From Pseudogemmatithrix spongiicola (GTDB taxonomy: Bacteria > Gemmatimonadota > Gemmatimonadetes > Gemmatimonadales > Gemmatimonadaceae), in NCBI RefSeq assembly GCF_030623445.1, contig NZ_CP130613.1:1736001-1800000 (forward strand): DNA of 64,000 nucleotides, written 5' to 3'. A program made the translations under genes and the position numbers. Numbering within the stretch: the stretch's first letter is position 1; each line of letters starts with the position of its first letter. This document shows positions 1-64,000 of this stretch, piece after piece. The notes beneath the pieces are model-generated. The model was not told the DNA's origin and did no database searches. It saw only the letters and a list, made by a program, of their open reading frames with translations.

Positions 1-1161
1 GGTCTGGGGCTCGATGGTCTGGCCGAGGCTGCCGGTCTCGCGGGCCGAGGAGACGGCGACCACGCCGAACTGCGCACCGCCCTCGAGACGGCCGGTGATC
101 TTCGCGGCGGCCTGGATGCGACTGAAGCGCGGATCGGAGGGCGCCGCGCGCAATTGCGGCGTGCGGCCCACGCGTCGCGTGTAGAAGATGCCTTCGCAGG
201 GCCCCTGGCAGCGGAAGAGGTTCACGCCCTCTTGGAAGAACGGCCGACGCTCGTCGAAGCGGATCTCGAACGCACTGAGATTCAGCACCGCGGGATCCAT
301 CTCGACTTGGCCGAAGTCGGGATTGATCGTCGCGTCGAGCGTGATGTTGTTCGTGAGCCCCGCCTTCAGGTCGAGGCCCGCGGTCTGCTGCTGCGGATTC
401 CGCCAGCCGCTGGGCGTGGGCTCGGTGACGTTCTTGCTGACCGCGTAGGGCATCACTTCGAGCCGCCGGTTGCGGCCGATGTCACGGATACCCACGAGGT
501 CGCCCAGCTGCGAGGCAAAGGTCTGCCGCGAGGGGCGATAGACCGGCCACGCATCGCGCTCGCCATAGCGGGCGACGTCGCGCCAGACGCCGAAGCCGAA
601 CACGTGCTCATCCTTCGGCGTAAACCGCAGTTGGCTGAACGGAATCGCGAACTCGGCGTTCCAGCCGTCCGCGTCGATGCTCGTCGCGGCGTCCCACACG
701 CCGTCCCAGGCGATGTCCTCCTGGACGTCACCATAGACGGTGGCGTCGCGCTTCACCCCGGCGGGGTTCACCATGAACTGCAGGGCGCTGCGACGGTCCC
801 GGAACCCGTCGATGACGACCTTGATCCACTCCGACGGTGTACGGATGTCGCGGCGGCTGAGTAGCGCGACGAGCGAGTCCGGTCGCGGATCGTAGGCCTT
901 CACGAAGACGTAGAGCACGCGGTCGTCGTAGGCGACACGGATACTCGTTCGGAATCGCGCCGGCCCCGCCTCCGTGGGCGTGAACTGATAGAACTCGTCT
1001 GTCTCCGGGGCGGTGGCCCAGACGCGTTCGGTGTCGCGGCCGTCGATGAGCATCGGCTCGTCGCTGCGTACGGCGCGCGCCTGCGCGCTGTTGGGATCGG
1101 AGGGTTGCGCCGCTGCCATGATCGGGAGCAGCAGCGCGACGCCAGCAAGGGAAAGTCGCAT
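1..1161 (-). CDS. DUF5916 / CBM9-like outer-membrane protein, 3' part cut by window edge
   Basis: The first 387 codons are present and the reading frame runs off the left edge. An N-terminal signal peptide (MRLSLAGVALLLPIMAAAQP) is followed by a family-9 carbohydrate-binding-like domain at about residues 30-200, with the segments FRTSIRVAYDDRVLYVFVKA and WNAEFAIPFSQLRF. The start of the DUF5916 region follows, with the motif ATINPDFGQVEMDP at about residues 280-295 and FEIRFDERRPFFQEG after it. Proteins of this layout are usually 700-900 residues and are thought to end in an outer-membrane barrel. The substrate is unknown. The start is ATG at 1161, transcribed away from the divergent histidine kinase. 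Confidence 0.85.
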   Translation of the reverse strand, partial: MRLSLAGVALLLPIMAAAQPSDPNSAQARAVRSDEPMLIDGRDTERVWATAPETDEFYQFTPTEAGPARFRTSIRVAYDDRVLYVFVKAYDPRPDSLVALLSRRDIRTPSEWIKVVIDGFRDRRSALQFMVNPAGVKRDATVYGDVQEDIAWDGVWDAATSIDADGWNAEFAIPFSQLRFTPKDEHVFGFGVWRDVARYGERDAWPVYRPSRQTFASQLGDLVGIRDIGRNRRLEVMPYAVSKNVTEPTPSGWRNPQQQTAGLDLKAGLTNNITLDATINPDFGQVEMDPAVLNLSAFEIRFDERRPFFQEGVNLFRCQGPCEGIFYTRRVGRTPQLRAAPSDPRFSRIQAAAKITGRLEGGAQFGVVAVSSARETGSLGQTIEPQT

Positions 1162-1274
1162 TCCGGGAAGGATCGGGTCGGAGTACCGCAGGGATGTCGC
1201 TCTTACGCGGGGGCGCCCCGGATTGTTTAGCCGGCACGTAGCCGGGGATTCCTCCGATACTCAAATGACCTATC

Positions 1275-2882
1275 TTGCGTTCTTCCCCCAAGCCCCCCGA
1301 CGTGGCCGATCCGCGCCCAACCCCTCCGCTGCACCCCGACGACCCGCAGATGTATCGCGACCTCGTGGAGTTCTCCCCCGAGGCTGCGTATGTCGTGGCC
1401 GACGGCCGCATCGTCTACGTCAACCCAGCGGCCATCCGGCTGTTCGCGGCGGAGGATGCCACCCAGCTCATTGGCTCGGAGATCCTCGCGCACATCCATC
1501 CCGACGACCATGCGCTCGCGTTGGCGCGTCGCAAGGCCGTGCTCACGTCCGGCGTCCCCGCCCCGATGGTCGAGATGCGCTTCGTGGCGCTCGATGGCCG
1601 CATCTTCGAAGTCGAGGTGCAGGCCACGCGTATCCTGCACGACGGACGTCCGGCCACCTACGCGGCGGCCCGCGACATCTCCGCGCGCAAGCGGCTCGAG
1701 GAACAGGTGCGAGAGTCGCAGAAGCTCGAGGCCGTGGGCCGACTCGCCGGCGGCATCGCGCACGACTTCAACAACACGCTCGCGGTGATCCTCGGACACA
1801 GCGAGATGCTGCTGGCGGACCTACCGGCGGATCACGCGATGCGCGACGAGTTGCAGGCCATCCACCGGGCCGCGCAGCACTCGGCCAGCCTCACGCGGCA
1901 GCTGCTCACCTACGCACGACGCCAGCCGATCGCGCCCCGCGCCCTCGACCTCAACACGGCGGTGCACGACACGCTGCGCATGCTGCGGCCGTTGCTCGGG
2001 GAGAACGTCACGCTGGATTGGGTCCCCGCGACCGAGTCCTGCCATGTCTTGATGGACCCGGCGCAACTCGACCAGATCCTCACGAACCTGTGCGCCAACG
2101 CGCGCGACGCGATCGACGATGTGGGCAGCCTGACGATCAGCACGCGGCTCGTCGAGCTCGACGAGGCAGCCGCGCGTCGCCTGCCGGACGGCCGCCCGGG
2201 CCCGTACGTGCTCCTCTCCTGCGCGGACAGCGGGCGCGGCGTGCCGCCCGAACTGCTCGACCGCATCTTCGAGCCCTTCTTCACGACCAAGCCGCAGGGG
2301 CGTGGTACGGGACTCGGCCTGTCCACCGTCTACGGCATCGTCCGCCAGCACCACGGGAGCATCGTCGTGGAGAGCATGCCGGGCGTCGGCACACGGTTCG
2401 ACCTGTACTTTCCGCGTCATGAACTCGAATCGGCGGCCGTCTCGGCAAGCGCGGCGACCGCCGTCGCTCCGACCGCGTCGGCACGGGTGCCCGCCTCGGC
2501 GACGGGTACGACCGTCCTGATCGTCGAAGATGAGGCGGCGGTGCTGCAGCTCACGCGCCGGGCCCTGGAGACGCAGGGCTATCGGGTGCTCGCCGCGGAA
2601 GGACCCACGGCCGCCTTGGAGCTCCTCACCTCGCATCCGGCGACGATTGACCTCCTGCTCACCGATGTGATGATGCCGGTCATGAGCGGACCGGACCTCG
2701 CGCGGCTGGTCCGCGCTGAGCGACCGGACATTCGGGTGCTGTTCATGTCGGGCTACAGCGCGGATCTGGTCGCGCGGCACGGACGCGCCGACGGCGACGC
2801 GACGCTGCTGAGCAAGCCGTTCACGCTCGCCGAGCTGTCGGCGAAGGTCCGCGAAGCCCTCGAGGCACGTAGCGCGGCCTAG
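1275..2882 (+). CDS. Hybrid sensor histidine kinase: PAS, HisKA, HATPase, receiver
   Basis: No membrane segment is visible, so this is a soluble sensor. Residues about 26-140 form a PAS domain ([17 protein letters not shown]). The phospho-acceptor box [20 protein letters not shown] lies near residues 155-175. The ATP-binding domain has an N box ([14 protein letters not shown]), [17 protein letters not shown] and [14 protein letters not shown]-terminal receiver (about 415-530) has [11 protein letters not shown], the phospho-acceptor Asp in LLLTDVMMP and the Lys in LLSKPF. The signal and the output partner are unknown. The start is uncertain: TTG at 1275 opens the frame, but GTG at 1302 or ATG at 1350 are equally plausible and all keep the PAS domain. 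Confidence 0.9.
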
Positions 2883-2939
2883 GCCCGGTCGGCCGCCCCG
2901 GCCCTAGCCAAGCGCGCCGGCGCGTGGCAATCTCTGCGA

Positions 2940-3908
2940 ATGGCCACCGCAAAGAAGAAACGCGCCGCGAAGAAGTCCAAGAAGGCCGCCGCCGCCAAGA
3001 CGCGGGGCCTCGACGCCCGACGACTCGCCCCGACGGCGGCACCAACCGCCGTGAGCGCGCTCGCCGAGCGCATCGCCGATGATGGTGGCGACGTGTTGGC
3101 CACCTATCGGGACCCGCTGGGTGGCCGCTGGCAGCTGCTGGCGGCGCTACCGATTGACGCGGTCGCCCCCACACCGTACCAACGAGACCTCTCGGACACA
3201 CATGTCGCCAAGCTGGCCGATGCGGTCGACAAGCTCGACCGCTTTCTCGATCCGATCGTCGCGGTGCCGGCTCCCGACGGGGGCTACTGGACGCCGAACG
3301 GCAATCATCGGCTCGGCGCCATGCGGCAGCTCGGCGCGAAAGCCATCACGGCGTTGGTCGTGCCCGAGCCCGAGCTGGCGCACCGCATCCTCGCGCTGAA
3401 CACGGAGAAGGCCCACAACCTCCGCGAGCGCGCCCTCGAAGTGGCGCGCCTCGCCGATGCTTTGGCCGCCACGGACGACGCCGCGGAGAAGTCGTACGCT
3501 GATGTCTTCGAGGAGGCTCCGCTCATCACGCTGGGGCTCTGCTACATGGAGAACGGGCGCTTCTCCGGCGGCGCGTACCACCCGATCCTCAGGCGCTGCG
3601 ACCAGTTCCTCGGGGCCAAGCTCCCGGCCGCACTCGAGGAACGGCGGCGGCGCGCCGCGAAGCTGCTCGAGCTCAACGGATTCGTGAACGAGGCGGTCGC
3701 GGCGCTCAAGGCGAAGGGTCTCGAGAGCCCGTACCTGAAAGCCTTCGTGGTGGCCCGCATCAACCACCTGCGCTTCGTGAAGGACAAGCATCCGGACTTC
3801 GATAGCACCATCGACAAGATCCTCGGCGCCGCGCGGCGATTCAACGCCGGCAACATCAAGGCGGACCAGATCGCCCGCAGCGGTGGCCCTCCGACCTCCG
3901 ACGACTGA
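2940..3908 (+). CDS. ParB-like (ParB/Srx fold) protein with a Lys/Ala-rich N-terminal tail
   Basis: 322 residues. The first 23 residues are almost only Lys, Ala and Arg (MATAKKKRAAKKSKKAAAAK), like histone-H1-type DNA-binding tails. A ParB N-terminal domain follows at about residues 65-160, with the box PNGNHRLGAMRQLGAKAITA, which corresponds to the ParB GxHRxxA nucleotide-binding motif. The C-terminal half is helical and I cannot recognise the canonical ParB helix-turn-helix. No parA partner or parS site is visible nearby, so it is probably not the chromosome-partitioning ParB. It could act as a nuclease or nucleotide-binding regulator. It lies 57 bp after the histidine kinase and 23 bp before the next gene. 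Confidence 0.75.
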   Translation: MATAKKKRAAKKSKKAAAAKTRGLDARRLAPTAAPTAVSALAERIADDGGDVLATYRDPLGGRWQLLAALPIDAVAPTPYQRDLSDTHVAKLADAVDKLDRFLDPIVAVPAPDGGYWTPNGNHRLGAMRQLGAKAITALVVPEPELAHRILALNTEKAHNLRERALEVARLADALAATDDAAEKSYADVFEEAPLITLGLCYMENGRFSGGAYHPILRRCDQFLGAKLPAALEERRRRAAKLLELNGFVNEAVAALKAKGLESPYLKAFVVARINHLRFVKDKHPDFDSTIDKILGAARRFNAGNIKADQIARSGGPPTSDD

Positions 3909-3931
3909 TCGTTCCCTCACGTACGACCGAC

Positions 3932-5209
3932 ATGCCGACTCTCGCCAAGCGCCTGCTGCTCGCCCTGGCCGTCGCGGCCGTGCTCACCGCCGTCGTCGCG
4001 CCCATCCCGACCGTGCGGATGCACCGACGGTTCCTGCAGGCATCGCCGAACCCCGACGCGCGTCACCGCACGCTGCTCGACGCCGACGGCCGCGTGCCGA
4101 TGGCCGCGTGGCTCCCGGCGACGGACGCAACCGTAGAGCTGGCGGATGCCGGCCTCCTGCTGCGCCGGCTGTTCCCGTTCAACGCCGTCGGTGAGCAGCG
4201 CCCGTACGTGCGCGAGCTCGCTCCGCTGCCCATGCTCTGGGAATCGGCGAGCATGGACCCGACATTGTTCCGGGACGCCCGCGCGAGCGATAAGCCCACG
4301 GCCGCATTCGACCGCAGCCGTATCTTCCGTTCCGTCCAGCGGCGCCTGACGCCGGAGGAGCGTGCCTACGCGGCAAACGTCGCCGATGACTCGCTCTGGT
4401 TCGTGTTCGACCGAGTCGCCCATGCCGCGGCGGCGGACCTCGCGGCCGCGAGCTTCACGCAGCCGCTGCGCATGGAGGTGGCGCAATTCGAGATGCCGAT
4501 TCCGCGGATCTCGCGCGTCAGCGCCCTGTCCGACGGCGTCGCGATGCGCGCCGCGCTCTACGCCGCCGCGGGCCAGCGCGACAGCGCCGACGCCGTGATT
4601 GGCCGGCTGTATGCGGTCGGCATGCTCTTCCACCGCGAAGGCCTCAACACCATCGAAGGCTTGCTGGGCCACCGCACGGCGATGAACGCCGTCTCAATGC
4701 GCCGCGGCCTGCACGAGACACTGCCCCAGCCCCGCAGCGGCGCGGTGATCGCTGCGCTGGACAGTCTACAGGCGCGTGACTCGAGCGCCCGACGGCCCTC
4801 CCGCGCGATGTCCGTGGCGACCGGCGCGGAAGAGCCTGCGGCGGTCGACGCCATCCGCGCGGGCCTCATCCGCGCCGTCGCGGACCCCACCATCACGCGA
4901 GCGTACCGCCTCGAGGCACTCGCCCTGCTCAGCCTGAGTCCCTGTGCGACAGCGGGACGCTTGCTCTTCGGCCCAGGTGACGCCGTGACTGCCGCGCAGG
5001 CAGCTGCCATGCAGTCCCTGCCGCGGACGGCGGCCGAGAGCGCATACGTCGCGCTGCTCGTACACCAACTCGACTCCGCGCGATTCGAGGACGCCAGTCC
5101 CAGCGGCCTCGCGGGGGCGTTTCTCACCACCAATCGCGCGCTGTCCGCCATCACGTTCAATCCACGCTTGCGGACCTGCAGCGAGATCGCGGCAACCGTA
5201 GTCTTCTGA
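3932..5209 (+). CDS. Unknown protein with N-terminal signal or anchor
   Basis: 425 residues, not recognised. Residues 1-25 (MPTLAKRLLLALAVAAVLTA) form a signal peptide or signal anchor. The rest is Ala- and Arg-rich and looks helical, without obvious repeats or catalytic motifs. Two cysteines near the C-terminus (LSPCATAGRL and LRTCSEIAAT) could pair in the periplasm. It follows the ParB-like gene by 23 bp and converges with the OmpA-like gene across a 30-bp gap, so it probably ends a short operon. GC-rich third positions are normal for this region, so it is a real gene. Confidence 0.6.
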   Translation: MPTLAKRLLLALAVAAVLTAVVAPIPTVRMHRRFLQASPNPDARHRTLLDADGRVPMAAWLPATDATVELADAGLLLRRLFPFNAVGEQRPYVRELAPLPMLWESASMDPTLFRDARASDKPTAAFDRSRIFRSVQRRLTPEERAYAANVADDSLWFVFDRVAHAAAADLAAASFTQPLRMEVAQFEMPIPRISRVSALSDGVAMRAALYAAAGQRDSADAVIGRLYAVGMLFHREGLNTIEGLLGHRTAMNAVSMRRGLHETLPQPRSGAVIAALDSLQARDSSARRPSRAMSVATGAEEPAAVDAIRAGLIRAVADPTITRAYRLEALALLSLSPCATAGRLLFGPGDAVTAAQAAAMQSLPRTAAESAYVALLVHQLDSARFEDASPSGLAGAFLTTNRALSAITFNPRLRTCSEIAATVVF

Positions 5210-5239
5210 CGTCCGGCGGGCCCGGCGCGGCCCCGTCCG

Positions 5240-5908
5240 TCACTGGACGACGACGATCCGCAGCTCCACACGCCGGTTGGCATCGCGTCCCGCCGGCGTC
5301 GCATTGCTGGCAATCGGCCGTCGCGCGCCCATGCCGACGGCGAGCAAGCGTCCGGACGCCACGCCGCCGCCACGCAGCGCCTCCACGACCGCCAGCGCAC
5401 GCTGCTCCGAGAGCGACTGGTTCACGGCAGCCGCGCCTGAGTCATCCGTATGCCCGATGACCGTCACGACGCTCGCTTGATAGTCGCGCAGCACGCCGGC
5501 GATGGTCGCGAGATGCGCCCGCGCCTCCGGGGCGAGCCGTGCGCTGCCGACCGCGAATGACGCCGTCGCACCGAGGCGCATCGTGATCGCTTCCCGCGCA
5601 CGTTCGATCTGCAGGTCGGGGATGCGCAGCTGCCGGAACTTGGCCTCCTGCACGTCGATGTAGTACCCCACCTCGGCGGTCGACACGCGCTGGCCCGCCG
5701 AGACGAGGCCGAGGCGGCGCGCTGCGACGGCGGAGTCCATCTGCGACGCTTCGACGAGACCGGCGGGCCGCGACGCGCCGCGCGTCGATCCCGCGGATGC
5801 CGCTGCAGCGGACGTAGGGGCGGGCGACGGCGACTTCGCCAGGCCGAGGCGGCCGCAGCCGGACGCGATGAGTGCCGCGAGCGTGAGCGGAAGCAGCGCG
5901 ATCCGCAT
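5240..5908 (-). CDS. OmpA-family peptidoglycan-binding lipoprotein
   Basis: 222 residues. The N-terminus MRIALLPLTLAALIASGCGR has a lipobox ending in Cys18, so the mature protein should be lipid-anchored. A Ala/Ser-rich linker is followed by a helical section (about 70-115) and a C-terminal OmpA domain (about 115-220) with VIGHTDDSG, NQSLSEQRA, and GRDANRRVELRI, which hold the Asp and Arg residues that bind diaminopimelate in this family. ATG at 5908 overlaps the TAA of the EAL gene as TAATG, which fixes this start over upstream in-frame alternatives and suggests translational coupling. It is the last gene of the long minus-strand unit. Confidence 0.88.
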   Translation of the reverse strand: MRIALLPLTLAALIASGCGRLGLAKSPSPAPTSAAAASAGSTRGASRPAGLVEASQMDSAVAARRLGLVSAGQRVSTAEVGYYIDVQEAKFRQLRIPDLQIERAREAITMRLGATASFAVGSARLAPEARAHLATIAGVLRDYQASVVTVIGHTDDSGAAAVNQSLSEQRALAVVEALRGGGVASGRLLAVGMGARRPIASNATPAGRDANRRVELRIVVVQ

Positions 5909-7467
5909 TATGCGGAGGTTCCCTCGACGAAAGCCTGGAACTCGCGCGCGTCGACAGGGCGACTGTAGAGGAACCCTTGCACGAACTCCACCCCCTGATG
6001 GCGCAACCACGAGGCCTGCGCCTCCTCCTCGACGCCTTCGGCGACCATCCGGAGCTTCAACGAGCGGGCCATTTCAATAACATGCACTACGACGTGGCTG
6101 GTGGCTGCCCCCGTGCCGATGGCCTCGACGAAGGCCTTGTCAATCTTGAGCTGATCCAACGAGAAGCTCGCCAGGTACGCGAGGCTGGAATAGCCCGTCC
6201 CGAAGTCATCGACCGCCACGGCGTGGCCGCGCGCGCGGAACTCCGCGATCCGCGCGCGGGCGAGCTCCGTATCCACCAACGCGCGCTCGGTGATCTCGAG
6301 CTTGATTGCCGTCGGCGGCAGGCCGGCGGCCTCCAGCGCCCTCGGCAAGGCATCGATGAACCGCGGATCGTGCAGGTCCTGCGACCCGAGGTTCACGGCC
6401 AGCGCCAGCTCGGGCCGCGTCGCGAGCCAGGGCCCAAGCTCCCGCAACGCCTTGTGCAGCACGGCGAGCGTGAGATCGGTGATCAGTCCCTCCTTCTCGG
6501 CCAGCGCGACAAACACATCCGGCGGCACGCGCTCGTCACGCTCGGTGGTCCAGCGCGCGAGGACTTCCGCCCCGATGCACCGACCCGTTTCCAGGTCGAC
6601 GATGGGTTGGTAGACCGCGGCGATGCGATCTTTGGCGATGGCCTCGCGGAGCTGCGTCGTGCGGCTGAGGCGGTGCCGCGTATAGCGCAGCAGCACGTAG
6701 AGCCACAGTCCGAGCAGTCCGACGCCTAGCGCCGAGCCACCGAGGACGGCGCCGCGGTAACGGCTCCAGAACTGGCCCAGCGGCTCCACCGCGACGATGT
6801 CGATCGGCATCTCGCCCGGGCGCGAGAAGCGCGCAATCACACGCGCCCCCTCGCGATCCATCGTCAGGCCGACCGGGAGCGAGGCGGGATCCGGCAGCAC
6901 GGCCGTGTCGGGACGTGCCGTCAGGCGCAGGCCTTCCACCCAGAGGCCCGCCTGGCGACCCTCGAGCGGTCCGACATCGAGCAGCGCATGCGGGTCGAGC
7001 GCCACGTCGTGGTCGCCGAAACGCATCAGGAACAGCTGCACGCCACCCACGCGCGTGGCCGGCTTCGGCCACCAGGCAATCACGCCGGAATCATAAATGC
7101 GATCCGCCCTCGGCGGCCGAAGGCCCTCGCCGGCGAGGAAGCCGACGCCGCACAGGCGATCGGCGGCCCGCCAGTAGCCGATCGCGCGGATGTGCGGCCG
7201 CCCGATGGCCGCGTCCTGCAGCGCGGCGAGGTGCGCCGGACCGCAGCGGCGATGCGGCAGCTGCTCGAAGCCCTGCAGCAGCGTGCGTGCATCGAGGATC
7301 ATGGACTCGGCGCGCCCGCCCAGGGCTTCGGCCAGCGCCGCCACGGCGCGTTCGTCGGCGCCGACGGAACTGCGGTAGAGCATCGCGGTGAACACGGCCG
7401 CGAGCGCGACCACGCCAACGAGTCCGGTCAGCGCGACCCGGACGAGCGTGCCGTCGCGCGGCTTCAC
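5908..7467 (-). CDS. Membrane EAL-domain c-di-GMP phosphodiesterase (CSS-motif type)
   Basis: 519 residues. A first membrane helix (residues 9-30) and a second at about 240-260 bracket a periplasmic region with two cysteines (HRRCGPAHL, ADRLCGVGF), as in CSS-motif redox-sensing phosphodiesterases. The EAL domain (about 275-515) has GAEVLARW in place of EAL, then LAVNLGSQDL, IKLEITERAL, VAVDDFGTGYSSL, LKIDKAFV and AEGVEEEAQ, so the metal and catalytic residues are present and it should be active in degrading c-di-GMP. The start is GTG at 7467, which overlaps the upstream methyltransferase stop as GTGA. Longer in-frame starts only add sequence that shadows that gene. Confidence 0.88.
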   Translation of the reverse strand: MKPRDGTLVRVALTGLVGVVALAAVFTAMLYRSSVGADERAVAALAEALGGRAESMILDARTLLQGFEQLPHRRCGPAHLAALQDAAIGRPHIRAIGYWRAADRLCGVGFLAGEGLRPPRADRIYDSGVIAWWPKPATRVGGVQLFLMRFGDHDVALDPHALLDVGPLEGRQAGLWVEGLRLTARPDTAVLPDPASLPVGLTMDREGARVIARFSRPGEMPIDIVAVEPLGQFWSRYRGAVLGGSALGVGLLGLWLYVLLRYTRHRLSRTTQLREAIAKDRIAAVYQPIVDLETGRCIGAEVLARWTTERDERVPPDVFVALAEKEGLITDLTLAVLHKALRELGPWLATRPELALAVNLGSQDLHDPRFIDALPRALEAAGLPPTAIKLEITERALVDTELARARIAEFRARGHAVAVDDFGTGYSSLAYLASFSLDQLKIDKAFVEAIGTGAATSHVVVHVIEMARSLKLRMVAEGVEEEAQASWLRHQGVEFVQGFLYSRPVDAREFQAFVEGTSA

Positions 7468-8254
7468 CGCGGCGGTCCGCGCCGGGCGACGAGGAGCATC
7501 TCGTGTGAGCCGCGCGTCAGCGGGCCCTCGCGGAATCCGTCGTACACGCCGGTCACCGTGAGCCCGGCATCTTGCAGCAGCGCCTCGAGGTGCGTCGCCG
7601 TGTAGAGCCGGATGCGGTGCGTCCGCCGCTCCACCTTCCGACGCCGAGTCCACGTGGACTCGATGGTCAGGAAGCCACTGCGCGGGTCGAAGTGGCGATC
7701 CTGCCGCACCGCCGTACCCTCGGCCGTGGTCCACGCGTCGCCGCGCAGGAAGCGGTCGGTCAGCGCATCGCGATTGCCGCCCTGCCAGATGAAGACGCCG
7801 CCTCGCTTGAGCATCCGCGCCACCTGCTTGAGCACCCTGGCGTCGTCCGCCGGATCGTCAAAGAACCCGAAGCTCGTGAAGAGATTCACCACGCCGTCGA
7901 ATCGACGGGTCCAGCGCAGCGGCAAGCGGCGCATATCGCCGCGCGTGTAGCGCAGCGTCTTGCCTGTGCCGCGTGCCTTGGCGGCCTTGAGCATGTCACG
8001 CGAGTAGTCGAGGCCGTCCACGTTGAAGCCCGCCTCGGCCAACAGATGCGCGTGGCGGCCCTGCCCGCAGGCGAGGTCGAGCACGCGCGCCCCGTGCGGC
8101 AGCGCGAGCAACTCGGTGAGGCGCGCGACCTGACGGCGCTCCTCGATGAGGTCGAAGACCGGTGAGTACTCGTCGAGATAGCCCGCGTCGAAATACGAAC
8201 GCCACCAGTCCCCCGGTGGCGTCGTCCCAGCGCTGCCACGTGCGCCGCGGGCCA

Positions 8255-8255
<1 letters not shown>
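7464..8255 (-). CDS. Class I SAM-dependent methyltransferase
   Basis: 263 residues. The SAM-binding motif I is ARVLDLACGQGRHAHLLA at about residues 57-74, followed by VDGLDYSRDML (motif II acid) and an LRYTRGDMRRLPL segment. The FDGVVNLFTSFGFFDD stretch resembles post-motif I to motif II of the Methyltransf_25/11 group. The substrate cannot be told. The start overlaps the mutase stop as TGATG and the end overlaps the EAL start as GTGA, so it sits inside one operon. Confidence 0.85.
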
Positions 8256-9948
<1,693 letters not shown>

Positions 9949-9949
<1 letters not shown>

Positions 9950-11010
9950 CAGTCAGTCCCGGTCAGGGTTCCTGCCGCGACGGCCCGCTTGATCAGCGCC
10001 TCCGCCTCGGCGAGCGGCGTCGTCTCCCCGCGCTCCAGCGCGGGAATCCGGCCGTCCAGCCACTCGTTCACCGCGGCGTCGCGCCACAGCCGCGCGCGCA
10101 ACCGCTGTTCCACCGCTTCCACCACGCGCTCGCGCAACCGCGCGCGGCGCCGGCGCTGGAGCGTCCCACTGGCTTCAAGATACGCAAAGTGCCGTTCGAG
10201 GGCGTCCATGAACTCGGGGACGCCTTCTCCCGTGGCGCCGATCGTCCGCAGCACCGGCGGCGTCCAGGATTGCTCGTCGTTCGCCTTGGCGGCCTCGCGC
10301 GCGACCTTTGCCGGGTTCAGGCGCTTCAAGTCCACGCCGTGGTGTGCCGGCACGTCACGCATCGTCGCACCCGTGCGGAGGCCGAGCATCAACTCGATGT
10401 CGTTGCGCAGGCGATCTGCCCCAGGGCGGTCGGCCTTGTTGACGACGAACAGATCGGCAATCTCCATCACGCCCGCCTTGAGCGTCTGGATGGAATCGCC
10501 GCTCTCGGGGACGAGCACCACCGCGCTGGTATCCGCCAGCCGCGCGATATCGAGTTCGCTCTGGCCCACGCCAACGGTTTCGACGAGGATGCGATCCACC
10601 CCGGCGGCATCGAGCACGTCGCAGACCTCACGCGTGGCCGATGCGAGGCCGCCGAGCGACCCGCGCGTCGCCATCGACCGGATGAAGACGTTCTCGTGCA
10701 GCGCGACGCGCTCCATGCGCACGCGGTCGCCAAGCAGCGCACCGCCGGTGAACGGCGACGTCGGATCCACCGCCACCACGCCCACGCGCAGTCCCTGCGC
10801 CAGGTAGGCCTCGGCGAGCAAGGTCGTGAGCGTGGACTTCCCCGCTCCCGGCGGCCCCGTGATACCCACGCGCCGCGCCGTCCCCACCCGCGGGTGGCAG
10901 GCGGCGAGCAGAGCCTCCCAGCCGCGGCGCCGGTCCTCGATGATGCTGACCGCACGGGCCATCGCCACCTTGCGGCCGTTGAACAGGTCTGCCAGCAGCG
11001 TCTCGTTCAC
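9949..11010 (-). CDS. meaB: MeaB-type G-protein chaperone of B12-dependent acyl-CoA mutase
   Basis: 353 residues of the SIMIBI GTPase class. Walker A is [14 protein letters not shown] at about residues 48-61. [24 protein letters not shown] is the family switch region, followed by ETVGVGQSE and the guanine-specificity motif [13 protein letters not shown]. The C-terminal arm provides the dimer. MeaB proteins gate cobalamin loading and protect the mutase from inactivation, matching the mutase gene that follows. The start is GTG at 11010 and overlaps the upstream CorC-like gene as GTGA. Given the mutase active site, it may serve an isobutyryl-CoA rather than a methylmalonyl-CoA mutase. Confidence 0.92.
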
Positions 11011-11969
11011 GCGTCGGTCACCGGATCGTCGTGTTCATCCTGGATCTCGCCGACGAACTCCTCGACGAGGTCTTCGAGCGTCACCAGGCCCAGCGTCTCG
11101 CCGGCGGCCCCACGCACGATGGCCAGGTGCCGTCTGTCGCGCAGCATGCGCGTCATCAGCGCGTGGCAGGGTTCGTCGGGCGTCGCGACGGCCACCGGCC
11201 GCGGGGCGCGCAACGGCGCCTCGGGCCGCGCGATGACGTCCCAGCTCGTCACCATGCCGACCACGTGGTCGATGGTGCCGTCGTAGATGGGGAGCCGCGA
11301 GTACTTGGACTGCGCCACGAGCTGCGCCACATGATCGGCGCGGGCCGTCCGCTCCACGGCGACGATGTCCGCGCGCGCCGTCATGACGGCCGACACGCGG
11401 GTATCGCCGAACTCGACCACGCCGCTGATGATCTCGCGCTCCTCGGCGGCGCCCACGCCCTCGAGCTCGCCCTCGCGCAGCAAGTCCTCGAGCACGTCAC
11501 CGGGCGTTTCCGGCGCGGCCGCACTGGGGCCCGCCCAGCGGGATACCAGCCGCATGGCGACGCGCGCCAGCGGCTGCGTGAGCCCTTCCACCACCCGCAG
11601 CAGCGGCAGCACCACGGGCAGCGACTCCGCCGGCCAGCGGCGGGCAATCGCTCGGGGCACCAGCTGCCCGAACACCAAGAGCATCGCCGCGGCGACGACG
11701 AGCGTCTGCGCGAGCGAGAACCCGCGATCGCCCTGCTGCAAGCCCAGCACCGCGCCCAGCGTGTACACGGTGCCGGCGATGCCCGCGCCCGCCGCGATGA
11801 GCAACCGCTGCGGACGCTCGAGGTACAGCGCAGCGGTTCCGGCGCCCGCGAGGCGCTGCTCGGCCCAGTGGCGCAGCCAGATGCGACTCACGGTGCGCAG
11901 CGCCGTCGCCGCCGTGGTGAGCACCCCCACCACGCCAACCAACAGGATCAGCGGCCACAGCGAGCTCAT
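11007..11969 (-). CDS. CNNM/CBS-domain membrane protein, second of a tandem pair, short form
   Basis: 320 residues. A membrane-helix N-terminus (MSSLWPLILLVGVVGVLTTA and further segments to about residue 120) is followed by two CBS domains with FGDTRVSAVMTARADIVAVE and RHLAIVRGAAGETLGLVTLE. The EEFVGEIQDEHDD sequence ends the protein, so the CorC_HlyC transporter-associated domain carried by its neighbour is missing. The family has been linked to magnesium or other cation handling. ATG at 11969 overlaps the stop of the upstream paralogue as ATGA, which decides the start against a longer open frame. Confidence 0.85.
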   Translation of the reverse strand: MSSLWPLILLVGVVGVLTTAATALRTVSRIWLRHWAEQRLAGAGTAALYLERPQRLLIAAGAGIAGTVYTLGAVLGLQQGDRGFSLAQTLVVAAAMLLVFGQLVPRAIARRWPAESLPVVLPLLRVVEGLTQPLARVAMRLVSRWAGPSAAAPETPGDVLEDLLREGELEGVGAAEEREIISGVVEFGDTRVSAVMTARADIVAVERTARADHVAQLVAQSKYSRLPIYDGTIDHVVGMVTSWDVIARPEAPLRAPRPVAVATPDEPCHALMTRMLRDRRHLAIVRGAAGETLGLVTLEDLVEEFVGEIQDEHDDPVTDA

Positions 11970-13213
11970 GCGCCCTCCGGCGGCGCCGTGACCGGCTCCG
12001 GCTCGAGATACACGCGATGCACACGCCGCCGCACCACACGCTCGGCGACCAGCTTGTAGCCGTCCAGGACAATCGCCTCGCCGGGCTTGGGCACGCGCCC
12101 GAGCACCTCCATCAGCAGGCCACCGACGGTTGCGACATCGCCGCGCGTCCAGTCGCGGTCCGTGAGCTCCGACAGACGCTCCAACGACACTTCCGCCGCC
12201 ACCCACAGCCGGCCGTTCTCACCGCGCTCCACCTCGGGCAGCTCGGCGTCGCCTTCGTCCTGGATGTCGCCGATGATGAGCTCCAGCACGTCTTCGAGCG
12301 TCACGAGGCCCGCCGTGCCCCCGAACTCATCCGCGACGATCGCCAGGTGCCGATGCGTGCTGCGGAACTCGCGCAGCTGGGCTTCCACGGTCTTCGACTC
12401 CGGCACGAACGGCGCCGGCTTCACGAGCGACTGCCAGCCCGCCGCGGGCTCTTCATCGGCGAGGAGCGCCGGCAGCAGGTCCTTGGCGTACAGGATGCCG
12501 ACCACTTCGTCGAGCGTCCCGTCGTAGACCACGAGGCGCGCGTGGCGCGCGCTGCGCACGCGGTCGACGACTTCGCTCCACGGCGTATCCTTCTCGAGCC
12601 CGACGATGTCGACGCGCGGCACCATGATCGACGAGACCTTGGTGTCGCCGAGCGAGAAGACGCCGTGGATCAGCACTTCCTCCTGCGGCGACACATCCGC
12701 CTCGGCGGCCACCACTTCGCGGAACCGCTCCACGGCATCGTCGTGGTCCTCATCGTCCGGCGTCGGCGGCGGCAGCAGCGCCATCAGTGCGTCGTCTGCC
12801 CAGCGTCCGAAGGTCACCACCGGCGCCCCGATCCATTCCACGGCTTCCACCACGGCGCCGACGCGGGCGAGCCCGCGCGAGCCGGCGGCATCACCCGCGG
12901 CGCGCGCGCCGACCTCGGTGATCGCGAGCAGCGCCACGCCCGCTACGACGATCCCCGGCGTCGCCCACGCGGCCGGAAACCAGCCCGTGGCCAGCAACGC
13001 GACCGTCGTCGCCGCGCCGCTCACGAGTTGCGCGACGATGCGCCCGAAGGCCAAGGCCCGATGCGCACGCTCGCGCCGGTCAAGCAGGGCGCGGGTGCGC
13101 GCATCACTCGGAGGCTCGTCGGCATCCAACCCGAGCAGCGCCCCGTCCGCGAAGGCACAGAGCGCCGCGAGCGTCGCCGCCGCGAGGGCGATGAATCCCG
13201 CCAGCAGCGTCAC
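11966..13213 (-). CDS. HlyC/CorC family membrane protein, full length
   Basis: 415 residues. Several membrane helices lie in the first 140 residues (VTLLAGFIALAAATLAALCA, then GIVVAGVALLAITEVGARAA). A CBS pair follows, with FSLGDTKVSSIMVPRVDIVG, ARLVVYDGTLDEVVGILYAK and HLAIVADEFGGTAGLVTLED. A C-terminal CorC_HlyC domain ends near VLDGYKLVAERVVRRRVHRV. The start GTG at 13213 overlaps the ybeY stop as GTGA and begins right at the first hydrophobic helix. A PhoH-YbeY-CorC gene order is common in bacteria and ties this protein to the same unit. Confidence 0.9.
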   Translation of the reverse strand: MTLLAGFIALAAATLAALCAFADGALLGLDADEPPSDARTRALLDRRERAHRALAFGRIVAQLVSGAATTVALLATGWFPAAWATPGIVVAGVALLAITEVGARAAGDAAGSRGLARVGAVVEAVEWIGAPVVTFGRWADDALMALLPPPTPDDEDHDDAVERFREVVAAEADVSPQEEVLIHGVFSLGDTKVSSIMVPRVDIVGLEKDTPWSEVVDRVRSARHARLVVYDGTLDEVVGILYAKDLLPALLADEEPAAGWQSLVKPAPFVPESKTVEAQLREFRSTHRHLAIVADEFGGTAGLVTLEDVLELIIGDIQDEGDAELPEVERGENGRLWVAAEVSLERLSELTDRDWTRGDVATVGGLLMEVLGRVPKPGEAIVLDGYKLVAERVVRRRVHRVYLEPEPVTAPPEGA

Positions 13214-13671
13214 GCGGCGAGCACCTGCCGGAGGAGACGCTCCTGACGCTTCCACATGGGCGAGCGCGTGCGCGCCTCACCCTCGGGGTGCTCGTAGCCG
13301 AGCACATGCAGCGCCCCGTGCACCGCAAGGCGCAGGAGTTCCTCGCGCAGCGGCACGCCGAAGGCCTTGGCGTTCTCCTGCGCCACGGCCGGGCAGATAT
13401 ACACGTCGCCGATCACGGCGCCCGCGGGATCGCGGAACCCGAACGTGATGATGTCCGTGGGACCGCTGTGGCCGAGGTGCTCGCGGTTGAGGGCCGCCAT
13501 CTGCCGTGGCGTCATGAGGGTCACGCTGACCAAGGCGTTCCGCACCTTCTCGGCGCGCAGCACGCGTTCCACGGCATCGCCCAGGCGTGCCGATGCGACG
13601 GGCACGCGCAGCCCCTCGCGGTTCACGACGACACGCAACGCGGTGGCGGCCTTCGGACGGCGCAGGCTCAC
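13210..13671 (-). CDS. ybeY: Endoribonuclease YbeY (rRNA maturation)
   Basis: 153 residues, the normal family length. The zinc-binding signature HGALHVLGYEHPEG (HxxxHxxxxxH) is intact near residues 119-132. The conserved segment LNREHLGHSGPTDIITFGF precedes it. YbeY takes part in 16S rRNA 3'-end maturation and ribosome quality control. The start GTG at 13671 overlaps the phoH stop as GTGA, and the stop overlaps the CorC-like start as GTGA. Confidence 0.95.
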   Translation of the reverse strand: MSLRRPKAATALRVVVNREGLRVPVASARLGDAVERVLRAEKVRNALVSVTLMTPRQMAALNREHLGHSGPTDIITFGFRDPAGAVIGDVYICPAVAQENAKAFGVPLREELLRLAVHGALHVLGYEHPEGEARTRSPMWKRQERLLRQVLAA

Positions 13672-14630
13672 GTGCCCGCGTCCTGCGCGTAGGCCTTCAC
13701 GATCTCGCGCACGAGGCGGTGGCGCACCACGTCCGTCTCGGTGAAGTAGTGGAAGGCGATGCCCTCGATGTTCTGCAGGATGCGCTCCACCTGCAGCAGG
13801 CCGCTCTCCTCGCGCTTCGGCAGGTCGATCTGCGTCTTGTCGCCGGTGATCACCGCACGCGAGTTCAGGCCGAGGCGCGTGAGGAACATCTTCATCTGCG
13901 CGTTGGTGGCGTTCTGCGCTTCGTCGAGGATCACGAAGGCATCGGCCAAGGTGCGGCCGCGCATGTAGGCCAGCGGCGCGATCTCGATGACGCGGGTCTC
14001 GAGCGCGCGCACCACCCGCTCCGGTGGCATGAGGTCGTCGAGCGCGTCGTAGAGCGGGCGCAGGTACGGGTCCACCTTGGCCTGCATGTCGCCCGGCAGG
14101 AAGCCGAGCGACTCACCCGCCTCGACCGCCGGTCGCGCGAGCACGATGCGGCGCACCCGCTTGCGGGCCAGGGCGTCCACCGCCGCGGCGACCGCGAGGT
14201 AGGTCTTGCCGGTTCCCGCCGGTCCGATGCCGACGACAATCTCGTTGTCGAGCATCTTCTGCATGTACTCGGCCTGCCCGTTCGTCTTGGGCTGGATGAT
14301 CTTGCGCACGCCTGGCAGCACGATCTTCCCCGGCGTGGAGCTGTCGCGGGCCGGGCCTTCCATCGAGAAACGCAGCACGTCGTCCGGGTCCAGCGGCTGC
14401 CGCTGCTTCGCGTGGTCGATCATGCGCTGCGCCACCTGCGCGGCCTTCTCGACGGCGTCCGGAGTTCCCGTCAGCGTCAGTTGCTCGCCGCGCAGCGTCG
14501 CGCGCACGGGAAACAACCGCTGCAGTTCCGAGAGGTTGCCGTCGGCCACGCCCGCGAGCGTGAGCAGGTCGGCGCCTTCGGTCGGCAGCTTGGTGGTGAT
14601 GCTCTCCCCACCCATCGTACTGTCGGTCAT
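13668..14630 (-). CDS. phoH: PhoH-family ATPase
   Basis: 320 residues. Walker A is GIGPAGTGKTYLA at residues 134-146 and Walker B is DAFVILDEAQNAT. The sensor segment is SRAVITGDKTQIDLP. The N-terminal part (about 35-75) looks like the KH-type RNA-binding domain usual in this subfamily (TGTPDAVEKAAQVAQRMID). PhoH is a presumed RNA helicase or ATPase and is typically next to ybeY, as here. ATG at 14630 lies 2 nt after the aspS stop and has a good purine-rich site (GGAGTGAGG) just upstream. The longer open frame shadows aspS. Confidence 0.95.
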   Translation of the reverse strand: MTDSTMGGESITTKLPTEGADLLTLAGVADGNLSELQRLFPVRATLRGEQLTLTGTPDAVEKAAQVAQRMIDHAKQRQPLDPDDVLRFSMEGPARDSSTPGKIVLPGVRKIIQPKTNGQAEYMQKMLDNEIVVGIGPAGTGKTYLAVAAAVDALARKRVRRIVLARPAVEAGESLGFLPGDMQAKVDPYLRPLYDALDDLMPPERVVRALETRVIEIAPLAYMRGRTLADAFVILDEAQNATNAQMKMFLTRLGLNSRAVITGDKTQIDLPKREESGLLQVERILQNIEGIAFHYFTETDVVRHRLVREIVKAYAQDAGT

Positions 14631-14632
14631 CC

Positions 14633-16417
14633 TCACTCCTGGACGCAGATGTGCAGTTCGTCGAGATCCTGCGCCGGCACCTGCGAGGGAGCGCCCTCGA
14701 ACAGCGCACGCGCCGCCGTCGTCTTCGGGAACGCGATGACATCGCGCAGGGACTCGGCGTTCGAGAGGATCATCGCGATGCGGTCGAAGCCGAAGGCGAT
14801 GCCGCCATGCGGGGGGGCGCCGGCGCGCAGGCCTTCGAGCAGGAAGCCGAAACGGCGCTCCTGCTCGGCGGGCTCGCCGATGCCCAGCAGCTGGAACATG
14901 CGGGCCTGTACGGCGGGGTCCGACGTGCGGATCGAGCCGCCGCCGAGCTCGGTGCCGTTGAGCACGCAGTCGTACGCGAACGCGCGCCAGGTCTCGGGCG
15001 CGTCCGGCCGCGACGCCATGTCGTCCGTGTTCGGCGAGGTGAACGGATGGTGCACGGCCGCCAACGCACCGGTCTCCGGATCCTTGTCGAACATCGGGAA
15101 GTCGAGCACCCAGAGGAACTCGCGACGGTTCGGATCGGCGAGGTTGAGTCGCGCGGCGCACTCCTGACGCACGCGATCCAGCGCCGGGCTCGAGATGCGA
15201 TCCGCGCCCGCCACGGCGAGCAACAGGTCGCCCTCGGCGAGCCCGAGCGAGCTTGTGGCTTCGGCCGGCAGGAACTTGGCCAGCGGTCCTTCGAGCTTGC
15301 CCTCGGCCAGCTTGAGGCGCACCAACCCGCCCGCGCCGGCGCCCTTGGCGATGGCTTCAAGTTCGTCCACCTGCTTGCGGCTCCAGGTTGCCGCGCCGGG
15401 CACCACGATGCCGCGCACGCGGCCACCTGCCGCGATCGCCGACTGGATGATGCCCGACTCGCTGCCGCGGAACGCCGCGGTCAGGTCGCGGATCTCCAGG
15501 CCGTAGCGCAGGTCCGGCCGATCGCAGCCGTAGCGCTCCATCGCCTCCGCGTAGCTCATGCGCGGGAACGGCGTCTGCACCGCGATGCCCGCCTCGGCCC
15601 ACAGCGCCTGCATGAGGCCTTCGGCCATCGCGATGATGTCCTCGCGGGTGATGAACGAGGCCTCGATGTCGATCTGCGTGAACTCCAGCTGGCGGTCCGC
15701 GCGAAGGTCCTCGTCGCGGAAGCAGCGCGCGATCTGGAAGTAGCGGTCGAAGCCGGCGCACATGAACAGCTGCTTGTAGATCTGCGGTGACTGCGGCAGC
15801 GCGAAGAACTCGCCCGCGTGCATGCGGCTCGGCACGAGGAAGTCGCGCGCGCCTTCCGGCGTCGGCTTCGTAAGGATCGGCGTCTCGAGCTCGAGATAGC
15901 CCTGCGCGCTCAGGAAGTTGCGCGTCACCTGCATGAGGCGATGCCGCAGCACGAGGTTGCGCTGCAGCTCCGGACGGCGCAGGTCGAGCACGCGATGCCG
16001 CAGGCGCAGGTCTTCCGACGGACGCTTGGCTTCCTTGTCGAGCGCGACCGGAATCGCCGGCGTCGTCGCCGGCCCGACCACGCGGATGTCGCTCACGCGC
16101 ACCTCGATCTCGCCGGTGGCCATCTCCGGGTTCTTCAGGCCGTCCGGGCGCGGGGCGACCACACCGTCGACGAGCACGGCGCACTCGAGTCCGATGCCCA
16201 CGGCCTTGGCGATGACATCGGCGGCAGTCCAATGCGGATTGAACGCGAGCTGCACCAGCCCCTCGCGGTCACGGAGGTCGATGAACAGCTGCCCCCCGAG
16301 GTCGCGGGACTTGTGCACCCAACCACCCAGCGTGACACGCTGGCCGTTGTGCGCGAGGCGCAGGGCTCCGCCAAGGTGCGAGCGAAGCGTAGTAGCGAGC
16401 GGATCGACAGCGGTCAC
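14633..16417 (-). CDS. aspS: Aspartate--tRNA ligase
   Basis: 594 residues, a normal bacterial-type length. The order is an N-terminal OB-fold anticodon domain (RVTLGGWVHKSRDLGGQLFI), class II motif 1 around LELETPILTKPTPEGARDFL, motif 2 in FQIARCFRDEDLRADRQLEF, a GAD insertion domain, and motif 3 in GIAFGFDRIAMIL. The start is GTG at 16417, overlapping the vanZ-like stop as GTGA. No ATG gives a sensible N-terminus. Whether it also makes Asp-tRNA(Asn) depends on gatCAB, which is not in the window. Confidence 0.97.
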   Translation of the reverse strand: MTAVDPLATTLRSHLGGALRLAHNGQRVTLGGWVHKSRDLGGQLFIDLRDREGLVQLAFNPHWTAADVIAKAVGIGLECAVLVDGVVAPRPDGLKNPEMATGEIEVRVSDIRVVGPATTPAIPVALDKEAKRPSEDLRLRHRVLDLRRPELQRNLVLRHRLMQVTRNFLSAQGYLELETPILTKPTPEGARDFLVPSRMHAGEFFALPQSPQIYKQLFMCAGFDRYFQIARCFRDEDLRADRQLEFTQIDIEASFITREDIIAMAEGLMQALWAEAGIAVQTPFPRMSYAEAMERYGCDRPDLRYGLEIRDLTAAFRGSESGIIQSAIAAGGRVRGIVVPGAATWSRKQVDELEAIAKGAGAGGLVRLKLAEGKLEGPLAKFLPAEATSSLGLAEGDLLLAVAGADRISSPALDRVRQECAARLNLADPNRREFLWVLDFPMFDKDPETGALAAVHHPFTSPNTDDMASRPDAPETWRAFAYDCVLNGTELGGGSIRTSDPAVQARMFQLLGIGEPAEQERRFGFLLEGLRAGAPPHGGIAFGFDRIAMILSNAESLRDVIAFPKTTAARALFEGAPSQVPAQDLDELHICVQE

Positions 16418-16815
16418 GGAAGCGGGCGGCGGCGAGGCGTGAGGAAAGGGACGAAGCGGACGGCGAGAACCCCGAGGCCGGCGCCGGCGGTGTCGGCGAC
16501 CCAGTCGGCGAAGCTCATGGATCGACCCGGGATGAAGCTTTGATGCCATTCGTCCACGGCACCGAGCAACGAGACGCCCGCGAGCACGGCGACAAGCGTT
16601 GTCAGCCGGCGAGGGGTCAGCGTCGCGCGCAGCGAGAGCGCCGCGAGGATGGCGTAGGCGCTGAAGTGGGCGACTTTGTCGAGGCCGAGGCCGTCCGGCC
16701 CCAGCACGAGCTTGGGCCAAGAGGTTCCGACGAGGACGATCGCCAACCAGAGGACGGGAGGGGTCCAGCGGGCCGCGGCACGGGGTACCGCGGCAGGGGG
16801 ACTCGCATCAGGCAT
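16414..16815 (-). CDS. VanZ-like small membrane protein
   Basis: 133 residues with four predicted membrane segments (WTPPVLWLAIVLVGTSW; KVAHFSAYAILAALSLR; LTTLVAVLAGVSLLGA; ADTAGAGLGVLAVRFVP). The family features LDKVAHFSAYAILAALSL and DEWHQSFIPGRSMSFADWVAD are present. VanZ-like proteins have no firm general function; VanZ itself gives low-level teicoplanin resistance. ATG at 16815 has a TAGATT -10-like box 10 nt upstream, so it is the likely head of the aspS-phoH-ybeY unit. Confidence 0.85.
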   Translation of the reverse strand: MPDASPPAAVPRAAARWTPPVLWLAIVLVGTSWPKLVLGPDGLGLDKVAHFSAYAILAALSLRATLTPRRLTTLVAVLAGVSLLGAVDEWHQSFIPGRSMSFADWVADTAGAGLGVLAVRFVPFLTPRRRPLP

Positions 16816-16825
16816 TGAAGACGTA

Positions 16826-16854
16826 AATCTAACTCCCACAGCCACTTGGTGGAA
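16826..16854 (-). promoter_or_regulatory. Putative promoter of the vanZ-like/aspS unit
   Basis: Read on the minus strand, TTCCAC (16854-16849), 17 bp, then TAGATT (16831-16826), ending 10 nt before the ATG at 16815. It is a sigma70-like spacing and a very short leader is implied. It overlaps the upstream region of divergent rlmN. Confidence 0.45.
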
Positions 16855-16865
16855 GTCACAGCACA

Positions 16866-16894
16866 TTGCTTCCTGTACCAGAATCCGGTACTCT
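16866..16894 (+). promoter_or_regulatory. Putative leaderless promoter of rlmN
   Basis: TTGCTT (16866-16871), 17 bp, TACTCT (16889-16894), then only 5 nt to the ATG at 16900. Transcription would begin at or next to the start codon, so the message would be leaderless. This supports ATG 16900 over the upstream TTG and GTG starts. Confidence 0.5.
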
Positions 16895-16899
16895 GCAAC

Positions 16900-17973
16900 A
16901 TGCTGAATTTGCTCGACTTGGCCCCCGCAGACGCCGAACGCACCCTGCGCGACTTCGCCGTGGCCCACGGCGAGAAGCCGTTCCGCGGCAGCCAGGTGGT
17001 CCCGCACCTGTGGCAGAAGCCCGTCGCCAGCTTCGAGCAGATGACGGACCTGCCCAAGGCCTTCCGGGACTTGTTGGCGCAGCACTTCACCCTGCCCCGC
17101 CTCGAGCTCCTGACGGAGCAGAAGTCCGTGGACGGCACGTGCAAGTTCCTGTTCAAGCTCGCCGACGGCCAGAGCATCGAGACGGTCGCCATTCCCGACG
17201 GCGATCGCATGACGTTCTGCATCTCGTCGCAGGTCGGCTGTGCCCTCAAGTGTGCGTTCTGCGCCACGGGTGTGATGGGCTTCGCCCGGAACCTGACGGT
17301 GAGCGAGATCGCCGGGCAGGTGCGCGAACTCGCGCTGCTCGATCCGCCCGTCCGTGCGACCAACATCGTGTTCATGGGCATGGGGGAGCCGCTCATGAAC
17401 TGGAAGGCGGTGGAGCACGTGCTCACCGTGCTGAACGACCCGAAGGGCTTCGGCATCGGCGCGCGGCACATCACCGTCTCGACGGTCGGCGTGCTGCCCG
17501 GCATCATCGCGCTCGGGCAACGCAAGGAGCAGTTCCGCCTCGCGATCTCGATCCACGCGCCGAGCGACGAGCTGCGCGGCGAGCTCATGCCCGTGAACAT
17601 CAAGTATCCGCTGGCCGACGTCATCAGGGCGGCGGCGGAGTTCGACCGGCGCGTCACCTTCGAGTACGTGATGCTCGGCGGCGTGAACGACAAGCCCGAA
17701 CATGCCGACCAGCTGGCCAAGCTGGCGCGCGACTGCGGCGCCTTCGTGAACCTGATTCCGCTGCATCCCGGCGGTTCGATGGGGTTCACGCCCACGCCGC
17801 CGAATGAGATCGCGAAGTTCGCGCGCCGCATCCGCGACCGCGGCGTCGAGGTGGCGATCCGGAAGAGCCGCGGCATGGACATCGCCGCGGCCTGCGGGCA
17901 GCTACGGGTGGAACGTCTCCGCCGGCGGCCGCCAGGCGCGTCCGAGCACGACCGTGAGGTCGAGGTAGCGTGA
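16900..17973 (+). CDS. rlmN: Dual-specificity 23S rRNA/tRNA adenine-C2 methyltransferase RlmN
   Basis: 357 residues from ATG 16900. The radical-SAM cluster motif CALKCAFC is present, with GFARNLTVSEI and the SAM-binding GMGEPLMN. The C-terminal catalytic cysteine lies in GMDIAAACGQL. RlmN methylates A2503 of 23S rRNA and A37 of some tRNAs. After CGQL the usual short basic tail is replaced by a longer Arg- and Glu-rich end that overlaps the convergent LytR_C gene by 72 bp. An upstream TTG at 16846 would add 18 residues, but the promoter geometry and family alignment favour 16900. Confidence 0.95.
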   Translation: MLNLLDLAPADAERTLRDFAVAHGEKPFRGSQVVPHLWQKPVASFEQMTDLPKAFRDLLAQHFTLPRLELLTEQKSVDGTCKFLFKLADGQSIETVAIPDGDRMTFCISSQVGCALKCAFCATGVMGFARNLTVSEIAGQVRELALLDPPVRATNIVFMGMGEPLMNWKAVEHVLTVLNDPKGFGIGARHITVSTVGVLPGIIALGQRKEQFRLAISIHAPSDELRGELMPVNIKYPLADVIRAAAEFDRRVTFEYVMLGGVNDKPEHADQLAKLARDCGAFVNLIPLHPGGSMGFTPTPPNEIAKFARRIRDRGVEVAIRKSRGMDIAAACGQLRVERLRRRPPGASEHDREVEVA

Positions 17974-18357
17974 ACTGTCGGGGCGCGCGACGACGCGCGC
18001 CCCACCCAGCGCCCGTGCCGCGAGCTCGCCCCAGTCCATGCGGCCGCTGTGCACGTAGACGACGCTCGAGTCCACCTTCTCGCTGCTGTTGCCCGAACCG
18101 ACCACGTCGAAGCCGAGGTCCCGCAGCGCGAAGGTGCCGCGTCGCGCCAGGCCGCGGACGTCCGTGCCGTTGAGCACTTCGGTGCGGATGCGCAGGCTGT
18201 CGGGGACCACACGCGCGACGCGCGACGCCTGCGGGCGCGCCGGGCCCGCTTCGCCATTCGGCCGCGCATAGCGCCACAGCAGCGCGGCCGCCGCGACCAC
18301 GCCGAGCGCCAGCAGGATCCAGCGTCCGCGGATGCGCCTTACCGGACGAGATTCCAT
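17902..18357 (-). CDS. LytR_C-domain membrane-anchored protein
   Basis: 151 residues. One membrane helix (WILLALGVVAAAALLW, residues 13-28) is followed by a LytR/CpsA/Psr C-terminal domain at about 55-145 (RTEVLNGTDVRGLARRGTFA, GFDVVGSGNSSEKVDSSVVY, YLDLTVVLGRAW). The domain is common in envelope proteins, but its role is not established. The start overlaps yqeK by 19 bp. The last 72 bp overlap the end of rlmN on the other strand. The gene follows yqeK as in many bacterial nadD-yqeK-LytR_C-rsfS clusters, but nadD and rsfS are not in the window. Confidence 0.8.
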   Translation of the reverse strand: MESRPVRRIRGRWILLALGVVAAAALLWRYARPNGEAGPARPQASRVARVVPDSLRIRTEVLNGTDVRGLARRGTFALRDLGFDVVGSGNSSEKVDSSVVYVHSGRMDWGELAARALGGARVVARPDSSRYLDLTVVLGRAWRPPAETFHP

Positions 18358-18875
18358 AGCGCCACCGTCTCAGGGAACAACGCCTTCCCCTCCCGCACCG
18401 TCCACTCGATCCGCATGCGCACGACCTGGCGGAACACGCCGTCGAAGTCATGCGCCAAGTGGTCCGCGAGGAAGGCGCGATCCGCGCGGGCGAACTGCCG
18501 CCCCGGCTCGAGGAAGTCCGCCATGTAGAGCGCCCGCCCCACGCGCGACCAGCCGGCGTAGCCGACGGTGTGCCAGCGAATCGCGTCAAGCACGTCGCGG
18601 CGCGCCTCGCCGTCGCGTTCGAGCCGCGCGGCCGCGGCGGGACCGTGCAGCGTCTCCACCGGACGATCCGGCCCGTCGGCCAGCGCCCGCAGCGTCTCGG
18701 GGGCGGCGTCGCGCAGCGCATCGTGCCAACGCCCGGCATCGTGCCACGCCTGGGCCTCGTCTGCGGTGAGGCGCAGCTGCGCAGCCCAGCGGTCGAGCAG
18801 CGCCGTCACACGCGCGATGTGCGCGCGGCGCTTCTCGCCGACTTCGGCCCACGCGGGCAGTACAGGGTCGCTCAT
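18339..18875 (-). CDS. yqeK: YqeK-like HD-domain hydrolase (probable Ap4A hydrolase)
   Basis: 178 residues. HD-superfamily metal ligands can be seen in [16 protein letters not shown] (His), [16 protein letters not shown] (the HD pair), [20 protein letters not shown] and [16 protein letters not shown]. The last two match the YqeK signatures IxxHTxG and IYLADxIEPxR. YqeK proteins symmetrically cleave diadenosine tetraphosphate to ADP. The start ATG at 18875 overlaps the upstream chemoreceptor-like gene as ATGA. Confidence 0.85.
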
Positions 18876-20947
18876 CCGGTCCTCGTGACGCGCTGGGTCA
18901 AGACGCCGAGGGCGCCGACGACGTCACGCAACTCGGTGGTGGCCCGTTCGAGGCTCCGCAGCGCATCCGCCTGCCCCGCCACCGAGGCGCTGACGCTGGC
19001 CAAACCCTCGCGATTGCGCGCGACGATGGCTTCGAGACGCGTCAAGCGTTCGCGCATCCGCTCCACGTCGCGGCGCTGCTCCTCGGCACTCCCGGCGATA
19101 CGCGCCGCGTTCAATGCCGCGGCTGCCGTGCCCTCGACGATGCGTCCGAGTGCCTCGCGCGAGCCGGCGCTCCGCGCCTCGGCGTCCCCCACCAGCGACT
19201 CGCCGCGCGCCATCAGCTGCGCGGTCTGCTGCATCTGGTCCTCGAACCCCTTGAGGGCCCGCTGTGCATCGTCGGCCGCCCGCCCGCTCTCGTCGGCGAG
19301 GGCGCGCACCTCTTCGGCGACGACGGCAAATCCCCGCCCCTCGTGCCCCGCGCGCGCCGCCTCGATCGCCGCGTTGAGCGCGAGGAGGTTCGTCTGCACA
19401 GCCAGCTCGCGAATCACGGTGATGAATCCCGTGACCTCGCGCATCGTTGCGCCAAGCGTCGTCACGCGCGCGGCGCTCTCGGCCGTGAAGCCCTTGGCGT
19501 CGAGCAACTGCTGCAGCGCGCCTTCCACCGCCGCGCGGTTCTCCGCCGCCACCGACGAGGCCTGCCGCGTGCCGTCGTGGGCGGCGCCGGCATCCGTCGC
19601 CACGGCACGCGTGCGCTCGGCCAGCGCCCGCATGCTCCCCAAACCTTGGGTGAGCTGTTCCGTCTCTTCCTGCAGGCCCCGCTCGATCTCCGCGACCGCG
19701 CGCACGACGCCATCGCCACCGCCGCGCAGCGCGCGCGCCGATTCCGTGAGCGTCGCCACCTCCTGGGTCAGGCGCTCCACCGTCGCGACCAACGGCGCCC
19801 GCAGGTCCATCAGGTGCAGCGTCGTCGCCAGCTGCTGCGCCACCCGCTTGAGGAGGACGCCCTCCTTGGCCCCGTAGGCGCCGCGCTTGGGCGTATCCAG
19901 CTCCAGCAACCCGATGAGCCGATCGCCGAAGGTGAGCGGCGCGACGGCGCGCGACGCCGCATCCGCACGCGAGCGCTCCACACGCGCATCCCGGTTGGCG
20001 TCGGCGAGCAGCAGCACCTCGCGCGACGCGAGCGCCTCGCTGCGCAGGCGCTCGCCGTCTCGGGGTGCCGCCTCCGGCACGGCCAGGAAGCCGTCCCCCG
20101 TGCGATAGATCACCGTCGCCTCGCGTCCGTCCCAGCGGAGCACGCGCAGTTCCTTCCACTCCAGCAGGCGATACGCCATGCGCTCGAGTCGCGCGATGGC
20201 CGAGCCGACCGTGGCGTCGGCGGCGACCGCCGCCTCCATCGCCAGCACGGTGTTGAGCTCCTCCGCCGCAATGCTCTCCTCGAGGATGCGCTTGAGCAGC
20301 AGCCCGGCGAAGCCGAGCATCACCGCGACCAGCGCGACGCCCGCCGGCTCCAGCGTGTGGATCGCCGCCAACATCGCCGTCAGCACGAACGTGCTCGCGC
20401 CGAGTCCGATCACCTCGTAGCGCAAGATCAGCGACCGCTCCTCGGGCGAGAGCTTGTCGCGCACGATCAATGACAGGTACTGCAGCGTACGCGCCAGCGC
20501 GAAGTGGACGACGACGAAAACGACGATGGCAGGCGCCTCGCCGAGCAGTCCCTCGCCGCCGGTGGCCATCGGTCCGCGAGCCCAGGCGTACCATCCGAAG
20601 GCGGCGAGCAGCGCCAAGGCTTCGCGCGAGGCGTTGATCCAGGCCGGCAGGGCGCCGCGACCGAGCAGGACCCCATCGGCCAGCATCACGCCGACGGCGA
20701 CCGCGAGCGCGGCCGCCGCGGGCCCCGCGAGCAAGGTGCCGCCCACCGCGACCATTCCAAGGACGCCGACGAACGTGAACTTGGTGACGGGCAGGTGGAA
20801 GCGGCGCGCCAGCGTCGCCGCGACGATGAGGCCCAGCGTGAGCAGCGGATGCTCCCACCAGCGCGGATCGAGCAGGCACGCGGCGAGCACGGCCGCGGTG
20901 CCGAGCGGCGGCGTCGTCGTCCGGTAGACGACGATCGCGTTCGTCAT
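18872..20947 (-). CDS. Chemoreceptor-like protein: multi-TM sensor, GAF, MCP signalling domain
   Basis: 691 residues. The N-terminal 220 residues carry about six membrane helices (for example [56 protein letters not shown]), a MASE-like input module rather than a periplasmic ligand domain. A GAF-like domain spans about 245-390. No HAMP domain is seen. The coiled-coil signalling domain has the conserved hairpin tip [19 protein letters not shown] and [18 protein letters not shown]. No che genes are nearby, so it may signal to a distant array or to a non-flagellar pathway. ATG at 20947 overlaps trpA as ATGA. Confidence 0.88.
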
Positions 20948-21714
20948 CGCGCGTCCAGGGCGGCGCGGATGTCGCGCACGAGCGCGAGCGCGGCGTCGAC
21001 GCCCTGTTGCTCGAGCGTCTGCACGAGCGCCGAGCCCACCACCACGCCGTCGGCGAGCGTCGCCACGCTGCGGGCCTGCTCCGGCGTCGAGATGCCGAAG
21101 CCGACGCAGATCGGCAGGTCGCAGACGGACCGCAGGCGGGCGATGGTCTCACCGAGATCCGCGGCCACGCCCTGATGCACGCCGGTGACACCGAGGCGGC
21201 TGATCAAGTACACGAAGCCGCTGCCGTGCTTGGCGATCTCGGCCATGCGCTCGCGCGGCGTGGTCGGCGCGACCAACCGCACGAACTCGAGTGGACCGCC
21301 GCCGAGCCACGCCTCACGCTCGGGATCTGCCGCGACCGGCAAGTCGGTCACCAGCACTCCGCTCACGCCCGCATCATGCGCGCGCTGCAGCACGCCGGGC
21401 CCCGCCTTCATGAGCGGATTGAGATACGAGAACAGCACCACCGGTGCCGCAGGCCGCGCTTCGGCGATGATCGCCAGGGCACGTTCGAGCGTGACGCCCT
21501 GTGCCAGCGCCCGCTGCGAACTGCCCTGGATGATCGGGCCGTCGGCCAGCGGATCGGAGAATGGAATCCCCACCTCGAGCACGTCGCAGCCGGCGGCCGG
21601 CAGCTCACGGATGAGGCGCACGGAATCGGCCGGCGTCGGGTGTCCCGCAGTGACATAGCAGACGAGCGCACGGCGCCCTTCGGCGCGCAGCGCACGCATT
21701 CGGTCAGTGAGCAC
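20944..21714 (-). CDS. trpA: Tryptophan synthase alpha chain
   Basis: 256 residues. The catalytic Glu and Asp are in [20 protein letters not shown]. The phosphate-binding segments [10 protein letters not shown] and [11 protein letters not shown] are also present. TrpA cleaves indole-3-glycerol phosphate and passes indole to TrpB. GTG at 21714 lies 4 nt after the HD-GYP stop and gives a normal N-terminus ([20 protein letters not shown]). ATG at 21702 is an alternative. Unusually, it is separated from trpB by two signalling-type genes, though all lie in one overlapping unit. Confidence 0.96.
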
Positions 21715-21718
21715 GATC

Positions 21719-23212
21719 TCAGACGAAGTAGTCGCCGACCTTGATGCCGTAGCGCTCGGGGTCGGCAGTCTTGATGATGGACTTCTTGAAGGTCCCCGCC
21801 TCGTCCTTCTCGGCGAGGTCGAAGAGGCGCCCCGGGTGCTCGATGTTGCCGAGGTCGTCGCTGATGATGCGCACGATGGGCCGGGAGAGCATTTCGGGGA
21901 TCGGATTGACGGCATGCACGATTGCCAGCTCGAAGGAGTCGAGCACCACCAGCGTGCCGACCGGATAGATGCCCAGCAGCGCGACGAAGGCCTTCACGAC
22001 CACCGGATCCATGCCGCGGCGCGGATTGTCGCGCATTTCCTGCAGCACCTGCGCGGGCGAGAGCGGCACCGTGGTGTACACGCGCCGCGACGTCGCGGCG
22101 TCGAAGGCGTCGGCCACGGCGACGATCTTGCTGTAGAACGTCATCTCGGCGATGCGCAGCGAGCGCGGATAGCCCGTGAGGTCGCGCTTCATGTGGTGCT
22201 GGTAGGCCACCATCATCGAGCGATACGGGAACTCCGACTGCTCGCGCAGCTGGAAGAGCGCGAGCACGCCCAGCCACGGGTGCGCCATGACGAGGCGCCA
22301 CTCCTCTTCCGCGAGCGCATCGGGCTTCTGGATGATGTCGATCGGCACTCGCGACTTGCCGATGTCGTGGAACAGCGCCGTGAAGCCGAGGTCGTAGAGC
22401 TGGAGGCGGGTCAGGCCGAGGCGCCGGCCCAGCGCGATCGAGAAGATCGACACGTTGACGCAGTGCGTGAACGTGTAGTCGTCGTAATCGCGGATGGTCG
22501 TGAGGCCGACCAACGACGTCTCGTCCGTGAGGATCTGGTCGACGATGCCCTGCACCACGCGCTTGATCTTCTTGACGTTGGGGCTCTGCCCCATGCGCAC
22601 GGAGTTCAGGACTTCCTTCGTCGTCGTCACCGACTGCTGGTAGGTGCGCTTGGCGCGTTCCTTGGCCTCGCCCTCGTCCTCGGGGTTGTCGTCGCTCTCC
22701 GGCGGCGGCGCGAGGTCGAACACGCCGACGTTCGTCTCGTTGAGCCGCGTGTTGAGCAGCTCGAAGCGTTCGCCCGCCGTCTTGCCCTGCGGGTTGATGA
22801 GGAACGAGAGCAGCACCGTCCAGTCGCGCACCGTCGGCCGGTCCACGAAGCGGATCTGGCCGACGCCGGCATCGCGGCAGCGGTTGAGGAGGAACGAGAA
22901 GCTCGTGTAGTTGTCGAGGTCGAGCTTCATGCGGGTCGCGTTCAGGAACAGGAACTCGCCCGCGAGCCGGAACTCGCACTCCCCGTCGCCGTCGATGAGC
23001 TCGGCGGACAGCTTCGTGAGGTCCTCGAGGCCCTTCTGCACGACGGCATTCTCGAGGGGATACATCTTGAGGTTGCGCAGGGCGACGTAGAACGCCGTCA
23101 CCCAGGTGCGGCCGATGCGGCGCACCGTGCCCTCGCCGAGGCCGACGGCCCCGAGCGCCTGGGTGTTGCGCGCGACGCCGCTGAGGCGGCCGTCCGGCGG
23201 CGTGCCCGTCAT
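21719..23212 (-). CDS. HD-GYP-type domain protein with an unclassified N-terminal domain
   Basis: 497 residues. The C-terminal half (about 235-400) is an HD-GYP domain: FTHCVNVSIFSIAL (His250), LFHDIGKSRVP (His282-Asp283), MAHPWLG and QHHMKRDLTGYP (His339-His340, GYP 347-349). In the canonical HHExxDGxGYP the Glu is here Met341 and the Gly is Leu345, so metal binding or activity may be altered. The N-terminal 40-160 region resembles that of the neighbouring HEAT-repeat protein. It is likely a cyclic-dinucleotide phosphodiesterase or a degenerate sensor. ATG at 23212 overlaps the HEAT gene as ATGA. Confidence 0.85.
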   Translation of the reverse strand: MTGTPPDGRLSGVARNTQALGAVGLGEGTVRRIGRTWVTAFYVALRNLKMYPLENAVVQKGLEDLTKLSAELIDGDGECEFRLAGEFLFLNATRMKLDLDNYTSFSFLLNRCRDAGVGQIRFVDRPTVRDWTVLLSFLINPQGKTAGERFELLNTRLNETNVGVFDLAPPPESDDNPEDEGEAKERAKRTYQQSVTTTKEVLNSVRMGQSPNVKKIKRVVQGIVDQILTDETSLVGLTTIRDYDDYTFTHCVNVSIFSIALGRRLGLTRLQLYDLGFTALFHDIGKSRVPIDIIQKPDALAEEEWRLVMAHPWLGVLALFQLREQSEFPYRSMMVAYQHHMKRDLTGYPRSLRIAEMTFYSKIVAVADAFDAATSRRVYTTVPLSPAQVLQEMRDNPRRGMDPVVVKAFVALLGIYPVGTLVVLDSFELAIVHAVNPIPEMLSRPIVRIISDDLGNIEHPGRLFDLAEKDEAGTFKKSIIKTADPERYGIKVGDYFV

Positions 23213-24996
23213 GTGGCGCTCCCCGCCGCGGGACCGCGCAGGGCGCGTGTCACGGCGTTGCGGACGATCACGTCCTTGTCGTTGGCCGACTTCTGCAGCA
23301 CGGCACGCGAGGCGTCGCTGTTGATGCGGCCGAGGGCCACGGCGGCACAGGCGCGCAACTCAGGGTCTTCCTTCTTGGCGAAGAGCCCACCCTTCACCGT
23401 GAGGATCGGGTCGAGTGTGGCGATGCCCGCATCGCCGCAGATGCTGCCGTAGTACTCGAAGAGCGCGATGCGCTCGGTGCGGTCCATGTCCTTCGTCCCG
23501 CCGCCGGTGATGATTGCCTGCACTTTCTGCAGGGCCGGCCGGTGCGTCCGCGCGGTCAGCGCACGGATCACCGTGAGCCGGATGTCGCGCTCCGGATCGA
23601 GCAACGCCGCCTCGAGGGCGCTCAGCGCGCCCGGCGTGCCGATATCCATGAGGGCGGTGACGCAGGCCGCGCGCACCGGCCGCTCCGCACCGCTGGCCAG
23701 CACCTCCCCGAGCGACGGCACCGCGGCCGCCGTGCGCATGGACCCCGCGCGGCGGATCGCCTCGCGGGCCACCGAGGTCTTCGCATCCTTCACCAGCCGG
23801 ACCAGTTCGCTGGTGTTCGACTGCGCGAGCCGCTCGGCGCTGGCCTCGAGCAGCGGCTTGAGCTCGGTGTTCTGGCTGCGGTCGATGAAGTCGAGGATCG
23901 TGCCGAGCGCCGTCGGCTTCAGCTGCGCGAAGAGCTGGATCAGGTCGTCCTTCGCCGGTAGGCGCGTCGACTCCTCGAGCGCCTGGATCATCTGGCTCAG
24001 GGCGTCCGGGTGCGAGAGCCGATCCGACAGCTTGCCGAGGCGCTCGCGCTCCTGCGGGCGCACCTCGCGGGCACGCTGCATCGTGCCCTCGATCTCCTTG
24101 AGGAGATACGCCACGTTGCTGAACTGCCCGGCGGCCAGCATGTGGATGACCAAGGCCTCGAGGTCGCCGACGATTTCCTCGCGCACGAGGGCGTCGACTT
24201 GCAGCTCGAAGATGTCGAGCAGCGCCTGCAGCACGAGCTTCCGGAGGTCGAGGGCGTACTCGCGCTCCGTCTCCTGCCGCAAGTACTCGATCTCATTCGG
24301 GTCCAGGAAGTACAGCGTCGCATCGAAGTCGTCCATCGACACGATGCCGGGCGGGCGCGGGGGCTTGGCGCCGTCGCCCGCCTTGCCCTGCTCCTCCGTC
24401 GTCTCTTCCTGCCCCTCGTCAATCGCCTGCTTCGCCTCTTCAATCGCCTGCGTCGGCGGCTCGAAGGCTGCGCCCGCAGGCGCCGGCCAGCGGCCCGCGT
24501 TCGCGTCGGGGTCCAGCGGCGCCGCGGGATCGTTGATCTCGACGTAGCGGTACTTCAGGCACTGGAAGTCCTGCTCCCAGAGCAGCGTGAGCAGGTCGTC
24601 TTCATGCGGCTGCGCGTGGCGGACCTTCGGGATGATGGCGAGGAACCGCTCCATCTCCTCGTCCTCGAAGCCCGGGAACCAGATCATCTCGCGCAGGCCG
24701 TCCTTGAACAGCAGCCACGGCAGCGAATCGCCGCCCTTCTCGGGATGCGAGTTGACCACGACCCCGTACCACTTGAGCTCGGTATCGGTCACCTGCAGCA
24801 CGAGGCTGCCCATGTGCTGCCACAGCGGCGCGAGCGCGGCCTTGGCAGCCGCCATCGCCTTCTGGTGCTGGGCGTTGTTCGGCAGGTAGAGCTGGTAGGC
24901 CTTGATGGCCTTGTCGAAGACGCGCAGCGCGTCCTCGACGACCGCCGGCGGACACGGCGGGGCTTCGACGGTTTCGGTCGCGGCCGGGTCGGTCAC
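23209..24996 (-). CDS. HEAT-repeat protein, partner-like neighbour of the HD-GYP protein
   Basis: 595 residues. The N-terminal domain (about 15-120) includes [36 protein letters not shown] and [20 protein letters not shown]. An acidic, Gln/Glu-rich linker covers about 190-230 and a helical section about 235-400. HEAT/PBS-type repeats fill about 410-590 (ARRAGSM-like turns, [62 protein letters not shown]). No enzyme motif is seen; a scaffold role is likely. The start is GTG at 24996, overlapping the trpB stop as GTGA. Its N-terminal domain looks homologous to that of the next gene. Confidence 0.8.
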
Positions 24997-26186
24997 GCGT
25001 GCCGCACCCCGCCTGCCAAGACCTCGGCCACTTGGGACACGTCCTTGTCGCCGCGTCCGCTGACGCAGAGCAGGATGCAGTCGTCGGCGGCGAAGCGGCC
25101 CGCCTGCTCCGCGATCCACGCCACCGCGTGCGACGTCTCGAGCGCGGGGATGATGCCCTCGAGGCGGCTCAGCAACTCGAACCCGCAGAGCGCCGCCCCG
25201 TCGGTCACCGCCACGTACTGGGCACGACCGCTGTCGCGCAGGTACGAGTGCTCGGGTCCCACGCCGGGATAATCGAGGCCGGCGGAGATGGAGTGCGCCG
25301 GATGCACCTGGCCGTCTTCGTCCTGCAGCAAGTAGCTCAGCGTGCCGTGCAACACGCCGGGCACGCCGTGCGACAGCGACGCCGAGTGCCGCCCGGTGTC
25401 GAGACCTTCGCCCGCCGCTTCCACGCCCACCAGCCGCACGGCAGCGTCATCCACGAAGGCATGGAAGATCCCCATCGCGTTTGACCCGCCTCCCACACAG
25501 GCCACCACGTGGCTGGGCAGCCGGCCGGCCCGCTGCAGCATCTGCGCCCGCGCCTCGCGGCCGATGATCGCCTGGAAGTCGCGCACCATGCGCGGATACG
25601 GTGCGGGCCCGACCACAGACCCGATGATGTAGTGCGAGTGCTCGCAGGTTGCGACCCAGTCCCGGATCGCCTCGCTCGTGGCGTCCTTGAGCGTGCGCGT
25701 ACCCGCCGTCACCGGCACGACCGTCGCGCCCATGAGCCGCATGCGGAAGACATTCAGCTGCTGCCGCCGCATGTCCTCCTCGCCCATGTAGACCACGCAC
25801 TGCAGGCCGAGGCGCGCGCACACCGTGGCGGTCGCGACGCCATGCTGGCCCGCACCCGTCTCGGCGATGATGCGCCTCTTGCCCATGCGCTTGGAGAGCA
25901 AGGCTTGGGCCAGCGCGTTGTTGATCTTGTGCGCGCCCGTGTGATTCAGGTCTTCGCGCTTGAGCCACACCGGCACGCCGACGCGTGCGCTGAGGTTCGG
26001 GGCCTCGGTGAGCGCGGACGGACGCCCGACATAGGTCTCGAGCATGTGCGTGAGCTCGCCGGTGAAGGCGGGGTCCGCCAAGGCCTCGGCGAGCGCGACC
26101 TCGAGTTGGTCGAGCGCAGGCACCAGGGTCTCTGGGACGTAGCGCCCACCGAAAGCTCCAAACCGATCCGTCGCGACCTGCGTCAT
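24993..26186 (-). CDS. trpB: Tryptophan synthase beta chain
   Basis: 397 residues, the usual length for the TrpB1 type. The PLP lysine is in [18 protein letters not shown], the activating Glu region is [17 protein letters not shown], and the PLP phosphate loop is [16 protein letters not shown]. It condenses indole with serine. ATG at 26186 overlaps the trpF stop as ATGA. The stop overlaps the HEAT-repeat gene as GTGA, so trpB is translationally linked to a non-trp gene. Confidence 0.97.
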
Positions 26187-26836
26187 TGCACCTCGTGCGC
26201 GCGTACCGTCTCCGCGAACGCGCGCATCCGTTCAGGGTCCTTGATCCCGGGCGCGGATTCGACGCCCGACGATACATCTACTATATCAGCGGGAACCGTT
26301 CGCAGCGCGGTCGCGACATTCTCCGGCCGGAGCCCTCCTGCCAACACCACGCGCCCCCGCCGCCGCAGACGCGCCACCGCAGGCGCCACGGCGGTCCAAT
26401 CGAGCGCGACGCCCGTCCCTCCCAACTGCCCCGGCACCGCCGCGTCCAGCACGATCGCGTCGATGCCGTCGCCGTACCAATCGGCCGCGGCTTCGACGTC
26501 GCGCACGTCCGAAACATGCTTCACCGCCCAGACCCGCCCATCGAACGCCGCCCGCAATCCTACCCGGTGCTCTCGCGATTCGCCATAGGACAATTGCACG
26601 ACTTCCAGTGCTGCGGCGCGCGCAATCGCCAGCACCTCGTCGACGCCCTGCGCACCGAACACACCGACCCGCCGCGTACCGCTGCCGACGGTGGGCGACA
26701 GCACCTCGCTGGCCCGGGTGGGATCGAGCAATCGCGGACCGCCGGCGAAGATGACGCCGGCGAACGCCGCGCCCAATCGCACCGCCTCCGCAGCATCCAC
26801 CGAGCGCGTGAGCCCGCAGAACTTGACCTCAGCCAC
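26183..26836 (-). CDS. trpF: Phosphoribosylanthranilate isomerase
   Basis: 217 residues. The catalytic Cys lies in [15 protein letters not shown] and the catalytic Asp in [17 protein letters not shown]. The phosphate-binding loops are [12 protein letters not shown] and [16 protein letters not shown]. The start GTG at 26836 overlaps the end of trpC by 8 bp. It performs the Amadori rearrangement step of tryptophan synthesis. Confidence 0.95.
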
Positions 26837-27653
26837 GACCGGTCCGCGTCACCGCGGCCAGGGCGCGCAGCGTTCCTTCGACATCCGCGGCCACCGAAAG
26901 GGACGACCCGACGAGCACCGCGTCCGCGCCGAGTGCCGCAGCGCGCGCGACGCCGGCGGCATCCGTGATGCCGCTCTCGTAGACCGCCACGCGATCGGCG
27001 GGGACCAGCGGAATCATCCGCGCGCCGACCTCCGGCTCGATCACCAGCGTCTCGAGATCCCGGTTGTTGACGCCAATCACCGCCTGCGGGATGCCCACCG
27101 CCCGGGTGAGCTCCGCCTCGTCGCGAATCTCGACGAGCGGGGTCAATCCGAGCGCCGTGGCCGCCGCACCTAGCTCCGCCAACTCGGAGGGATCAAGGGC
27201 ACGCGCAATGAGCAGCACCGCGGAGGCCCCGTAGGCACGCGCCTCGAGCAGTTGGACCTCGTGCGTGATGAAGTCCTTGCGCAATAGCGGCACGGGCACG
27301 GCCGCGCGCGCATCGCGAAGGTCGGCGAGACTGCCCCCGAAGCGCGACGGTTCGGTGAGAATCGACAGCGCGGCGGCACCGCCGGCGACGTACCGGCGCG
27401 TCCGGTCGGCGGCATCGAGTGAGGCATCCAGAGTGCCCTTGGACGGCGAGCTGCGCTTGAGCTCCGCGATGACCGCCACCTGTGGACGCCGGAGCGCCGC
27501 CGCGAAGTCGGGGACCGGCCCCGCCTCGCGGACAATTGCCTCAAGCTCCGCCCGTCCGAGCGCGCTCTCGCGCGCCCGCATCCGGGAGCGCTCGGTGAGC
27601 TCCCCCAGCGGACCGGTGGGCGGGGTCCAACGTCTGGCTTGTGCTTCGGGCAA
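26829..27653 (-). CDS. trpC: Indole-3-glycerol phosphate synthase
   Basis: 274 residues from TTG 27653. The signature VAVIAELKRSSPSKGTLDAS holds the catalytic Lys. PLLRKDFITHEVQLLEARAY, IGVNNRDLETLVIE and VYESGITDAAGV are also typical. The start is uncertain. TTG 27653 gives an N-terminus with RRWTPPTGPLGELTER, a segment that looks like part of the protein. ATG at 27584 would give 251 residues. If TTG is used, the first LexA-type box overlaps the start codon. The nearest upstream trp gene, trpD, is separated from it by lexA on the opposite strand. Confidence 0.93.
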   Translation of the reverse strand: MPEAQARRWTPPTGPLGELTERSRMRARESALGRAELEAIVREAGPVPDFAAALRRPQVAVIAELKRSSPSKGTLDASLDAADRTRRYVAGGAAALSILTEPSRFGGSLADLRDARAAVPVPLLRKDFITHEVQLLEARAYGASAVLLIARALDPSELAELGAAATALGLTPLVEIRDEAELTRAVGIPQAVIGVNNRDLETLVIEPEVGARMIPLVPADRVAVYESGITDAAGVARAAALGADAVLVGSSLSVAADVEGTLRALAAVTRTGRG

Positions 27654-27667
27654 TGTTCGGATACCGT
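27639..27667 (+). promoter_or_regulatory. Putative lexA promoter
   Basis: TTGTGC (27639-27644), a 17-bp spacer and TACCGT (27662-27667) predict a start site near 27674, giving a leader of about 75 nt to lexA. The spacer is filled by one LexA-type box and the start site is covered by a second, a layout expected for autorepression. Confidence 0.45.
27644..27660 (+). promoter_or_regulatory. LexA-type operator, box 1
   Basis: CTTCGGGCAATGTTCGG fits CTTC-N7-GTTC, one base from the GTTC-N7-GTTC direct-repeat LexA box known in Alphaproteobacteria. It lies between the proposed -35 and -10 of lexA and covers the TTG start codon proposed for trpC on the other strand. Confidence 0.5.
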
Positions 27668-27669
27668 TA

Positions 27670-27686
27670 CTTCGGGTCGTGTTCGG
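27670..27686 (+). promoter_or_regulatory. LexA-type operator, box 2
   Basis: CTTCGGGTCGTGTTCGG matches box 1 at 14 of 17 positions, again CTTC-N7-GTTC, exactly 26 bp downstream. It spans the predicted lexA transcription start. Confidence 0.5.
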
Positions 27687-27749
27687 GCGTCTACCCACGT
27701 CGGGCCCCCGGCCCACGACCTCACATCCACCCACGCAGGGGCGATCGCG

Positions 27750-28358
27750 ATGCCGCTCACCAAGGTCCAGCGCAAGATCCTCGACTACCTCCAGAGCTAT
27801 TCGTCGGAGCACGGCTACGCGCCGAGCTTCGAGGAGATCGCCGAGGCTTTCAACTATAACTCGCTGGCGACGGTGCACGAGCACTTGTCCAACCTCGATC
27901 GCAAAGGCTACATCCGGAAGTCGTTCAACGAGTCCCGGGCCATCGAGATCCTGCCGAGCGAGGTGTTCCCCAAGGCCATCGAGCTGCCGATCCGCGGCTC
28001 CGTCGCCGCCGGCCTGCCGCTCGAAGCCTTCGAGTCGTCCGAGACCATCGCCGTCCCCGATGCCTTCGTGCGCCGCGCCGGGGAGCACTATGTGCTCCGC
28101 GTGCGGGGCAACTCGATGATCGAGGAACAGATCAGCGACGGCGATTACGTCGTGGTGCACGATCGCCCGTCGGCCGACAACGGCGAGATGGTCATCGCCA
28201 TGCTGGAAGACAACGGCGCGACCGTGAAGCGCTTCTATCGTGAGCGCGACGGCCGCATCCGCCTCCAGCCCGCCAACGCCACGATGGAGCCGATCTATGC
28301 CCGCGCCGAGGACGTCCAGGTGAAGGGCGTGGTCGTCGGCGTGATGCGGCGGTACTGA
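27750..28358 (+). CDS. lexA: SOS repressor LexA
   Basis: 202 residues. The winged-helix DNA-binding domain (1-70) has SFEEIAEAFNYNSLATVHEH, with the recognition helix around NSLATVHEHLSNL. This differs from the E. coli recognition helix, so a different operator is expected. The cleavage site Ala-Gly lies in SVAAGLPLEA. The catalytic Ser is in VRGNSMIEEQ and the Lys in NGATVKRFYRE. ATG at 27750 gives the standard N-terminus MPLTKVQRKILDYLQ. It is divergent from trpC and convergent with trpD, only 19 bp from the end of trpD. Confidence 0.97.
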   Translation: MPLTKVQRKILDYLQSYSSEHGYAPSFEEIAEAFNYNSLATVHEHLSNLDRKGYIRKSFNESRAIEILPSEVFPKAIELPIRGSVAAGLPLEAFESSETIAVPDAFVRRAGEHYVLRVRGNSMIEEQISDGDYVVVHDRPSADNGEMVIAMLEDNGATVKRFYRERDGRIRLQPANATMEPIYARAEDVQVKGVVVGVMRRY

Positions 28359-28377
28359 GCGCGGTCCGCGCGCGCCG

Positions 28378-29409
28378 CTACTTCGTCACGCAGGCGCGGC
28401 GCAACCGGCCCAACGCATCCCACCCTGCTCCAGCCGCAAGGGCCTCGCGCGCCAACGTCACACCGGCCGCGAGGTCCTTCGCCTTTCCGGCGACGTAGAG
28501 CGCCGCGCCCGCATTCAGCACCACCGCCGATTCTGCACCCGGCCGGCCCTTGCCGAGCAGGACGCGCTCGACGATCTCGGCGTTCTGCGCCGGCTCGCCG
28601 CCCCCGAGGTCAGCCGGCACGCAGGGTGCCAGCCCGACCTCCTCGAGATGGAACTCGTAGCGGCGCACCGACCCGCCCTGCAGTTCGATGACCGTCGTCG
28701 AGCCCAGCGGCGAGATCTCATCCATGCCCGGCGCGCCGTGCACGACCAGCGAGTGGACCGTGCCGAGTTCCGCGAGTGCGCCAGCGATGAGCTCGAGCCG
28801 CGTCGGGTCGGCGACGCCGATCACCTGACGCCCGGCCATCGCCGGGTTCGCCAGTGGCCCAATCAGGTTCATCACCGTCTGGATGCCCATCTCGCGGCGC
28901 ACGGGCCCCACGTGGCGCATGGCCGGGTGCATGGTCGGCGCGAACATGAACACGATGCCGGCCTCGTCGAGCACCTCCCCCATGCGCGCCACCGGCAGGT
29001 CGATCGGCACCCCCAGCGCCTCGAGCACGTCGGCGCTGCCGGACTTCGACGTGAACGAGCGGTTGCCGTGCTTCGCGACGCGCACACCCGCGCCCGCCGC
29101 GAGGACCGCCGCCGCGGTGGAGATGTTGAACGTCGTCACGCCCCCGCCGCCCGTGCCGCAGGTGTCCACCAACTCGTCCGGCCGTGGGACGTCGAGTCGC
29201 GTCATCGCCGTGCGGAGCGCACGCGCGGCGCCCGCGACTTCGCTGGCGCGCTCCCCGCGCACGCGCAGGCCCATCAGCAACGCGGCCATCTGCGCCGACG
29301 TGCCCTCGCCGCGCATCACGGCGTCGAAGGCCTGCGCCGCCTCGTCGCCCGAGAGCGTCTCGCCCGCGACGAGGCGCTTCAGCACACCCTGGATGACCGG
29401 CGAGCTCAC
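28378..29409 (-). CDS. trpD: Anthranilate phosphoribosyltransferase
   Basis: 343 residues. The PRPP-binding signature DTCGTGGGGVTTFNISTAAA, the KHGNRSFTSKSGSADVLEAL segment and the GPLANP motif are intact. It joins anthranilate to PRPP. GTG at 29409 overlaps the upstream GAF gene as GTGA. It is on the same strand as trpCFBA but lexA intervenes on the other strand. trpE and trpG are not in the window. Confidence 0.96.
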   Translation of the reverse strand: MSSPVIQGVLKRLVAGETLSGDEAAQAFDAVMRGEGTSAQMAALLMGLRVRGERASEVAGAARALRTAMTRLDVPRPDELVDTCGTGGGGVTTFNISTAAAVLAAGAGVRVAKHGNRSFTSKSGSADVLEALGVPIDLPVARMGEVLDEAGIVFMFAPTMHPAMRHVGPVRREMGIQTVMNLIGPLANPAMAGRQVIGVADPTRLELIAGALAELGTVHSLVVHGAPGMDEISPLGSTTVIELQGGSVRRYEFHLEEVGLAPCVPADLGGGEPAQNAEIVERVLLGKGRPGAESAVVLNAGAALYVAGKAKDLAAGVTLAREALAAGAGWDALGRLRRACVTK

Positions 29410-30701
29410 GCCGCGCTCCCGAGCAGCCGGTCCGGCAGGCGCGCCTCCGTGGCCACGAGCGAGATCACGAGCCCGAGCAGCCGCACGCGTTCGACGTCCT
29501 CCTCGACGAACAAGCCGCGTTGCGCGCGGTTGGTGAGGTTGACGACGCCGATCAGCGTGTCGTGCCGCACGAGCGGGAACGAGATGAACGAGCCAGTGGT
29601 CAAGTATTCGTCCTTCAGCAGCGGATGGGTGGCCGCTTCCTGCACGTCGACGACGAGCATCGGCTCGCGCGAGGCCGCCACGCGCCCGACGATGCCCTGC
29701 CCGATCGCCACGCGGTGACCGACCTGCACATGAGGTGCCAAGCCGCGCGCGGCGGCGAGGTACAGCGTGTCGCCCGCGGGATCGCGCAGGAAGATCGAGC
29801 AGCGCAACGCCTGCATGTCGTCGCCGAGCAGCGTGAGCAGGCCGTCGACCAGCGGCCGCGCGGCCGCCGTGGACGCGGACAGCGAGAGCACGCGGTCGAG
29901 CAGATAGAGCGTGCGCGTGCGCTGGCGCAGCGCCTCCGAGCGCCGGTGCAGTTCCACATGCGCCTGCTCCAGTTGCCCGATGCTCGCCGTGAGCTGCTGC
30001 TCGAGGACCGTGAGCTGGCGGGCGCTGCGGCGCGCCTCCTCGGTGCGCTTGGCGTCGTCCCGCTCCCGCGCGAGCCGCGTCGAGGCGCTTTCCGCCTCGA
30101 ACTCGCTGGTCTGCCGCTGGATGCGCGCCTCCAGCTCGGCCAGGCGCGCGAGGTAATCCTGGTGCACGCGCTGCGTCACGGCCTCGAGCGTCCGCACCGC
30201 TTCGGCCCGCGAGTCCTGCTCGACGAAGCGCGCCACCGCGAGCTCGAACAGCGCCGCCAAGGGCCCGAGCCGCTCGGTGACGCGGGTGCCGAACACGCGC
30301 TTCGGCTCGACCGCCGCGAGGATCGCCACCAACTGCCGCTCGTGCCGGATGCCGCGCAGCAGGAGCAGGCCGCCCGGTTCGGGCTCGGGCAGCCGCAGCA
30401 GGCGTGCGTACGCGGCTTGGTCCTCGCCCACTTCGGCGAAGCTCCCGCCCTCGGCCACCACCCGATGAATGTCCACCGGCAGCTGCTCGACCGACGTCTC
30501 CATGCCCTCGCGCTCGATGCGTCCGTTCACGGCACGGGCGCGCTCGCGGATGAGCCCCGTACGCGGATCCACGTGCAGCAGGGCGAGCACGGTGTCGCGG
30601 TCACTCTCGGTCAACGCGTCGGACAGGCGCACGAAGGCCTCGTCCGCGTTGGCGGCGGCGCCGAGGGCGTAGGCGAGGGCGGGGAGAGTGCGGGCGAGCA
30701 T
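29406..30701 (-). CDS. GAF-domain protein with central coiled coil
   Basis: 431 residues. An N-terminal GAF-like region (about 20-165) is followed by a long charged coiled coil (about 170-270: QRVHQDYLARLAELEARIQR). A clear C-terminal GAF domain covers about 270-425 (RTLYLLDRVLSLSAS, ALRCSIFLRDPAGDTLYLAA, GQGIVGRVAASREPMLVVD, SFISFPLVRHDTLIGVVNLT). It has no output domain, so it probably acts through a partner. ATG at 30701 makes it the first gene of the trpD-containing unit. Its ligand is unknown. Confidence 0.82.
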   Translation of the reverse strand: MLARTLPALAYALGAAANADEAFVRLSDALTESDRDTVLALLHVDPRTGLIRERARAVNGRIEREGMETSVEQLPVDIHRVVAEGGSFAEVGEDQAAYARLLRLPEPEPGGLLLLRGIRHERQLVAILAAVEPKRVFGTRVTERLGPLAALFELAVARFVEQDSRAEAVRTLEAVTQRVHQDYLARLAELEARIQRQTSEFEAESASTRLARERDDAKRTEEARRSARQLTVLEQQLTASIGQLEQAHVELHRRSEALRQRTRTLYLLDRVLSLSASTAAARPLVDGLLTLLGDDMQALRCSIFLRDPAGDTLYLAAARGLAPHVQVGHRVAIGQGIVGRVAASREPMLVVDVQEAATHPLLKDEYLTTGSFISFPLVRHDTLIGVVNLTNRAQRGLFVEEDVERVRLLGLVISLVATEARLPDRLLGSAA

Positions 30702-30766
30702 GGGGCGGGTTGCGAAGCATCACCGCAGGCGCGACAGGTGTCAATCGCGAGCGCGGGCGCATGCGC

Positions 30767-30781
30767 GTTCCTTGAAGGAAC
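30767..30781. repeat. 15-bp perfect palindrome over the truA -35 box
   Basis: GTTCCTTGAAGGAAC is a 7-bp inverted repeat about a central G (30774). It covers the proposed -35 hexamer of truA and lies between truA and the divergent GAF gene, so it may be an operator. Confidence 0.5.
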
Positions 30782-30801
30782 CTGCTGGGACGGATTAGCT
30801 T
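30772..30801 (+). promoter_or_regulatory. Putative leaderless promoter of truA
   Basis: TTGAAG (30772-30777), 18 bp, TAGCTT (30796-30801), then 7 nt to the ATG at 30809. The predicted transcription start falls at the start codon. Confidence 0.5.
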
Positions 30802-30808
30802 TCACCCG

Positions 30809-31603
30809 ATGGCGGAGCGCACCCTGCAGCTGGTCCTGCACTACGATGGCTCGGCCTTCGCGGGTTGGCAGGTGCAGCCGGGGCAGCGGACGGTGCAAGG
30901 CGAGCTGGAGCGGGTGCTGGGCGGGCTCTGTGCGGCGCCGGTGCGGGTGACGGGTGCGGGCCGGACGGATGCGGGGGTGCACGCGCGGGGCCAGGCGGCG
31001 GGGATCACGGTCCCGGCGCACTGGACGGCGGAGAAGATGCGACGGGTGCTCAACGACAAGCTCGGCGGCGACGTGTGGGTCGCGGCGGCTTTCGAGATGC
31101 AACCCCAGTTCCATGCCCGCTTCAGCGCGACGGGACGGCGGTACAGCTACACGGTGGGACTCGATGCGGGGGCCGCGTCGCCGTTTCGGCGGCGCTGGGA
31201 GCTCCCGTGGGATCGGGACCTCGACCGTGAGTTGCTCGCCTGGTGTGCGGAGCGGCTGATGGGTCGGCACGCGTTCTACGGCTTCGCGGTGCGCGGGACG
31301 GCACCCGAGACCGACGATCACGTGTGCGAGGTCCGGCTGGCACGCTGGCGTGCGGTGACGCACGACGACGTCCGGCAGCTCGTGTTCGACGTCGCCGCGA
31401 ACCGCTTCCTGCACCACATGGTGCGGTTCCTCGTGGGGACGATGCTCGCCGTGGCGAGCGGTGCGCGGCCGAAGGAAGACTTCCCGGCCCTGCTGACCGC
31501 CGCGGCGAACGACGAGGTCGCTCCGCCCGCTCCTCCCGCGGGGCTCTGCCTCGAGCAGGTCGACTACCCGCCGGACCTCTACCTCGAACCGCCGACCGTG
31601 TAG
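30809..31603 (+). CDS. truA: tRNA pseudouridine(38-40) synthase TruA
   Basis: 264 residues. The catalytic Asp is in VTGAGRTDAGVHARGQ. The RRYSYTV segment and FLHHMVRFLVGTMLAVASG are typical of TruA. It modifies uridines 38-40 in the anticodon arm. It heads the plus-strand unit that leads to the purine genes, with the next start codon directly after its stop. Confidence 0.96.
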   Translation: MAERTLQLVLHYDGSAFAGWQVQPGQRTVQGELERVLGGLCAAPVRVTGAGRTDAGVHARGQAAGITVPAHWTAEKMRRVLNDKLGGDVWVAAAFEMQPQFHARFSATGRRYSYTVGLDAGAASPFRRRWELPWDRDLDRELLAWCAERLMGRHAFYGFAVRGTAPETDDHVCEVRLARWRAVTHDDVRQLVFDVAANRFLHHMVRFLVGTMLAVASGARPKEDFPALLTAAANDEVAPPAPPAGLCLEQVDYPPDLYLEPPTV

Positions 31604-32269
31604 ATGCGCCTCTACCTCGCGACCGTGAACCCGAAGGAGATTGCCTGGGCCGAAGCGGCCGGGCTGCTCGACGGCATCGTCGCGACCCCTGCCGTCCTGG
31701 CCGCCGAACTCCCGCAGGCCGACCCGCGCGAAATCCTGAAGGAACTGGCCGACGACTCCACGCGCCCCGTCTTCGCGAGCGTGGGCTCGCTGGAGACTGA
31801 CGAGATCGTGCGCGGCGGCAAGGACCTGCGCCGGCTGAACGAGCACGTCATCGTCGCGATTCCCTTCGTCGAGGACGCGCTGCCGGCGATGCGTCGCCTC
31901 TCTGCCGACGGCGTGCGCGTGGCCGCCACGCTGGTGCACTCCGTCGCCCAAGGACTGCTCGCCGCGAAGGCAGGCGCCTCGATGGTCGTCGTGCCGGTGG
32001 ACGCGCTCGAAGCCGTCGGGGATCGCGCCGACCTCACCATCCGCGCCCTGCACGACGCGTTCGCGCGCGCGGCGGTCGAGTGCGACGTCGTCGTCGCCGG
32101 TCCGCCGAATGCCGCACGCTTCGCCGAGTTGGCCACGGCCGGCGCGGATGCCGCCGTCGTGCATCCGGACGCGCTGCGCTCCTTCCTCCAGCACCCGCTC
32201 ACCGACCGCGGCATCGACCGCTTCTTGGTGGACGTCAGCCGTCGCGCGCGCCCGCGCCGCAGCAAGTGA
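31604..32269 (+). CDS. Transaldolase/FSA-fold protein lacking catalytic residues
   Basis: 221 residues, the length of fructose-6-phosphate aldolase and small transaldolases. The fold is recognisable: MRLYLATVNPKEI, AIPFVEDALPAMRRLSADGV, SVAQGLLAAKAGASMVVVPV. Aligned by eye to E. coli FSA, the key residues are replaced: Asp6 by Ala6, Asn28 by Thr28, the Schiff-base Lys85 (VVKVP) by Ala (IVAIP), and Tyr131 by Val. It is therefore unlikely to be an aldolase; it may be a regulator or have another activity. Its ATG follows the truA TAG with no gap, and it is co-transcribed with the protease gene. Confidence 0.75.
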   Translation: MRLYLATVNPKEIAWAEAAGLLDGIVATPAVLAAELPQADPREILKELADDSTRPVFASVGSLETDEIVRGGKDLRRLNEHVIVAIPFVEDALPAMRRLSADGVRVAATLVHSVAQGLLAAKAGASMVVVPVDALEAVGDRADLTIRALHDAFARAAVECDVVVAGPPNAARFAELATAGADAAVVHPDALRSFLQHPLTDRGIDRFLVDVSRRARPRRSK

Positions 32270-32277
32270 TCCGCCTC

Positions 32278-33699
32278 ATGCGCCTCGTCTCAGTCCTCGG
32301 GCTGCTCAGCCTCGCCGTCGCCTGCGAAGGCGCGTCGCCGAGCATCTCCGACGCACAGGGCTCGCCGCCCGCCGCGCAGCAACTGCTGCCTGCCCCCGAT
32401 CCGCGCCCCGACGCCATCAACACCTCGCGGCGCACCGCCATCACCGAAGCGGTGGCGCGGGTCGCGCCCGCGGTCGTGACCGTGCAGACCGAGCGCGTCG
32501 AGCGCACGGCCGTGACGCCGTTCGATGCGTTCTTCGGCGTGCGCTCCGGCAGCCAGGTGGTGCCGGGCCTGGGCTCTGGCTTCATCGTGCGCAACGACGG
32601 CGTCATCGTGACCAACGCACACGTTGTCTCCGGGGCCAGCAGCGTGCGCGTCGCCATGCGCGACGGCACGATCTATCCGGCGCGCGTCGTCGGCGAAGAT
32701 GAACTGAACGACCTCGCGGTGCTCAAGATCGAAGCCAGCGACCTCCCGACCGCGCCACTCGGCACCTCGCGCGGCATGCTCATCGGCGAATGGGTCGTCG
32801 CGATCGGCAATCCGTACGGATTCCTGCTCGGCAACTCCGAGCCCAGCGTCACGGCGGGCGTCGTGAGCGGCGTCGGCCGCAACCTCACCGGGCGCGGCGA
32901 TGGTCCGGGCGTCTACGTCGACATGATCCAGACGGACGCGTCGATCAACCCCGGCAACTCCGGCGGTCCGCTGATCAACGCGAGCGGCGAAGTCGTCGGC
33001 GTCAACAGCTCGATCTATACGCCCACCGGTGGCAGCATCGGGCTGGGCTTCGCCATCCCCATCGACCGCGCGCGTCGCGTGGCCGAAGACCTGTTGGCGC
33101 ACGGCGCGGTGCGGCGCCCGTGGATCGGCGTGAAGGTGCAGCAGTCGGGGGCCACCGCCGCCCGCGGCTCGCTGAACAGCGGCGCGACCATCGAGACCGT
33201 CGTGCCTGGCTCGCCCGCCGAGGACGCGAACCTGCGAGTCGGCGACGTGATCGTCCGCTCGCGTGACCGGCAGATCCGCAATCCCTACGACTGGGAGGCG
33301 GAGCTCCTCGAACTCCGCGTCGGCGAGACGGTGGACTTGATGGTACGCCGCGGCGCCCGCGAGCAACGCATCGTGGTGCGCGTCCGCGACCTCCCGGACG
33401 TCGGCGCCGAGCGCGTCGCCGTGCTCCGTGAGCTCGAACTCATCTCGCTGACGCCGGCCATCCGCGCCGACCGCAGCCTGCGCTCCGAACGCGGGGCCCT
33501 CGTCGCCAAGGTCAGCGACCGCGTGTCGCAGGACCTCGGCATCCGCACGGGGGACCTCATCATCCAGATCAACCGGACGCCGGTGGCCGACGCGCAGGAG
33601 ACGGCGCGCGTGCTCGAGTACTACATCGGCCGCGGGCCGATCCGCATGTTCTTCGAGCGCGGCGGCGCCATCTACCACACTGATTTCCGCATCCGATGA
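32278..33699 (+). CDS. HtrA/Deg-type serine protease, lipoprotein, two PDZ domains
   Basis: 473 residues. The N-terminus MRLVSVLGLLSLAVACEG has a lipobox with Cys16. The trypsin-like domain has the triad in VTNAHVVSG (His), LNDLAVLKIE (Asp) and NPGNSGGPLINASG (Ser). PDZ1 lies at about 285-370 (SPAEDANLRVGDVIVRSRD) and PDZ2 at about 385-470 (GIRTGDLIIQINRTPVADA). It is expected to handle misfolded envelope proteins. GTG at 32266 would overlap the previous stop as GTGA and add four residues, and is a real alternative start. The stop overlaps purB as ATGA. Confidence 0.92.
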   Translation: MRLVSVLGLLSLAVACEGASPSISDAQGSPPAAQQLLPAPDPRPDAINTSRRTAITEAVARVAPAVVTVQTERVERTAVTPFDAFFGVRSGSQVVPGLGSGFIVRNDGVIVTNAHVVSGASSVRVAMRDGTIYPARVVGEDELNDLAVLKIEASDLPTAPLGTSRGMLIGEWVVAIGNPYGFLLGNSEPSVTAGVVSGVGRNLTGRGDGPGVYVDMIQTDASINPGNSGGPLINASGEVVGVNSSIYTPTGGSIGLGFAIPIDRARRVAEDLLAHGAVRRPWIGVKVQQSGATAARGSLNSGATIETVVPGSPAEDANLRVGDVIVRSRDRQIRNPYDWEAELLELRVGETVDLMVRRGAREQRIVVRVRDLPDVGAERVAVLRELELISLTPAIRADRSLRSERGALVAKVSDRVSQDLGIRTGDLIIQINRTPVADAQETARVLEYYIGRGPIRMFFERGGAIYHTDFRIR

Positions 33700-35129
33700 G
33701 TCACGCCTCGTACCGCTCCCCGCTCGCCGACCGCTACGCCTCGCCGGCGATGCTCGAGTTGTGGAGCCTGCAGACGCGCCATGGCCTGTGGCGCCGCCTG
33801 TGGCTGGCCCTCGCCGAGTCCGAGCGCGACCTCGGTGTCGCGATCCCCGCCGACGCGCTGACGCAGATGCGCGCGCACCTCGACGACATCGACTTCGACA
33901 AGGTCGCGGAGTACGAGAAGCGCTTCCGGCACGACGTGATGGCGCACATCCACGCCTTCGGCGACGTCGCCCCGGCGGCGAAGGGCGTCATCCACCTCGG
34001 CGCGACCAGCTGCTTCGTCACCGACAACGGCGATCTCATCCAGATGCGGCGCGGGCTCGAGCTGCTGCGCGCGCGTCTCGTCTCGGTCATCCGCGCGCTC
34101 TCGGCGTTCGCCAAGCAATGGAAGGCCGAACCGGCCCTCGGGTACACGCACCTGCAGCCGGCGCAGCTGACGACGGTCGGCAAGCGCGCGACGCTGTGGC
34201 TGCAGGACCTCGTGCTCGACCTCGCCGACCTGGATCATCGCCTCGCCAACATCCCGATGCGCGGCGTGAAGGGCACGACGGGAACGCAGGCCAGCTTCCT
34301 CGAGCTCTTCGGCGGCGACCACGCGAAGGTGCGCGAGCTGGACCGTCGCGTCTGCCAGGCCATGGGATTCCCGGGCTCGATCCCCGTCAGCGGCCAGACC
34401 TACTCGCGTAAGCTGGACCAGCAGGTGCTCGACGTGCTCGCGGGCATCGCCGCCAGCGCGGCCAAGTTCGCCAGCGACCTGCGCATGCTGCAGAGTTTCG
34501 GCGAGATCGAGGAGCCCTTCGGCAAGGAGCAGATCGGCTCCTCGGCCATGGCGTACAAGCGGAACCCGATGCGTTCCGAGCGCATCAACTCGCTCGCGCG
34601 CTTCGTGCTCAGCATCGCCGGCACGGCCAACGAGACGCACAGCGTACAGTACTTCGAGCGCACGCTCGACGACTCGGCCATCCGCCGCATCACGATCCCC
34701 GAGGCCTTCCTGGCGACGGACGCGATCGTGATCCTGCTCGAGAACATCGTGACGGGTCTCGAGGTGCATCCGGCGCGCATCCGCGCCCGCATCAACGAGG
34801 AGCTGCCGTTCATGGCCACGGAGGCGCTGATCGTGCGCGCCGTGAATGCCGGCGGCGACCGCCAAGCCGTGCACGAGGTGATCCGCGTGCACAGCATCGC
34901 CGCGGCCCGCGCGATGAAGGACGAGGGCAAGCCGAACGACATGCTGGAACGACTCGCCAAGGACCCGGCATTCCCGGTGCCGAGCGAAGACCTCGCCGCC
35001 GTGACGGACCCGATGCGCTTCGTGGGCCGTGCGCCGCAGCAGGTGGACGAGTTCCTCGCCGAGGTCGTCGACCCGATCCTCGTGGCGGCCGGCGAGGCCG
35101 CGCCGCCCAAGGAAGAGGTCCGCGTATGA
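33696..35129 (+). CDS. purB: Adenylosuccinate lyase
   Basis: 477 residues. The fumarase/aspartase signature is [17 protein letters not shown], with the catalytic serine loop. [20 protein letters not shown] and the [16 protein letters not shown] segment hold the catalytic histidine. It works twice in purine synthesis, on SAICAR and on adenylosuccinate. It overlaps the protease gene and purC, each as ATGA. Confidence 0.97.
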
Positions 35130-36058
35130 CGTCGTTGCTCGTCGGCCAGACCACGCTGCCCCTGCCGCTCATCCGCCGCGGCAAGGTGCGCGACGTCTAC
35201 GCCGTCGGGGAGGAGCACGTGCTGCTCGTGGCCAGCGACCGCGTCAGCGCCTTCGACATCGTGATGCACGAGCTGGTGCCCTACAAGGGCGCCGTGCTCA
35301 CGCAGCTCACGGCGTGGTGGCTGCGCCAGTTCGCCGGCGAGGTCGCGAACCACATGGTCACCTGCGACGTGGACGAGATCGTGGTGCGCGCGCCGGGCAT
35401 CAGCCTGCACCGTGACGAACTCGCGGGCCGGGCGATGCTCTGCGTGCGGACGGAGGTCTTCCCGGTCGAGTGTGTCGTGCGTGGGTATCTCGCGGGTTCG
35501 GCGTACAAGGAGTACCGCGAAACGGGCACGCTCGCCGGCGAGCGCCTGCCGAGTGGCCTGCAGGAGAGCTCGCGCTTCGATGCACCGATCTTCTCGCCGG
35601 CCACCAAAGCCGAGTCGGGGCACGACGAGAACATCACCGTCGCACAGATGGCGACGGTGCTGGGCGCGGACGTCGCCGTCGAACTCGAGGGCCGCGCGCG
35701 GCTGGTGTACTCGCGGGGCCGCGACCTCGCCGCCACGCGCGGCATCATCATCGCCGACACCAAGTTCGAGTTCGGACGCGATGCGGACGGACGCATCCTG
35801 CTCATCGACGAAGTGATGACGCCCGACAGCTCCCGCTTCTGGCCGGCTGACCAGTGGGCGGAAGGCAGCGCGCCCCCGAGCTTCGACAAGCAGCCGTTGC
35901 GCGACTGGCTGGCAGCCGAAAAGGCGGCCGGCCGCTGGGACGGCGACGCACCGCCGCCGACACTCCCCGATGACGTCGTCGCCGCGACGAGCCGCCGGTA
36001 TCTCGAGGCGTTCGAACGACTCACCGGCGCTCCGCTGGACCTCACCCGCCTCCCCTGA
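35126..36058 (+). CDS. purC: SAICAR synthetase (phosphoribosylaminoimidazole-succinocarboxamide synthase)
   Basis: 310 residues, closer in length to the longer (eukaryote-like or actinobacterial) forms than to the 240-residue E. coli type. [62 protein letters not shown] and [19 protein letters not shown] are family hallmarks. It joins CAIR and aspartate. ATG at 35126 overlaps purB as ATGA. Confidence 0.97.
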
Positions 36059-36063
36059 GCGCC

Positions 36064-36867
36064 ATGGCCCGACGCCGTCGCTTTCCCCGCCCGTCACTCG
36101 TGATGCTGCCCAACGGCTTCACGCTGGCGAACCTGTTCTTCGGCATCTTCGCGATCGTCGCCGCCTCGCGCGGCAACCACGTGCAGGCCGGCTGGTACAT
36201 CGTGTTCGGCGGCTTCTGCGACATGCTCGACGGCCGCATCGCCCGCGCGACCAACACGGGCAGCCCCTTCGGCGAGGAGCTGGACTCGCTCGTCGACGCC
36301 ATCTCGTTCGGCCTCGCACCGGCGCTGATGATGTACTTCGCCGTGCTGAAGCACAGTGGGTGGGATTGGATCCTGGTCTGGCTCTTCTGCGCCTGCGCGG
36401 TGATGCGCCTCGCGCGTTTCAACGTCGAGTCCGCGGGCAAGGCAAAGTCGTACTTCAAGGGCTTGCCGTCGCCGGCCGCCGGCGGGACGCTCGCGACCTA
36501 CTATTGGTTCAGCCAGACACCGCTCTACAATGAGACCTTCATCAGCGGCTGGCCCTGGGAGACCATCCTGCGCTTCCTGATGGTCGGGCTCGCGCTCCTG
36601 ATGATCTCCAACGTGCCCTTCCCGGGCTGGCCCAAGTTCACGTTCCGCACGGTGCACGGCGCCGCGGCCATCGTGGTCTTCGTGTCCAGCATCTTCGCGC
36701 TGTTCTTCCTGCCGAAGGAATTCTTCTTCCCCTTCGGCGTGCTGTACGTGCTCACCGGCTTGGTGCTGGCGGTGCTGCGCGGCGTGCTTGAACTCCCGTC
36801 GCCGTTCGATGAGCCGGATGAGCTCGACGCGGATGGCGACTCCCTTGCCGAGGAATCCCCGTCGTGA
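36064..36867 (+). CDS. pssA: CDP-diacylglycerol--serine O-phosphatidyltransferase
   Basis: 267 residues and several membrane helices. The CDP-alcohol phosphotransferase motif DGxxAR(x8)GxxxD(x3)D is seen as DMLDGRIARATNTGSPFGEE followed by LDSLVDA. LPNGFTLANLFFGIFAIVAA is the typical first helix of the PssA II type. It makes phosphatidylserine, the precursor of phosphatidylethanolamine; psd is not in the window. It lies between purC and purS, 5 bp after purC and overlapping purS as GTGA. Confidence 0.93.
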   Translation: MARRRRFPRPSLVMLPNGFTLANLFFGIFAIVAASRGNHVQAGWYIVFGGFCDMLDGRIARATNTGSPFGEELDSLVDAISFGLAPALMMYFAVLKHSGWDWILVWLFCACAVMRLARFNVESAGKAKSYFKGLPSPAAGGTLATYYWFSQTPLYNETFISGWPWETILRFLMVGLALLMISNVPFPGWPKFTFRTVHGAAAIVVFVSSIFALFFLPKEFFFPFGVLYVLTGLVLAVLRGVLELPSPFDEPDELDADGDSLAEESPS

Positions 36868-37121
36868 CGAAGTACCGCGTTGCCGTCCACATCGTGCCCC
36901 GCAAGGGCCTGCTCGACCCTCAGGGCAAGGCCGTCGCCGGTGCGCTCCATACCTTGGGCTACGCCAACGTCGCCGACGTCCATGTCGGCCGCCACCTCGT
37001 GATCGAGACCTCCGCGGCCGATGCCAATGCCGCCGAGGCCGCCGTGAAGGAGATGTGCACCCGCCTGCTGGCCAATCCGGTCACCGAAGACTACGAGATC
37101 GCCGCGGTGCAGCCCGCATGA
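36864..37121 (+). CDS. purS: FGAM synthase subunit PurS
   Basis: 85 residues, the normal length. VHIVPRKGLLDPQGKAVAGA, LGYANVADVHVGRHLVIE and MCTRLLANPVTEDYEI are diagnostic. PurS bridges PurL and PurQ to channel ammonia. The start is GTG at 36864 (GTGA overlap with pssA). The stop overlaps purQ as ATGA. Confidence 0.97.
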   Translation: MTKYRVAVHIVPRKGLLDPQGKAVAGALHTLGYANVADVHVGRHLVIETSAADANAAEAAVKEMCTRLLANPVTEDYEIAAVQPA

Positions 37122-37810
37122 AGGTCGGCGTCGTCTCCTTCCCCGGTTCGAACTGTGACGAGGATGCGCTCCTCGCCATCGTCGAGCGCCTGCATGAGAA
37201 GGCCGTGATGCTCTGGCACAAGGATCACGACCTGCAGGGCGCCGATGTGATCATCCTCCCGGGCGGATTCTCCTACGGCGATTACCTGCGCGCCGGTGCC
37301 ATCGCGCGCTTTTCGCCCATCATGCAGGAAGTCGTCGCGCACGCGAAGAAGGGCGGGCCCGTCATCGGCATCTGCAACGGCTTCCAGATCGCCTGCGAGG
37401 CCGGCCTCCTGCCCGGTGCGCTGATGCGCAACGAGAACCTGCAGTTCCGCTCCATGCCGGTCACGCTGCGCGTCGAGAACACCGACACCGTGTTCACCGG
37501 CAAGGCCACCAAGGGCCAGTTGCTCACCATGCCCATCGCGCACGGCGATGGCCGATACACCGCCGACGCCGAGACCATCAAGCGCCTGGAGGGCGACGGC
37601 AAGATCGTCTTCCGCTACGTGAACGCCAAGGGCGAGGCCACGGCGGATGCCAATCCCAACGGCGCCACGAACAACATCGCTGGCGTCACCAACGCCACGG
37701 GCACGGTGGTCGGCATGATGCCCCACCCCGAACGCGCCCTCGAACCCTTGCTCGGCTCTACGGACGGCCTCGTGCTCTTCGAAAGCCTCCTCGCCGCCGT
37801 CAACGCATAG
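37118..37810 (+). CDS. purQ: FGAM synthase glutaminase subunit PurQ
   Basis: 230 residues, class I glutamine amidotransferase. The catalytic Cys is in VIGICNGFQIACEAGL, and the His-Glu pair is in MMPHPERALEP. FPGSNCDEDALLAI and LPGGFSYGDYLRAGAIA are also typical. It supplies ammonia to PurL. ATG at 37118 overlaps purS as ATGA. The longer open frame upstream only shadows pssA and purS. Confidence 0.97.
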   Translation: MKVGVVSFPGSNCDEDALLAIVERLHEKAVMLWHKDHDLQGADVIILPGGFSYGDYLRAGAIARFSPIMQEVVAHAKKGGPVIGICNGFQIACEAGLLPGALMRNENLQFRSMPVTLRVENTDTVFTGKATKGQLLTMPIAHGDGRYTADAETIKRLEGDGKIVFRYVNAKGEATADANPNGATNNIAGVTNATGTVVGMMPHPERALEPLLGSTDGLVLFESLLAAVNA

Positions 37811-37819
37811 CAGTTCGCT

Positions 37820-37847
37820 CACGTCTCACATCTTACATCTCACATCT
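37820..37847. repeat. Four tandem 7-bp repeats between purQ and the zinc-ribbon gene
   Basis: CACGTCT, CACATCT, TACATCT and CACATCT follow without gaps (consensus YACATCT; AGATGTR on the other strand). They fill the middle of the 58-bp gap and may be a small slippage-type repeat or a protein-binding array. Confidence 0.6.
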
Positions 37848-37868
37848 GCACCTGAGTCGAACGCACAA

Positions 37869-38180
37869 ATGTCTGATTTCAATCCCAGCCGCAACGAAGA
37901 CGAGTACTTCCTCCTCCAGGACCAGGAGCTCATCAAGGCCCAGCGCGCCAAGCTCGACGCCGAGCGCCAGGCCGCCGAGCGCCGCAAGCACTTCATGAAG
38001 TGCCCCAAGTGCGGCGCGGACCTGAAGGAGACGGAACTCAAGCAGGTGAAGGTCGACATCTGCCCCGACTGCAAGGGCCTCTGGCTCGACGCCGGCGAGC
38101 TCGAGCTCATCGGCAAGGTGAAGGAATCCGCGATGGCTGGCTTCCTGCGTGACCTCCTCAAGGGACTTCCCGGCTCGTGA
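37869..38180 (+). CDS. TFIIB-type zinc-ribbon protein
   Basis: 103 residues. An N-terminal charged helix (about 15-40) is followed by a zf-TFIIB zinc ribbon with [12 protein letters not shown] and [20 protein letters not shown], so four cysteines bind one zinc. The function is unknown. It sits between purQ and purL and overlaps purL as GTGA, which makes a role tied to purine synthesis or simply shared expression possible. Confidence 0.85.
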
Positions 38181-40483
38181 GCGCCACTCCCCGCCCCGGC
38201 GATCCGGTCATCACGCCTGCGCTCGTCGCCGAGCACGGGCTCACGCCGTTCGAGTACGAGAAGCTCGTCGCGATGCTTGAGCGCACGCCCACGCTCACGG
38301 AGCTCGGCGTCATCTCCGCGCTCTGGAGCGAGCACTGCTCGTACAAGCATTCCCGGCCCGTGCTCAAGACCCTGCCTACGCAGGCGCCCTGGGTGCTGCA
38401 GGGCCCGGGCGAGAACGCCGGCGTGATCTCCATCGGCGACGGCCTCGCCGTCGCCTTCAAGATCGAATCGCACAACCACCCGTCGGCGGTCGAGCCCTAC
38501 CAGGGCGCGGCGACGGGCGTGGGCGGCATCCTGCGCGACGTCTTCACGATGGGCGCACGGCCGATCGCGATGCTCAACTCGCTGCGCTTCGGCTCCCTCG
38601 AGACGCCCCGCGTTCGCTATCTCGTCGCCGGCGTCGTGAAGGGCATCGGCGACTACGGCAACTGCGTCGGCATCCCCACCGTGGCCGGCGACGTGATGTT
38701 CGACGCGGCCTACGAAGGCAACCCGCTGGTCAACGCGATGTGCGTCGGCCTGATGAAGGAAGAAGATCTCATCACGGCCAAGGCGCAGGGCATCGGCAAT
38801 CCGATCATCGCCGTCGGCGCCCGCACCGGCCGCGACGGCATTCACGGCGCCAGCTTCGCCTCCGAAGACCTCTCCGAGGAGAACGAGGCGAAGCGGCCGC
38901 GCGTGCAGGTCGGCGATCCGTTCACCGAGAAGCTGCTGCTCGAGGCGTCGCTGGAGCTCATCCGCTCGGGCCACATCGTCGCCATCCAGGACATGGGCGC
39001 CGCGGGCCTCACGTCATCCTCCGCCGAGATGGCCGAGCGCGGCGACGTGGGCGTGACCATCGACACCACCAAGGTGCCGGTGCGCGAAGAGGGCATGACG
39101 CCCTACGAGACGCTGCTCTCCGAATCGCAGGAGCGCATGCTCGTGGTGGCCAAGAAGGGCCACGAGGACGAAGTGAAGAAGATCCTCACCAAGTGGGATC
39201 TCGCGGCCGAAGTCATCGGCGAGGTCATCGCCGAGCCGGTGTACCGCGTGACGGAGGGCGACCGCGTGGTCGCCGAGTTCCCGGGCACGCGCCTCGTCAC
39301 GGACTGCCCGCAGTACCATCCGGAGGCGAAGGAGAGCGAGCAGGCCATCGCCCGCCGCACGCGCGACGTGCACGCGATCGCCGAGCTGCCGAACGAGAGC
39401 GATCCGGCTTGGACGCTGGAGCGCCTGCTGCAGGCGCCGACCATCGCAAGCAAGCACTGGATCCATCGGCAGTACGACTCCACCGTGCGCACGAGCACGG
39501 TGATGGGTCCCGGCCACGGCGACGCCGCCGTCATTCGCATCCGCGGCAGCAAGAAGGCCCTGGCCGTGAAGACGGACTGCAACGGGCGCTACGTGTTCCT
39601 CGACCCGCGCGTCGGCGGCCGCATCGCCGTCGCCGAAACGGCGCGCAACGTCGCCTGCGTGGGCGCGACGCCGCGCGCCATCACCAACTGCCTCAACTTC
39701 GGCAATCCCAGGAAGCCGGAGATCTTCTTCCAGTTCCGTGAAGCCGTCTACGGCATGGGCGATGCCTGCCGCGCGCTGGAGACGCCCGTCACGGGCGGCA
39801 ATGTCTCGCTGTACAACGAGAATCCGCAGGGCGCGGTGTATCCCACGCCGACCATCGGCATGGTGGGCGTGCTCGACGACGCCGCGCACGCTACCGCGAT
39901 GCGCTTCCAGCATGCCGGCGACGACATCGTCCTTCTCGGTGAGAACACGGACGAGATCGGCGGTTCCGAGTATCTCGCGTGGATCCATGGCGTCGTGGCC
40001 GGTGCGCCGCCGCAGGTGAATCTCGAAGGCGAGAAGAAGCTCATCGACGCGCTGCTGGAGTCGATTCGCGCCGGCAAGGTGCGCAGCGCGCACGACTGCT
40101 CCGAGGGCGGTCTCGCCGTCGCCTTGGCCGAGTGCTGCGTGGCCGATCGCGCGCGCCCCATGGGTGCCATGGTCGACCTCTCGGCGTGGACCGCCCTGCC
40201 CCTGCGCGCGCTGCTGTTCGGCGAGGCCCAGGGCCGCGTGGTCGTGTCGACCGCCGACAGCGCCGCGGTCCTCGCCATCGCCAAGCGCCACGGCGTGCCG
40301 GCGCGCGTCATCGGCAAGGTCGCCGTCGCCGACGCCGGGCTGCAGATCCGTGGCGCGGCCAAGCCGGTCACGCTCTCGACGGCCCGCATGCTCGAGGCCT
40401 ATCACGAAGCCCTGCCCAAGGCGATGGCGCGTGCGGCCGCCGAGGCCGTCACGGCCGATCCCGCCACCGTGGAAGGGCACTGA
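38177..40483 (+). CDS. purL: FGAM synthase large subunit PurL
   Basis: 768 residues, the small PurL type that needs PurQ and PurS, both upstream. [17 protein letters not shown], the ATP-site segment [39 protein letters not shown] and the second-half motif [15 protein letters not shown] are intact. It makes formylglycinamidine ribonucleotide. GTG at 38177 overlaps the zinc-ribbon gene as GTGA, and the TGA is one base from the purF start. Confidence 0.97.
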
Positions 40484-40484
40484 G

Positions 40485-41861
40485 ATGTGCGGCATCTTCG
40501 GCATCAGCGGACACCCTGAGGCGGCAGCCCTCACGCACCTCGGCCTCTACTCGCTGCAGCACCGCGGGCAGGAGTCGGCGGGCATCGTCGCCGTCAAGGA
40601 CGGCGACGTGAAGGCCATCCGTGCGATGGGGCTCGTCTCCGACCAGTTCTCCGCCGAGCGCATGCGGACGCTCGCCGGCCCCGTCGCGCTCGGCCACACG
40701 CGCTACTCAACCGCCGGCTCGTCGACCATCGAGAACGCGCAGCCGGCCCTCGTGCACTTCAAGGGCGGCCACATCGCCCTCGCGCACAACGGCAACCTTA
40801 CGAACGCCCTCGACATCCGTGGCCAACTGGAAGACGACGGTTCGATCTTCTCGTCGTCGGCGGATTCGGAAGTCATCGTGCATCGCCTGGCCAAGGCCAA
40901 GGCGGAAAAGCCCGAGGAGAAGCTCGCCGAGGCGTTGGTGGGCATCGAAGGCGCCTACTCGCTGCTCGTGGTGATTGGCGACACGCTGGTCGCGGCGCGC
41001 GATCCGCTCGGCTGGCGCCCCTTGGTGCTCGGCCGCCTGAACGGCGCCTACGTGTTCGCCTCCGAGACCTGCGCGCTGGACATCGTCGGCGCGACCGTCG
41101 AGCGCGAGGTGAAGCCCGGCGAGATCATCGCGATCGGTCCCGACGGCTCGCTGCGCTCGCTCGAACGCGGCGCGGCAACCAAACTGCACCGTTGCGTGTT
41201 CGAGTACGTGTATTTCGCGCGGCCCGACTCGAGCGTGTTCGGCGGGAGTGTCGACCGCGCCCGTCGTGCGCTGGGGCGTCGGTTGGCACAGGAGCATCCG
41301 GCACCCGGGGCGGACCTCGTCTTCGCCGTCCCCGACTCATCGAACTCGGCTGCCCTAGGCTTCTCGGAAATCAGCGGCTTGCCGCTTGAGCTGGCGCTGA
41401 TCCGCAATCACTATGTAGGCCGCACGTTCATCCAGCCCACGCAGTCGGGCCGCGATGCGAAGGTGAAGGTGAAGTACAATCCCGTCCGCGAGATCCTGGA
41501 CGGGAAGAAGGTCGTGATGGTGGACGACTCGATCGTCCGCGGCACGACCACGAAGGGCCTGGTGGCGCTCATCCGCGCCGCCGGGGCGAAGGAAGTCCAT
41601 ATGCGGGTCTCATCCCCCCCGATCACGGGACCCTGCTGGTATGGCATCGACACACCGGACCGCGATCAGCTGATCGCGGCCAAGCATAGCGTCGAGGACA
41701 TCGCGCGGTTGATCGGGGTGGATTCGCTCGGGTATCTCTCGCTGGACGGGATGCTCGGCGCGGTTCCAGGTGGGCCCGAAGGCTTCTGCCACGCATGCTT
41801 CTCGGGACAATACCCCACCCAGCCGCCAAGCGTCGGGCCCGTCAGGCTCAAGCGCGCGTAA
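40485..41861 (+). CDS. purF: Amidophosphoribosyltransferase
   Basis: 458 residues. The N-terminal nucleophile Cys2 (MCGIFGISG) is exposed after Met removal. No propeptide is present, unlike the B. subtilis type. YSLQHRGQESAGIVAV and HNGNLTNALDIR belong to the glutaminase domain. The PRPP motif is VVMVDDSIVRGTTTKGLVAL. A Cys pair (FCHACFSGQYP) and the earlier KLHRCVFEYVYFARPDS may hold an iron-sulfur cluster. It catalyses the first committed step. The longer frame starting upstream shadows purL. Confidence 0.96.
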   Translation: MCGIFGISGHPEAAALTHLGLYSLQHRGQESAGIVAVKDGDVKAIRAMGLVSDQFSAERMRTLAGPVALGHTRYSTAGSSTIENAQPALVHFKGGHIALAHNGNLTNALDIRGQLEDDGSIFSSSADSEVIVHRLAKAKAEKPEEKLAEALVGIEGAYSLLVVIGDTLVAARDPLGWRPLVLGRLNGAYVFASETCALDIVGATVEREVKPGEIIAIGPDGSLRSLERGAATKLHRCVFEYVYFARPDSSVFGGSVDRARRALGRRLAQEHPAPGADLVFAVPDSSNSAALGFSEISGLPLELALIRNHYVGRTFIQPTQSGRDAKVKVKYNPVREILDGKKVVMVDDSIVRGTTTKGLVALIRAAGAKEVHMRVSSPPITGPCWYGIDTPDRDQLIAAKHSVEDIARLIGVDSLGYLSLDGMLGAVPGGPEGFCHACFSGQYPTQPPSVGPVRLKRA

Positions 41862-41896
41862 CGGCACCACCGCCCCCTCGGGCGGGAGTGCGTGCA

Positions 41897-44551
<2,655 letters not shown>

Positions 44552-44560
44552 CGGCGGCGC

Positions 44561-44803
44561 GTGCGGACCGGCATTCGCCTCGCGGCCCTCGCCTTCGCGC
44601 TCACGTGGCTGCCGCTCACCCTCGTGCGCGGGATCGCGATGGGCCGCCAGTTCCGCATCGGCAGCCATGGCCAGGACGCGTGGTCACCGCTGTTCGACGC
44701 CGTGGTCCAGATTGCCTTCGTGATGCTCGCGCCGTCGCTGTTCGTCTCGCTGCTCGTCTTCGCGCTCGTGATGTGGCGGCAAGAGCGCGCCGCCCGCCGC
44801 TAG
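44561..44803 (+). CDS. Small two-helix membrane protein
   Basis: 80 residues from GTG 44561. Two hydrophobic segments are visible (IRLAALAFALTWLPLTLV and FVMLAPSLFVSLLVFALVMW). No family is recognised. It lies 9 nt after ppdK and probably shares its transcript. Its stop overlaps that of the convergent creatininase-like gene in a CTAG tetramer. Confidence 0.55.
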   Translation: MRTGIRLAALAFALTWLPLTLVRGIAMGRQFRIGSHGQDAWSPLFDAVVQIAFVMLAPSLFVSLLVFALVMWRQERAARR

Positions 44804-45627
44804 AACCCCGCGCGCTTCCAGTTCGCGATCGTCGTCCGCACCAGCTCTTCCACGCGCCCGATCACGGCGCGCTGGTAACGCTGTGCCTTGGCGGCGTCGA
44901 AATCGGTGGGCCAGCCTTCCCCCGGCTGGTAGAGCGTGATGCTCGAGGGAAACGGCACCGCCGCCCACGCACCAGGGGCGGGATTCGCCGTCGCCATGTC
45001 GGGTCCCGTGTAGCGTTCGCGCCGCAGCAGCGACGGGTCCGTCGCCTGGATGAACGCCGTCTCGTTGAGACCCGCGTGCCCGCCCTGGTTGCCGAGGATG
45101 CTCACGGAGAGGTCGGTCGTGAGCGACCACCAGTTCACGACAAGGGTATTCACGCCGCGCTCCAGCGCCACATCCCGCGCGACCTCCTGCAGGATGGCCG
45201 TCTGGCCGCCGCCGTGGCCATTGACGATGATGATGTCACGGAACTTGTTCTTGGCGAGCCCGTCCAGCACGGCGCGCACGTAGGCGCGGAAGGCCTCCTC
45301 CGGGATGTGCAGTGCGCCCGGATACGGCGCCATCGACCCCGTCACCCCATACGGAATGTGCGGCGCGAGCAGCGCGTCGATGCCGGCAGCACCGGCGATC
45401 GCCTTCGCGATGGCCACGGGGGCGGTGTTGTCGGCGCCGTTGTTCACCACGCCGTGCGGCTCCAGCGTGCCGACCGTGAGGATCACCGTACGGTGCCGCG
45501 CCGGCACCAGCTCGGCGAACTCCATCCAGTTGAGGTCGTCCATGGACCGCGTACGGGGGGCCTGCGCGGCCACGGGCACCACAGGCAGCACGCAGAGCAG
45601 CGAGAGGAGAATCAGGCGAGTCGGCAT
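44800..45627 (-). CDS. Creatininase-family amidohydrolase, exported
   Basis: 275 residues. A signal peptide is present (MPTRLILLSLLCVLPVVPVAA, cleaved near AQA). Creatininase-fold motifs follow: LTVGTLEPHGVVNNGADNT (metal-binding Glu, His and Asp), IIIVNGHGGGQTAIL, and GGHAGLNETAFIQA. The true substrate cannot be told; family members include creatinine amidohydrolase and FAPy deformylase-like enzymes. An in-frame ATG at 45645 adds six residues, but 45627 starts right at the signal peptide. It is divergent from ridA. Confidence 0.85.
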   Translation of the reverse strand: MPTRLILLSLLCVLPVVPVAAQAPRTRSMDDLNWMEFAELVPARHRTVILTVGTLEPHGVVNNGADNTAPVAIAKAIAGAAGIDALLAPHIPYGVTGSMAPYPGALHIPEEAFRAYVRAVLDGLAKNKFRDIIIVNGHGGGQTAILQEVARDVALERGVNTLVVNWWSLTTDLSVSILGNQGGHAGLNETAFIQATDPSLLRRERYTGPDMATANPAPGAWAAVPFPSSITLYQPGEGWPTDFDAAKAQRYQRAVIGRVEELVRTTIANWKRAGF

Positions 45628-45636
45628 GGAGGGAAA

Positions 45637-45642
45637 TAGATT
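45637..45642 (+). promoter_or_regulatory. -10-like box of ridA
   Basis: TAGATT ends 6 nt before the ATG at 45649, the same spacing as in other leaderless-looking genes here. I see no convincing -35 partner. Confidence 0.35.
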
Positions 45643-45648
45643 CATCCC

Positions 45649-46035
45649 ATGACCAACCGCCAGCCCGTCTCTGCCGCCGACGCTCCCAAGGCCATCGGTC
45701 CCTACTCGCAGGCCATCTGGAGCGGCCAGGAGCTGTTCTGCTCCGGCCAGACGCCGATCGACCCCGCCACCGGCAAGCTCATCGACGGCGACGTCACCGC
45801 GCAAACGCATCGCGTGTTCGACAATCTCGCAGCCGTGCTCGTCGCGGCGGGCCTCACGCTGGACCATGCCATCAAGTGCAACGTGTACTTGGTGGACATG
45901 GCCGACTTCGCGGCGATGAACGCCGCCTACCAGACGCGGTTCAGCGCGCCGTTCCCCGCCCGCACCACGGTGGCCGTCGCCGGCCTCCCGCTCAACGCCC
46001 GCGTCGAGATCGAGCTGATCGCCCGGCGCGCCTAG
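45649..46035 (+). CDS. ridA: RidA-family enamine/imine deaminase
   Basis: 128 residues. KAIGPYSQAIWSGQELFCSG and the active-site segment PARTTVAVAGLPLNARVEIE, with the Arg and Glu typical of deaminating RidA, are present. RidA hydrolyses reactive 2-aminoacrylate and related imines. Its stop shares a CTAG tetramer with the convergent EF-hand gene. Confidence 0.94.
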   Translation: MTNRQPVSAADAPKAIGPYSQAIWSGQELFCSGQTPIDPATGKLIDGDVTAQTHRVFDNLAAVLVAAGLTLDHAIKCNVYLVDMADFAAMNAAYQTRFSAPFPARTTVAVAGLPLNARVEIELIARRA

Positions 46036-48218
46036 AGCGAAGTCGTCGCCCGGACGGCCGTCGGCTTCCCCACCGCTCCACCGCTGAGGCGGTGGATGAT
46101 CCCATAGTGGTTCAGCAGGCTCAGCACGAACGCAATGCCCACCAGCGTCGCGATGAGCTTCGGCAGCGCCGTCGGCGGCTCCGGGTACTTCACGGCGAAC
46201 GAGCTCTGCGCGTCGAGCGGCACGTGGCCCACGCGCGTGAGCTTCGCGCCGAACGGCACGTTCATCTTCACCCGGCCGTTCACCGCCCAGCCGTTGGCGT
46301 CGAGAATCGGGCCGAGGTTCCGCTGGCGCAGCTTGAGCCACGCAATCGCCATCGACGGCAGCGAGATGGCCAGCATAATGCCCGCGAATACGAGGCACAC
46401 CTGCCAGAACGGAAGCTTGAACACGCCCGTGAGGTACCCGATCAAGGTCGTGACGAACGCCCCGATCGCGCCGACGGCGACACCGAGCGCGGCCACGGTC
46501 CCCACATCGATCTTCTTCGGCGGCTCCGCGGGCGCCTTCTGCTGATCCAGCGTCGCCGTGGTGGTCGCCGCCGCCGCGACCTTCGCATCCGACGCGGCCT
46601 GCCCTGCCGCCGCACGCTTCGCCACCTGCTCCTCGATCAAGCGCACCAGCTTTTTGTACGGCGCCCAGAAGGCCTGCTGGATGCTGATCGGGTTCTCCAC
46701 GATCTTGGTGATCGTCGCGTCCCAGTCGCGACCCTTGCGGTCATAGAACACGCCGTTGCGTCCGACCATCAGATTGTCGGAGTCGCCACCCGTGAACGCC
46801 GCCGCGATGGTGAGCTTCTCGCCGCTCGGCCGCGTGCAGTCGCAGTACGCGAGGTAGCACTTGGCCAACCCCGCCAGCGCCGCGTGCTTGCCCGCATCAT
46901 CCACGCGCACGCAGAGGTCCGCCCGCCGACCGTCGAGGTAGAGCGTTCCGACCTGGAACACGGCGGGCCGCTCGCGCCCATAGAAGTCGCGGAACGCGAC
47001 GAAGTTGTTGAGCAGGCCCAGCAGGTCGCGGTGGTAGCGCGCGAGCCGCTCCACGTTGTCGATGGCATTCATCGCCGGCGCGACGGCCGCATCCTCGGCG
47101 ATCATCGCATTGAGCGTGGCGCGCGCGTTCGAGGCGAGAATCTCGCGCACCCGCGCGATGCCCAGTGACTCGACCTTTCCCCCGTGCTTGTCCGCCTCCC
47201 AGGCGGCATACGCGGCGAAGCGTGACGTGAGGGTCGCCCACTCCGCCTCGCTCAGCGTCTCGCGCGCACCGATCACCGGCTGCACGACCTGCGCCACGAA
47301 GGCCGCCATCGCCGCACTCCACGCCGGGTTGAGCCCGGCACCCAGCGGCAGCGCGCGGCCCGCCTCGACCTTCGCCAGCGGGAATGACGCGACGTCCGCA
47401 GCCGATGCGGTGAGCGACTTCGCGGCCACGGCGGTGTATGCGGCCTCGTCGAGATTCAGCGCGCCGGTGGCCCGCGCGTCGAACGCCGCCACGCGGCAGC
47501 GCGCGAAGTAGTCATCGATCTTCGCCCGCACCGCCTGCAACGCCGCGAAGGCCGGCACCGTGGCCTCGCCGAGTGGCAGCAGCGACGCCGCCTCGACGGC
47601 TGAGCGGTCATACCATGCGACGTAGGCCTCGCACTCGGCCACGAAGGCATCCAAAGTCGCTTGCGAGACGCCCGCGCGGCCGGAGCGGTCGGTCGCCGCA
47701 CCCATCGTAGCGATCACCGACTCCGCCACCGCCTTCGCGTCGGCATCCGTGATGATCTCCAGCGACACGACACCGTCGCCGTTGTAGCGGCTCTGCGCGA
47801 ACACCTTCGCCTTCTCCATCGTGTCCGCGACGCTGATGTGCGTCGCCTCGTCCTTTCCGAGGCTGCGCAGGATCTCTTGCGCCGAGGCCCGCAGGCGCTT
47901 GCCCTCGTCCGTCGCGTCGGAAATCGACGTCAGTGCCAGGTCGCCGCCCCGGAACAGCACGGCGGGATCCGTGAGCTGCGCGCAGGCCCACTCCACGGCG
48001 GCGAGCACTTCGGGGATGCGAATGCGGCCGTCATTGTCCGTGTCCATCATCGCCAGCGTGCGCTCGTCGAACTCCAGGCCCTTCACCGGACAGGCCAGCG
48101 CCACCCAAAGCGTCGGGTCCAACTGGCGAAGGTGACGCAGGTCGTCCGCCGTCTCGAGCGCGACCTGGTCGGAGCCGCCGGCGCGGAAGAAGCGCCACGT
48201 GTGCTTGGAAGGGGTCAT
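46032..48218 (-). CDS. EF-hand protein with C-terminal membrane helices, function unknown
   Basis: 728 residues. A textbook EF-hand loop lies at residues 59-70 (DTDNDGRIRIPE: Asp at 1, 3, 5, Gly6, Ile8, Glu12). Weaker EF-like segments follow (SRYNGDGVVSLEIITDAD; ATDRSGRAGVSQATLDAF). The long middle part is mostly helical and ends in a section with VGRNGVFYDRKGRDWDATIT. Three membrane helices close the protein (VAALGVAVGAIGAFVTTLIG; CLVFAGIMLAISLPSMAIAW; LIATLVGIAFVLSLLNHYGI), joined by an Ala/Lys linker. A calcium-responsive membrane protein is the best guess. ATG at 48218 was chosen over a longer frame, since MTPSKHTWRFFRAGG begins the structured part. Confidence 0.7.
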   Translation of the reverse strand: MTPSKHTWRFFRAGGSDQVALETADDLRHLRQLDPTLWVALACPVKGLEFDERTLAMMDTDNDGRIRIPEVLAAVEWACAQLTDPAVLFRGGDLALTSISDATDEGKRLRASAQEILRSLGKDEATHISVADTMEKAKVFAQSRYNGDGVVSLEIITDADAKAVAESVIATMGAATDRSGRAGVSQATLDAFVAECEAYVAWYDRSAVEAASLLPLGEATVPAFAALQAVRAKIDDYFARCRVAAFDARATGALNLDEAAYTAVAAKSLTASAADVASFPLAKVEAGRALPLGAGLNPAWSAAMAAFVAQVVQPVIGARETLSEAEWATLTSRFAAYAAWEADKHGGKVESLGIARVREILASNARATLNAMIAEDAAVAPAMNAIDNVERLARYHRDLLGLLNNFVAFRDFYGRERPAVFQVGTLYLDGRRADLCVRVDDAGKHAALAGLAKCYLAYCDCTRPSGEKLTIAAAFTGGDSDNLMVGRNGVFYDRKGRDWDATITKIVENPISIQQAFWAPYKKLVRLIEEQVAKRAAAGQAASDAKVAAAATTTATLDQQKAPAEPPKKIDVGTVAALGVAVGAIGAFVTTLIGYLTGVFKLPFWQVCLVFAGIMLAISLPSMAIAWLKLRQRNLGPILDANGWAVNGRVKMNVPFGAKLTRVGHVPLDAQSSFAVKYPEPPTALPKLIATLVGIAFVLSLLNHYGIIHRLSGGAVGKPTAVRATTSL

Positions 48219-48274
48219 AGGCTTAATATGCGCCTCGTGCTTGACCGGGCGGAATCCCCCCGTCACGTTGCGGG

Positions 48275-49450
48275 ATGCCGCCGCACACCGGCGAGATCTT
48301 CCGCGCCTTCCTCCGACTGGGGCTCACCTCCTTCGGCGGCCCGATCGCCCATCTCGAGTACTTTCGCCGCGAGTTCGTCGAGCGCCGGCGCTGGCTGAGC
48401 GACCCGGAGTTCGCGCAGCTGCTGGCCGTCTCGCAGTTCCTCCCCGGCCCAGCCTCAAGCCAGTTGGGATTCGGTATCGGCCTCCTCCGCGGCGGGACCG
48501 CCGGTGCGATTGCGGCCTTCACGGCCTTCACGCTGCCGTCGGCCCTCCTGCTCTTCGCGCTCGCGACGCTGCCCGTGCCCTCCGGCGCCGCCGCAGTCGC
48601 CGTGGTCCTGCACGCCCTCAAGCTCGTGGCCGCCGTGGTCGTCCTCGACGGCGTGACGCGCATGGCGCGGAGCCTCACCCCCGATGCGCCCCGCATCGCA
48701 ATCGCCGTGGTGACGGCGGTTCTGGTGACATGGCTGGGCGCCGCATGGGTACAACTCGTCGCTATCGCGCTCGCGGGAGTGGTCGGCGCGGTCGCCCTGC
48801 GCTCGACGCCGCCACCGAGCACCGCCGCGCTGCCGATCGCAGCATCGCCTTCGCGGGGCCTGCGCCTCCTCGCGGTCTTCGCCCTCGGGACGCTCGCCGC
48901 AGTGCTGTGGCCTCCGTCCTCAGCCTCGCTCACGGCCCTCGCCGCGACCATGTGGCGCGCTGGCGCCCTCGTCTTCGGCGGCGGTCATGTCGTCTTGCCG
49001 CTGCTCGAGGAAGGGACGGTCGCGAGCGGCTGGTTGAGCCAGGAGTACTTTCTCTCCGGCTACGGCGCCGCCCAGCTGGTGCCGGGCCCGATGTTCTCGT
49101 TCGCGGCGTTCCTCGGTGCCGCGGTCCCCACGGGCGCGGCTCCGTGGATCTCCGCAGCGGTCGCGGTGTTGGCGATCTTCGCGCCGGGCTTCCTACTCAT
49201 CGGCGCGGCCTTGCCCACGTGGAGCCGCATCGTGGCGCACCCGACGGCTGCGCGTGCCGTCTCGGGCATCAATGCCGCCGTGGTGGGGCTGCTCGCGGCG
49301 GCATTGATCGATCCCGTACTCCCTGCCGCGCTCGTGTCGCGCTGGGACCTCGCAGCCCTTGCGCTCGGCTTCGCGCTGCAGCGGATGCTGCACCGCCCGA
49401 CGCTCGCCGTGTTCACCGTCTGCCTGCTCGCGTCCGCATGGATCATGTAG
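48275..49450 (+). CDS. chrA: Chromate transporter ChrA
   Basis: 391 residues with the two homologous CHR halves. The first has TSFGGPIAHLEYFRREFVER, WLSDPEFAQLLAVSQFLPGP and SQLGFGIGLLRGG; the second has VFGGGHVVLPLLEEG, SQEYFLSGYGAAQLVPGPMF. About ten membrane helices are predicted. It exports chromate. TTGACC (48241-48246) lies 17 bp before a weak CACGTT, which ends 5 nt before the ATG. The last 13 bp overlap the ArsO-like gene. Confidence 0.92.
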   Translation: MPPHTGEIFRAFLRLGLTSFGGPIAHLEYFRREFVERRRWLSDPEFAQLLAVSQFLPGPASSQLGFGIGLLRGGTAGAIAAFTAFTLPSALLLFALATLPVPSGAAAVAVVLHALKLVAAVVVLDGVTRMARSLTPDAPRIAIAVVTAVLVTWLGAAWVQLVAIALAGVVGAVALRSTPPPSTAALPIAASPSRGLRLLAVFALGTLAAVLWPPSSASLTALAATMWRAGALVFGGGHVVLPLLEEGTVASGWLSQEYFLSGYGAAQLVPGPMFSFAAFLGAAVPTGAAPWISAAVAVLAIFAPGFLLIGAALPTWSRIVAHPTAARAVSGINAAVVGLLAAALIDPVLPAALVSRWDLAALALGFALQRMLHRPTLAVFTVCLLASAWIM

Positions 49451-50487
49451 ACGTCATCGTCGTGGGAGGCGGCCAGGCGGCGCTCGCCGCCGGCTACTAC
49501 CTGCGCCGCGGAACGAAGCGCCTGCTGATGCTCGATGCGGAGCCCGGCCCCGGCGGCGCCTGGCGGCACACGTGGCCATCGCTCAAGCTCTTCTCGCCAG
49601 CGCGCTGGAGTTCGTTGCCCGGCTGGCTGATGCCCACCACCGCCGAGACCTATCCGACGCGCGACGAGGCGCTCGCCTACCTCGCCGAGTACGAGCGTCG
49701 CTTCGACCTGCCCATCGAACGGCCCGTGCGCGTCAACGAAACCTGGGCGGATGGCGCGCGGTTGCGCCTCGTCACCACCACGGGACGCGAGATCTCGGCT
49801 GCCGCCGTCGTGTCGGCCACCGGGACCTGGACCGCAGCCCACATGCCCACCTTCGCCGGACAAGACCGCTTCGGCGGCCAGATCTTGCACTCGGCACACT
49901 ACGCCGGACCAGCAGCCTTTGCCGGCCGTCGCGTGCTCGTTGTCGGCGCGGGAAACTCCGGCGCCCAGATCTACGCCGACCTCGTGGACCACGCCGAGGT
50001 GACCTGGGTGACGCAGTCGCCACCGGTGTTCCTCCCCGACGACGTGGACGGCCAAGTGCTCTTCGAGCAGGCCACTGCGCGATACAAGGCCATGAAGGAA
50101 GGGCGCACGCCGCCCGCGCCGCGTTCGCTTGGCGACATCGTGATGGTCGAGAGCGTCCGTGCGATCCGCGCGCGCGGCCTCCTCGTCTCGGTACCGCTCT
50201 TCGATGGGTTCACGCCCACCGGCGTGCAGTGGTCCGACGGCCGCACGCGCGACGTCGACGCCGTGATCTTCGCCACGGGCTTTCGCCCGGCGCTCGGACA
50301 TCTCGCCCCGTTGGTCACACCCGATGCCAAGGGTCGGCTGTCGATGGACGGCCCGCGCGCCGCGGCGCATCCGGGGCTCTTCCCGCTCGGCTACGGCGAC
50401 TGGACGGGATTCGCCAGCGCGACCTTGGTGGGCGTCGGGCGCTCCGCGAAGGCAGTCGCCGACGCCATCGGCACCATGGACGCCTGA
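49438..50487 (+). CDS. ArsO-like flavin-containing monooxygenase
   Basis: 349 residues. An FAD-binding Rossmann motif (VIVVGGGQAALAAGYYL, residues 6-22) is followed by DAEPGPGGAWRHTWPSLKLF and SPARWSSLPGWLMP, which strongly resemble ArsO proteins of arsenic operons. A second, NAD(P)-binding Rossmann motif is VLVVGAGNSGAQIYADL, and VIFATGFRPALGH is the ATG-type motif of flavin monooxygenases. The substrate is not proven. Coupling to chrA suggests a metal or metalloid resistance pair. ATG at 49438 overlaps chrA by 13 bp; the longer open frame is a shadow of chrA. Confidence 0.75.
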   Translation: MDHVDVIVVGGGQAALAAGYYLRRGTKRLLMLDAEPGPGGAWRHTWPSLKLFSPARWSSLPGWLMPTTAETYPTRDEALAYLAEYERRFDLPIERPVRVNETWADGARLRLVTTTGREISAAAVVSATGTWTAAHMPTFAGQDRFGGQILHSAHYAGPAAFAGRRVLVVGAGNSGAQIYADLVDHAEVTWVTQSPPVFLPDDVDGQVLFEQATARYKAMKEGRTPPAPRSLGDIVMVESVRAIRARGLLVSVPLFDGFTPTGVQWSDGRTRDVDAVIFATGFRPALGHLAPLVTPDAKGRLSMDGPRAAAHPGLFPLGYGDWTGFASATLVGVGRSAKAVADAIGTMDA

Positions 50488-50514
50488 GCGGCCGGACGCC
50501 TCGGGAGATGCACG

Positions 50515-50546
50515 ACGGGGCGCGCATCTCGCGATGCGCGCCCCGT
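50515..50546. terminator. 13-bp perfect hairpin between arsO-like gene and ssrA
   Basis: ACGGGGCGCGCAT (50515-50527), a 6-nt loop, and ATGCGCGCCCCGT (50534-50546). It lies between the converging ends of the ArsO-like gene and ssrA, so it can serve both. No T-run follows on either side, so termination would rest on the stem alone. Confidence 0.6.
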
Positions 50547-50570
50547 CATGTTCCCATCACTCGACTTCAG

Positions 50571-50928
50571 TGGAGGCGGAGGGATTCGAACCCTCGTCTT
50601 GCATAAGATCTTCCACAGCGTCTACGCGCGTAGCCACTCGATTGATGTTTCCGTACGCTGGCCGAGTGGCCGCCGTCGTCCGGATGAGCCCTTCTTGATC
50701 TCGCCATCTGGCGGAGGGCGCGCCAGACAGCCAGCCCGGATTTGCGATACCTGAGCGTCGCCCCGGGCAGGGCTACCTCTCAGGCACTGCTACGGTAAGA
50801 CTAGGTCTTACGCAGCGAGAGCGAAGTTGTTGTTCGCAGTTGTGATTTTCCCGAGTGTTTTACGAGGAGCCCGAGGACCTCGGCGCGCAACCACGGAGCC
50901 ACCTACACAATCGAAACCAGTCGCCCCC
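50571..50928 (-). ncRNA. ssrA: Transfer-messenger RNA (tmRNA)
   Basis: The 5' end (minus strand) GGGGGCGACTGGTTTCGAT is the conserved tmRNA start. The 3' end is a T-arm (GAGGGTTCGAATCCCTC) followed by CGCCTCC and discriminator A at 50571. The acceptor arm GGGGGCG pairs with CGCCTCC with one G-U. CCA is not encoded. The tag reading frame (50837-50808) encodes ANNNFALAA then TAA, a typical proteolysis tag ending in ALAA. The length of 358 nt is normal. tmRNA rescues stalled ribosomes; smpB is not in the window. Protein-like open frames over this stretch are spurious. Confidence 0.97.
50808..50837 (-). other. tmRNA tag-peptide reading frame
   Basis: GCG AAC AAC AAC TTC GCT and then codons for Leu, Ala, Ala and TAA. 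The encoded tag is ANNNFALAA, one residue shorter than the E. coli encoded tag, plus the non-encoded Ala carried by the tmRNA. Confidence 0.93.
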
Positions 50929-50941
50929 GAATTGCTCAGGG

Positions 50942-50971
50942 AATATACACCGGAAGGCCGTGATTTGTCCC
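50942..50971 (-). promoter_or_regulatory. Putative ssrA promoter
   Basis: On the minus strand, GGGACA (50971-50966), 18 bp, TATATT (50947-50942), which ends 13 nt before the mature 5' end. A 5' leader of about six nucleotides would be removed by RNase P. Confidence 0.5.
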
Positions 50972-50991
50972 CACCCGGTGTGATGCCGCGC

Positions 50992-52626
50992 TCAGTCCGG
51001 CGCGACCTCGACCCGGTTGCGGCCGCCGTGCTTGGCCGCGTACAGCGCCTGGTCCGCCCGGTCGAACAGCGACCCCGCTCCCTGCGAGCGCTGCGCGTAC
51101 ATCGCCACGCCGAAGCTCGCGGTGACGCGGATGGTGCCGACGCCCGTCCGTACGGCAAGCGCTTCGATGGCCTTCCGGCAACGCTCCGCCGCCTCCAAGG
51201 CACCTTGGCGGTCGGTCTGCGGCAGCAGGATCGCCAACTCTTCGCCGCCGAGGCGCGCGACCTTGTCCGTCGTGCGCTTCATCGCCAGCAGCGTCGCGCC
51301 CACGGCCTTCAGCACCTGGTCGCCCGCGTCGTGGCCGTAGTTGTCGTTCACCTTCTTGAAGAAGTCAACGTCGACGATGACCAGCGCCGAAGTGTTGCCG
51401 TAGCGGTCCGTCTCGGCAATCATGCGCTCGAACTCCTCTTCGAACGCGCGTCGGTTCGGCAGGCCCGTGAGCTGGTCGGTCTTCGCGCTGAGCGTGGCGT
51501 CCTGCCATGCCCATGCCGTCTCGAGCGCACCGGCCGCGATGGTCGAGAGATCCTGCGCCGCTCCGCTGTCCGCGGCGTTGAACGGCGCGCGCGAGGTGCG
51601 CCCGAGTACGAGCACACCGATGCACGGGTCCTCCTCGGAGCGGCGGATGGGCACGACGATCAGCGAACGCGTCCCGCTGGGCAGGGGCGTCGCATCGAAC
51701 AGCATCTCGTCGCCCTCGAGCAGCGGCCGCGTGTCCGCGATCAGCCGCGGTCTGCCCGCATGGAACACGTCGCCGACCAGCGATCCCTGTTGCGCCGTCA
51801 GCCCAGACGTGAGCGACACAGGCGTGCCGTCACTGTGCCGGACGAGCGCCAGCGTGCTGTCATCCCGCGTCCCGCGCACCAGCGCGCCCCAGTGGGCACC
51901 GGTCACCAGACAGGCATCGCGCACGACGATCTCCTCTTGGCCGTTGGGGTCGCGCGTGCCCTGCAAGGTGATGGCCGTGCGGATCATGCGGCGCAGGCGC
52001 TTGGTCCGCACCGACAGGTTCGCCCGCGCCCGCAGCAGCTCATAGCGCGCCGACACCTCGACGGCCATGCGGCGCAGGCGCTGCTCGATCTCCGCCGTGC
52101 CCAGCGTCGGCGCGTCGGCAAAATGCACCGACACCGCGCCATGGCTGAGGTGCACGGGCAGCCCCAACGCCATCATGCGCACGTACGGGCCCGACGGGTT
52201 GTACGCGAGCCGTTGTTCGCTCGTCGCCAGCTCGACGAACAACCGCTCCTGCTCGGTGAGCGCCGGCGGCTCCGAGCCCAGCGACCACGCCGCGGCGACG
52301 AGCCGTCCGTCCGGCGTCTCGTGCGGCTCCCAAAGCACTGCCTCGCGCGCTTCCGTGTATTCCGCGAGCAACTGGAGGATGCGCACCAGCATCGCCCGAT
52401 CGTCGCGGTCCACGTCCTCCGGGATCTGCATCTCGTCGGAGCGGAACGCCTCGAGCAGCGTCTGCGCCTCCGCACTCCGCTCGCCGCTGCTGCGGGCCAT
52501 TGGCCGCGCACCGCCGGCGGCCAGCGCCCCGTACTCGGGGCTCACGATGCGCGGCAACCGCGGCCGACGCTGCAGCCACAGCCATGCCCCCACCACCGCC
52601 ACCGCGAGGATGAGGATCCACGCCAT
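50992..52626 (-). CDS. Diguanylate cyclase with GAF-like domains
   Basis: 544 residues. One N-terminal membrane helix (MAWILILAVAVVGAWLWL) is followed by two GAF-like regions (about 75-200 and 215-375). A GGDEF domain covers about 380-542, with DQLTGLPNRRAFEEEF, metal-binding VDVDFFKKVNDNYGHDAGD and the active loop GGEEL at 460-464. The last position is Leu rather than Phe. An inhibitory RxxD site (RTTD, 451-454) sits exactly five residues before the loop, so product inhibition is expected. It lies 3 bp after larB. A longer start is not needed. Confidence 0.9.
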   Translation of the reverse strand: MAWILILAVAVVGAWLWLQRRPRLPRIVSPEYGALAAGGARPMARSSGERSAEAQTLLEAFRSDEMQIPEDVDRDDRAMLVRILQLLAEYTEAREAVLWEPHETPDGRLVAAAWSLGSEPPALTEQERLFVELATSEQRLAYNPSGPYVRMMALGLPVHLSHGAVSVHFADAPTLGTAEIEQRLRRMAVEVSARYELLRARANLSVRTKRLRRMIRTAITLQGTRDPNGQEEIVVRDACLVTGAHWGALVRGTRDDSTLALVRHSDGTPVSLTSGLTAQQGSLVGDVFHAGRPRLIADTRPLLEGDEMLFDATPLPSGTRSLIVVPIRRSEEDPCIGVLVLGRTSRAPFNAADSGAAQDLSTIAAGALETAWAWQDATLSAKTDQLTGLPNRRAFEEEFERMIAETDRYGNTSALVIVDVDFFKKVNDNYGHDAGDQVLKAVGATLLAMKRTTDKVARLGGEELAILLPQTDRQGALEAAERCRKAIEALAVRTGVGTIRVTASFGVAMYAQRSQGAGSLFDRADQALYAAKHGGRNRVEVAPD

Positions 52627-52629
52627 GGG

Positions 52630-53379
52630 TCAGTCCGCGAGGATGCGCGAGGCCGCGACCGCGGCCCCGAAGCCGTTGTCGATGTTGCAGACCGTCACAC
52701 CGGCGGCGCAGGAGTTGAGCATCGTCAACAGCGGCGCGAGGCCCGCAAACGCCGCACCGTAGCCGACGCTGGTCGGCACCGCGATCACCGGCACCCGCAC
52801 TAGCCCGCCGACCACCGACGGCAACGCGCCGTCCATCCCAGCGACCACGATCACCACGCCCGCGCCGTGGAGCGTCTCGCGCTTCGCGAGGATGCGATGG
52901 ATGCCCGCGACGCCCACATCCGTCACGCGAAGCACCCCGTGACCGAACGCACGCAGTGTCTCCGCGGCCTCTTCGGCGACGGGCAGGTCGCTGGTACCCG
53001 CCGTGACCACGGCTGCCGGCTTGCCAACGCGCGTCACCGCCTGTGCGCCCGGCAACCATGCCGTGCGCGCCACGGCGTTCAACTCGATCGTCGGCCAACG
53101 CGCCAGCAGTGCGGCCTGCGTCGCCGCGTCTGCACGCGTCACCAGGAAGCCGTCCCCGTGTGCCGCCAGGCGCTCGCCGATCGCCACCGTCTGCTCCGGC
53201 AGCTTCCCCTGCCCGAACACGACCTCGGGAAACCCTTGGCGCAGCGCGCGGTGCGTATCGACCGTCGCGAATCCGAGCTCGTCCACCGGCGCGTCATCCA
53301 GTTGCGCGAGGGCGGCGTCCACCGGAAGCCGCCCTGTCGCCACGTCCTCCAACAACGCCTGCACGCGATCGCGCCTCAC
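52630..53379 (-). CDS. larB: LarB, nickel-pincer cofactor synthesis (nicotinate adenine dinucleotide carboxylase/hydrolase)
   Basis: 249 residues. The N-terminal helical part (VATGRLPVDAALAQLDD) and the PurE-like C-terminal domain are clear: VVTAGTSDLPVAEEAAETLR, DVGVAGIHRILAKRETL, VVIVVAGMDGALPSVVGGLV, PVIAVPTSVGYGAAFAGLAP. LarB carboxylates and hydrolyses NaAD to start the cofactor used by lactate racemase-type enzymes. larC, larE and larA are not in the window. GTG at 53379 overlaps dusB as GTGA. Confidence 0.92.
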   Translation of the reverse strand: MRRDRVQALLEDVATGRLPVDAALAQLDDAPVDELGFATVDTHRALRQGFPEVVFGQGKLPEQTVAIGERLAAHGDGFLVTRADAATQAALLARWPTIELNAVARTAWLPGAQAVTRVGKPAAVVTAGTSDLPVAEEAAETLRAFGHGVLRVTDVGVAGIHRILAKRETLHGAGVVIVVAGMDGALPSVVGGLVRVPVIAVPTSVGYGAAFAGLAPLLTMLNSCAAGVTVCNIDNGFGAAVAASRILAD

Positions 53380-54374
53380 GCCGCCTCCGCCTCGCGCATC
53401 CACGGGCTCGCGAGATACTCGGCGAAGATCCCCTCGACTTCGGCGAAGTCATTCACCGCGTGCAACTTCTTGCGGAGGTCCGCCGAGTTCGGCAGCCCCT
53501 TCACGTACCAGCCAAGGTGCTTGCGGAACTCGATGGCCGCGCCGATCGGATCAGCCTCGTAGGCCTGCACCATGCGGGCATGGTCGAGCGCGATGGCGAA
53601 GCGCTCCTCGACGGCGGGGGTCGCCGGCATGGGCAGCCCGTCGAGCAATGCACGCGCCTGCTTGAAGATCCACGGCTGGCCGAACGAACCACGCGCGATC
53701 ATCACGGCGTCGCAGCCCGTCTCGCGGTGCATCCGCAGCGCGTCCTCCGCCGTCTTGATGTCGCCATTGCCGATGACCGGGATCTCCACGGCTTCCTTCA
53801 CCATGGCGATCTCTTCCCAACGCGCGTGGCCCGTGTACATCTGCGTGCGCGTGCGCGGATGCAGGGCGATGGCCCGTACGCCGGCCTCCTGGCACTTGAG
53901 GGCGATCTTCACCGGATCGCGCATCTCCTCGCTCCACCCGCTGCGGATCTTGCAGGTCACCGGCAGGTGCGTGCCGCTGATGACGGCGCGGATGACGCTC
54001 TGCACGAGGTCGAGGTCGCGCAGGCAACCGGAGCCGCCGTTGCGCTTCACGACCTTCTTCACCGGGCAGCCGAAGTTGATGTCGATGTAGTCCGGCTGGA
54101 ACACATCGGTCACCGCCGCGGCCGCTTCGCGCATCGCATCGGGCTCGGCGCCGAAGATCTGCACGCCGATCGGATGTTCATCCGGCGTGAAGCGCAGCTT
54201 GTTGAGCGTCGCCTCGTTCTCCCGACGGATGCCCTCCGCCGAGAGGAACTCCGTGACCACCACGTCGGCGCCCCAGGCGCGGCAGAGACGCCGGAAAGGC
54301 GACTCCGACACGCCTGCCATGGGCGCGAGGAACACGGGGACGGCCGACGGGCCGGTGGGGTACGGGAAGCGCAT
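53376..54374 (-). CDS. dus: tRNA-dihydrouridine synthase, DusB-like
   Basis: 332 residues. VFLAPMAGVSESPFRRLCRA, the catalytic Cys in DINFGCPVKKVVKRNGGSG, CKIRSGWSEE and VIGNGDIKTAEDALRMH, plus GCDAVMIARGSFGQPWIF, mark an FMN-dependent Dus enzyme of the DusB group. It reduces uridines in the tRNA D-loop. ATG at 54374 has a TAGCTT box 7 nt upstream with TTGCAA 17 bp further, which supports this start over a 20-residue longer one. It leads the dus-larB-cyclase unit. Confidence 0.93.
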   Translation of the reverse strand: MRFPYPTGPSAVPVFLAPMAGVSESPFRRLCRAWGADVVVTEFLSAEGIRRENEATLNKLRFTPDEHPIGVQIFGAEPDAMREAAAAVTDVFQPDYIDINFGCPVKKVVKRNGGSGCLRDLDLVQSVIRAVISGTHLPVTCKIRSGWSEEMRDPVKIALKCQEAGVRAIALHPRTRTQMYTGHARWEEIAMVKEAVEIPVIGNGDIKTAEDALRMHRETGCDAVMIARGSFGQPWIFKQARALLDGLPMPATPAVEERFAIALDHARMVQAYEADPIGAAIEFRKHLGWYVKGLPNSADLRKKLHAVNDFAEVEGIFAEYLASPWMREAEAA

Positions 54375-54381
54375 CACGAGT

Positions 54382-54410
54382 AAGCTAGGAATGGGGCCAA
54401 ACGCTTGCAA
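54382..54410 (-). promoter_or_regulatory. Putative leaderless promoter of the dus-larB unit
   Basis: On the minus strand, TTGCAA (54410-54405), 17 bp, TAGCTT (54387-54382), then 7 nt to the ATG at 54374. Confidence 0.6.
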
Positions 54411-54419
54411 TATAACCGT

Positions 54420-54448
54420 TTGACGGCCCTCCATGCCGTGGTTAGCTT
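54420..54448 (+). promoter_or_regulatory. Putative leaderless promoter of the PTS IIA gene
   Basis: TTGACG (54420-54425), 17 bp, TAGCTT (54443-54448), then 6 nt (CGGAGG) to the ATG at 54455. It is back to back with the dus promoter. CGGAGG could also serve as a ribosome-binding site if the start site lies upstream. Confidence 0.6.
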
Positions 54449-54454
54449 CGGAGG

Positions 54455-54907
54455 ATGGAACTCCGGGAATTCTTCTCTGAAGACGCCATCCAGCTCGAAC
54501 TGGCCGGCACCACGAAGGACGACATTCTCAAGGAGCTCATCGGGCTCCTCCGCCTCCCGGAAAAGGACGAGGCGACGCTCTTCAAGATGCTCAAGCGCCG
54601 CGAGAATCTCGGGTCCACCGGGATGGGCCGCGGCATCGCGATCCCCCACTGCCGCTCGATGGTCGTGAGCAAGCTCCGCGTGGCCTTCGGCCGCAAGAAG
54701 GCCGGCGTGGACTTCAAGGCCCTCGACGACAAGCCGGTGCACTTCTTCTTCCTGATCGTCGCGCCGCCGCTCGAGGTCTCCAACCAGTACCTCCCGGTGC
54801 TCGGCAAGATCGCCCAGTTCTCCAAGGAGGGCGACGTGCCGGAGAAGCTGATGTCGCTCAGCGATCCCAAGCAGTTCATGGAGCTGCTCGCCGCCAAGGG
54901 CGTGTAA
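54455..54907 (+). CDS. PTS EIIA-type protein (fructose/PtsN family)
   Basis: 150 residues. The EIIA-2 fold is recognisable: RRENLGSTGMGRGIAIPHCR with the phosphorylatable His, and VHFFFLIVAPPLEVSNQYLP. This family includes sugar-specific IIA domains and the nitrogen regulator PtsN. No permease domain is attached or nearby, so a regulatory PtsN-like role is more likely. A 121-bp palindromic repeat begins 7 bp after its stop. Confidence 0.88.
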   Translation: MELREFFSEDAIQLELAGTTKDDILKELIGLLRLPEKDEATLFKMLKRRENLGSTGMGRGIAIPHCRSMVVSKLRVAFGRKKAGVDFKALDDKPVHFFFLIVAPPLEVSNQYLPVLGKIAQFSKEGDVPEKLMSLSDPKQFMELLAAKGV

Positions 54908-54914
54908 CCGCGGT

Positions 54915-55035
54915 TCACCACGAAGGCACGAAGGGCTCCGTAACGAGCGTTCGGGCCCGCGACCCCAGGAAGCATGCTTTCTTGGAGTCGCGGGCCCGAT
55001 CGATTGTCGCGAACCCCTTCGTGCCTTCGTGGTGA
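54915..55035. repeat. 121-bp palindromic repeat, copy A
   Basis: Identical 21-bp terminal arms TCACCACGAAGGCACGAAGGG plus its exact inverse complement (54915-54935 and 55015-55035) enclose a nested stem TCGGGCCCGCGAC / GTCGCGGGCCCGA (54951-54963 / 54987-54999) and an inner CCAGGAAGC / GCTTTCTTGG hairpin. A second copy of the same length lies at 58006-58126. It fills the gap between the PTS IIA gene and the HerA-like gene. Confidence 0.92.
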
Positions 55036-55075
55036 GAGCAGTTCCGGTTTCGCCGCCGCGATGCGAGAATAGAGA

Positions 55076-56626
55076 ATGCCCACCCCGCTGATCATCGCGA
55101 AGAACGCGACTGACGAGCTCGCCCTCCTCCCCGCCCTCGCCAATCGCCACGGCTGCATCACCGGCGCCACGGGCACGGGCAAGACCATCTCGCTGCAAGT
55201 CCTCGCCGAGCAGTTCTCGCGCATCGGCGTCCCTGTCTTCCTCGCGGATGTGAAGGGCGACCTCGGCGGCATCGCGCAGTCCGGCGCACTGTCGGCCAAG
55301 CTCCAGGAGCGCCTCGACAAGCTCGGGCTGCCCGCGCCGACCTTCGGCCCCTGCCCCGTCACCTTCTGGGACGTCTTCGGCAAGAGCGGTCACCCCGTGC
55401 GCGCGACGATCTCTGACATGGGCCCGCTGCTGCTCGCGCGCCTGCTGAATCTCAACGACACGCAGGAAGGCGTGCTCACCATCGCCTTCCAGGTCGCCGA
55501 TGACAACGGTCTGCTGTTGCTCGACCTCAAGGACCTGCGGTCCATGCTGCAGTTCATCGGCGACAACGCGGCGCAGATCAAGACGCAGTACGGCAACGTG
55601 TCGGCCGCGAGCATCGGCGCGATCCAGCGCGGATTGCTGCAGCTCGAGCAGCAAGGCGCCGAGGCCTTCTTCGGCGAGCCGATGCTCAACATCGACGACC
55701 TCATGCAGACGGTCGACGGCAAGGGCGTCGTGAACATCCTCGCCGCCGACACGTTGATGCAGAACCCACGGCTCTACGCCTGCTCCCTGCTGTGGCTGCT
55801 CAGCGAACTCTTCGAGAACCTCCCCGAAGTCGGCGACCTCGAGAAGCCGAAGCTCGTGTTCTTCTTCGACGAAGCCCACCTGCTCTTCGCCGATGCCCCC
55901 ACGGCGCTGGTCGAGAAGGTCGAATTGGTCGTGCGCCTCATCCGCTCGAAGGGCGTCGGCGTGTACTTCGTCACGCAGAACCCGATGGACATCCCCGAGA
56001 AGGTGCTCGGGCAGCTCGGCAACCGCATCCAGCACGCGCTGCGCGCCTTCACGCCGCGCGACCAGAAGGCCGTGCGGGCGACCGCCGAGACGATGCGTCC
56101 GAACCCCGCCCTCGACATCGAGCAGGCGATTCTCGAGCTCTCGGTCGGCGAGGCGCTCGTCTCATTGCTCGACGGCAAGGGCACGCCCGGCATTACCGAA
56201 CGCGCGTGGATGTTTGCGCCGGGCAGTCGCATCGGTCCGCTCACGGCCGAGGAACGCGCGGCAATCGTGGCACAGAGCGTCGTCGCCGGCGTGTACGAGA
56301 AGCACTTGGACCGCGAGTCGGCTTTCGAGATGCTCAAGGCCCGCGCCGAGACCGCGCAGCCTGCTCCGGGCGGCCGAGATGCCGGTGCGGCAGCCCAATC
56401 CCCGGGTAGCGCCAAGACCGCGGGCGGCTCGGGCGCTGGCGCAGCGGGAGTCGCGGGAGCGCTGGGCGGTCTGCTCTTCGGCACGGTTGGTCCCCGCGGC
56501 GGCAAGCGTGATGGCTTGGTCGACATCATGGCCAAGAGCGCGGCGCGTTCAACGGGAACGGCCATCTCGCGCAGCATCGTGCGCGGCGTGCTCGGCAGCC
56601 TCTTGGGCGGCGGAAAGCGCCGTTAG
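55076..56626 (+). CDS. HerA-like ATPase (DUF853 / YjgR family)
   Basis: 516 residues. Walker A is [20 protein letters not shown] at residues 23-42, and Walker B is [17 protein letters not shown] at about 260. [17 protein letters not shown] and [20 protein letters not shown] are typical of the DUF853 group. A Gly/Ala-rich linker (about 425-465) leads to a C-terminal helix. Related HerA proteins translocate DNA; the role of this subfamily is unproven. TTCCGG-N17-GAGAAT ends 5 nt before ATG 55076 and may be a leaderless promoter. The stop overlaps that of the MATE gene in TTAG. Confidence 0.88.
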
Positions 56627-57984
56627 TGCTCCAGCACGAGGCGTTCGACCTCACGGCCCAGCTTCACGCGCACGCGCCGTAGCTGCAGCACCGCGGCCGC
56701 CGCGAGGCCCGCGGTGAGTCCCCACCACAGGCCGATCGCGCCTTGGTCGAAGCGGAAGGCGATGAGCGCGCCGAGCGGAATGCCGACGGCCCAGAAGCTC
56801 AGTCCGTGCAGGATGGCCGGCACCCGCGTATCACCCGCGCCGCGCAGGATACTCGCACTGATCACCTGCGTGCCGTCGAACACCTGGAACACCGCGGCCA
56901 CCGGGATGAGCGTCGCCGCCAGCGCGAACGTGGCAGCGTCGCGCGAGTAGAGACCGGCGAGCGACTCCGGCACGAGGGCGAAGGCGATCGCGCAGAGGGC
57001 CATGAAGCCCACGCCCACGACCAGCGCAGCCACGGCGTCGCGGCGCGACGCGGCAACGTCCCCGCGGCCGATCGCATGCCCGACCATCACCGCCGCTGCC
57101 GCGGCAACGCCCATGGGCACCATGAACGTCATCGAGGCCAGGCTCAGCGCGATCTCGTGCCCCGCCAGCACCGTCGTGCCCATCCAGCCGGTCATCACCG
57201 TGGTCAACCCGAACGCGCCCGCCTCGGCGAGGAACTGCAGCCCGACGGGAAGGCCCAACCGGAACATGCGCAGCAGCGGCGCCGGCAGCGTGCTCTCGGG
57301 GTACCAGCGCGTCAGATAGGGACGCAAGGTCGGCCACGCGCCCACCAAGACCACGAGTGCCATCACCCAGCGCGAGATGCTCGTCGCGATCGACGACCCC
57401 ACCACGCCCCGCGCTTCGAAGCCAAGGTTGCCGTAGATCAGCACCCAGTTGAGGAAGGCGTTCACGACGTTGCCGACGACCACGCCCCACACCACCGGGC
57501 CCACGCGATGGAATGCCTGGAGCGTCTGCCGCAGCATGTTGAACGCAAAGAACGGCAGCATGCCCGGGATGCTCCACAGCACATAGGCGGCTGCGAGCGG
57601 CACCACTTCCGGCGGCTGCCGCAGCAGCGACAGCACCGGCCGCGCCAGCAGGAATAGCAGTGACACGGCGACCGCGACGATGACCGTCATGAGCACGCCG
57701 CGCTGCACGCCGCGCGCGATCTGCGCCTCGTCCTTGGCCCCGACGCCTTGGGCGATCACGGGGTCCAGCGCCATCAGGATGCCGATCCCGATGATGGCGA
57801 CGCCGAAGAAGTAGAAGTTGCCGAGCCCGCCCGCCGCGAGGTCCACCGACGATACGCGCCCGAGCATGATCGCGTCCACGAGGCCCTGCCCCTGCATACC
57901 GACGTTCACGAGCACGATCGGGAGGGCCAGCTTGGCCATCTCGACCAGCTCCGACTTCGTGGGGCGCAGGGCGGCCAGTTTCAT
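56623..57984 (-). CDS. MATE-family multidrug efflux transporter
   Basis: 453 residues with twelve predicted membrane helices. [40 protein letters not shown] and the central [20 protein letters not shown] are typical of the NorM-like group. It exports cationic compounds by ion antiport. ATG at 57984 has TAGCTT ending 8 nt upstream (57998-57993). TTG at 58005 would add seven residues. Copy B of the 121-bp palindrome lies just upstream, and the pair HerA-like/MATE is bracketed by the two copies. Confidence 0.93.
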
Positions 57985-57992
57985 AGGCTTGG

Positions 57993-57998
57993 AAGCTA
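57993..57998 (-). promoter_or_regulatory. -10-like box of the MATE gene
   Basis: TAGCTT on the minus strand, ending 8 nt before ATG 57984. The matching -35 position would fall inside the arm of repeat copy B, where I see no good match. Confidence 0.4.
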
Positions 57999-58005
57999 AG
58001 GGCAA

Positions 58006-58126
58006 TCACCACGAAGGCACGAAGGGTTCCGCGAAGAATCGCGGCCCCGCAAACCCAAGAAGCGTCGCTTCGTCCGGGTCGCGGGGCCATAAGGGTGTCG
58101 CGGCGCCCTTCGTGCCTTCGTGGTGA
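58006..58126. repeat. 121-bp palindromic repeat, copy B
   Basis: The 21-bp arms (58006-58026 and 58106-58126) are identical to those of copy A. The core differs but folds the same way: GGCCCCGC (58043-58050) pairs with GCGGGGCC (58081-58088), ACCC with GGGT, and GAAGCG with CGCTTC. It fills the gap between guaA and the MATE gene. Confidence 0.92.
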
Positions 58127-58142
58127 ACGGGGTTCTCGCCGC

Positions 58143-59693
58143 CTACTCCCACTCGATAGTGGCCGGCGGCTTGGACGAGATGTCGTACACCACGCGGTTG
58201 ATGCCCTTCACCTCGCGGATGACGCGGTTCGAGATCCGCGCCAGCACCTCATGCGGGAAGGCGTACCAATCCGCCGTCATGCCGTCCGTGCTCGTCACCG
58301 CGCGCAGCGCAATCACGTGTTCGTAGGTGCGGCCATCGCCCATCACCCCGACGCTGCGCACCGGAAGGAACACGGCGAAGGCCTGCCAGATCTCGTTGTA
58401 CAGCCCCGCCGCGCGGATCTCCTCGAGGTAGATCGCGTCGGCACGCCGCAGCGTCTCCACGTTCACCGGATCCACCGCGCCGAGCACGCGGATGGCCAGG
58501 CCGGGGCCCGGGAACGGATGCCGCCCGACCATCTCCTCGGGCAGCCCCAACTCGCGGCCCACGTTGCGCACCTCGTCCTTGAACAGCTCGCGCAGCGGTT
58601 CGATGAGCTGGAACTTCATGTCCGGCTTGAGGCCGCCCACGTTGTGGTGCGTCTTGATCGTCGCGCTCGGGCCGCCCTTGGCGCTCACGCTCTCAATCAC
58701 GTCGGGATACAGCGTGCCTTGCACAAGGAACTTCGCATCCTTGCCTTCCTTGGCCGAGGCGTCCTCGAACACGTCGATGAACGTATGGCCGATCGCCTTC
58801 CGCTTCGCTTCGGGCTCGTCGAGGCCCTTGAGCGCCGTCAGAAAGCGATCCTCCGCACGCACCGTCACCAGCTTGATGCCTAAGTGCTGGCCCATCGTGC
58901 GCTCCACCTGCTCGCGCTCGTGCAGGCGCAGCAATCCCGTGTCCACGAAGATGCAGGTGAGCTGGTCGCCGATGGCCTTGTGCACCAACGCAGCCGCCAC
59001 AGACGAATCCACGCCGCCCGACAGCCCGCAGATCACTTGCGCATCACCGACCAGCTCGCGGATCTTCGCGACTTCCTGCTCGATGAAATGGCCGGGCGTC
59101 CAATCGGGCTTCGCGCCGGCGATGTCGAACAGGAAGTTTTGGATGATGTCCGCACCGCGCACCGAATGCGCCACCTCGGCGTGGAACTGCACTGCGTGGA
59201 TCGGTTTCGACTCGTGGCGGAACGCCACGACCGGGTTGCCGTCGCTCGAGGCCGTGAGCACGTAGCCCTTCGGCACCACTTCCACGTGGTCGCCGTGGCT
59301 CATCCATACGATGCTGCGTTCGCCCGCGTCGAAACCGGCGAATAGCCCGCGGTTCTCCTTCACCTGGATCTCGGCCCGACCGTACTCGCGGTGTCCCCCG
59401 CCCTTCACTTCGCCACCGCTCACGTGGGCGATCCACTGCATGCCGTAGCACACCCCAAGCACCGGGGCGACATCGAGAATGGCCGGGTCGAAGCTCGGCG
59501 CCCCCTCGTCCGTCACGGAGCTCGGGCCGCCCGAGAGGATGATCGCTGTCGGCTTCCACTCCTTGATCCACGCCAGCGAGCGCGTCGGCGGGTGGATCTC
59601 CGAGTACACGCGCGCCTCGCGCACGCGCCGGGCGATGAGCTGCGTGAACTGCGAGCCGCAGTCGAGAATCAGGATCCGCGAACCGTCATGCAT
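58143..59693 (-). CDS. guaA: GMP synthase (glutamine-hydrolysing)
   Basis: 516 residues. The amidotransferase domain has [19 protein letters not shown] and the nucleophile in [13 protein letters not shown]. The ATP-pyrophosphatase domain has [20 protein letters not shown]. The C-terminal dimerisation part has [16 protein letters not shown] and ends [17 protein letters not shown], the standard GuaA end. It converts XMP to GMP. ATG at 59693 is one base from the upstream stop; the longer frame adds only eight residues. It is the last gene of the hisS-proS-lysA unit. Confidence 0.97.
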
Positions 59694-59694
59694 C

Positions 59695-60204
59695 TCAGGT
59701 CTTCCACTCCGGGCCATCCAGCTTGATGAACTCGACGTGCTTCGAGGCGAGGTCGAGGATCGCCGCCGACGGCGAACCGTACAGCCAGCCGCAGGCCTCG
59801 CCGGGGTTCACGATCAAGGTGTTGTTGCGCGTCTTCATCTCTTGCAGGTGCGTGTGGCCGTGCACCACGAGCGCATGCGCCAGCACCGAGCGCTCCACTA
59901 CGTCCCCGATGTCGTGGACCACAAGGATCTTCTGGTCCGACAGCGTCATCGCGTGCGGCGACTCGAAGAGTTCCTGCCCCATCGCCTGCGCCGCCATCGC
60001 CCGCAGCCCCTCGGGATCGCCGTCGTTGCGGCCGAACACGCCGGCCAGCGCCACGCCGTGGTCCTGGAACGGCTTCAGGGAGAACGGCGAACAGAAATCG
60101 CCGGCATGCAGCACGAAGTGCACATCCCGGGCCAGCATCTCGCGCAGCAGCGCATCGATCGCCGGCACGCGGTCGTGCGTGTCCGCCATCAAGCCGATTC
60201 GCAT
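59695..60204 (-). CDS. YfcE/MJ0936-type metallophosphoesterase
   Basis: 169 residues. The metal ligands are visible in [12 protein letters not shown] (Asp-x-His), [10 protein letters not shown] (Asp), [11 protein letters not shown] (Asn), LVVHDIG (His) and [10 protein letters not shown] (His-x-His). Family members hydrolyse phosphodiesters such as model substrates; the natural substrate is not known. ATG at 60204 overlaps the lysA stop as TGATG. Confidence 0.9.
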
Positions 60205-61478
60205 CAGGTCTCCTGCCATTGGGGGGATTCCACGTCCTGCCGCACGAGGTCCGTGTAGTCCTCTGGCTGCGTCACGACGGCCCAGCGATTCCCATCGACC
60301 AGTACCTCGGCCGCGAAGCCCCGCGCGTTGTAGCGCGAGGCCATGGCCGAACCATACGCGCCCACGGTGTGGATGGCGAGCAGGTCGCCGGGCTGCACAT
60401 CCGGCAGCGTCCGCGCCACCGCGAGGAAGTCCCCGCTCTCGCACACCGGTCCCACCACGTCCGCGGTCACCTGCCCCGTCACCGCGCCGACCGGCTCCAC
60501 GTGGTGATACGCGTCGTAGTGCGATGGACGGATCAGCTCCGTCATGCCCGCATCACACACCACGAAATCCACGCCGCCGTTGTGCTTGCGGTACAGCACC
60601 TCGGTGACGAGCACCGCCGAGGCCGCCACGAGGTACCGGCCGTGCTCGACGAGCAACTCCACGTCCCCCAGCGCCGCGACCGCCTCGCGCATCACGGCTC
60701 CATAGGCGGCGAGGTCGGGCTCCCCCTCGTTCGGTGCGTAGGGCACGGGCAGTCCGCCCCCGAGGTCGAGGTACCGGATCGGCGCTCCCGCCGCTCGCAG
60801 CGTCTTGGCGAGCGCCACGAGCTTCTCCGCCCCCTCGCGATACGCGGCGTAGGAGTACAGCTGCGAGCCGACGTGCATGTGCAGCCCCTGCAGCGCGAGG
60901 CCCGGCAGCGCCATCGCCACGCGCGCCACGCGTTCCGCGTCGTCCAGCGGGACGCCGAACTTGTGCTCCTTGTCGCCCGTCGCGATGTACTCGTGCGCGG
61001 TCTCGACCTCGACATCCGGGTTCACGCGGATGCCGACGGCGGCGGTCGTCTTGAGCTCCACCGCCATCTCCGAGGCGAGATGCAGCTCGGCTTCGCTCTC
61101 GACGTTGAGCAGCTTCACGCCGACGGCGATCGCCTCGCCGATCTCGCGCAGCGTCTTGCCCACGCCGCCGAAGACGATGTCCGTCTGCGGCCGGAATCCC
61201 GCGCGAATCGCCTTGAAGAGCTCACCGCCACTCACCACGTCCACGCCGACGCCCGCGTCGCGGAGCGTGCGCAGCACGCCGCCGCTGGAGTTGGCCTTGG
61301 CGGCGTAGTGCACGCGGTGCGGAATGCCCGCCAGCGCGTCGTCGAGACGCCGCACACGCTCGCGCATTGTCTCCGCGCAATAGACGTACGCCGGCGTGCC
61401 CACCGCCTCGGCGAGCAGCCGCAGCGGCACGTCAGCCGCGTACAGCTCACCGTCGCGGCGGCCAAAACCCTGCGCCAT
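60204..61478 (-). CDS. lysA: Diaminopimelate decarboxylase
   Basis: 424 residues. The PLP lysine is in VHYAAKANSSGGVLRTLRDA, the glycine-rich phosphate site in YLDLGGGLPVPY, the substrate loop in HMHVGSQLYSY and the subunit-crossing Cys in VGPVCESGDFLAVAR. It makes lysine from meso-diaminopimelate. ATG at 61478 overlaps the proS stop as TGATG; the frame extends six codons further but only into proS. Confidence 0.96.
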   Translation of the reverse strand: MAQGFGRRDGELYAADVPLRLLAEAVGTPAYVYCAETMRERVRRLDDALAGIPHRVHYAAKANSSGGVLRTLRDAGVGVDVVSGGELFKAIRAGFRPQTDIVFGGVGKTLREIGEAIAVGVKLLNVESEAELHLASEMAVELKTTAAVGIRVNPDVEVETAHEYIATGDKEHKFGVPLDDAERVARVAMALPGLALQGLHMHVGSQLYSYAAYREGAEKLVALAKTLRAAGAPIRYLDLGGGLPVPYAPNEGEPDLAAYGAVMREAVAALGDVELLVEHGRYLVAASAVLVTEVLYRKHNGGVDFVVCDAGMTELIRPSHYDAYHHVEPVGAVTGQVTADVVGPVCESGDFLAVARTLPDVQPGDLLAIHTVGAYGSAMASRYNARGFAAEVLVDGNRWAVVTQPEDYTDLVRQDVESPQWQET

Positions 61479-62950
61479 CAGTACGCCTTGGCCCACACGA
61501 CCTCGTGCTTGGCCGGCTCACCGGTGATCAGGCAACGCGCCTGCCCACCCGGCGTGCGGAACTCCGCGTCGGGAATGCAGCGGATCGTCGCCTTCGTCTC
61601 CTCCTTCACCTTGGCCTCGATGGCCGGGTCGCCGTTCCAGCCGGCGTAGATGAAGCCACCCGGGCCCTCGATGATCTGCTTGAACTCGTCGTAGCTCTTC
61701 ACGCTGCGGTACGAGTTCGCCTCGCGGCGCGCCTTCGCCGCCGCGAGCAAGTCGGCCTGGATCTGCTCGAGGAGCTTCGCCACCGTCTCCGGCAGGCCCG
61801 CCATCGGCAAGGCCGCCTTCGCGCGCGTGTCGCGACGCGCCGAGAACACGCTCTGCTTCTCCAGGTCCTTGGGCCCGATCTCCAGGCGCAGCGGGACGCC
61901 GCGCATCTCCCACTCGTAGTACTTGGCGCCCGGCTTGATGCCGTCACGGTCGTCCACGCGCACGCGCAGGCGGTCGGTCGCGCCGCGGCCGGTCCACTCC
62001 GTGAGCTCCTGCTTCACGCGATGCGACGCCTCGACCACCCGGGCACGTTCCTCGTCGCTCTTGTACACGGGCACGATCACGACCTCGATCGGCGCCAGCT
62101 TGGGCGGCGTCACGAGGCCGTTGTCGTCCGAGTGCGTCATCACCAAGCCGCCGATCATGCGCGTGCTCACGCCCCAGCTGGTGTTCCACGCGAAGGCCAT
62201 GTCGCCGTTCTGGTCCTGGAACTGCAGCTCGAAGGCCTTGGCGAAGTTCTGGCCGAGGTTGTGCGAGGTGCCGGCCTGCAGCGCCTTATTATCCTGCATC
62301 ATCGCTTCGCAGGAGTAGGTGCGCAGCGCGCCGGCGAACTTCTCGCTCTCGGTCTTCTGGCCCGTCACGACGGGCATGGCGATCCACCCCTCCATGAAGG
62401 AGCGGTACACGCCGAGCATCTTGCGCGCCTCCTCCTCCGCCTCGTCGTGCGTGGCGTGCGCGGTGTGGCCTTCCTGCCAGAGGAACTCCAGCGTGCGCAG
62501 GAACAACCGCGTGCGCATCTCCCAGCGCACCACGTTCGCCCACTGGTTGATCAGGATGGGCAGGTCGCGATAGCTCTGCGTCCACTTCGCGAACATGTGG
62601 TAGATGATCGTCTCCGACGTCGGCCGGACGACCAGCGGCTCCTCGAGCTCCTTGCCGCCGCCGTGCGTCACCACGGCCGTCTCGGGCGCAAAGCCCTCGA
62701 CGTGCTGCGCCTCCTTGCTCAGGAAGCTCTGCGGGATGAACAGCGGGAAGTACGCGTTCTCGTGGCCCGTCGCCTTGAACATGTCATCGAGGGCACGCTG
62801 CATGCGCTCCCAGATGCCATAGCCGTTCGGCCGGATCACCATCGAGCCCTTCACCGGCGAGTAGTCCGCCAGCTCGGCGCGCAGCACCAGTTCGTTGTAC
62901 CAGTCGGAGAAGTTCTCCGCGCGGGTGGTCAGCTTCTTGTCGTCAGCCAT
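61478..62950 (-). CDS. proS: Proline--tRNA ligase, short (archaeal/eukaryote-like) type
   Basis: 490 residues without the bacterial editing insertion between motifs 2 and 3, but with the extra C-terminal zinc-type domain seen in the archaeal-like form. Landmarks are [40 protein letters not shown] (motif 2 region), [18 protein letters not shown], and motif 3 around [23 protein letters not shown] at 62950 lies 8 nt after hisS. Upstream in-frame sequence shadows hisS. Confidence 0.96.
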
Positions 62951-62958
62951 CGTCTTGG

Positions 62959-64000
62959 TCAGCGCGCGCGCTGCGTCTGCAACCAGTGCCGCAGCGCCTG
63001 CATCGCCTGCGCGGCGCCCGAAAGCGCCGCACCGGCATCGACCGCGTGCGTCGCGGCCCCCGTCAGCTTGCCGAGCAGGCTCATCGCCTCCACGGCCCCG
63101 TCCTCGCGGAAATACACGACCGCGCTCGACCCCGCCTTGCGCGCGCCATCCACCTGATTGCGCGTCGCCTGCGACTTGTAGCGCTCTTCGTTCATGCCGT
63201 GGGCCACGGAGAACCCGGCATCGCGCAGCGCGCGCGCCAGGCGGAGCACGCTCGCGTACGGCGTATCGATCGCCCCGTTCCCCGCGACGATCGTGAAATC
63301 CACCGCATCCTGCTGCGGCTCCGGCCAGAGATTGCGCTCCGTCAGCAGCTCGCCGAGCACCACGTCGCCCATGCCGAAGCCCAGCGCCGGCAGGTCCGTG
63401 CCGCCGATGGCCTTGAGCAGGTCGTCGTAGCGGCCGCCGCCGCAGATGGCGCGTAGCTCGCCTTTCGCGTCGAAGAGTTCGAAGACGACGCCCGTGTAGT
63501 ACGCGAGGCCGCGCACGATCGAGAGATCGAGCGTCACCCACGCGCCGATGCCCAGCGCCTCGCAGTGCGCCAGGTACTTCGCAAAGCGCGCGATCGCTTC
63601 GCGCGCCGCTGGCGCCTCACCGAACTCCCGCTGCACCGAATCGAACGTAGTGCCGCTCGCCAAGGCCAACACCCGCTCAATCGTCGCGCCGGAGACCCCG
63701 GCATCGGCGAGCTTCTGCGCGCTGACCTCGCGCGGCTGCCGCGCGATCTTGTCGAAGACCGCGAACACCGCGGGCCGCTGCTCGGCCGTCACGCCCATCG
63801 CCTCGAGCACGCCCGCCAGCAGTCGCCGGTCACTCACCCGTGCCCGCACGTCCTCATGCGTCAGCCCCAGCTCCCGCATGATGTCCACCGCCACGCAGAG
63901 CAACTCCGCGTCCGCGACCTCGCTGGCCTCGCCCACGATGTCCACGTTCAACTGGAAATGCTCGCGGAGCCGCCCACGCTGCGCGCGCTCGTAGCGGAAC
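62959..64000 (-). CDS. hisS: Histidine--tRNA ligase, 5' part cut by window edge
   Basis: About 347 residues are present; the N-terminus with motif 1 lies beyond the right edge. The visible start is motif 2 ([20 protein letters not shown]). Then come [20 protein letters not shown], the histidine-A loop, and [20 protein letters not shown] with motif 3 [15 protein letters not shown]-terminal anticodon-binding domain follows (about the last 95 residues). The TTG at 63951 seen inside the frame is an internal codon, not the start. Confidence 0.95.

Follow-up and report, generated by a model that had tools for sequence, protein, structure and literature searches.

The window, by which we mean the whole 64,000-nucleotide stretch of Pseudogemmatithrix spongiicola DNA analysed here (contig NZ_CP130613.1), carries at 31604..32269 a gene for a protein of 221 amino acids plus stop, here called the pseudo-transaldolase. 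The features of the window described below lie on its forward strand unless stated otherwise. The open reading frame (ORF) is a real gene, with matches to PF00923 and TIGR00875 and end-to-end alignments to solved transaldolases; shadow ORFs on the opposite strand and in other frames were read as an effect of high G+C content. The ATG of the gene directly follows the TAG stop of truA (30809..31603; TIGR00071 at 148 bits, above cut-off, and synteny), and 8 nt separate its own stop from the start of an HtrA/DegP-like protease gene (32278..33699; Trypsin_2 and PDZ matches, and synteny). The next gene in the conserved block is purB (33696..35129; Lyase_1 and ADSL_C matches, and synteny). The block as a whole, at 27639-36058, consists of lexA, trpD (reverse), a GAF gene (reverse), truA, the pseudo-transaldolase gene, htrA, purB and purC, and is common to many Gemmatimonadaceae. 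Its GAF gene was detected in this family only, with none in the loci of other families.

The original prediction took the tight coupling of the gene to its neighbours as proof of expression, which gene position alone does not give. Adjacency to truA and htrA suggests co-expression and no more than that; a promoter scan found no promoter. The start of the HtrA protein, MRLVSVLGLLSLAVAC, looks by eye like a lipoprotein signal with a lipobox, whereas the N-terminus of the pseudo-transaldolase has no signal or lipobox-like start, a difference that would probably place the actions of the two proteins in separate compartments.

Membership in the transaldolase/FSA family, which had been proposed from the fold signature, holds. 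The window protein scores 61.2 bits against PF00923 (cut-off 27), and it aligns end to end with the Thermotoga maritima transaldolase 1vpx (E 6e-29). A profile of twelve Gemmatimonadaceae copies also aligns with 1vpx end to end (E 1.6e-57), and the HH probability between the Gemmatimonadaceae pseudo-transaldolase and Escherichia coli fructose-6-phosphate aldolase (FSA) is 99. The score against the FSA equivalog TIGR00875 is 129.7 bits, below the threshold of 245.95, so that the protein is placed outside that narrower group. The alignments to 1vpx and E. coli FSA are free of gaps near the key positions. An AlphaFold model of the window protein, built from only three sequences, reached a pLDDT of 49, and no fold search was run on it.

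In E. coli FSA, covalent catalysis is by Lys85, mutation of which leaves no activity, and Tyr131 serves as the main proton shuttle (PMC13259622). The window protein has Ala85 (codon GCG; 31856..31858) in place of this Schiff-base lysine on strand 4, Ala6 (31619..31621) in place of the catalytic Asp6 and Thr28 (31685..31687) in place of the donor-binding Asn28, all read from the alignments and all as first proposed. The fourth replacement put forward, Tyr131 to Val, was off by one, as Tyr131 aligns with Pro131. Column tables show that the segment Pro131-Val-Asp-Ala134 (31994..32005) replaces Phe/Tyr131 and the phosphate-binding Arg134, and includes a newly conserved Asp133. Gly166-Pro167 (32099..32104) likewise replaces the phosphate-binding Ser166 and Ile/Leu167, and position 59, which is Glu or Gln in transaldolases and FSA, is Ser. 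Relative to FSA, the substitutions are D6 to A6, N28 to T28, K85 to A85, R134 to A134 and S166 to G166; the strand 4 lysine, Asp6, Asn28, Glu/Gln59, Arg134 and Ser166 expected of a catalytic enzyme are all absent. Tyr131 also proved to be the wrong yardstick, since the lysine-bearing orthologues in Gemmatimonadota have Phe131 together with Glu59, a transaldolase-like and not an FSA-like combination. The ancestor was a small, subfamily IV-like transaldolase, and not an FSA.

A relocated lysine was looked for in the alignment columns of the Gemmatimonadaceae and none was found; the lysine columns offer no rescue lysine in the barrel. Apart from the N-terminal position 2, which is K or R, and K122 in the AAKAGA segment, no lysine column reaches half of the Gemmatimonadaceae set. 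K122 is the only well conserved lysine within the protein, and lysine-bearing copies have it too. A lysine-bearing homologue of the small subfamily was not found elsewhere in the window's genome.

A match was found in 253 of the 395 Gemmatimonadota genomes searched, a sample of the phylum that includes many fragmented assemblies; there were two relatives only in the scan of genome contigs. In loci long enough to show neighbours, the orthologue follows truA and precedes htrA and/or purB, with lexA and trpD usually farther upstream, and the position between truA and htrA is therefore a conserved one. Residue 85 could be read in 228 copies. None of the 100 copies from Gemmatimonadaceae has lysine there (Q 46, A 40, E 10, R 3, M 1), whereas 127 of the 128 copies outside the family do. 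The loss of the lysine is thus conserved family-wide, but Ala itself is not, Gln being about as common. Orthologues that keep the lysine, whose discovery the original prediction would have counted against itself, do exist, but in other families of the phylum, where they show that the loss is derived.

The only exception outside Gemmatimonadaceae (locus L240, genome G319, family f2) lies on a 3510-bp contig, the whole of which is a Gemmatimonadaceae-type block of truA, pseudo-transaldolase, htrA and purB. Its truA, htrA and purB cluster with those of the Gemmatimonadaceae genus g21, and for this reason we do not count it as a loss outside the family and regard it as a probable contaminant of the assembly. 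Many other f2 loci (L064, L070, L076 and others) lack htrA at this place and have purB directly after the transaldolase gene. A copy from the window's own genus (L054, genome G087) may be broken, or interrupted by a gap in the assembly: it matches well only over residues 1-128, and its 179-residue product contains undetermined positions.

The window's genome encodes a second PF00923 protein (L001:1453-2583), which has the lysine motif IMIKVPG and passes TIGR00876. By its sequence it is of the Corynebacterium glutamicum/mycobacterial type, that is, subfamily III-type in the scheme of PMC7092467. This second, intact transaldolase is present in 135 of 140 Gemmatimonadaceae genomes. Among the 255 genomes outside the family, 138 have the small type only, 86 the second type only, 16 both and 15 neither, a near mutual exclusion (Fisher p 4e-35, uncorrected for shared ancestry) that looks like one enzyme replacing another. 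Where both types co-occur outside the family, Lys85 is kept in 16 of the 16 small-type copies read. The second enzyme therefore permits the loss of the lysine but does not force it.

The catalytic lysine was lost once, at the origin of Gemmatimonadaceae. In the gene tree the lysine-less copies form one side of a branch (support 100/99), and on the tree of truA, htrA and purB a single change suffices for the lysine. A few genera have altered little besides this residue, while most Gemmatimonadaceae are without nearly the whole active site and keep the scaffold residues. The minimal intermediates (L058, L052 and L060) have Lys replaced by Met or Glu and keep Asp6, Arg134 and Ser166; genera g14 and g23, with Met or Glu at 85, retain Asp6, Asn28, Phe131, Arg134 and Ser166, and in g11 residue 85 is Glu and residue 28 is Asp. 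The placement of these transitional genera as the earliest branches was dropped, as the neighbour-gene tree puts them within the family. It follows that loss of the other active-site residues probably occurred more than once, with the deepest forks within the family being weakly resolved.

Most of the family has the gene intact at its ancestral place, and in some lineages it has been deleted outright. Among the Gemmatimonadaceae genomes with no match, truA could be located in 19, and in every one of them htrA comes directly after it, a clean deletion; several separate losses are required on the tree. The role of the protein is therefore dispensable or conditional.

Where the gene is present, it is under clear purifying selection, even though it evolves faster than its active orthologues. 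Between close relatives, dN/dS is mostly 0.03-0.15, much as for truA, htrA and purB when these pairs are compared. For pairs with a truA identity of 0.55-0.65, copies within Gemmatimonadaceae have a median identity of 0.41, versus 0.72 among lysine-bearing orthologues. The expectation that the gene is kept was thus right as regards selection, but the repeated deletions show that it is not essential across the family. Absence of the conserved catalytic residues and retention under purifying selection together mark the protein as a probable pseudoenzyme. We compared 86 columns that are nearly invariant in lysine-bearing copies, using a list of active-site positions drawn from the literature and background knowledge. 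The ancestral residue is still the main one in 1 of 14 active-site columns versus 42 of 72 others (Fisher p 7e-4).

Other positions have become conserved in Gemmatimonadaceae, among them Pro167, Ala179, Cys160, Asp161 and Asp133. Column tables place Cys160 and Asp161 in a newly conserved Glu159-Cys160-Asp161 motif before strand 7 (32078..32086), with genus-weighted conservation of 0.86 for C160 and 0.83 for D161; neither C nor D occurs at these positions in lysine-bearing copies. With the transitional genera left out of the Gemmatimonadaceae set, Gln85 (0.70), Asp133 (0.77) and Pro167 (0.94) are newly conserved, again genus-weighted, and Thr109 is retained at 0.80. The segment HPLTDRGIDRFL, which leads into the C-terminal helix (32192..32227), is conserved in both groups. 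The protein ends in a basic tail (SRRARPRRSK; 32237..32266), and the mean net charge after position 210 is +4.4, versus +1.2 in lysine-bearing orthologues.

Taken together, these observations point to a probable history in which a transaldolase was displaced by another enzyme and kept as a non-catalytic oligomeric pseudoenzyme. The ancestor would be the phylum's own small transaldolase, whose metabolic step was probably taken over by the intact transaldolase of the other subfamily. The Schiff-base lysine was replaced in an ancestor of Gemmatimonadaceae, by one change on the trees, and most lineages went on to lose the remaining catalytic and phosphate-binding residues, with the scaffold conserved and new residues becoming fixed. 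The protein is most likely still an oligomeric TIM barrel. Its action most likely involves no covalent chemistry and would be that of a partner in regulation or scaffolding, perhaps through the binding of a ligand or a protein by its conserved surfaces and basic tail. Selection and the newly conserved residues suggest a new role, though they would not favour regulation or scaffolding over other roles that need no Schiff base. Pocket residues vary between lineages and indicate no single shared ligand. What the lineages do have in common is the C-terminal helix segment, the Glu-Cys-Asp motif and several positions in helices, a pattern that would favour binding or assembly over one common reaction. 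We hold more tentatively, at somewhat less than even chances, to the fuller picture of neofunctionalisation across the family, in which the protein, once another transaldolase had taken over, lost first its nucleophile and next the greater part of its active site, and turned into a conserved, ring-shaped, non-catalytic regulator or sensor of a ligand, its mouth rebuilt and its tail basic.

The same strong purifying selection could also be expected if the protein were still an enzyme, of a different kind, with a mouth rebuilt for a Schiff-base-free reaction through Gln/Glu85, Asp133, Glu90/Asp91 and Thr109. The conservation of Gln85, Asp133, Pro167 and Thr109 fits such an enzyme, but in the window's own lineage (g1, g8 and g10) positions 6, 85 and 107 are Ala and position 166 is mostly Gly, which leaves the pocket no conserved candidate catalytic set beyond Asp133 and Thr109. 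With a pocket composition that differs from genus to genus as well, we consider this reading unlikely. Less likely again is a slowly decaying relic without an important role, heading for loss. The lowered identity relative to lysine-bearing orthologues and the lineages in which truA now adjoins htrA are what such decay would produce; however, across more than 20 genera the full-length copies read are all unbroken ORFs of comparable length, their dN/dS is far below 1 and matches that of the neighbour genes, and residues absent from active copies have become conserved. Activity as a transaldolase or aldolase, weak or of an alternative kind, that relied on a lysine elsewhere in the protein or on a partner subunit would agree with the retained scaffold and C-terminal helix segment, and with the relocated catalytic residues known in some pseudoenzymes (PMC10211241), but is highly improbable given the lack of a candidate lysine column and of a lysine-bearing small-subfamily homologue in the same genome, and given that Asp6, Asn28, Glu59 and Arg134 are gone as well.

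The preferred reading, a displaced and retained pseudo-transaldolase, would make this a case of an enzyme of central metabolism turned into a pseudoenzyme that was kept in one bacterial family. The best-known pseudoenzymes are those of eukaryotic signalling. In the present case one can see, side by side, active orthologues at the same gene position in sister families, intermediates altered at the lysine only, clean deletions that occurred repeatedly and the enzyme that probably took over, so that the order of events can be tested and matched pairs are at hand for experiments. The case is also a warning for annotation, as such proteins score as members of transaldolase families although the transaldolase mechanism is closed to them. 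In the literature searched, the coverage of which leaves out many subscription journals, no account of a clade of lysine-less transaldolases was found.

Among known systems, the closest are the small transaldolases of subfamily IV (T. maritima 1vpx, Thermoplasma acidophilum 3s1w/3s0c and Bacillus subtilis 3r8r), which share the length and scaffold residues of the window protein and align with it end to end. Its syntenic orthologues in other Gemmatimonadota families have the full active-site set of this subfamily, whereas the window protein has other residues in place of the catalytic Asp-Glu-Lys set, Asn28, Arg134 and Ser166. In the alignment, Ala occupies the lysine position of one matching PDB chain as well, that of the probable transaldolase 3s1w. 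E. coli FSA (subfamily V) belongs to the same Pfam family and is of similar length, but it is only ~26% identical to the window protein and has Tyr131 and Gln59 where the active orthologues have Phe131 and Glu59. FSA is cited in PMC3962088 as a decamer with swapped helices (Thorell et al., 2002). The truncated transaldolase of Bacillus methanolicus MGA3 (PMC7092467) is likewise an inactive member of the small subfamily, as the window protein is predicted to be. The MGA3 case is a truncation in one strain, with a related strain having an active enzyme (PMC7092467); the window protein, unlike it, is full-length, family-wide and under selection, and has lost the lysine itself.
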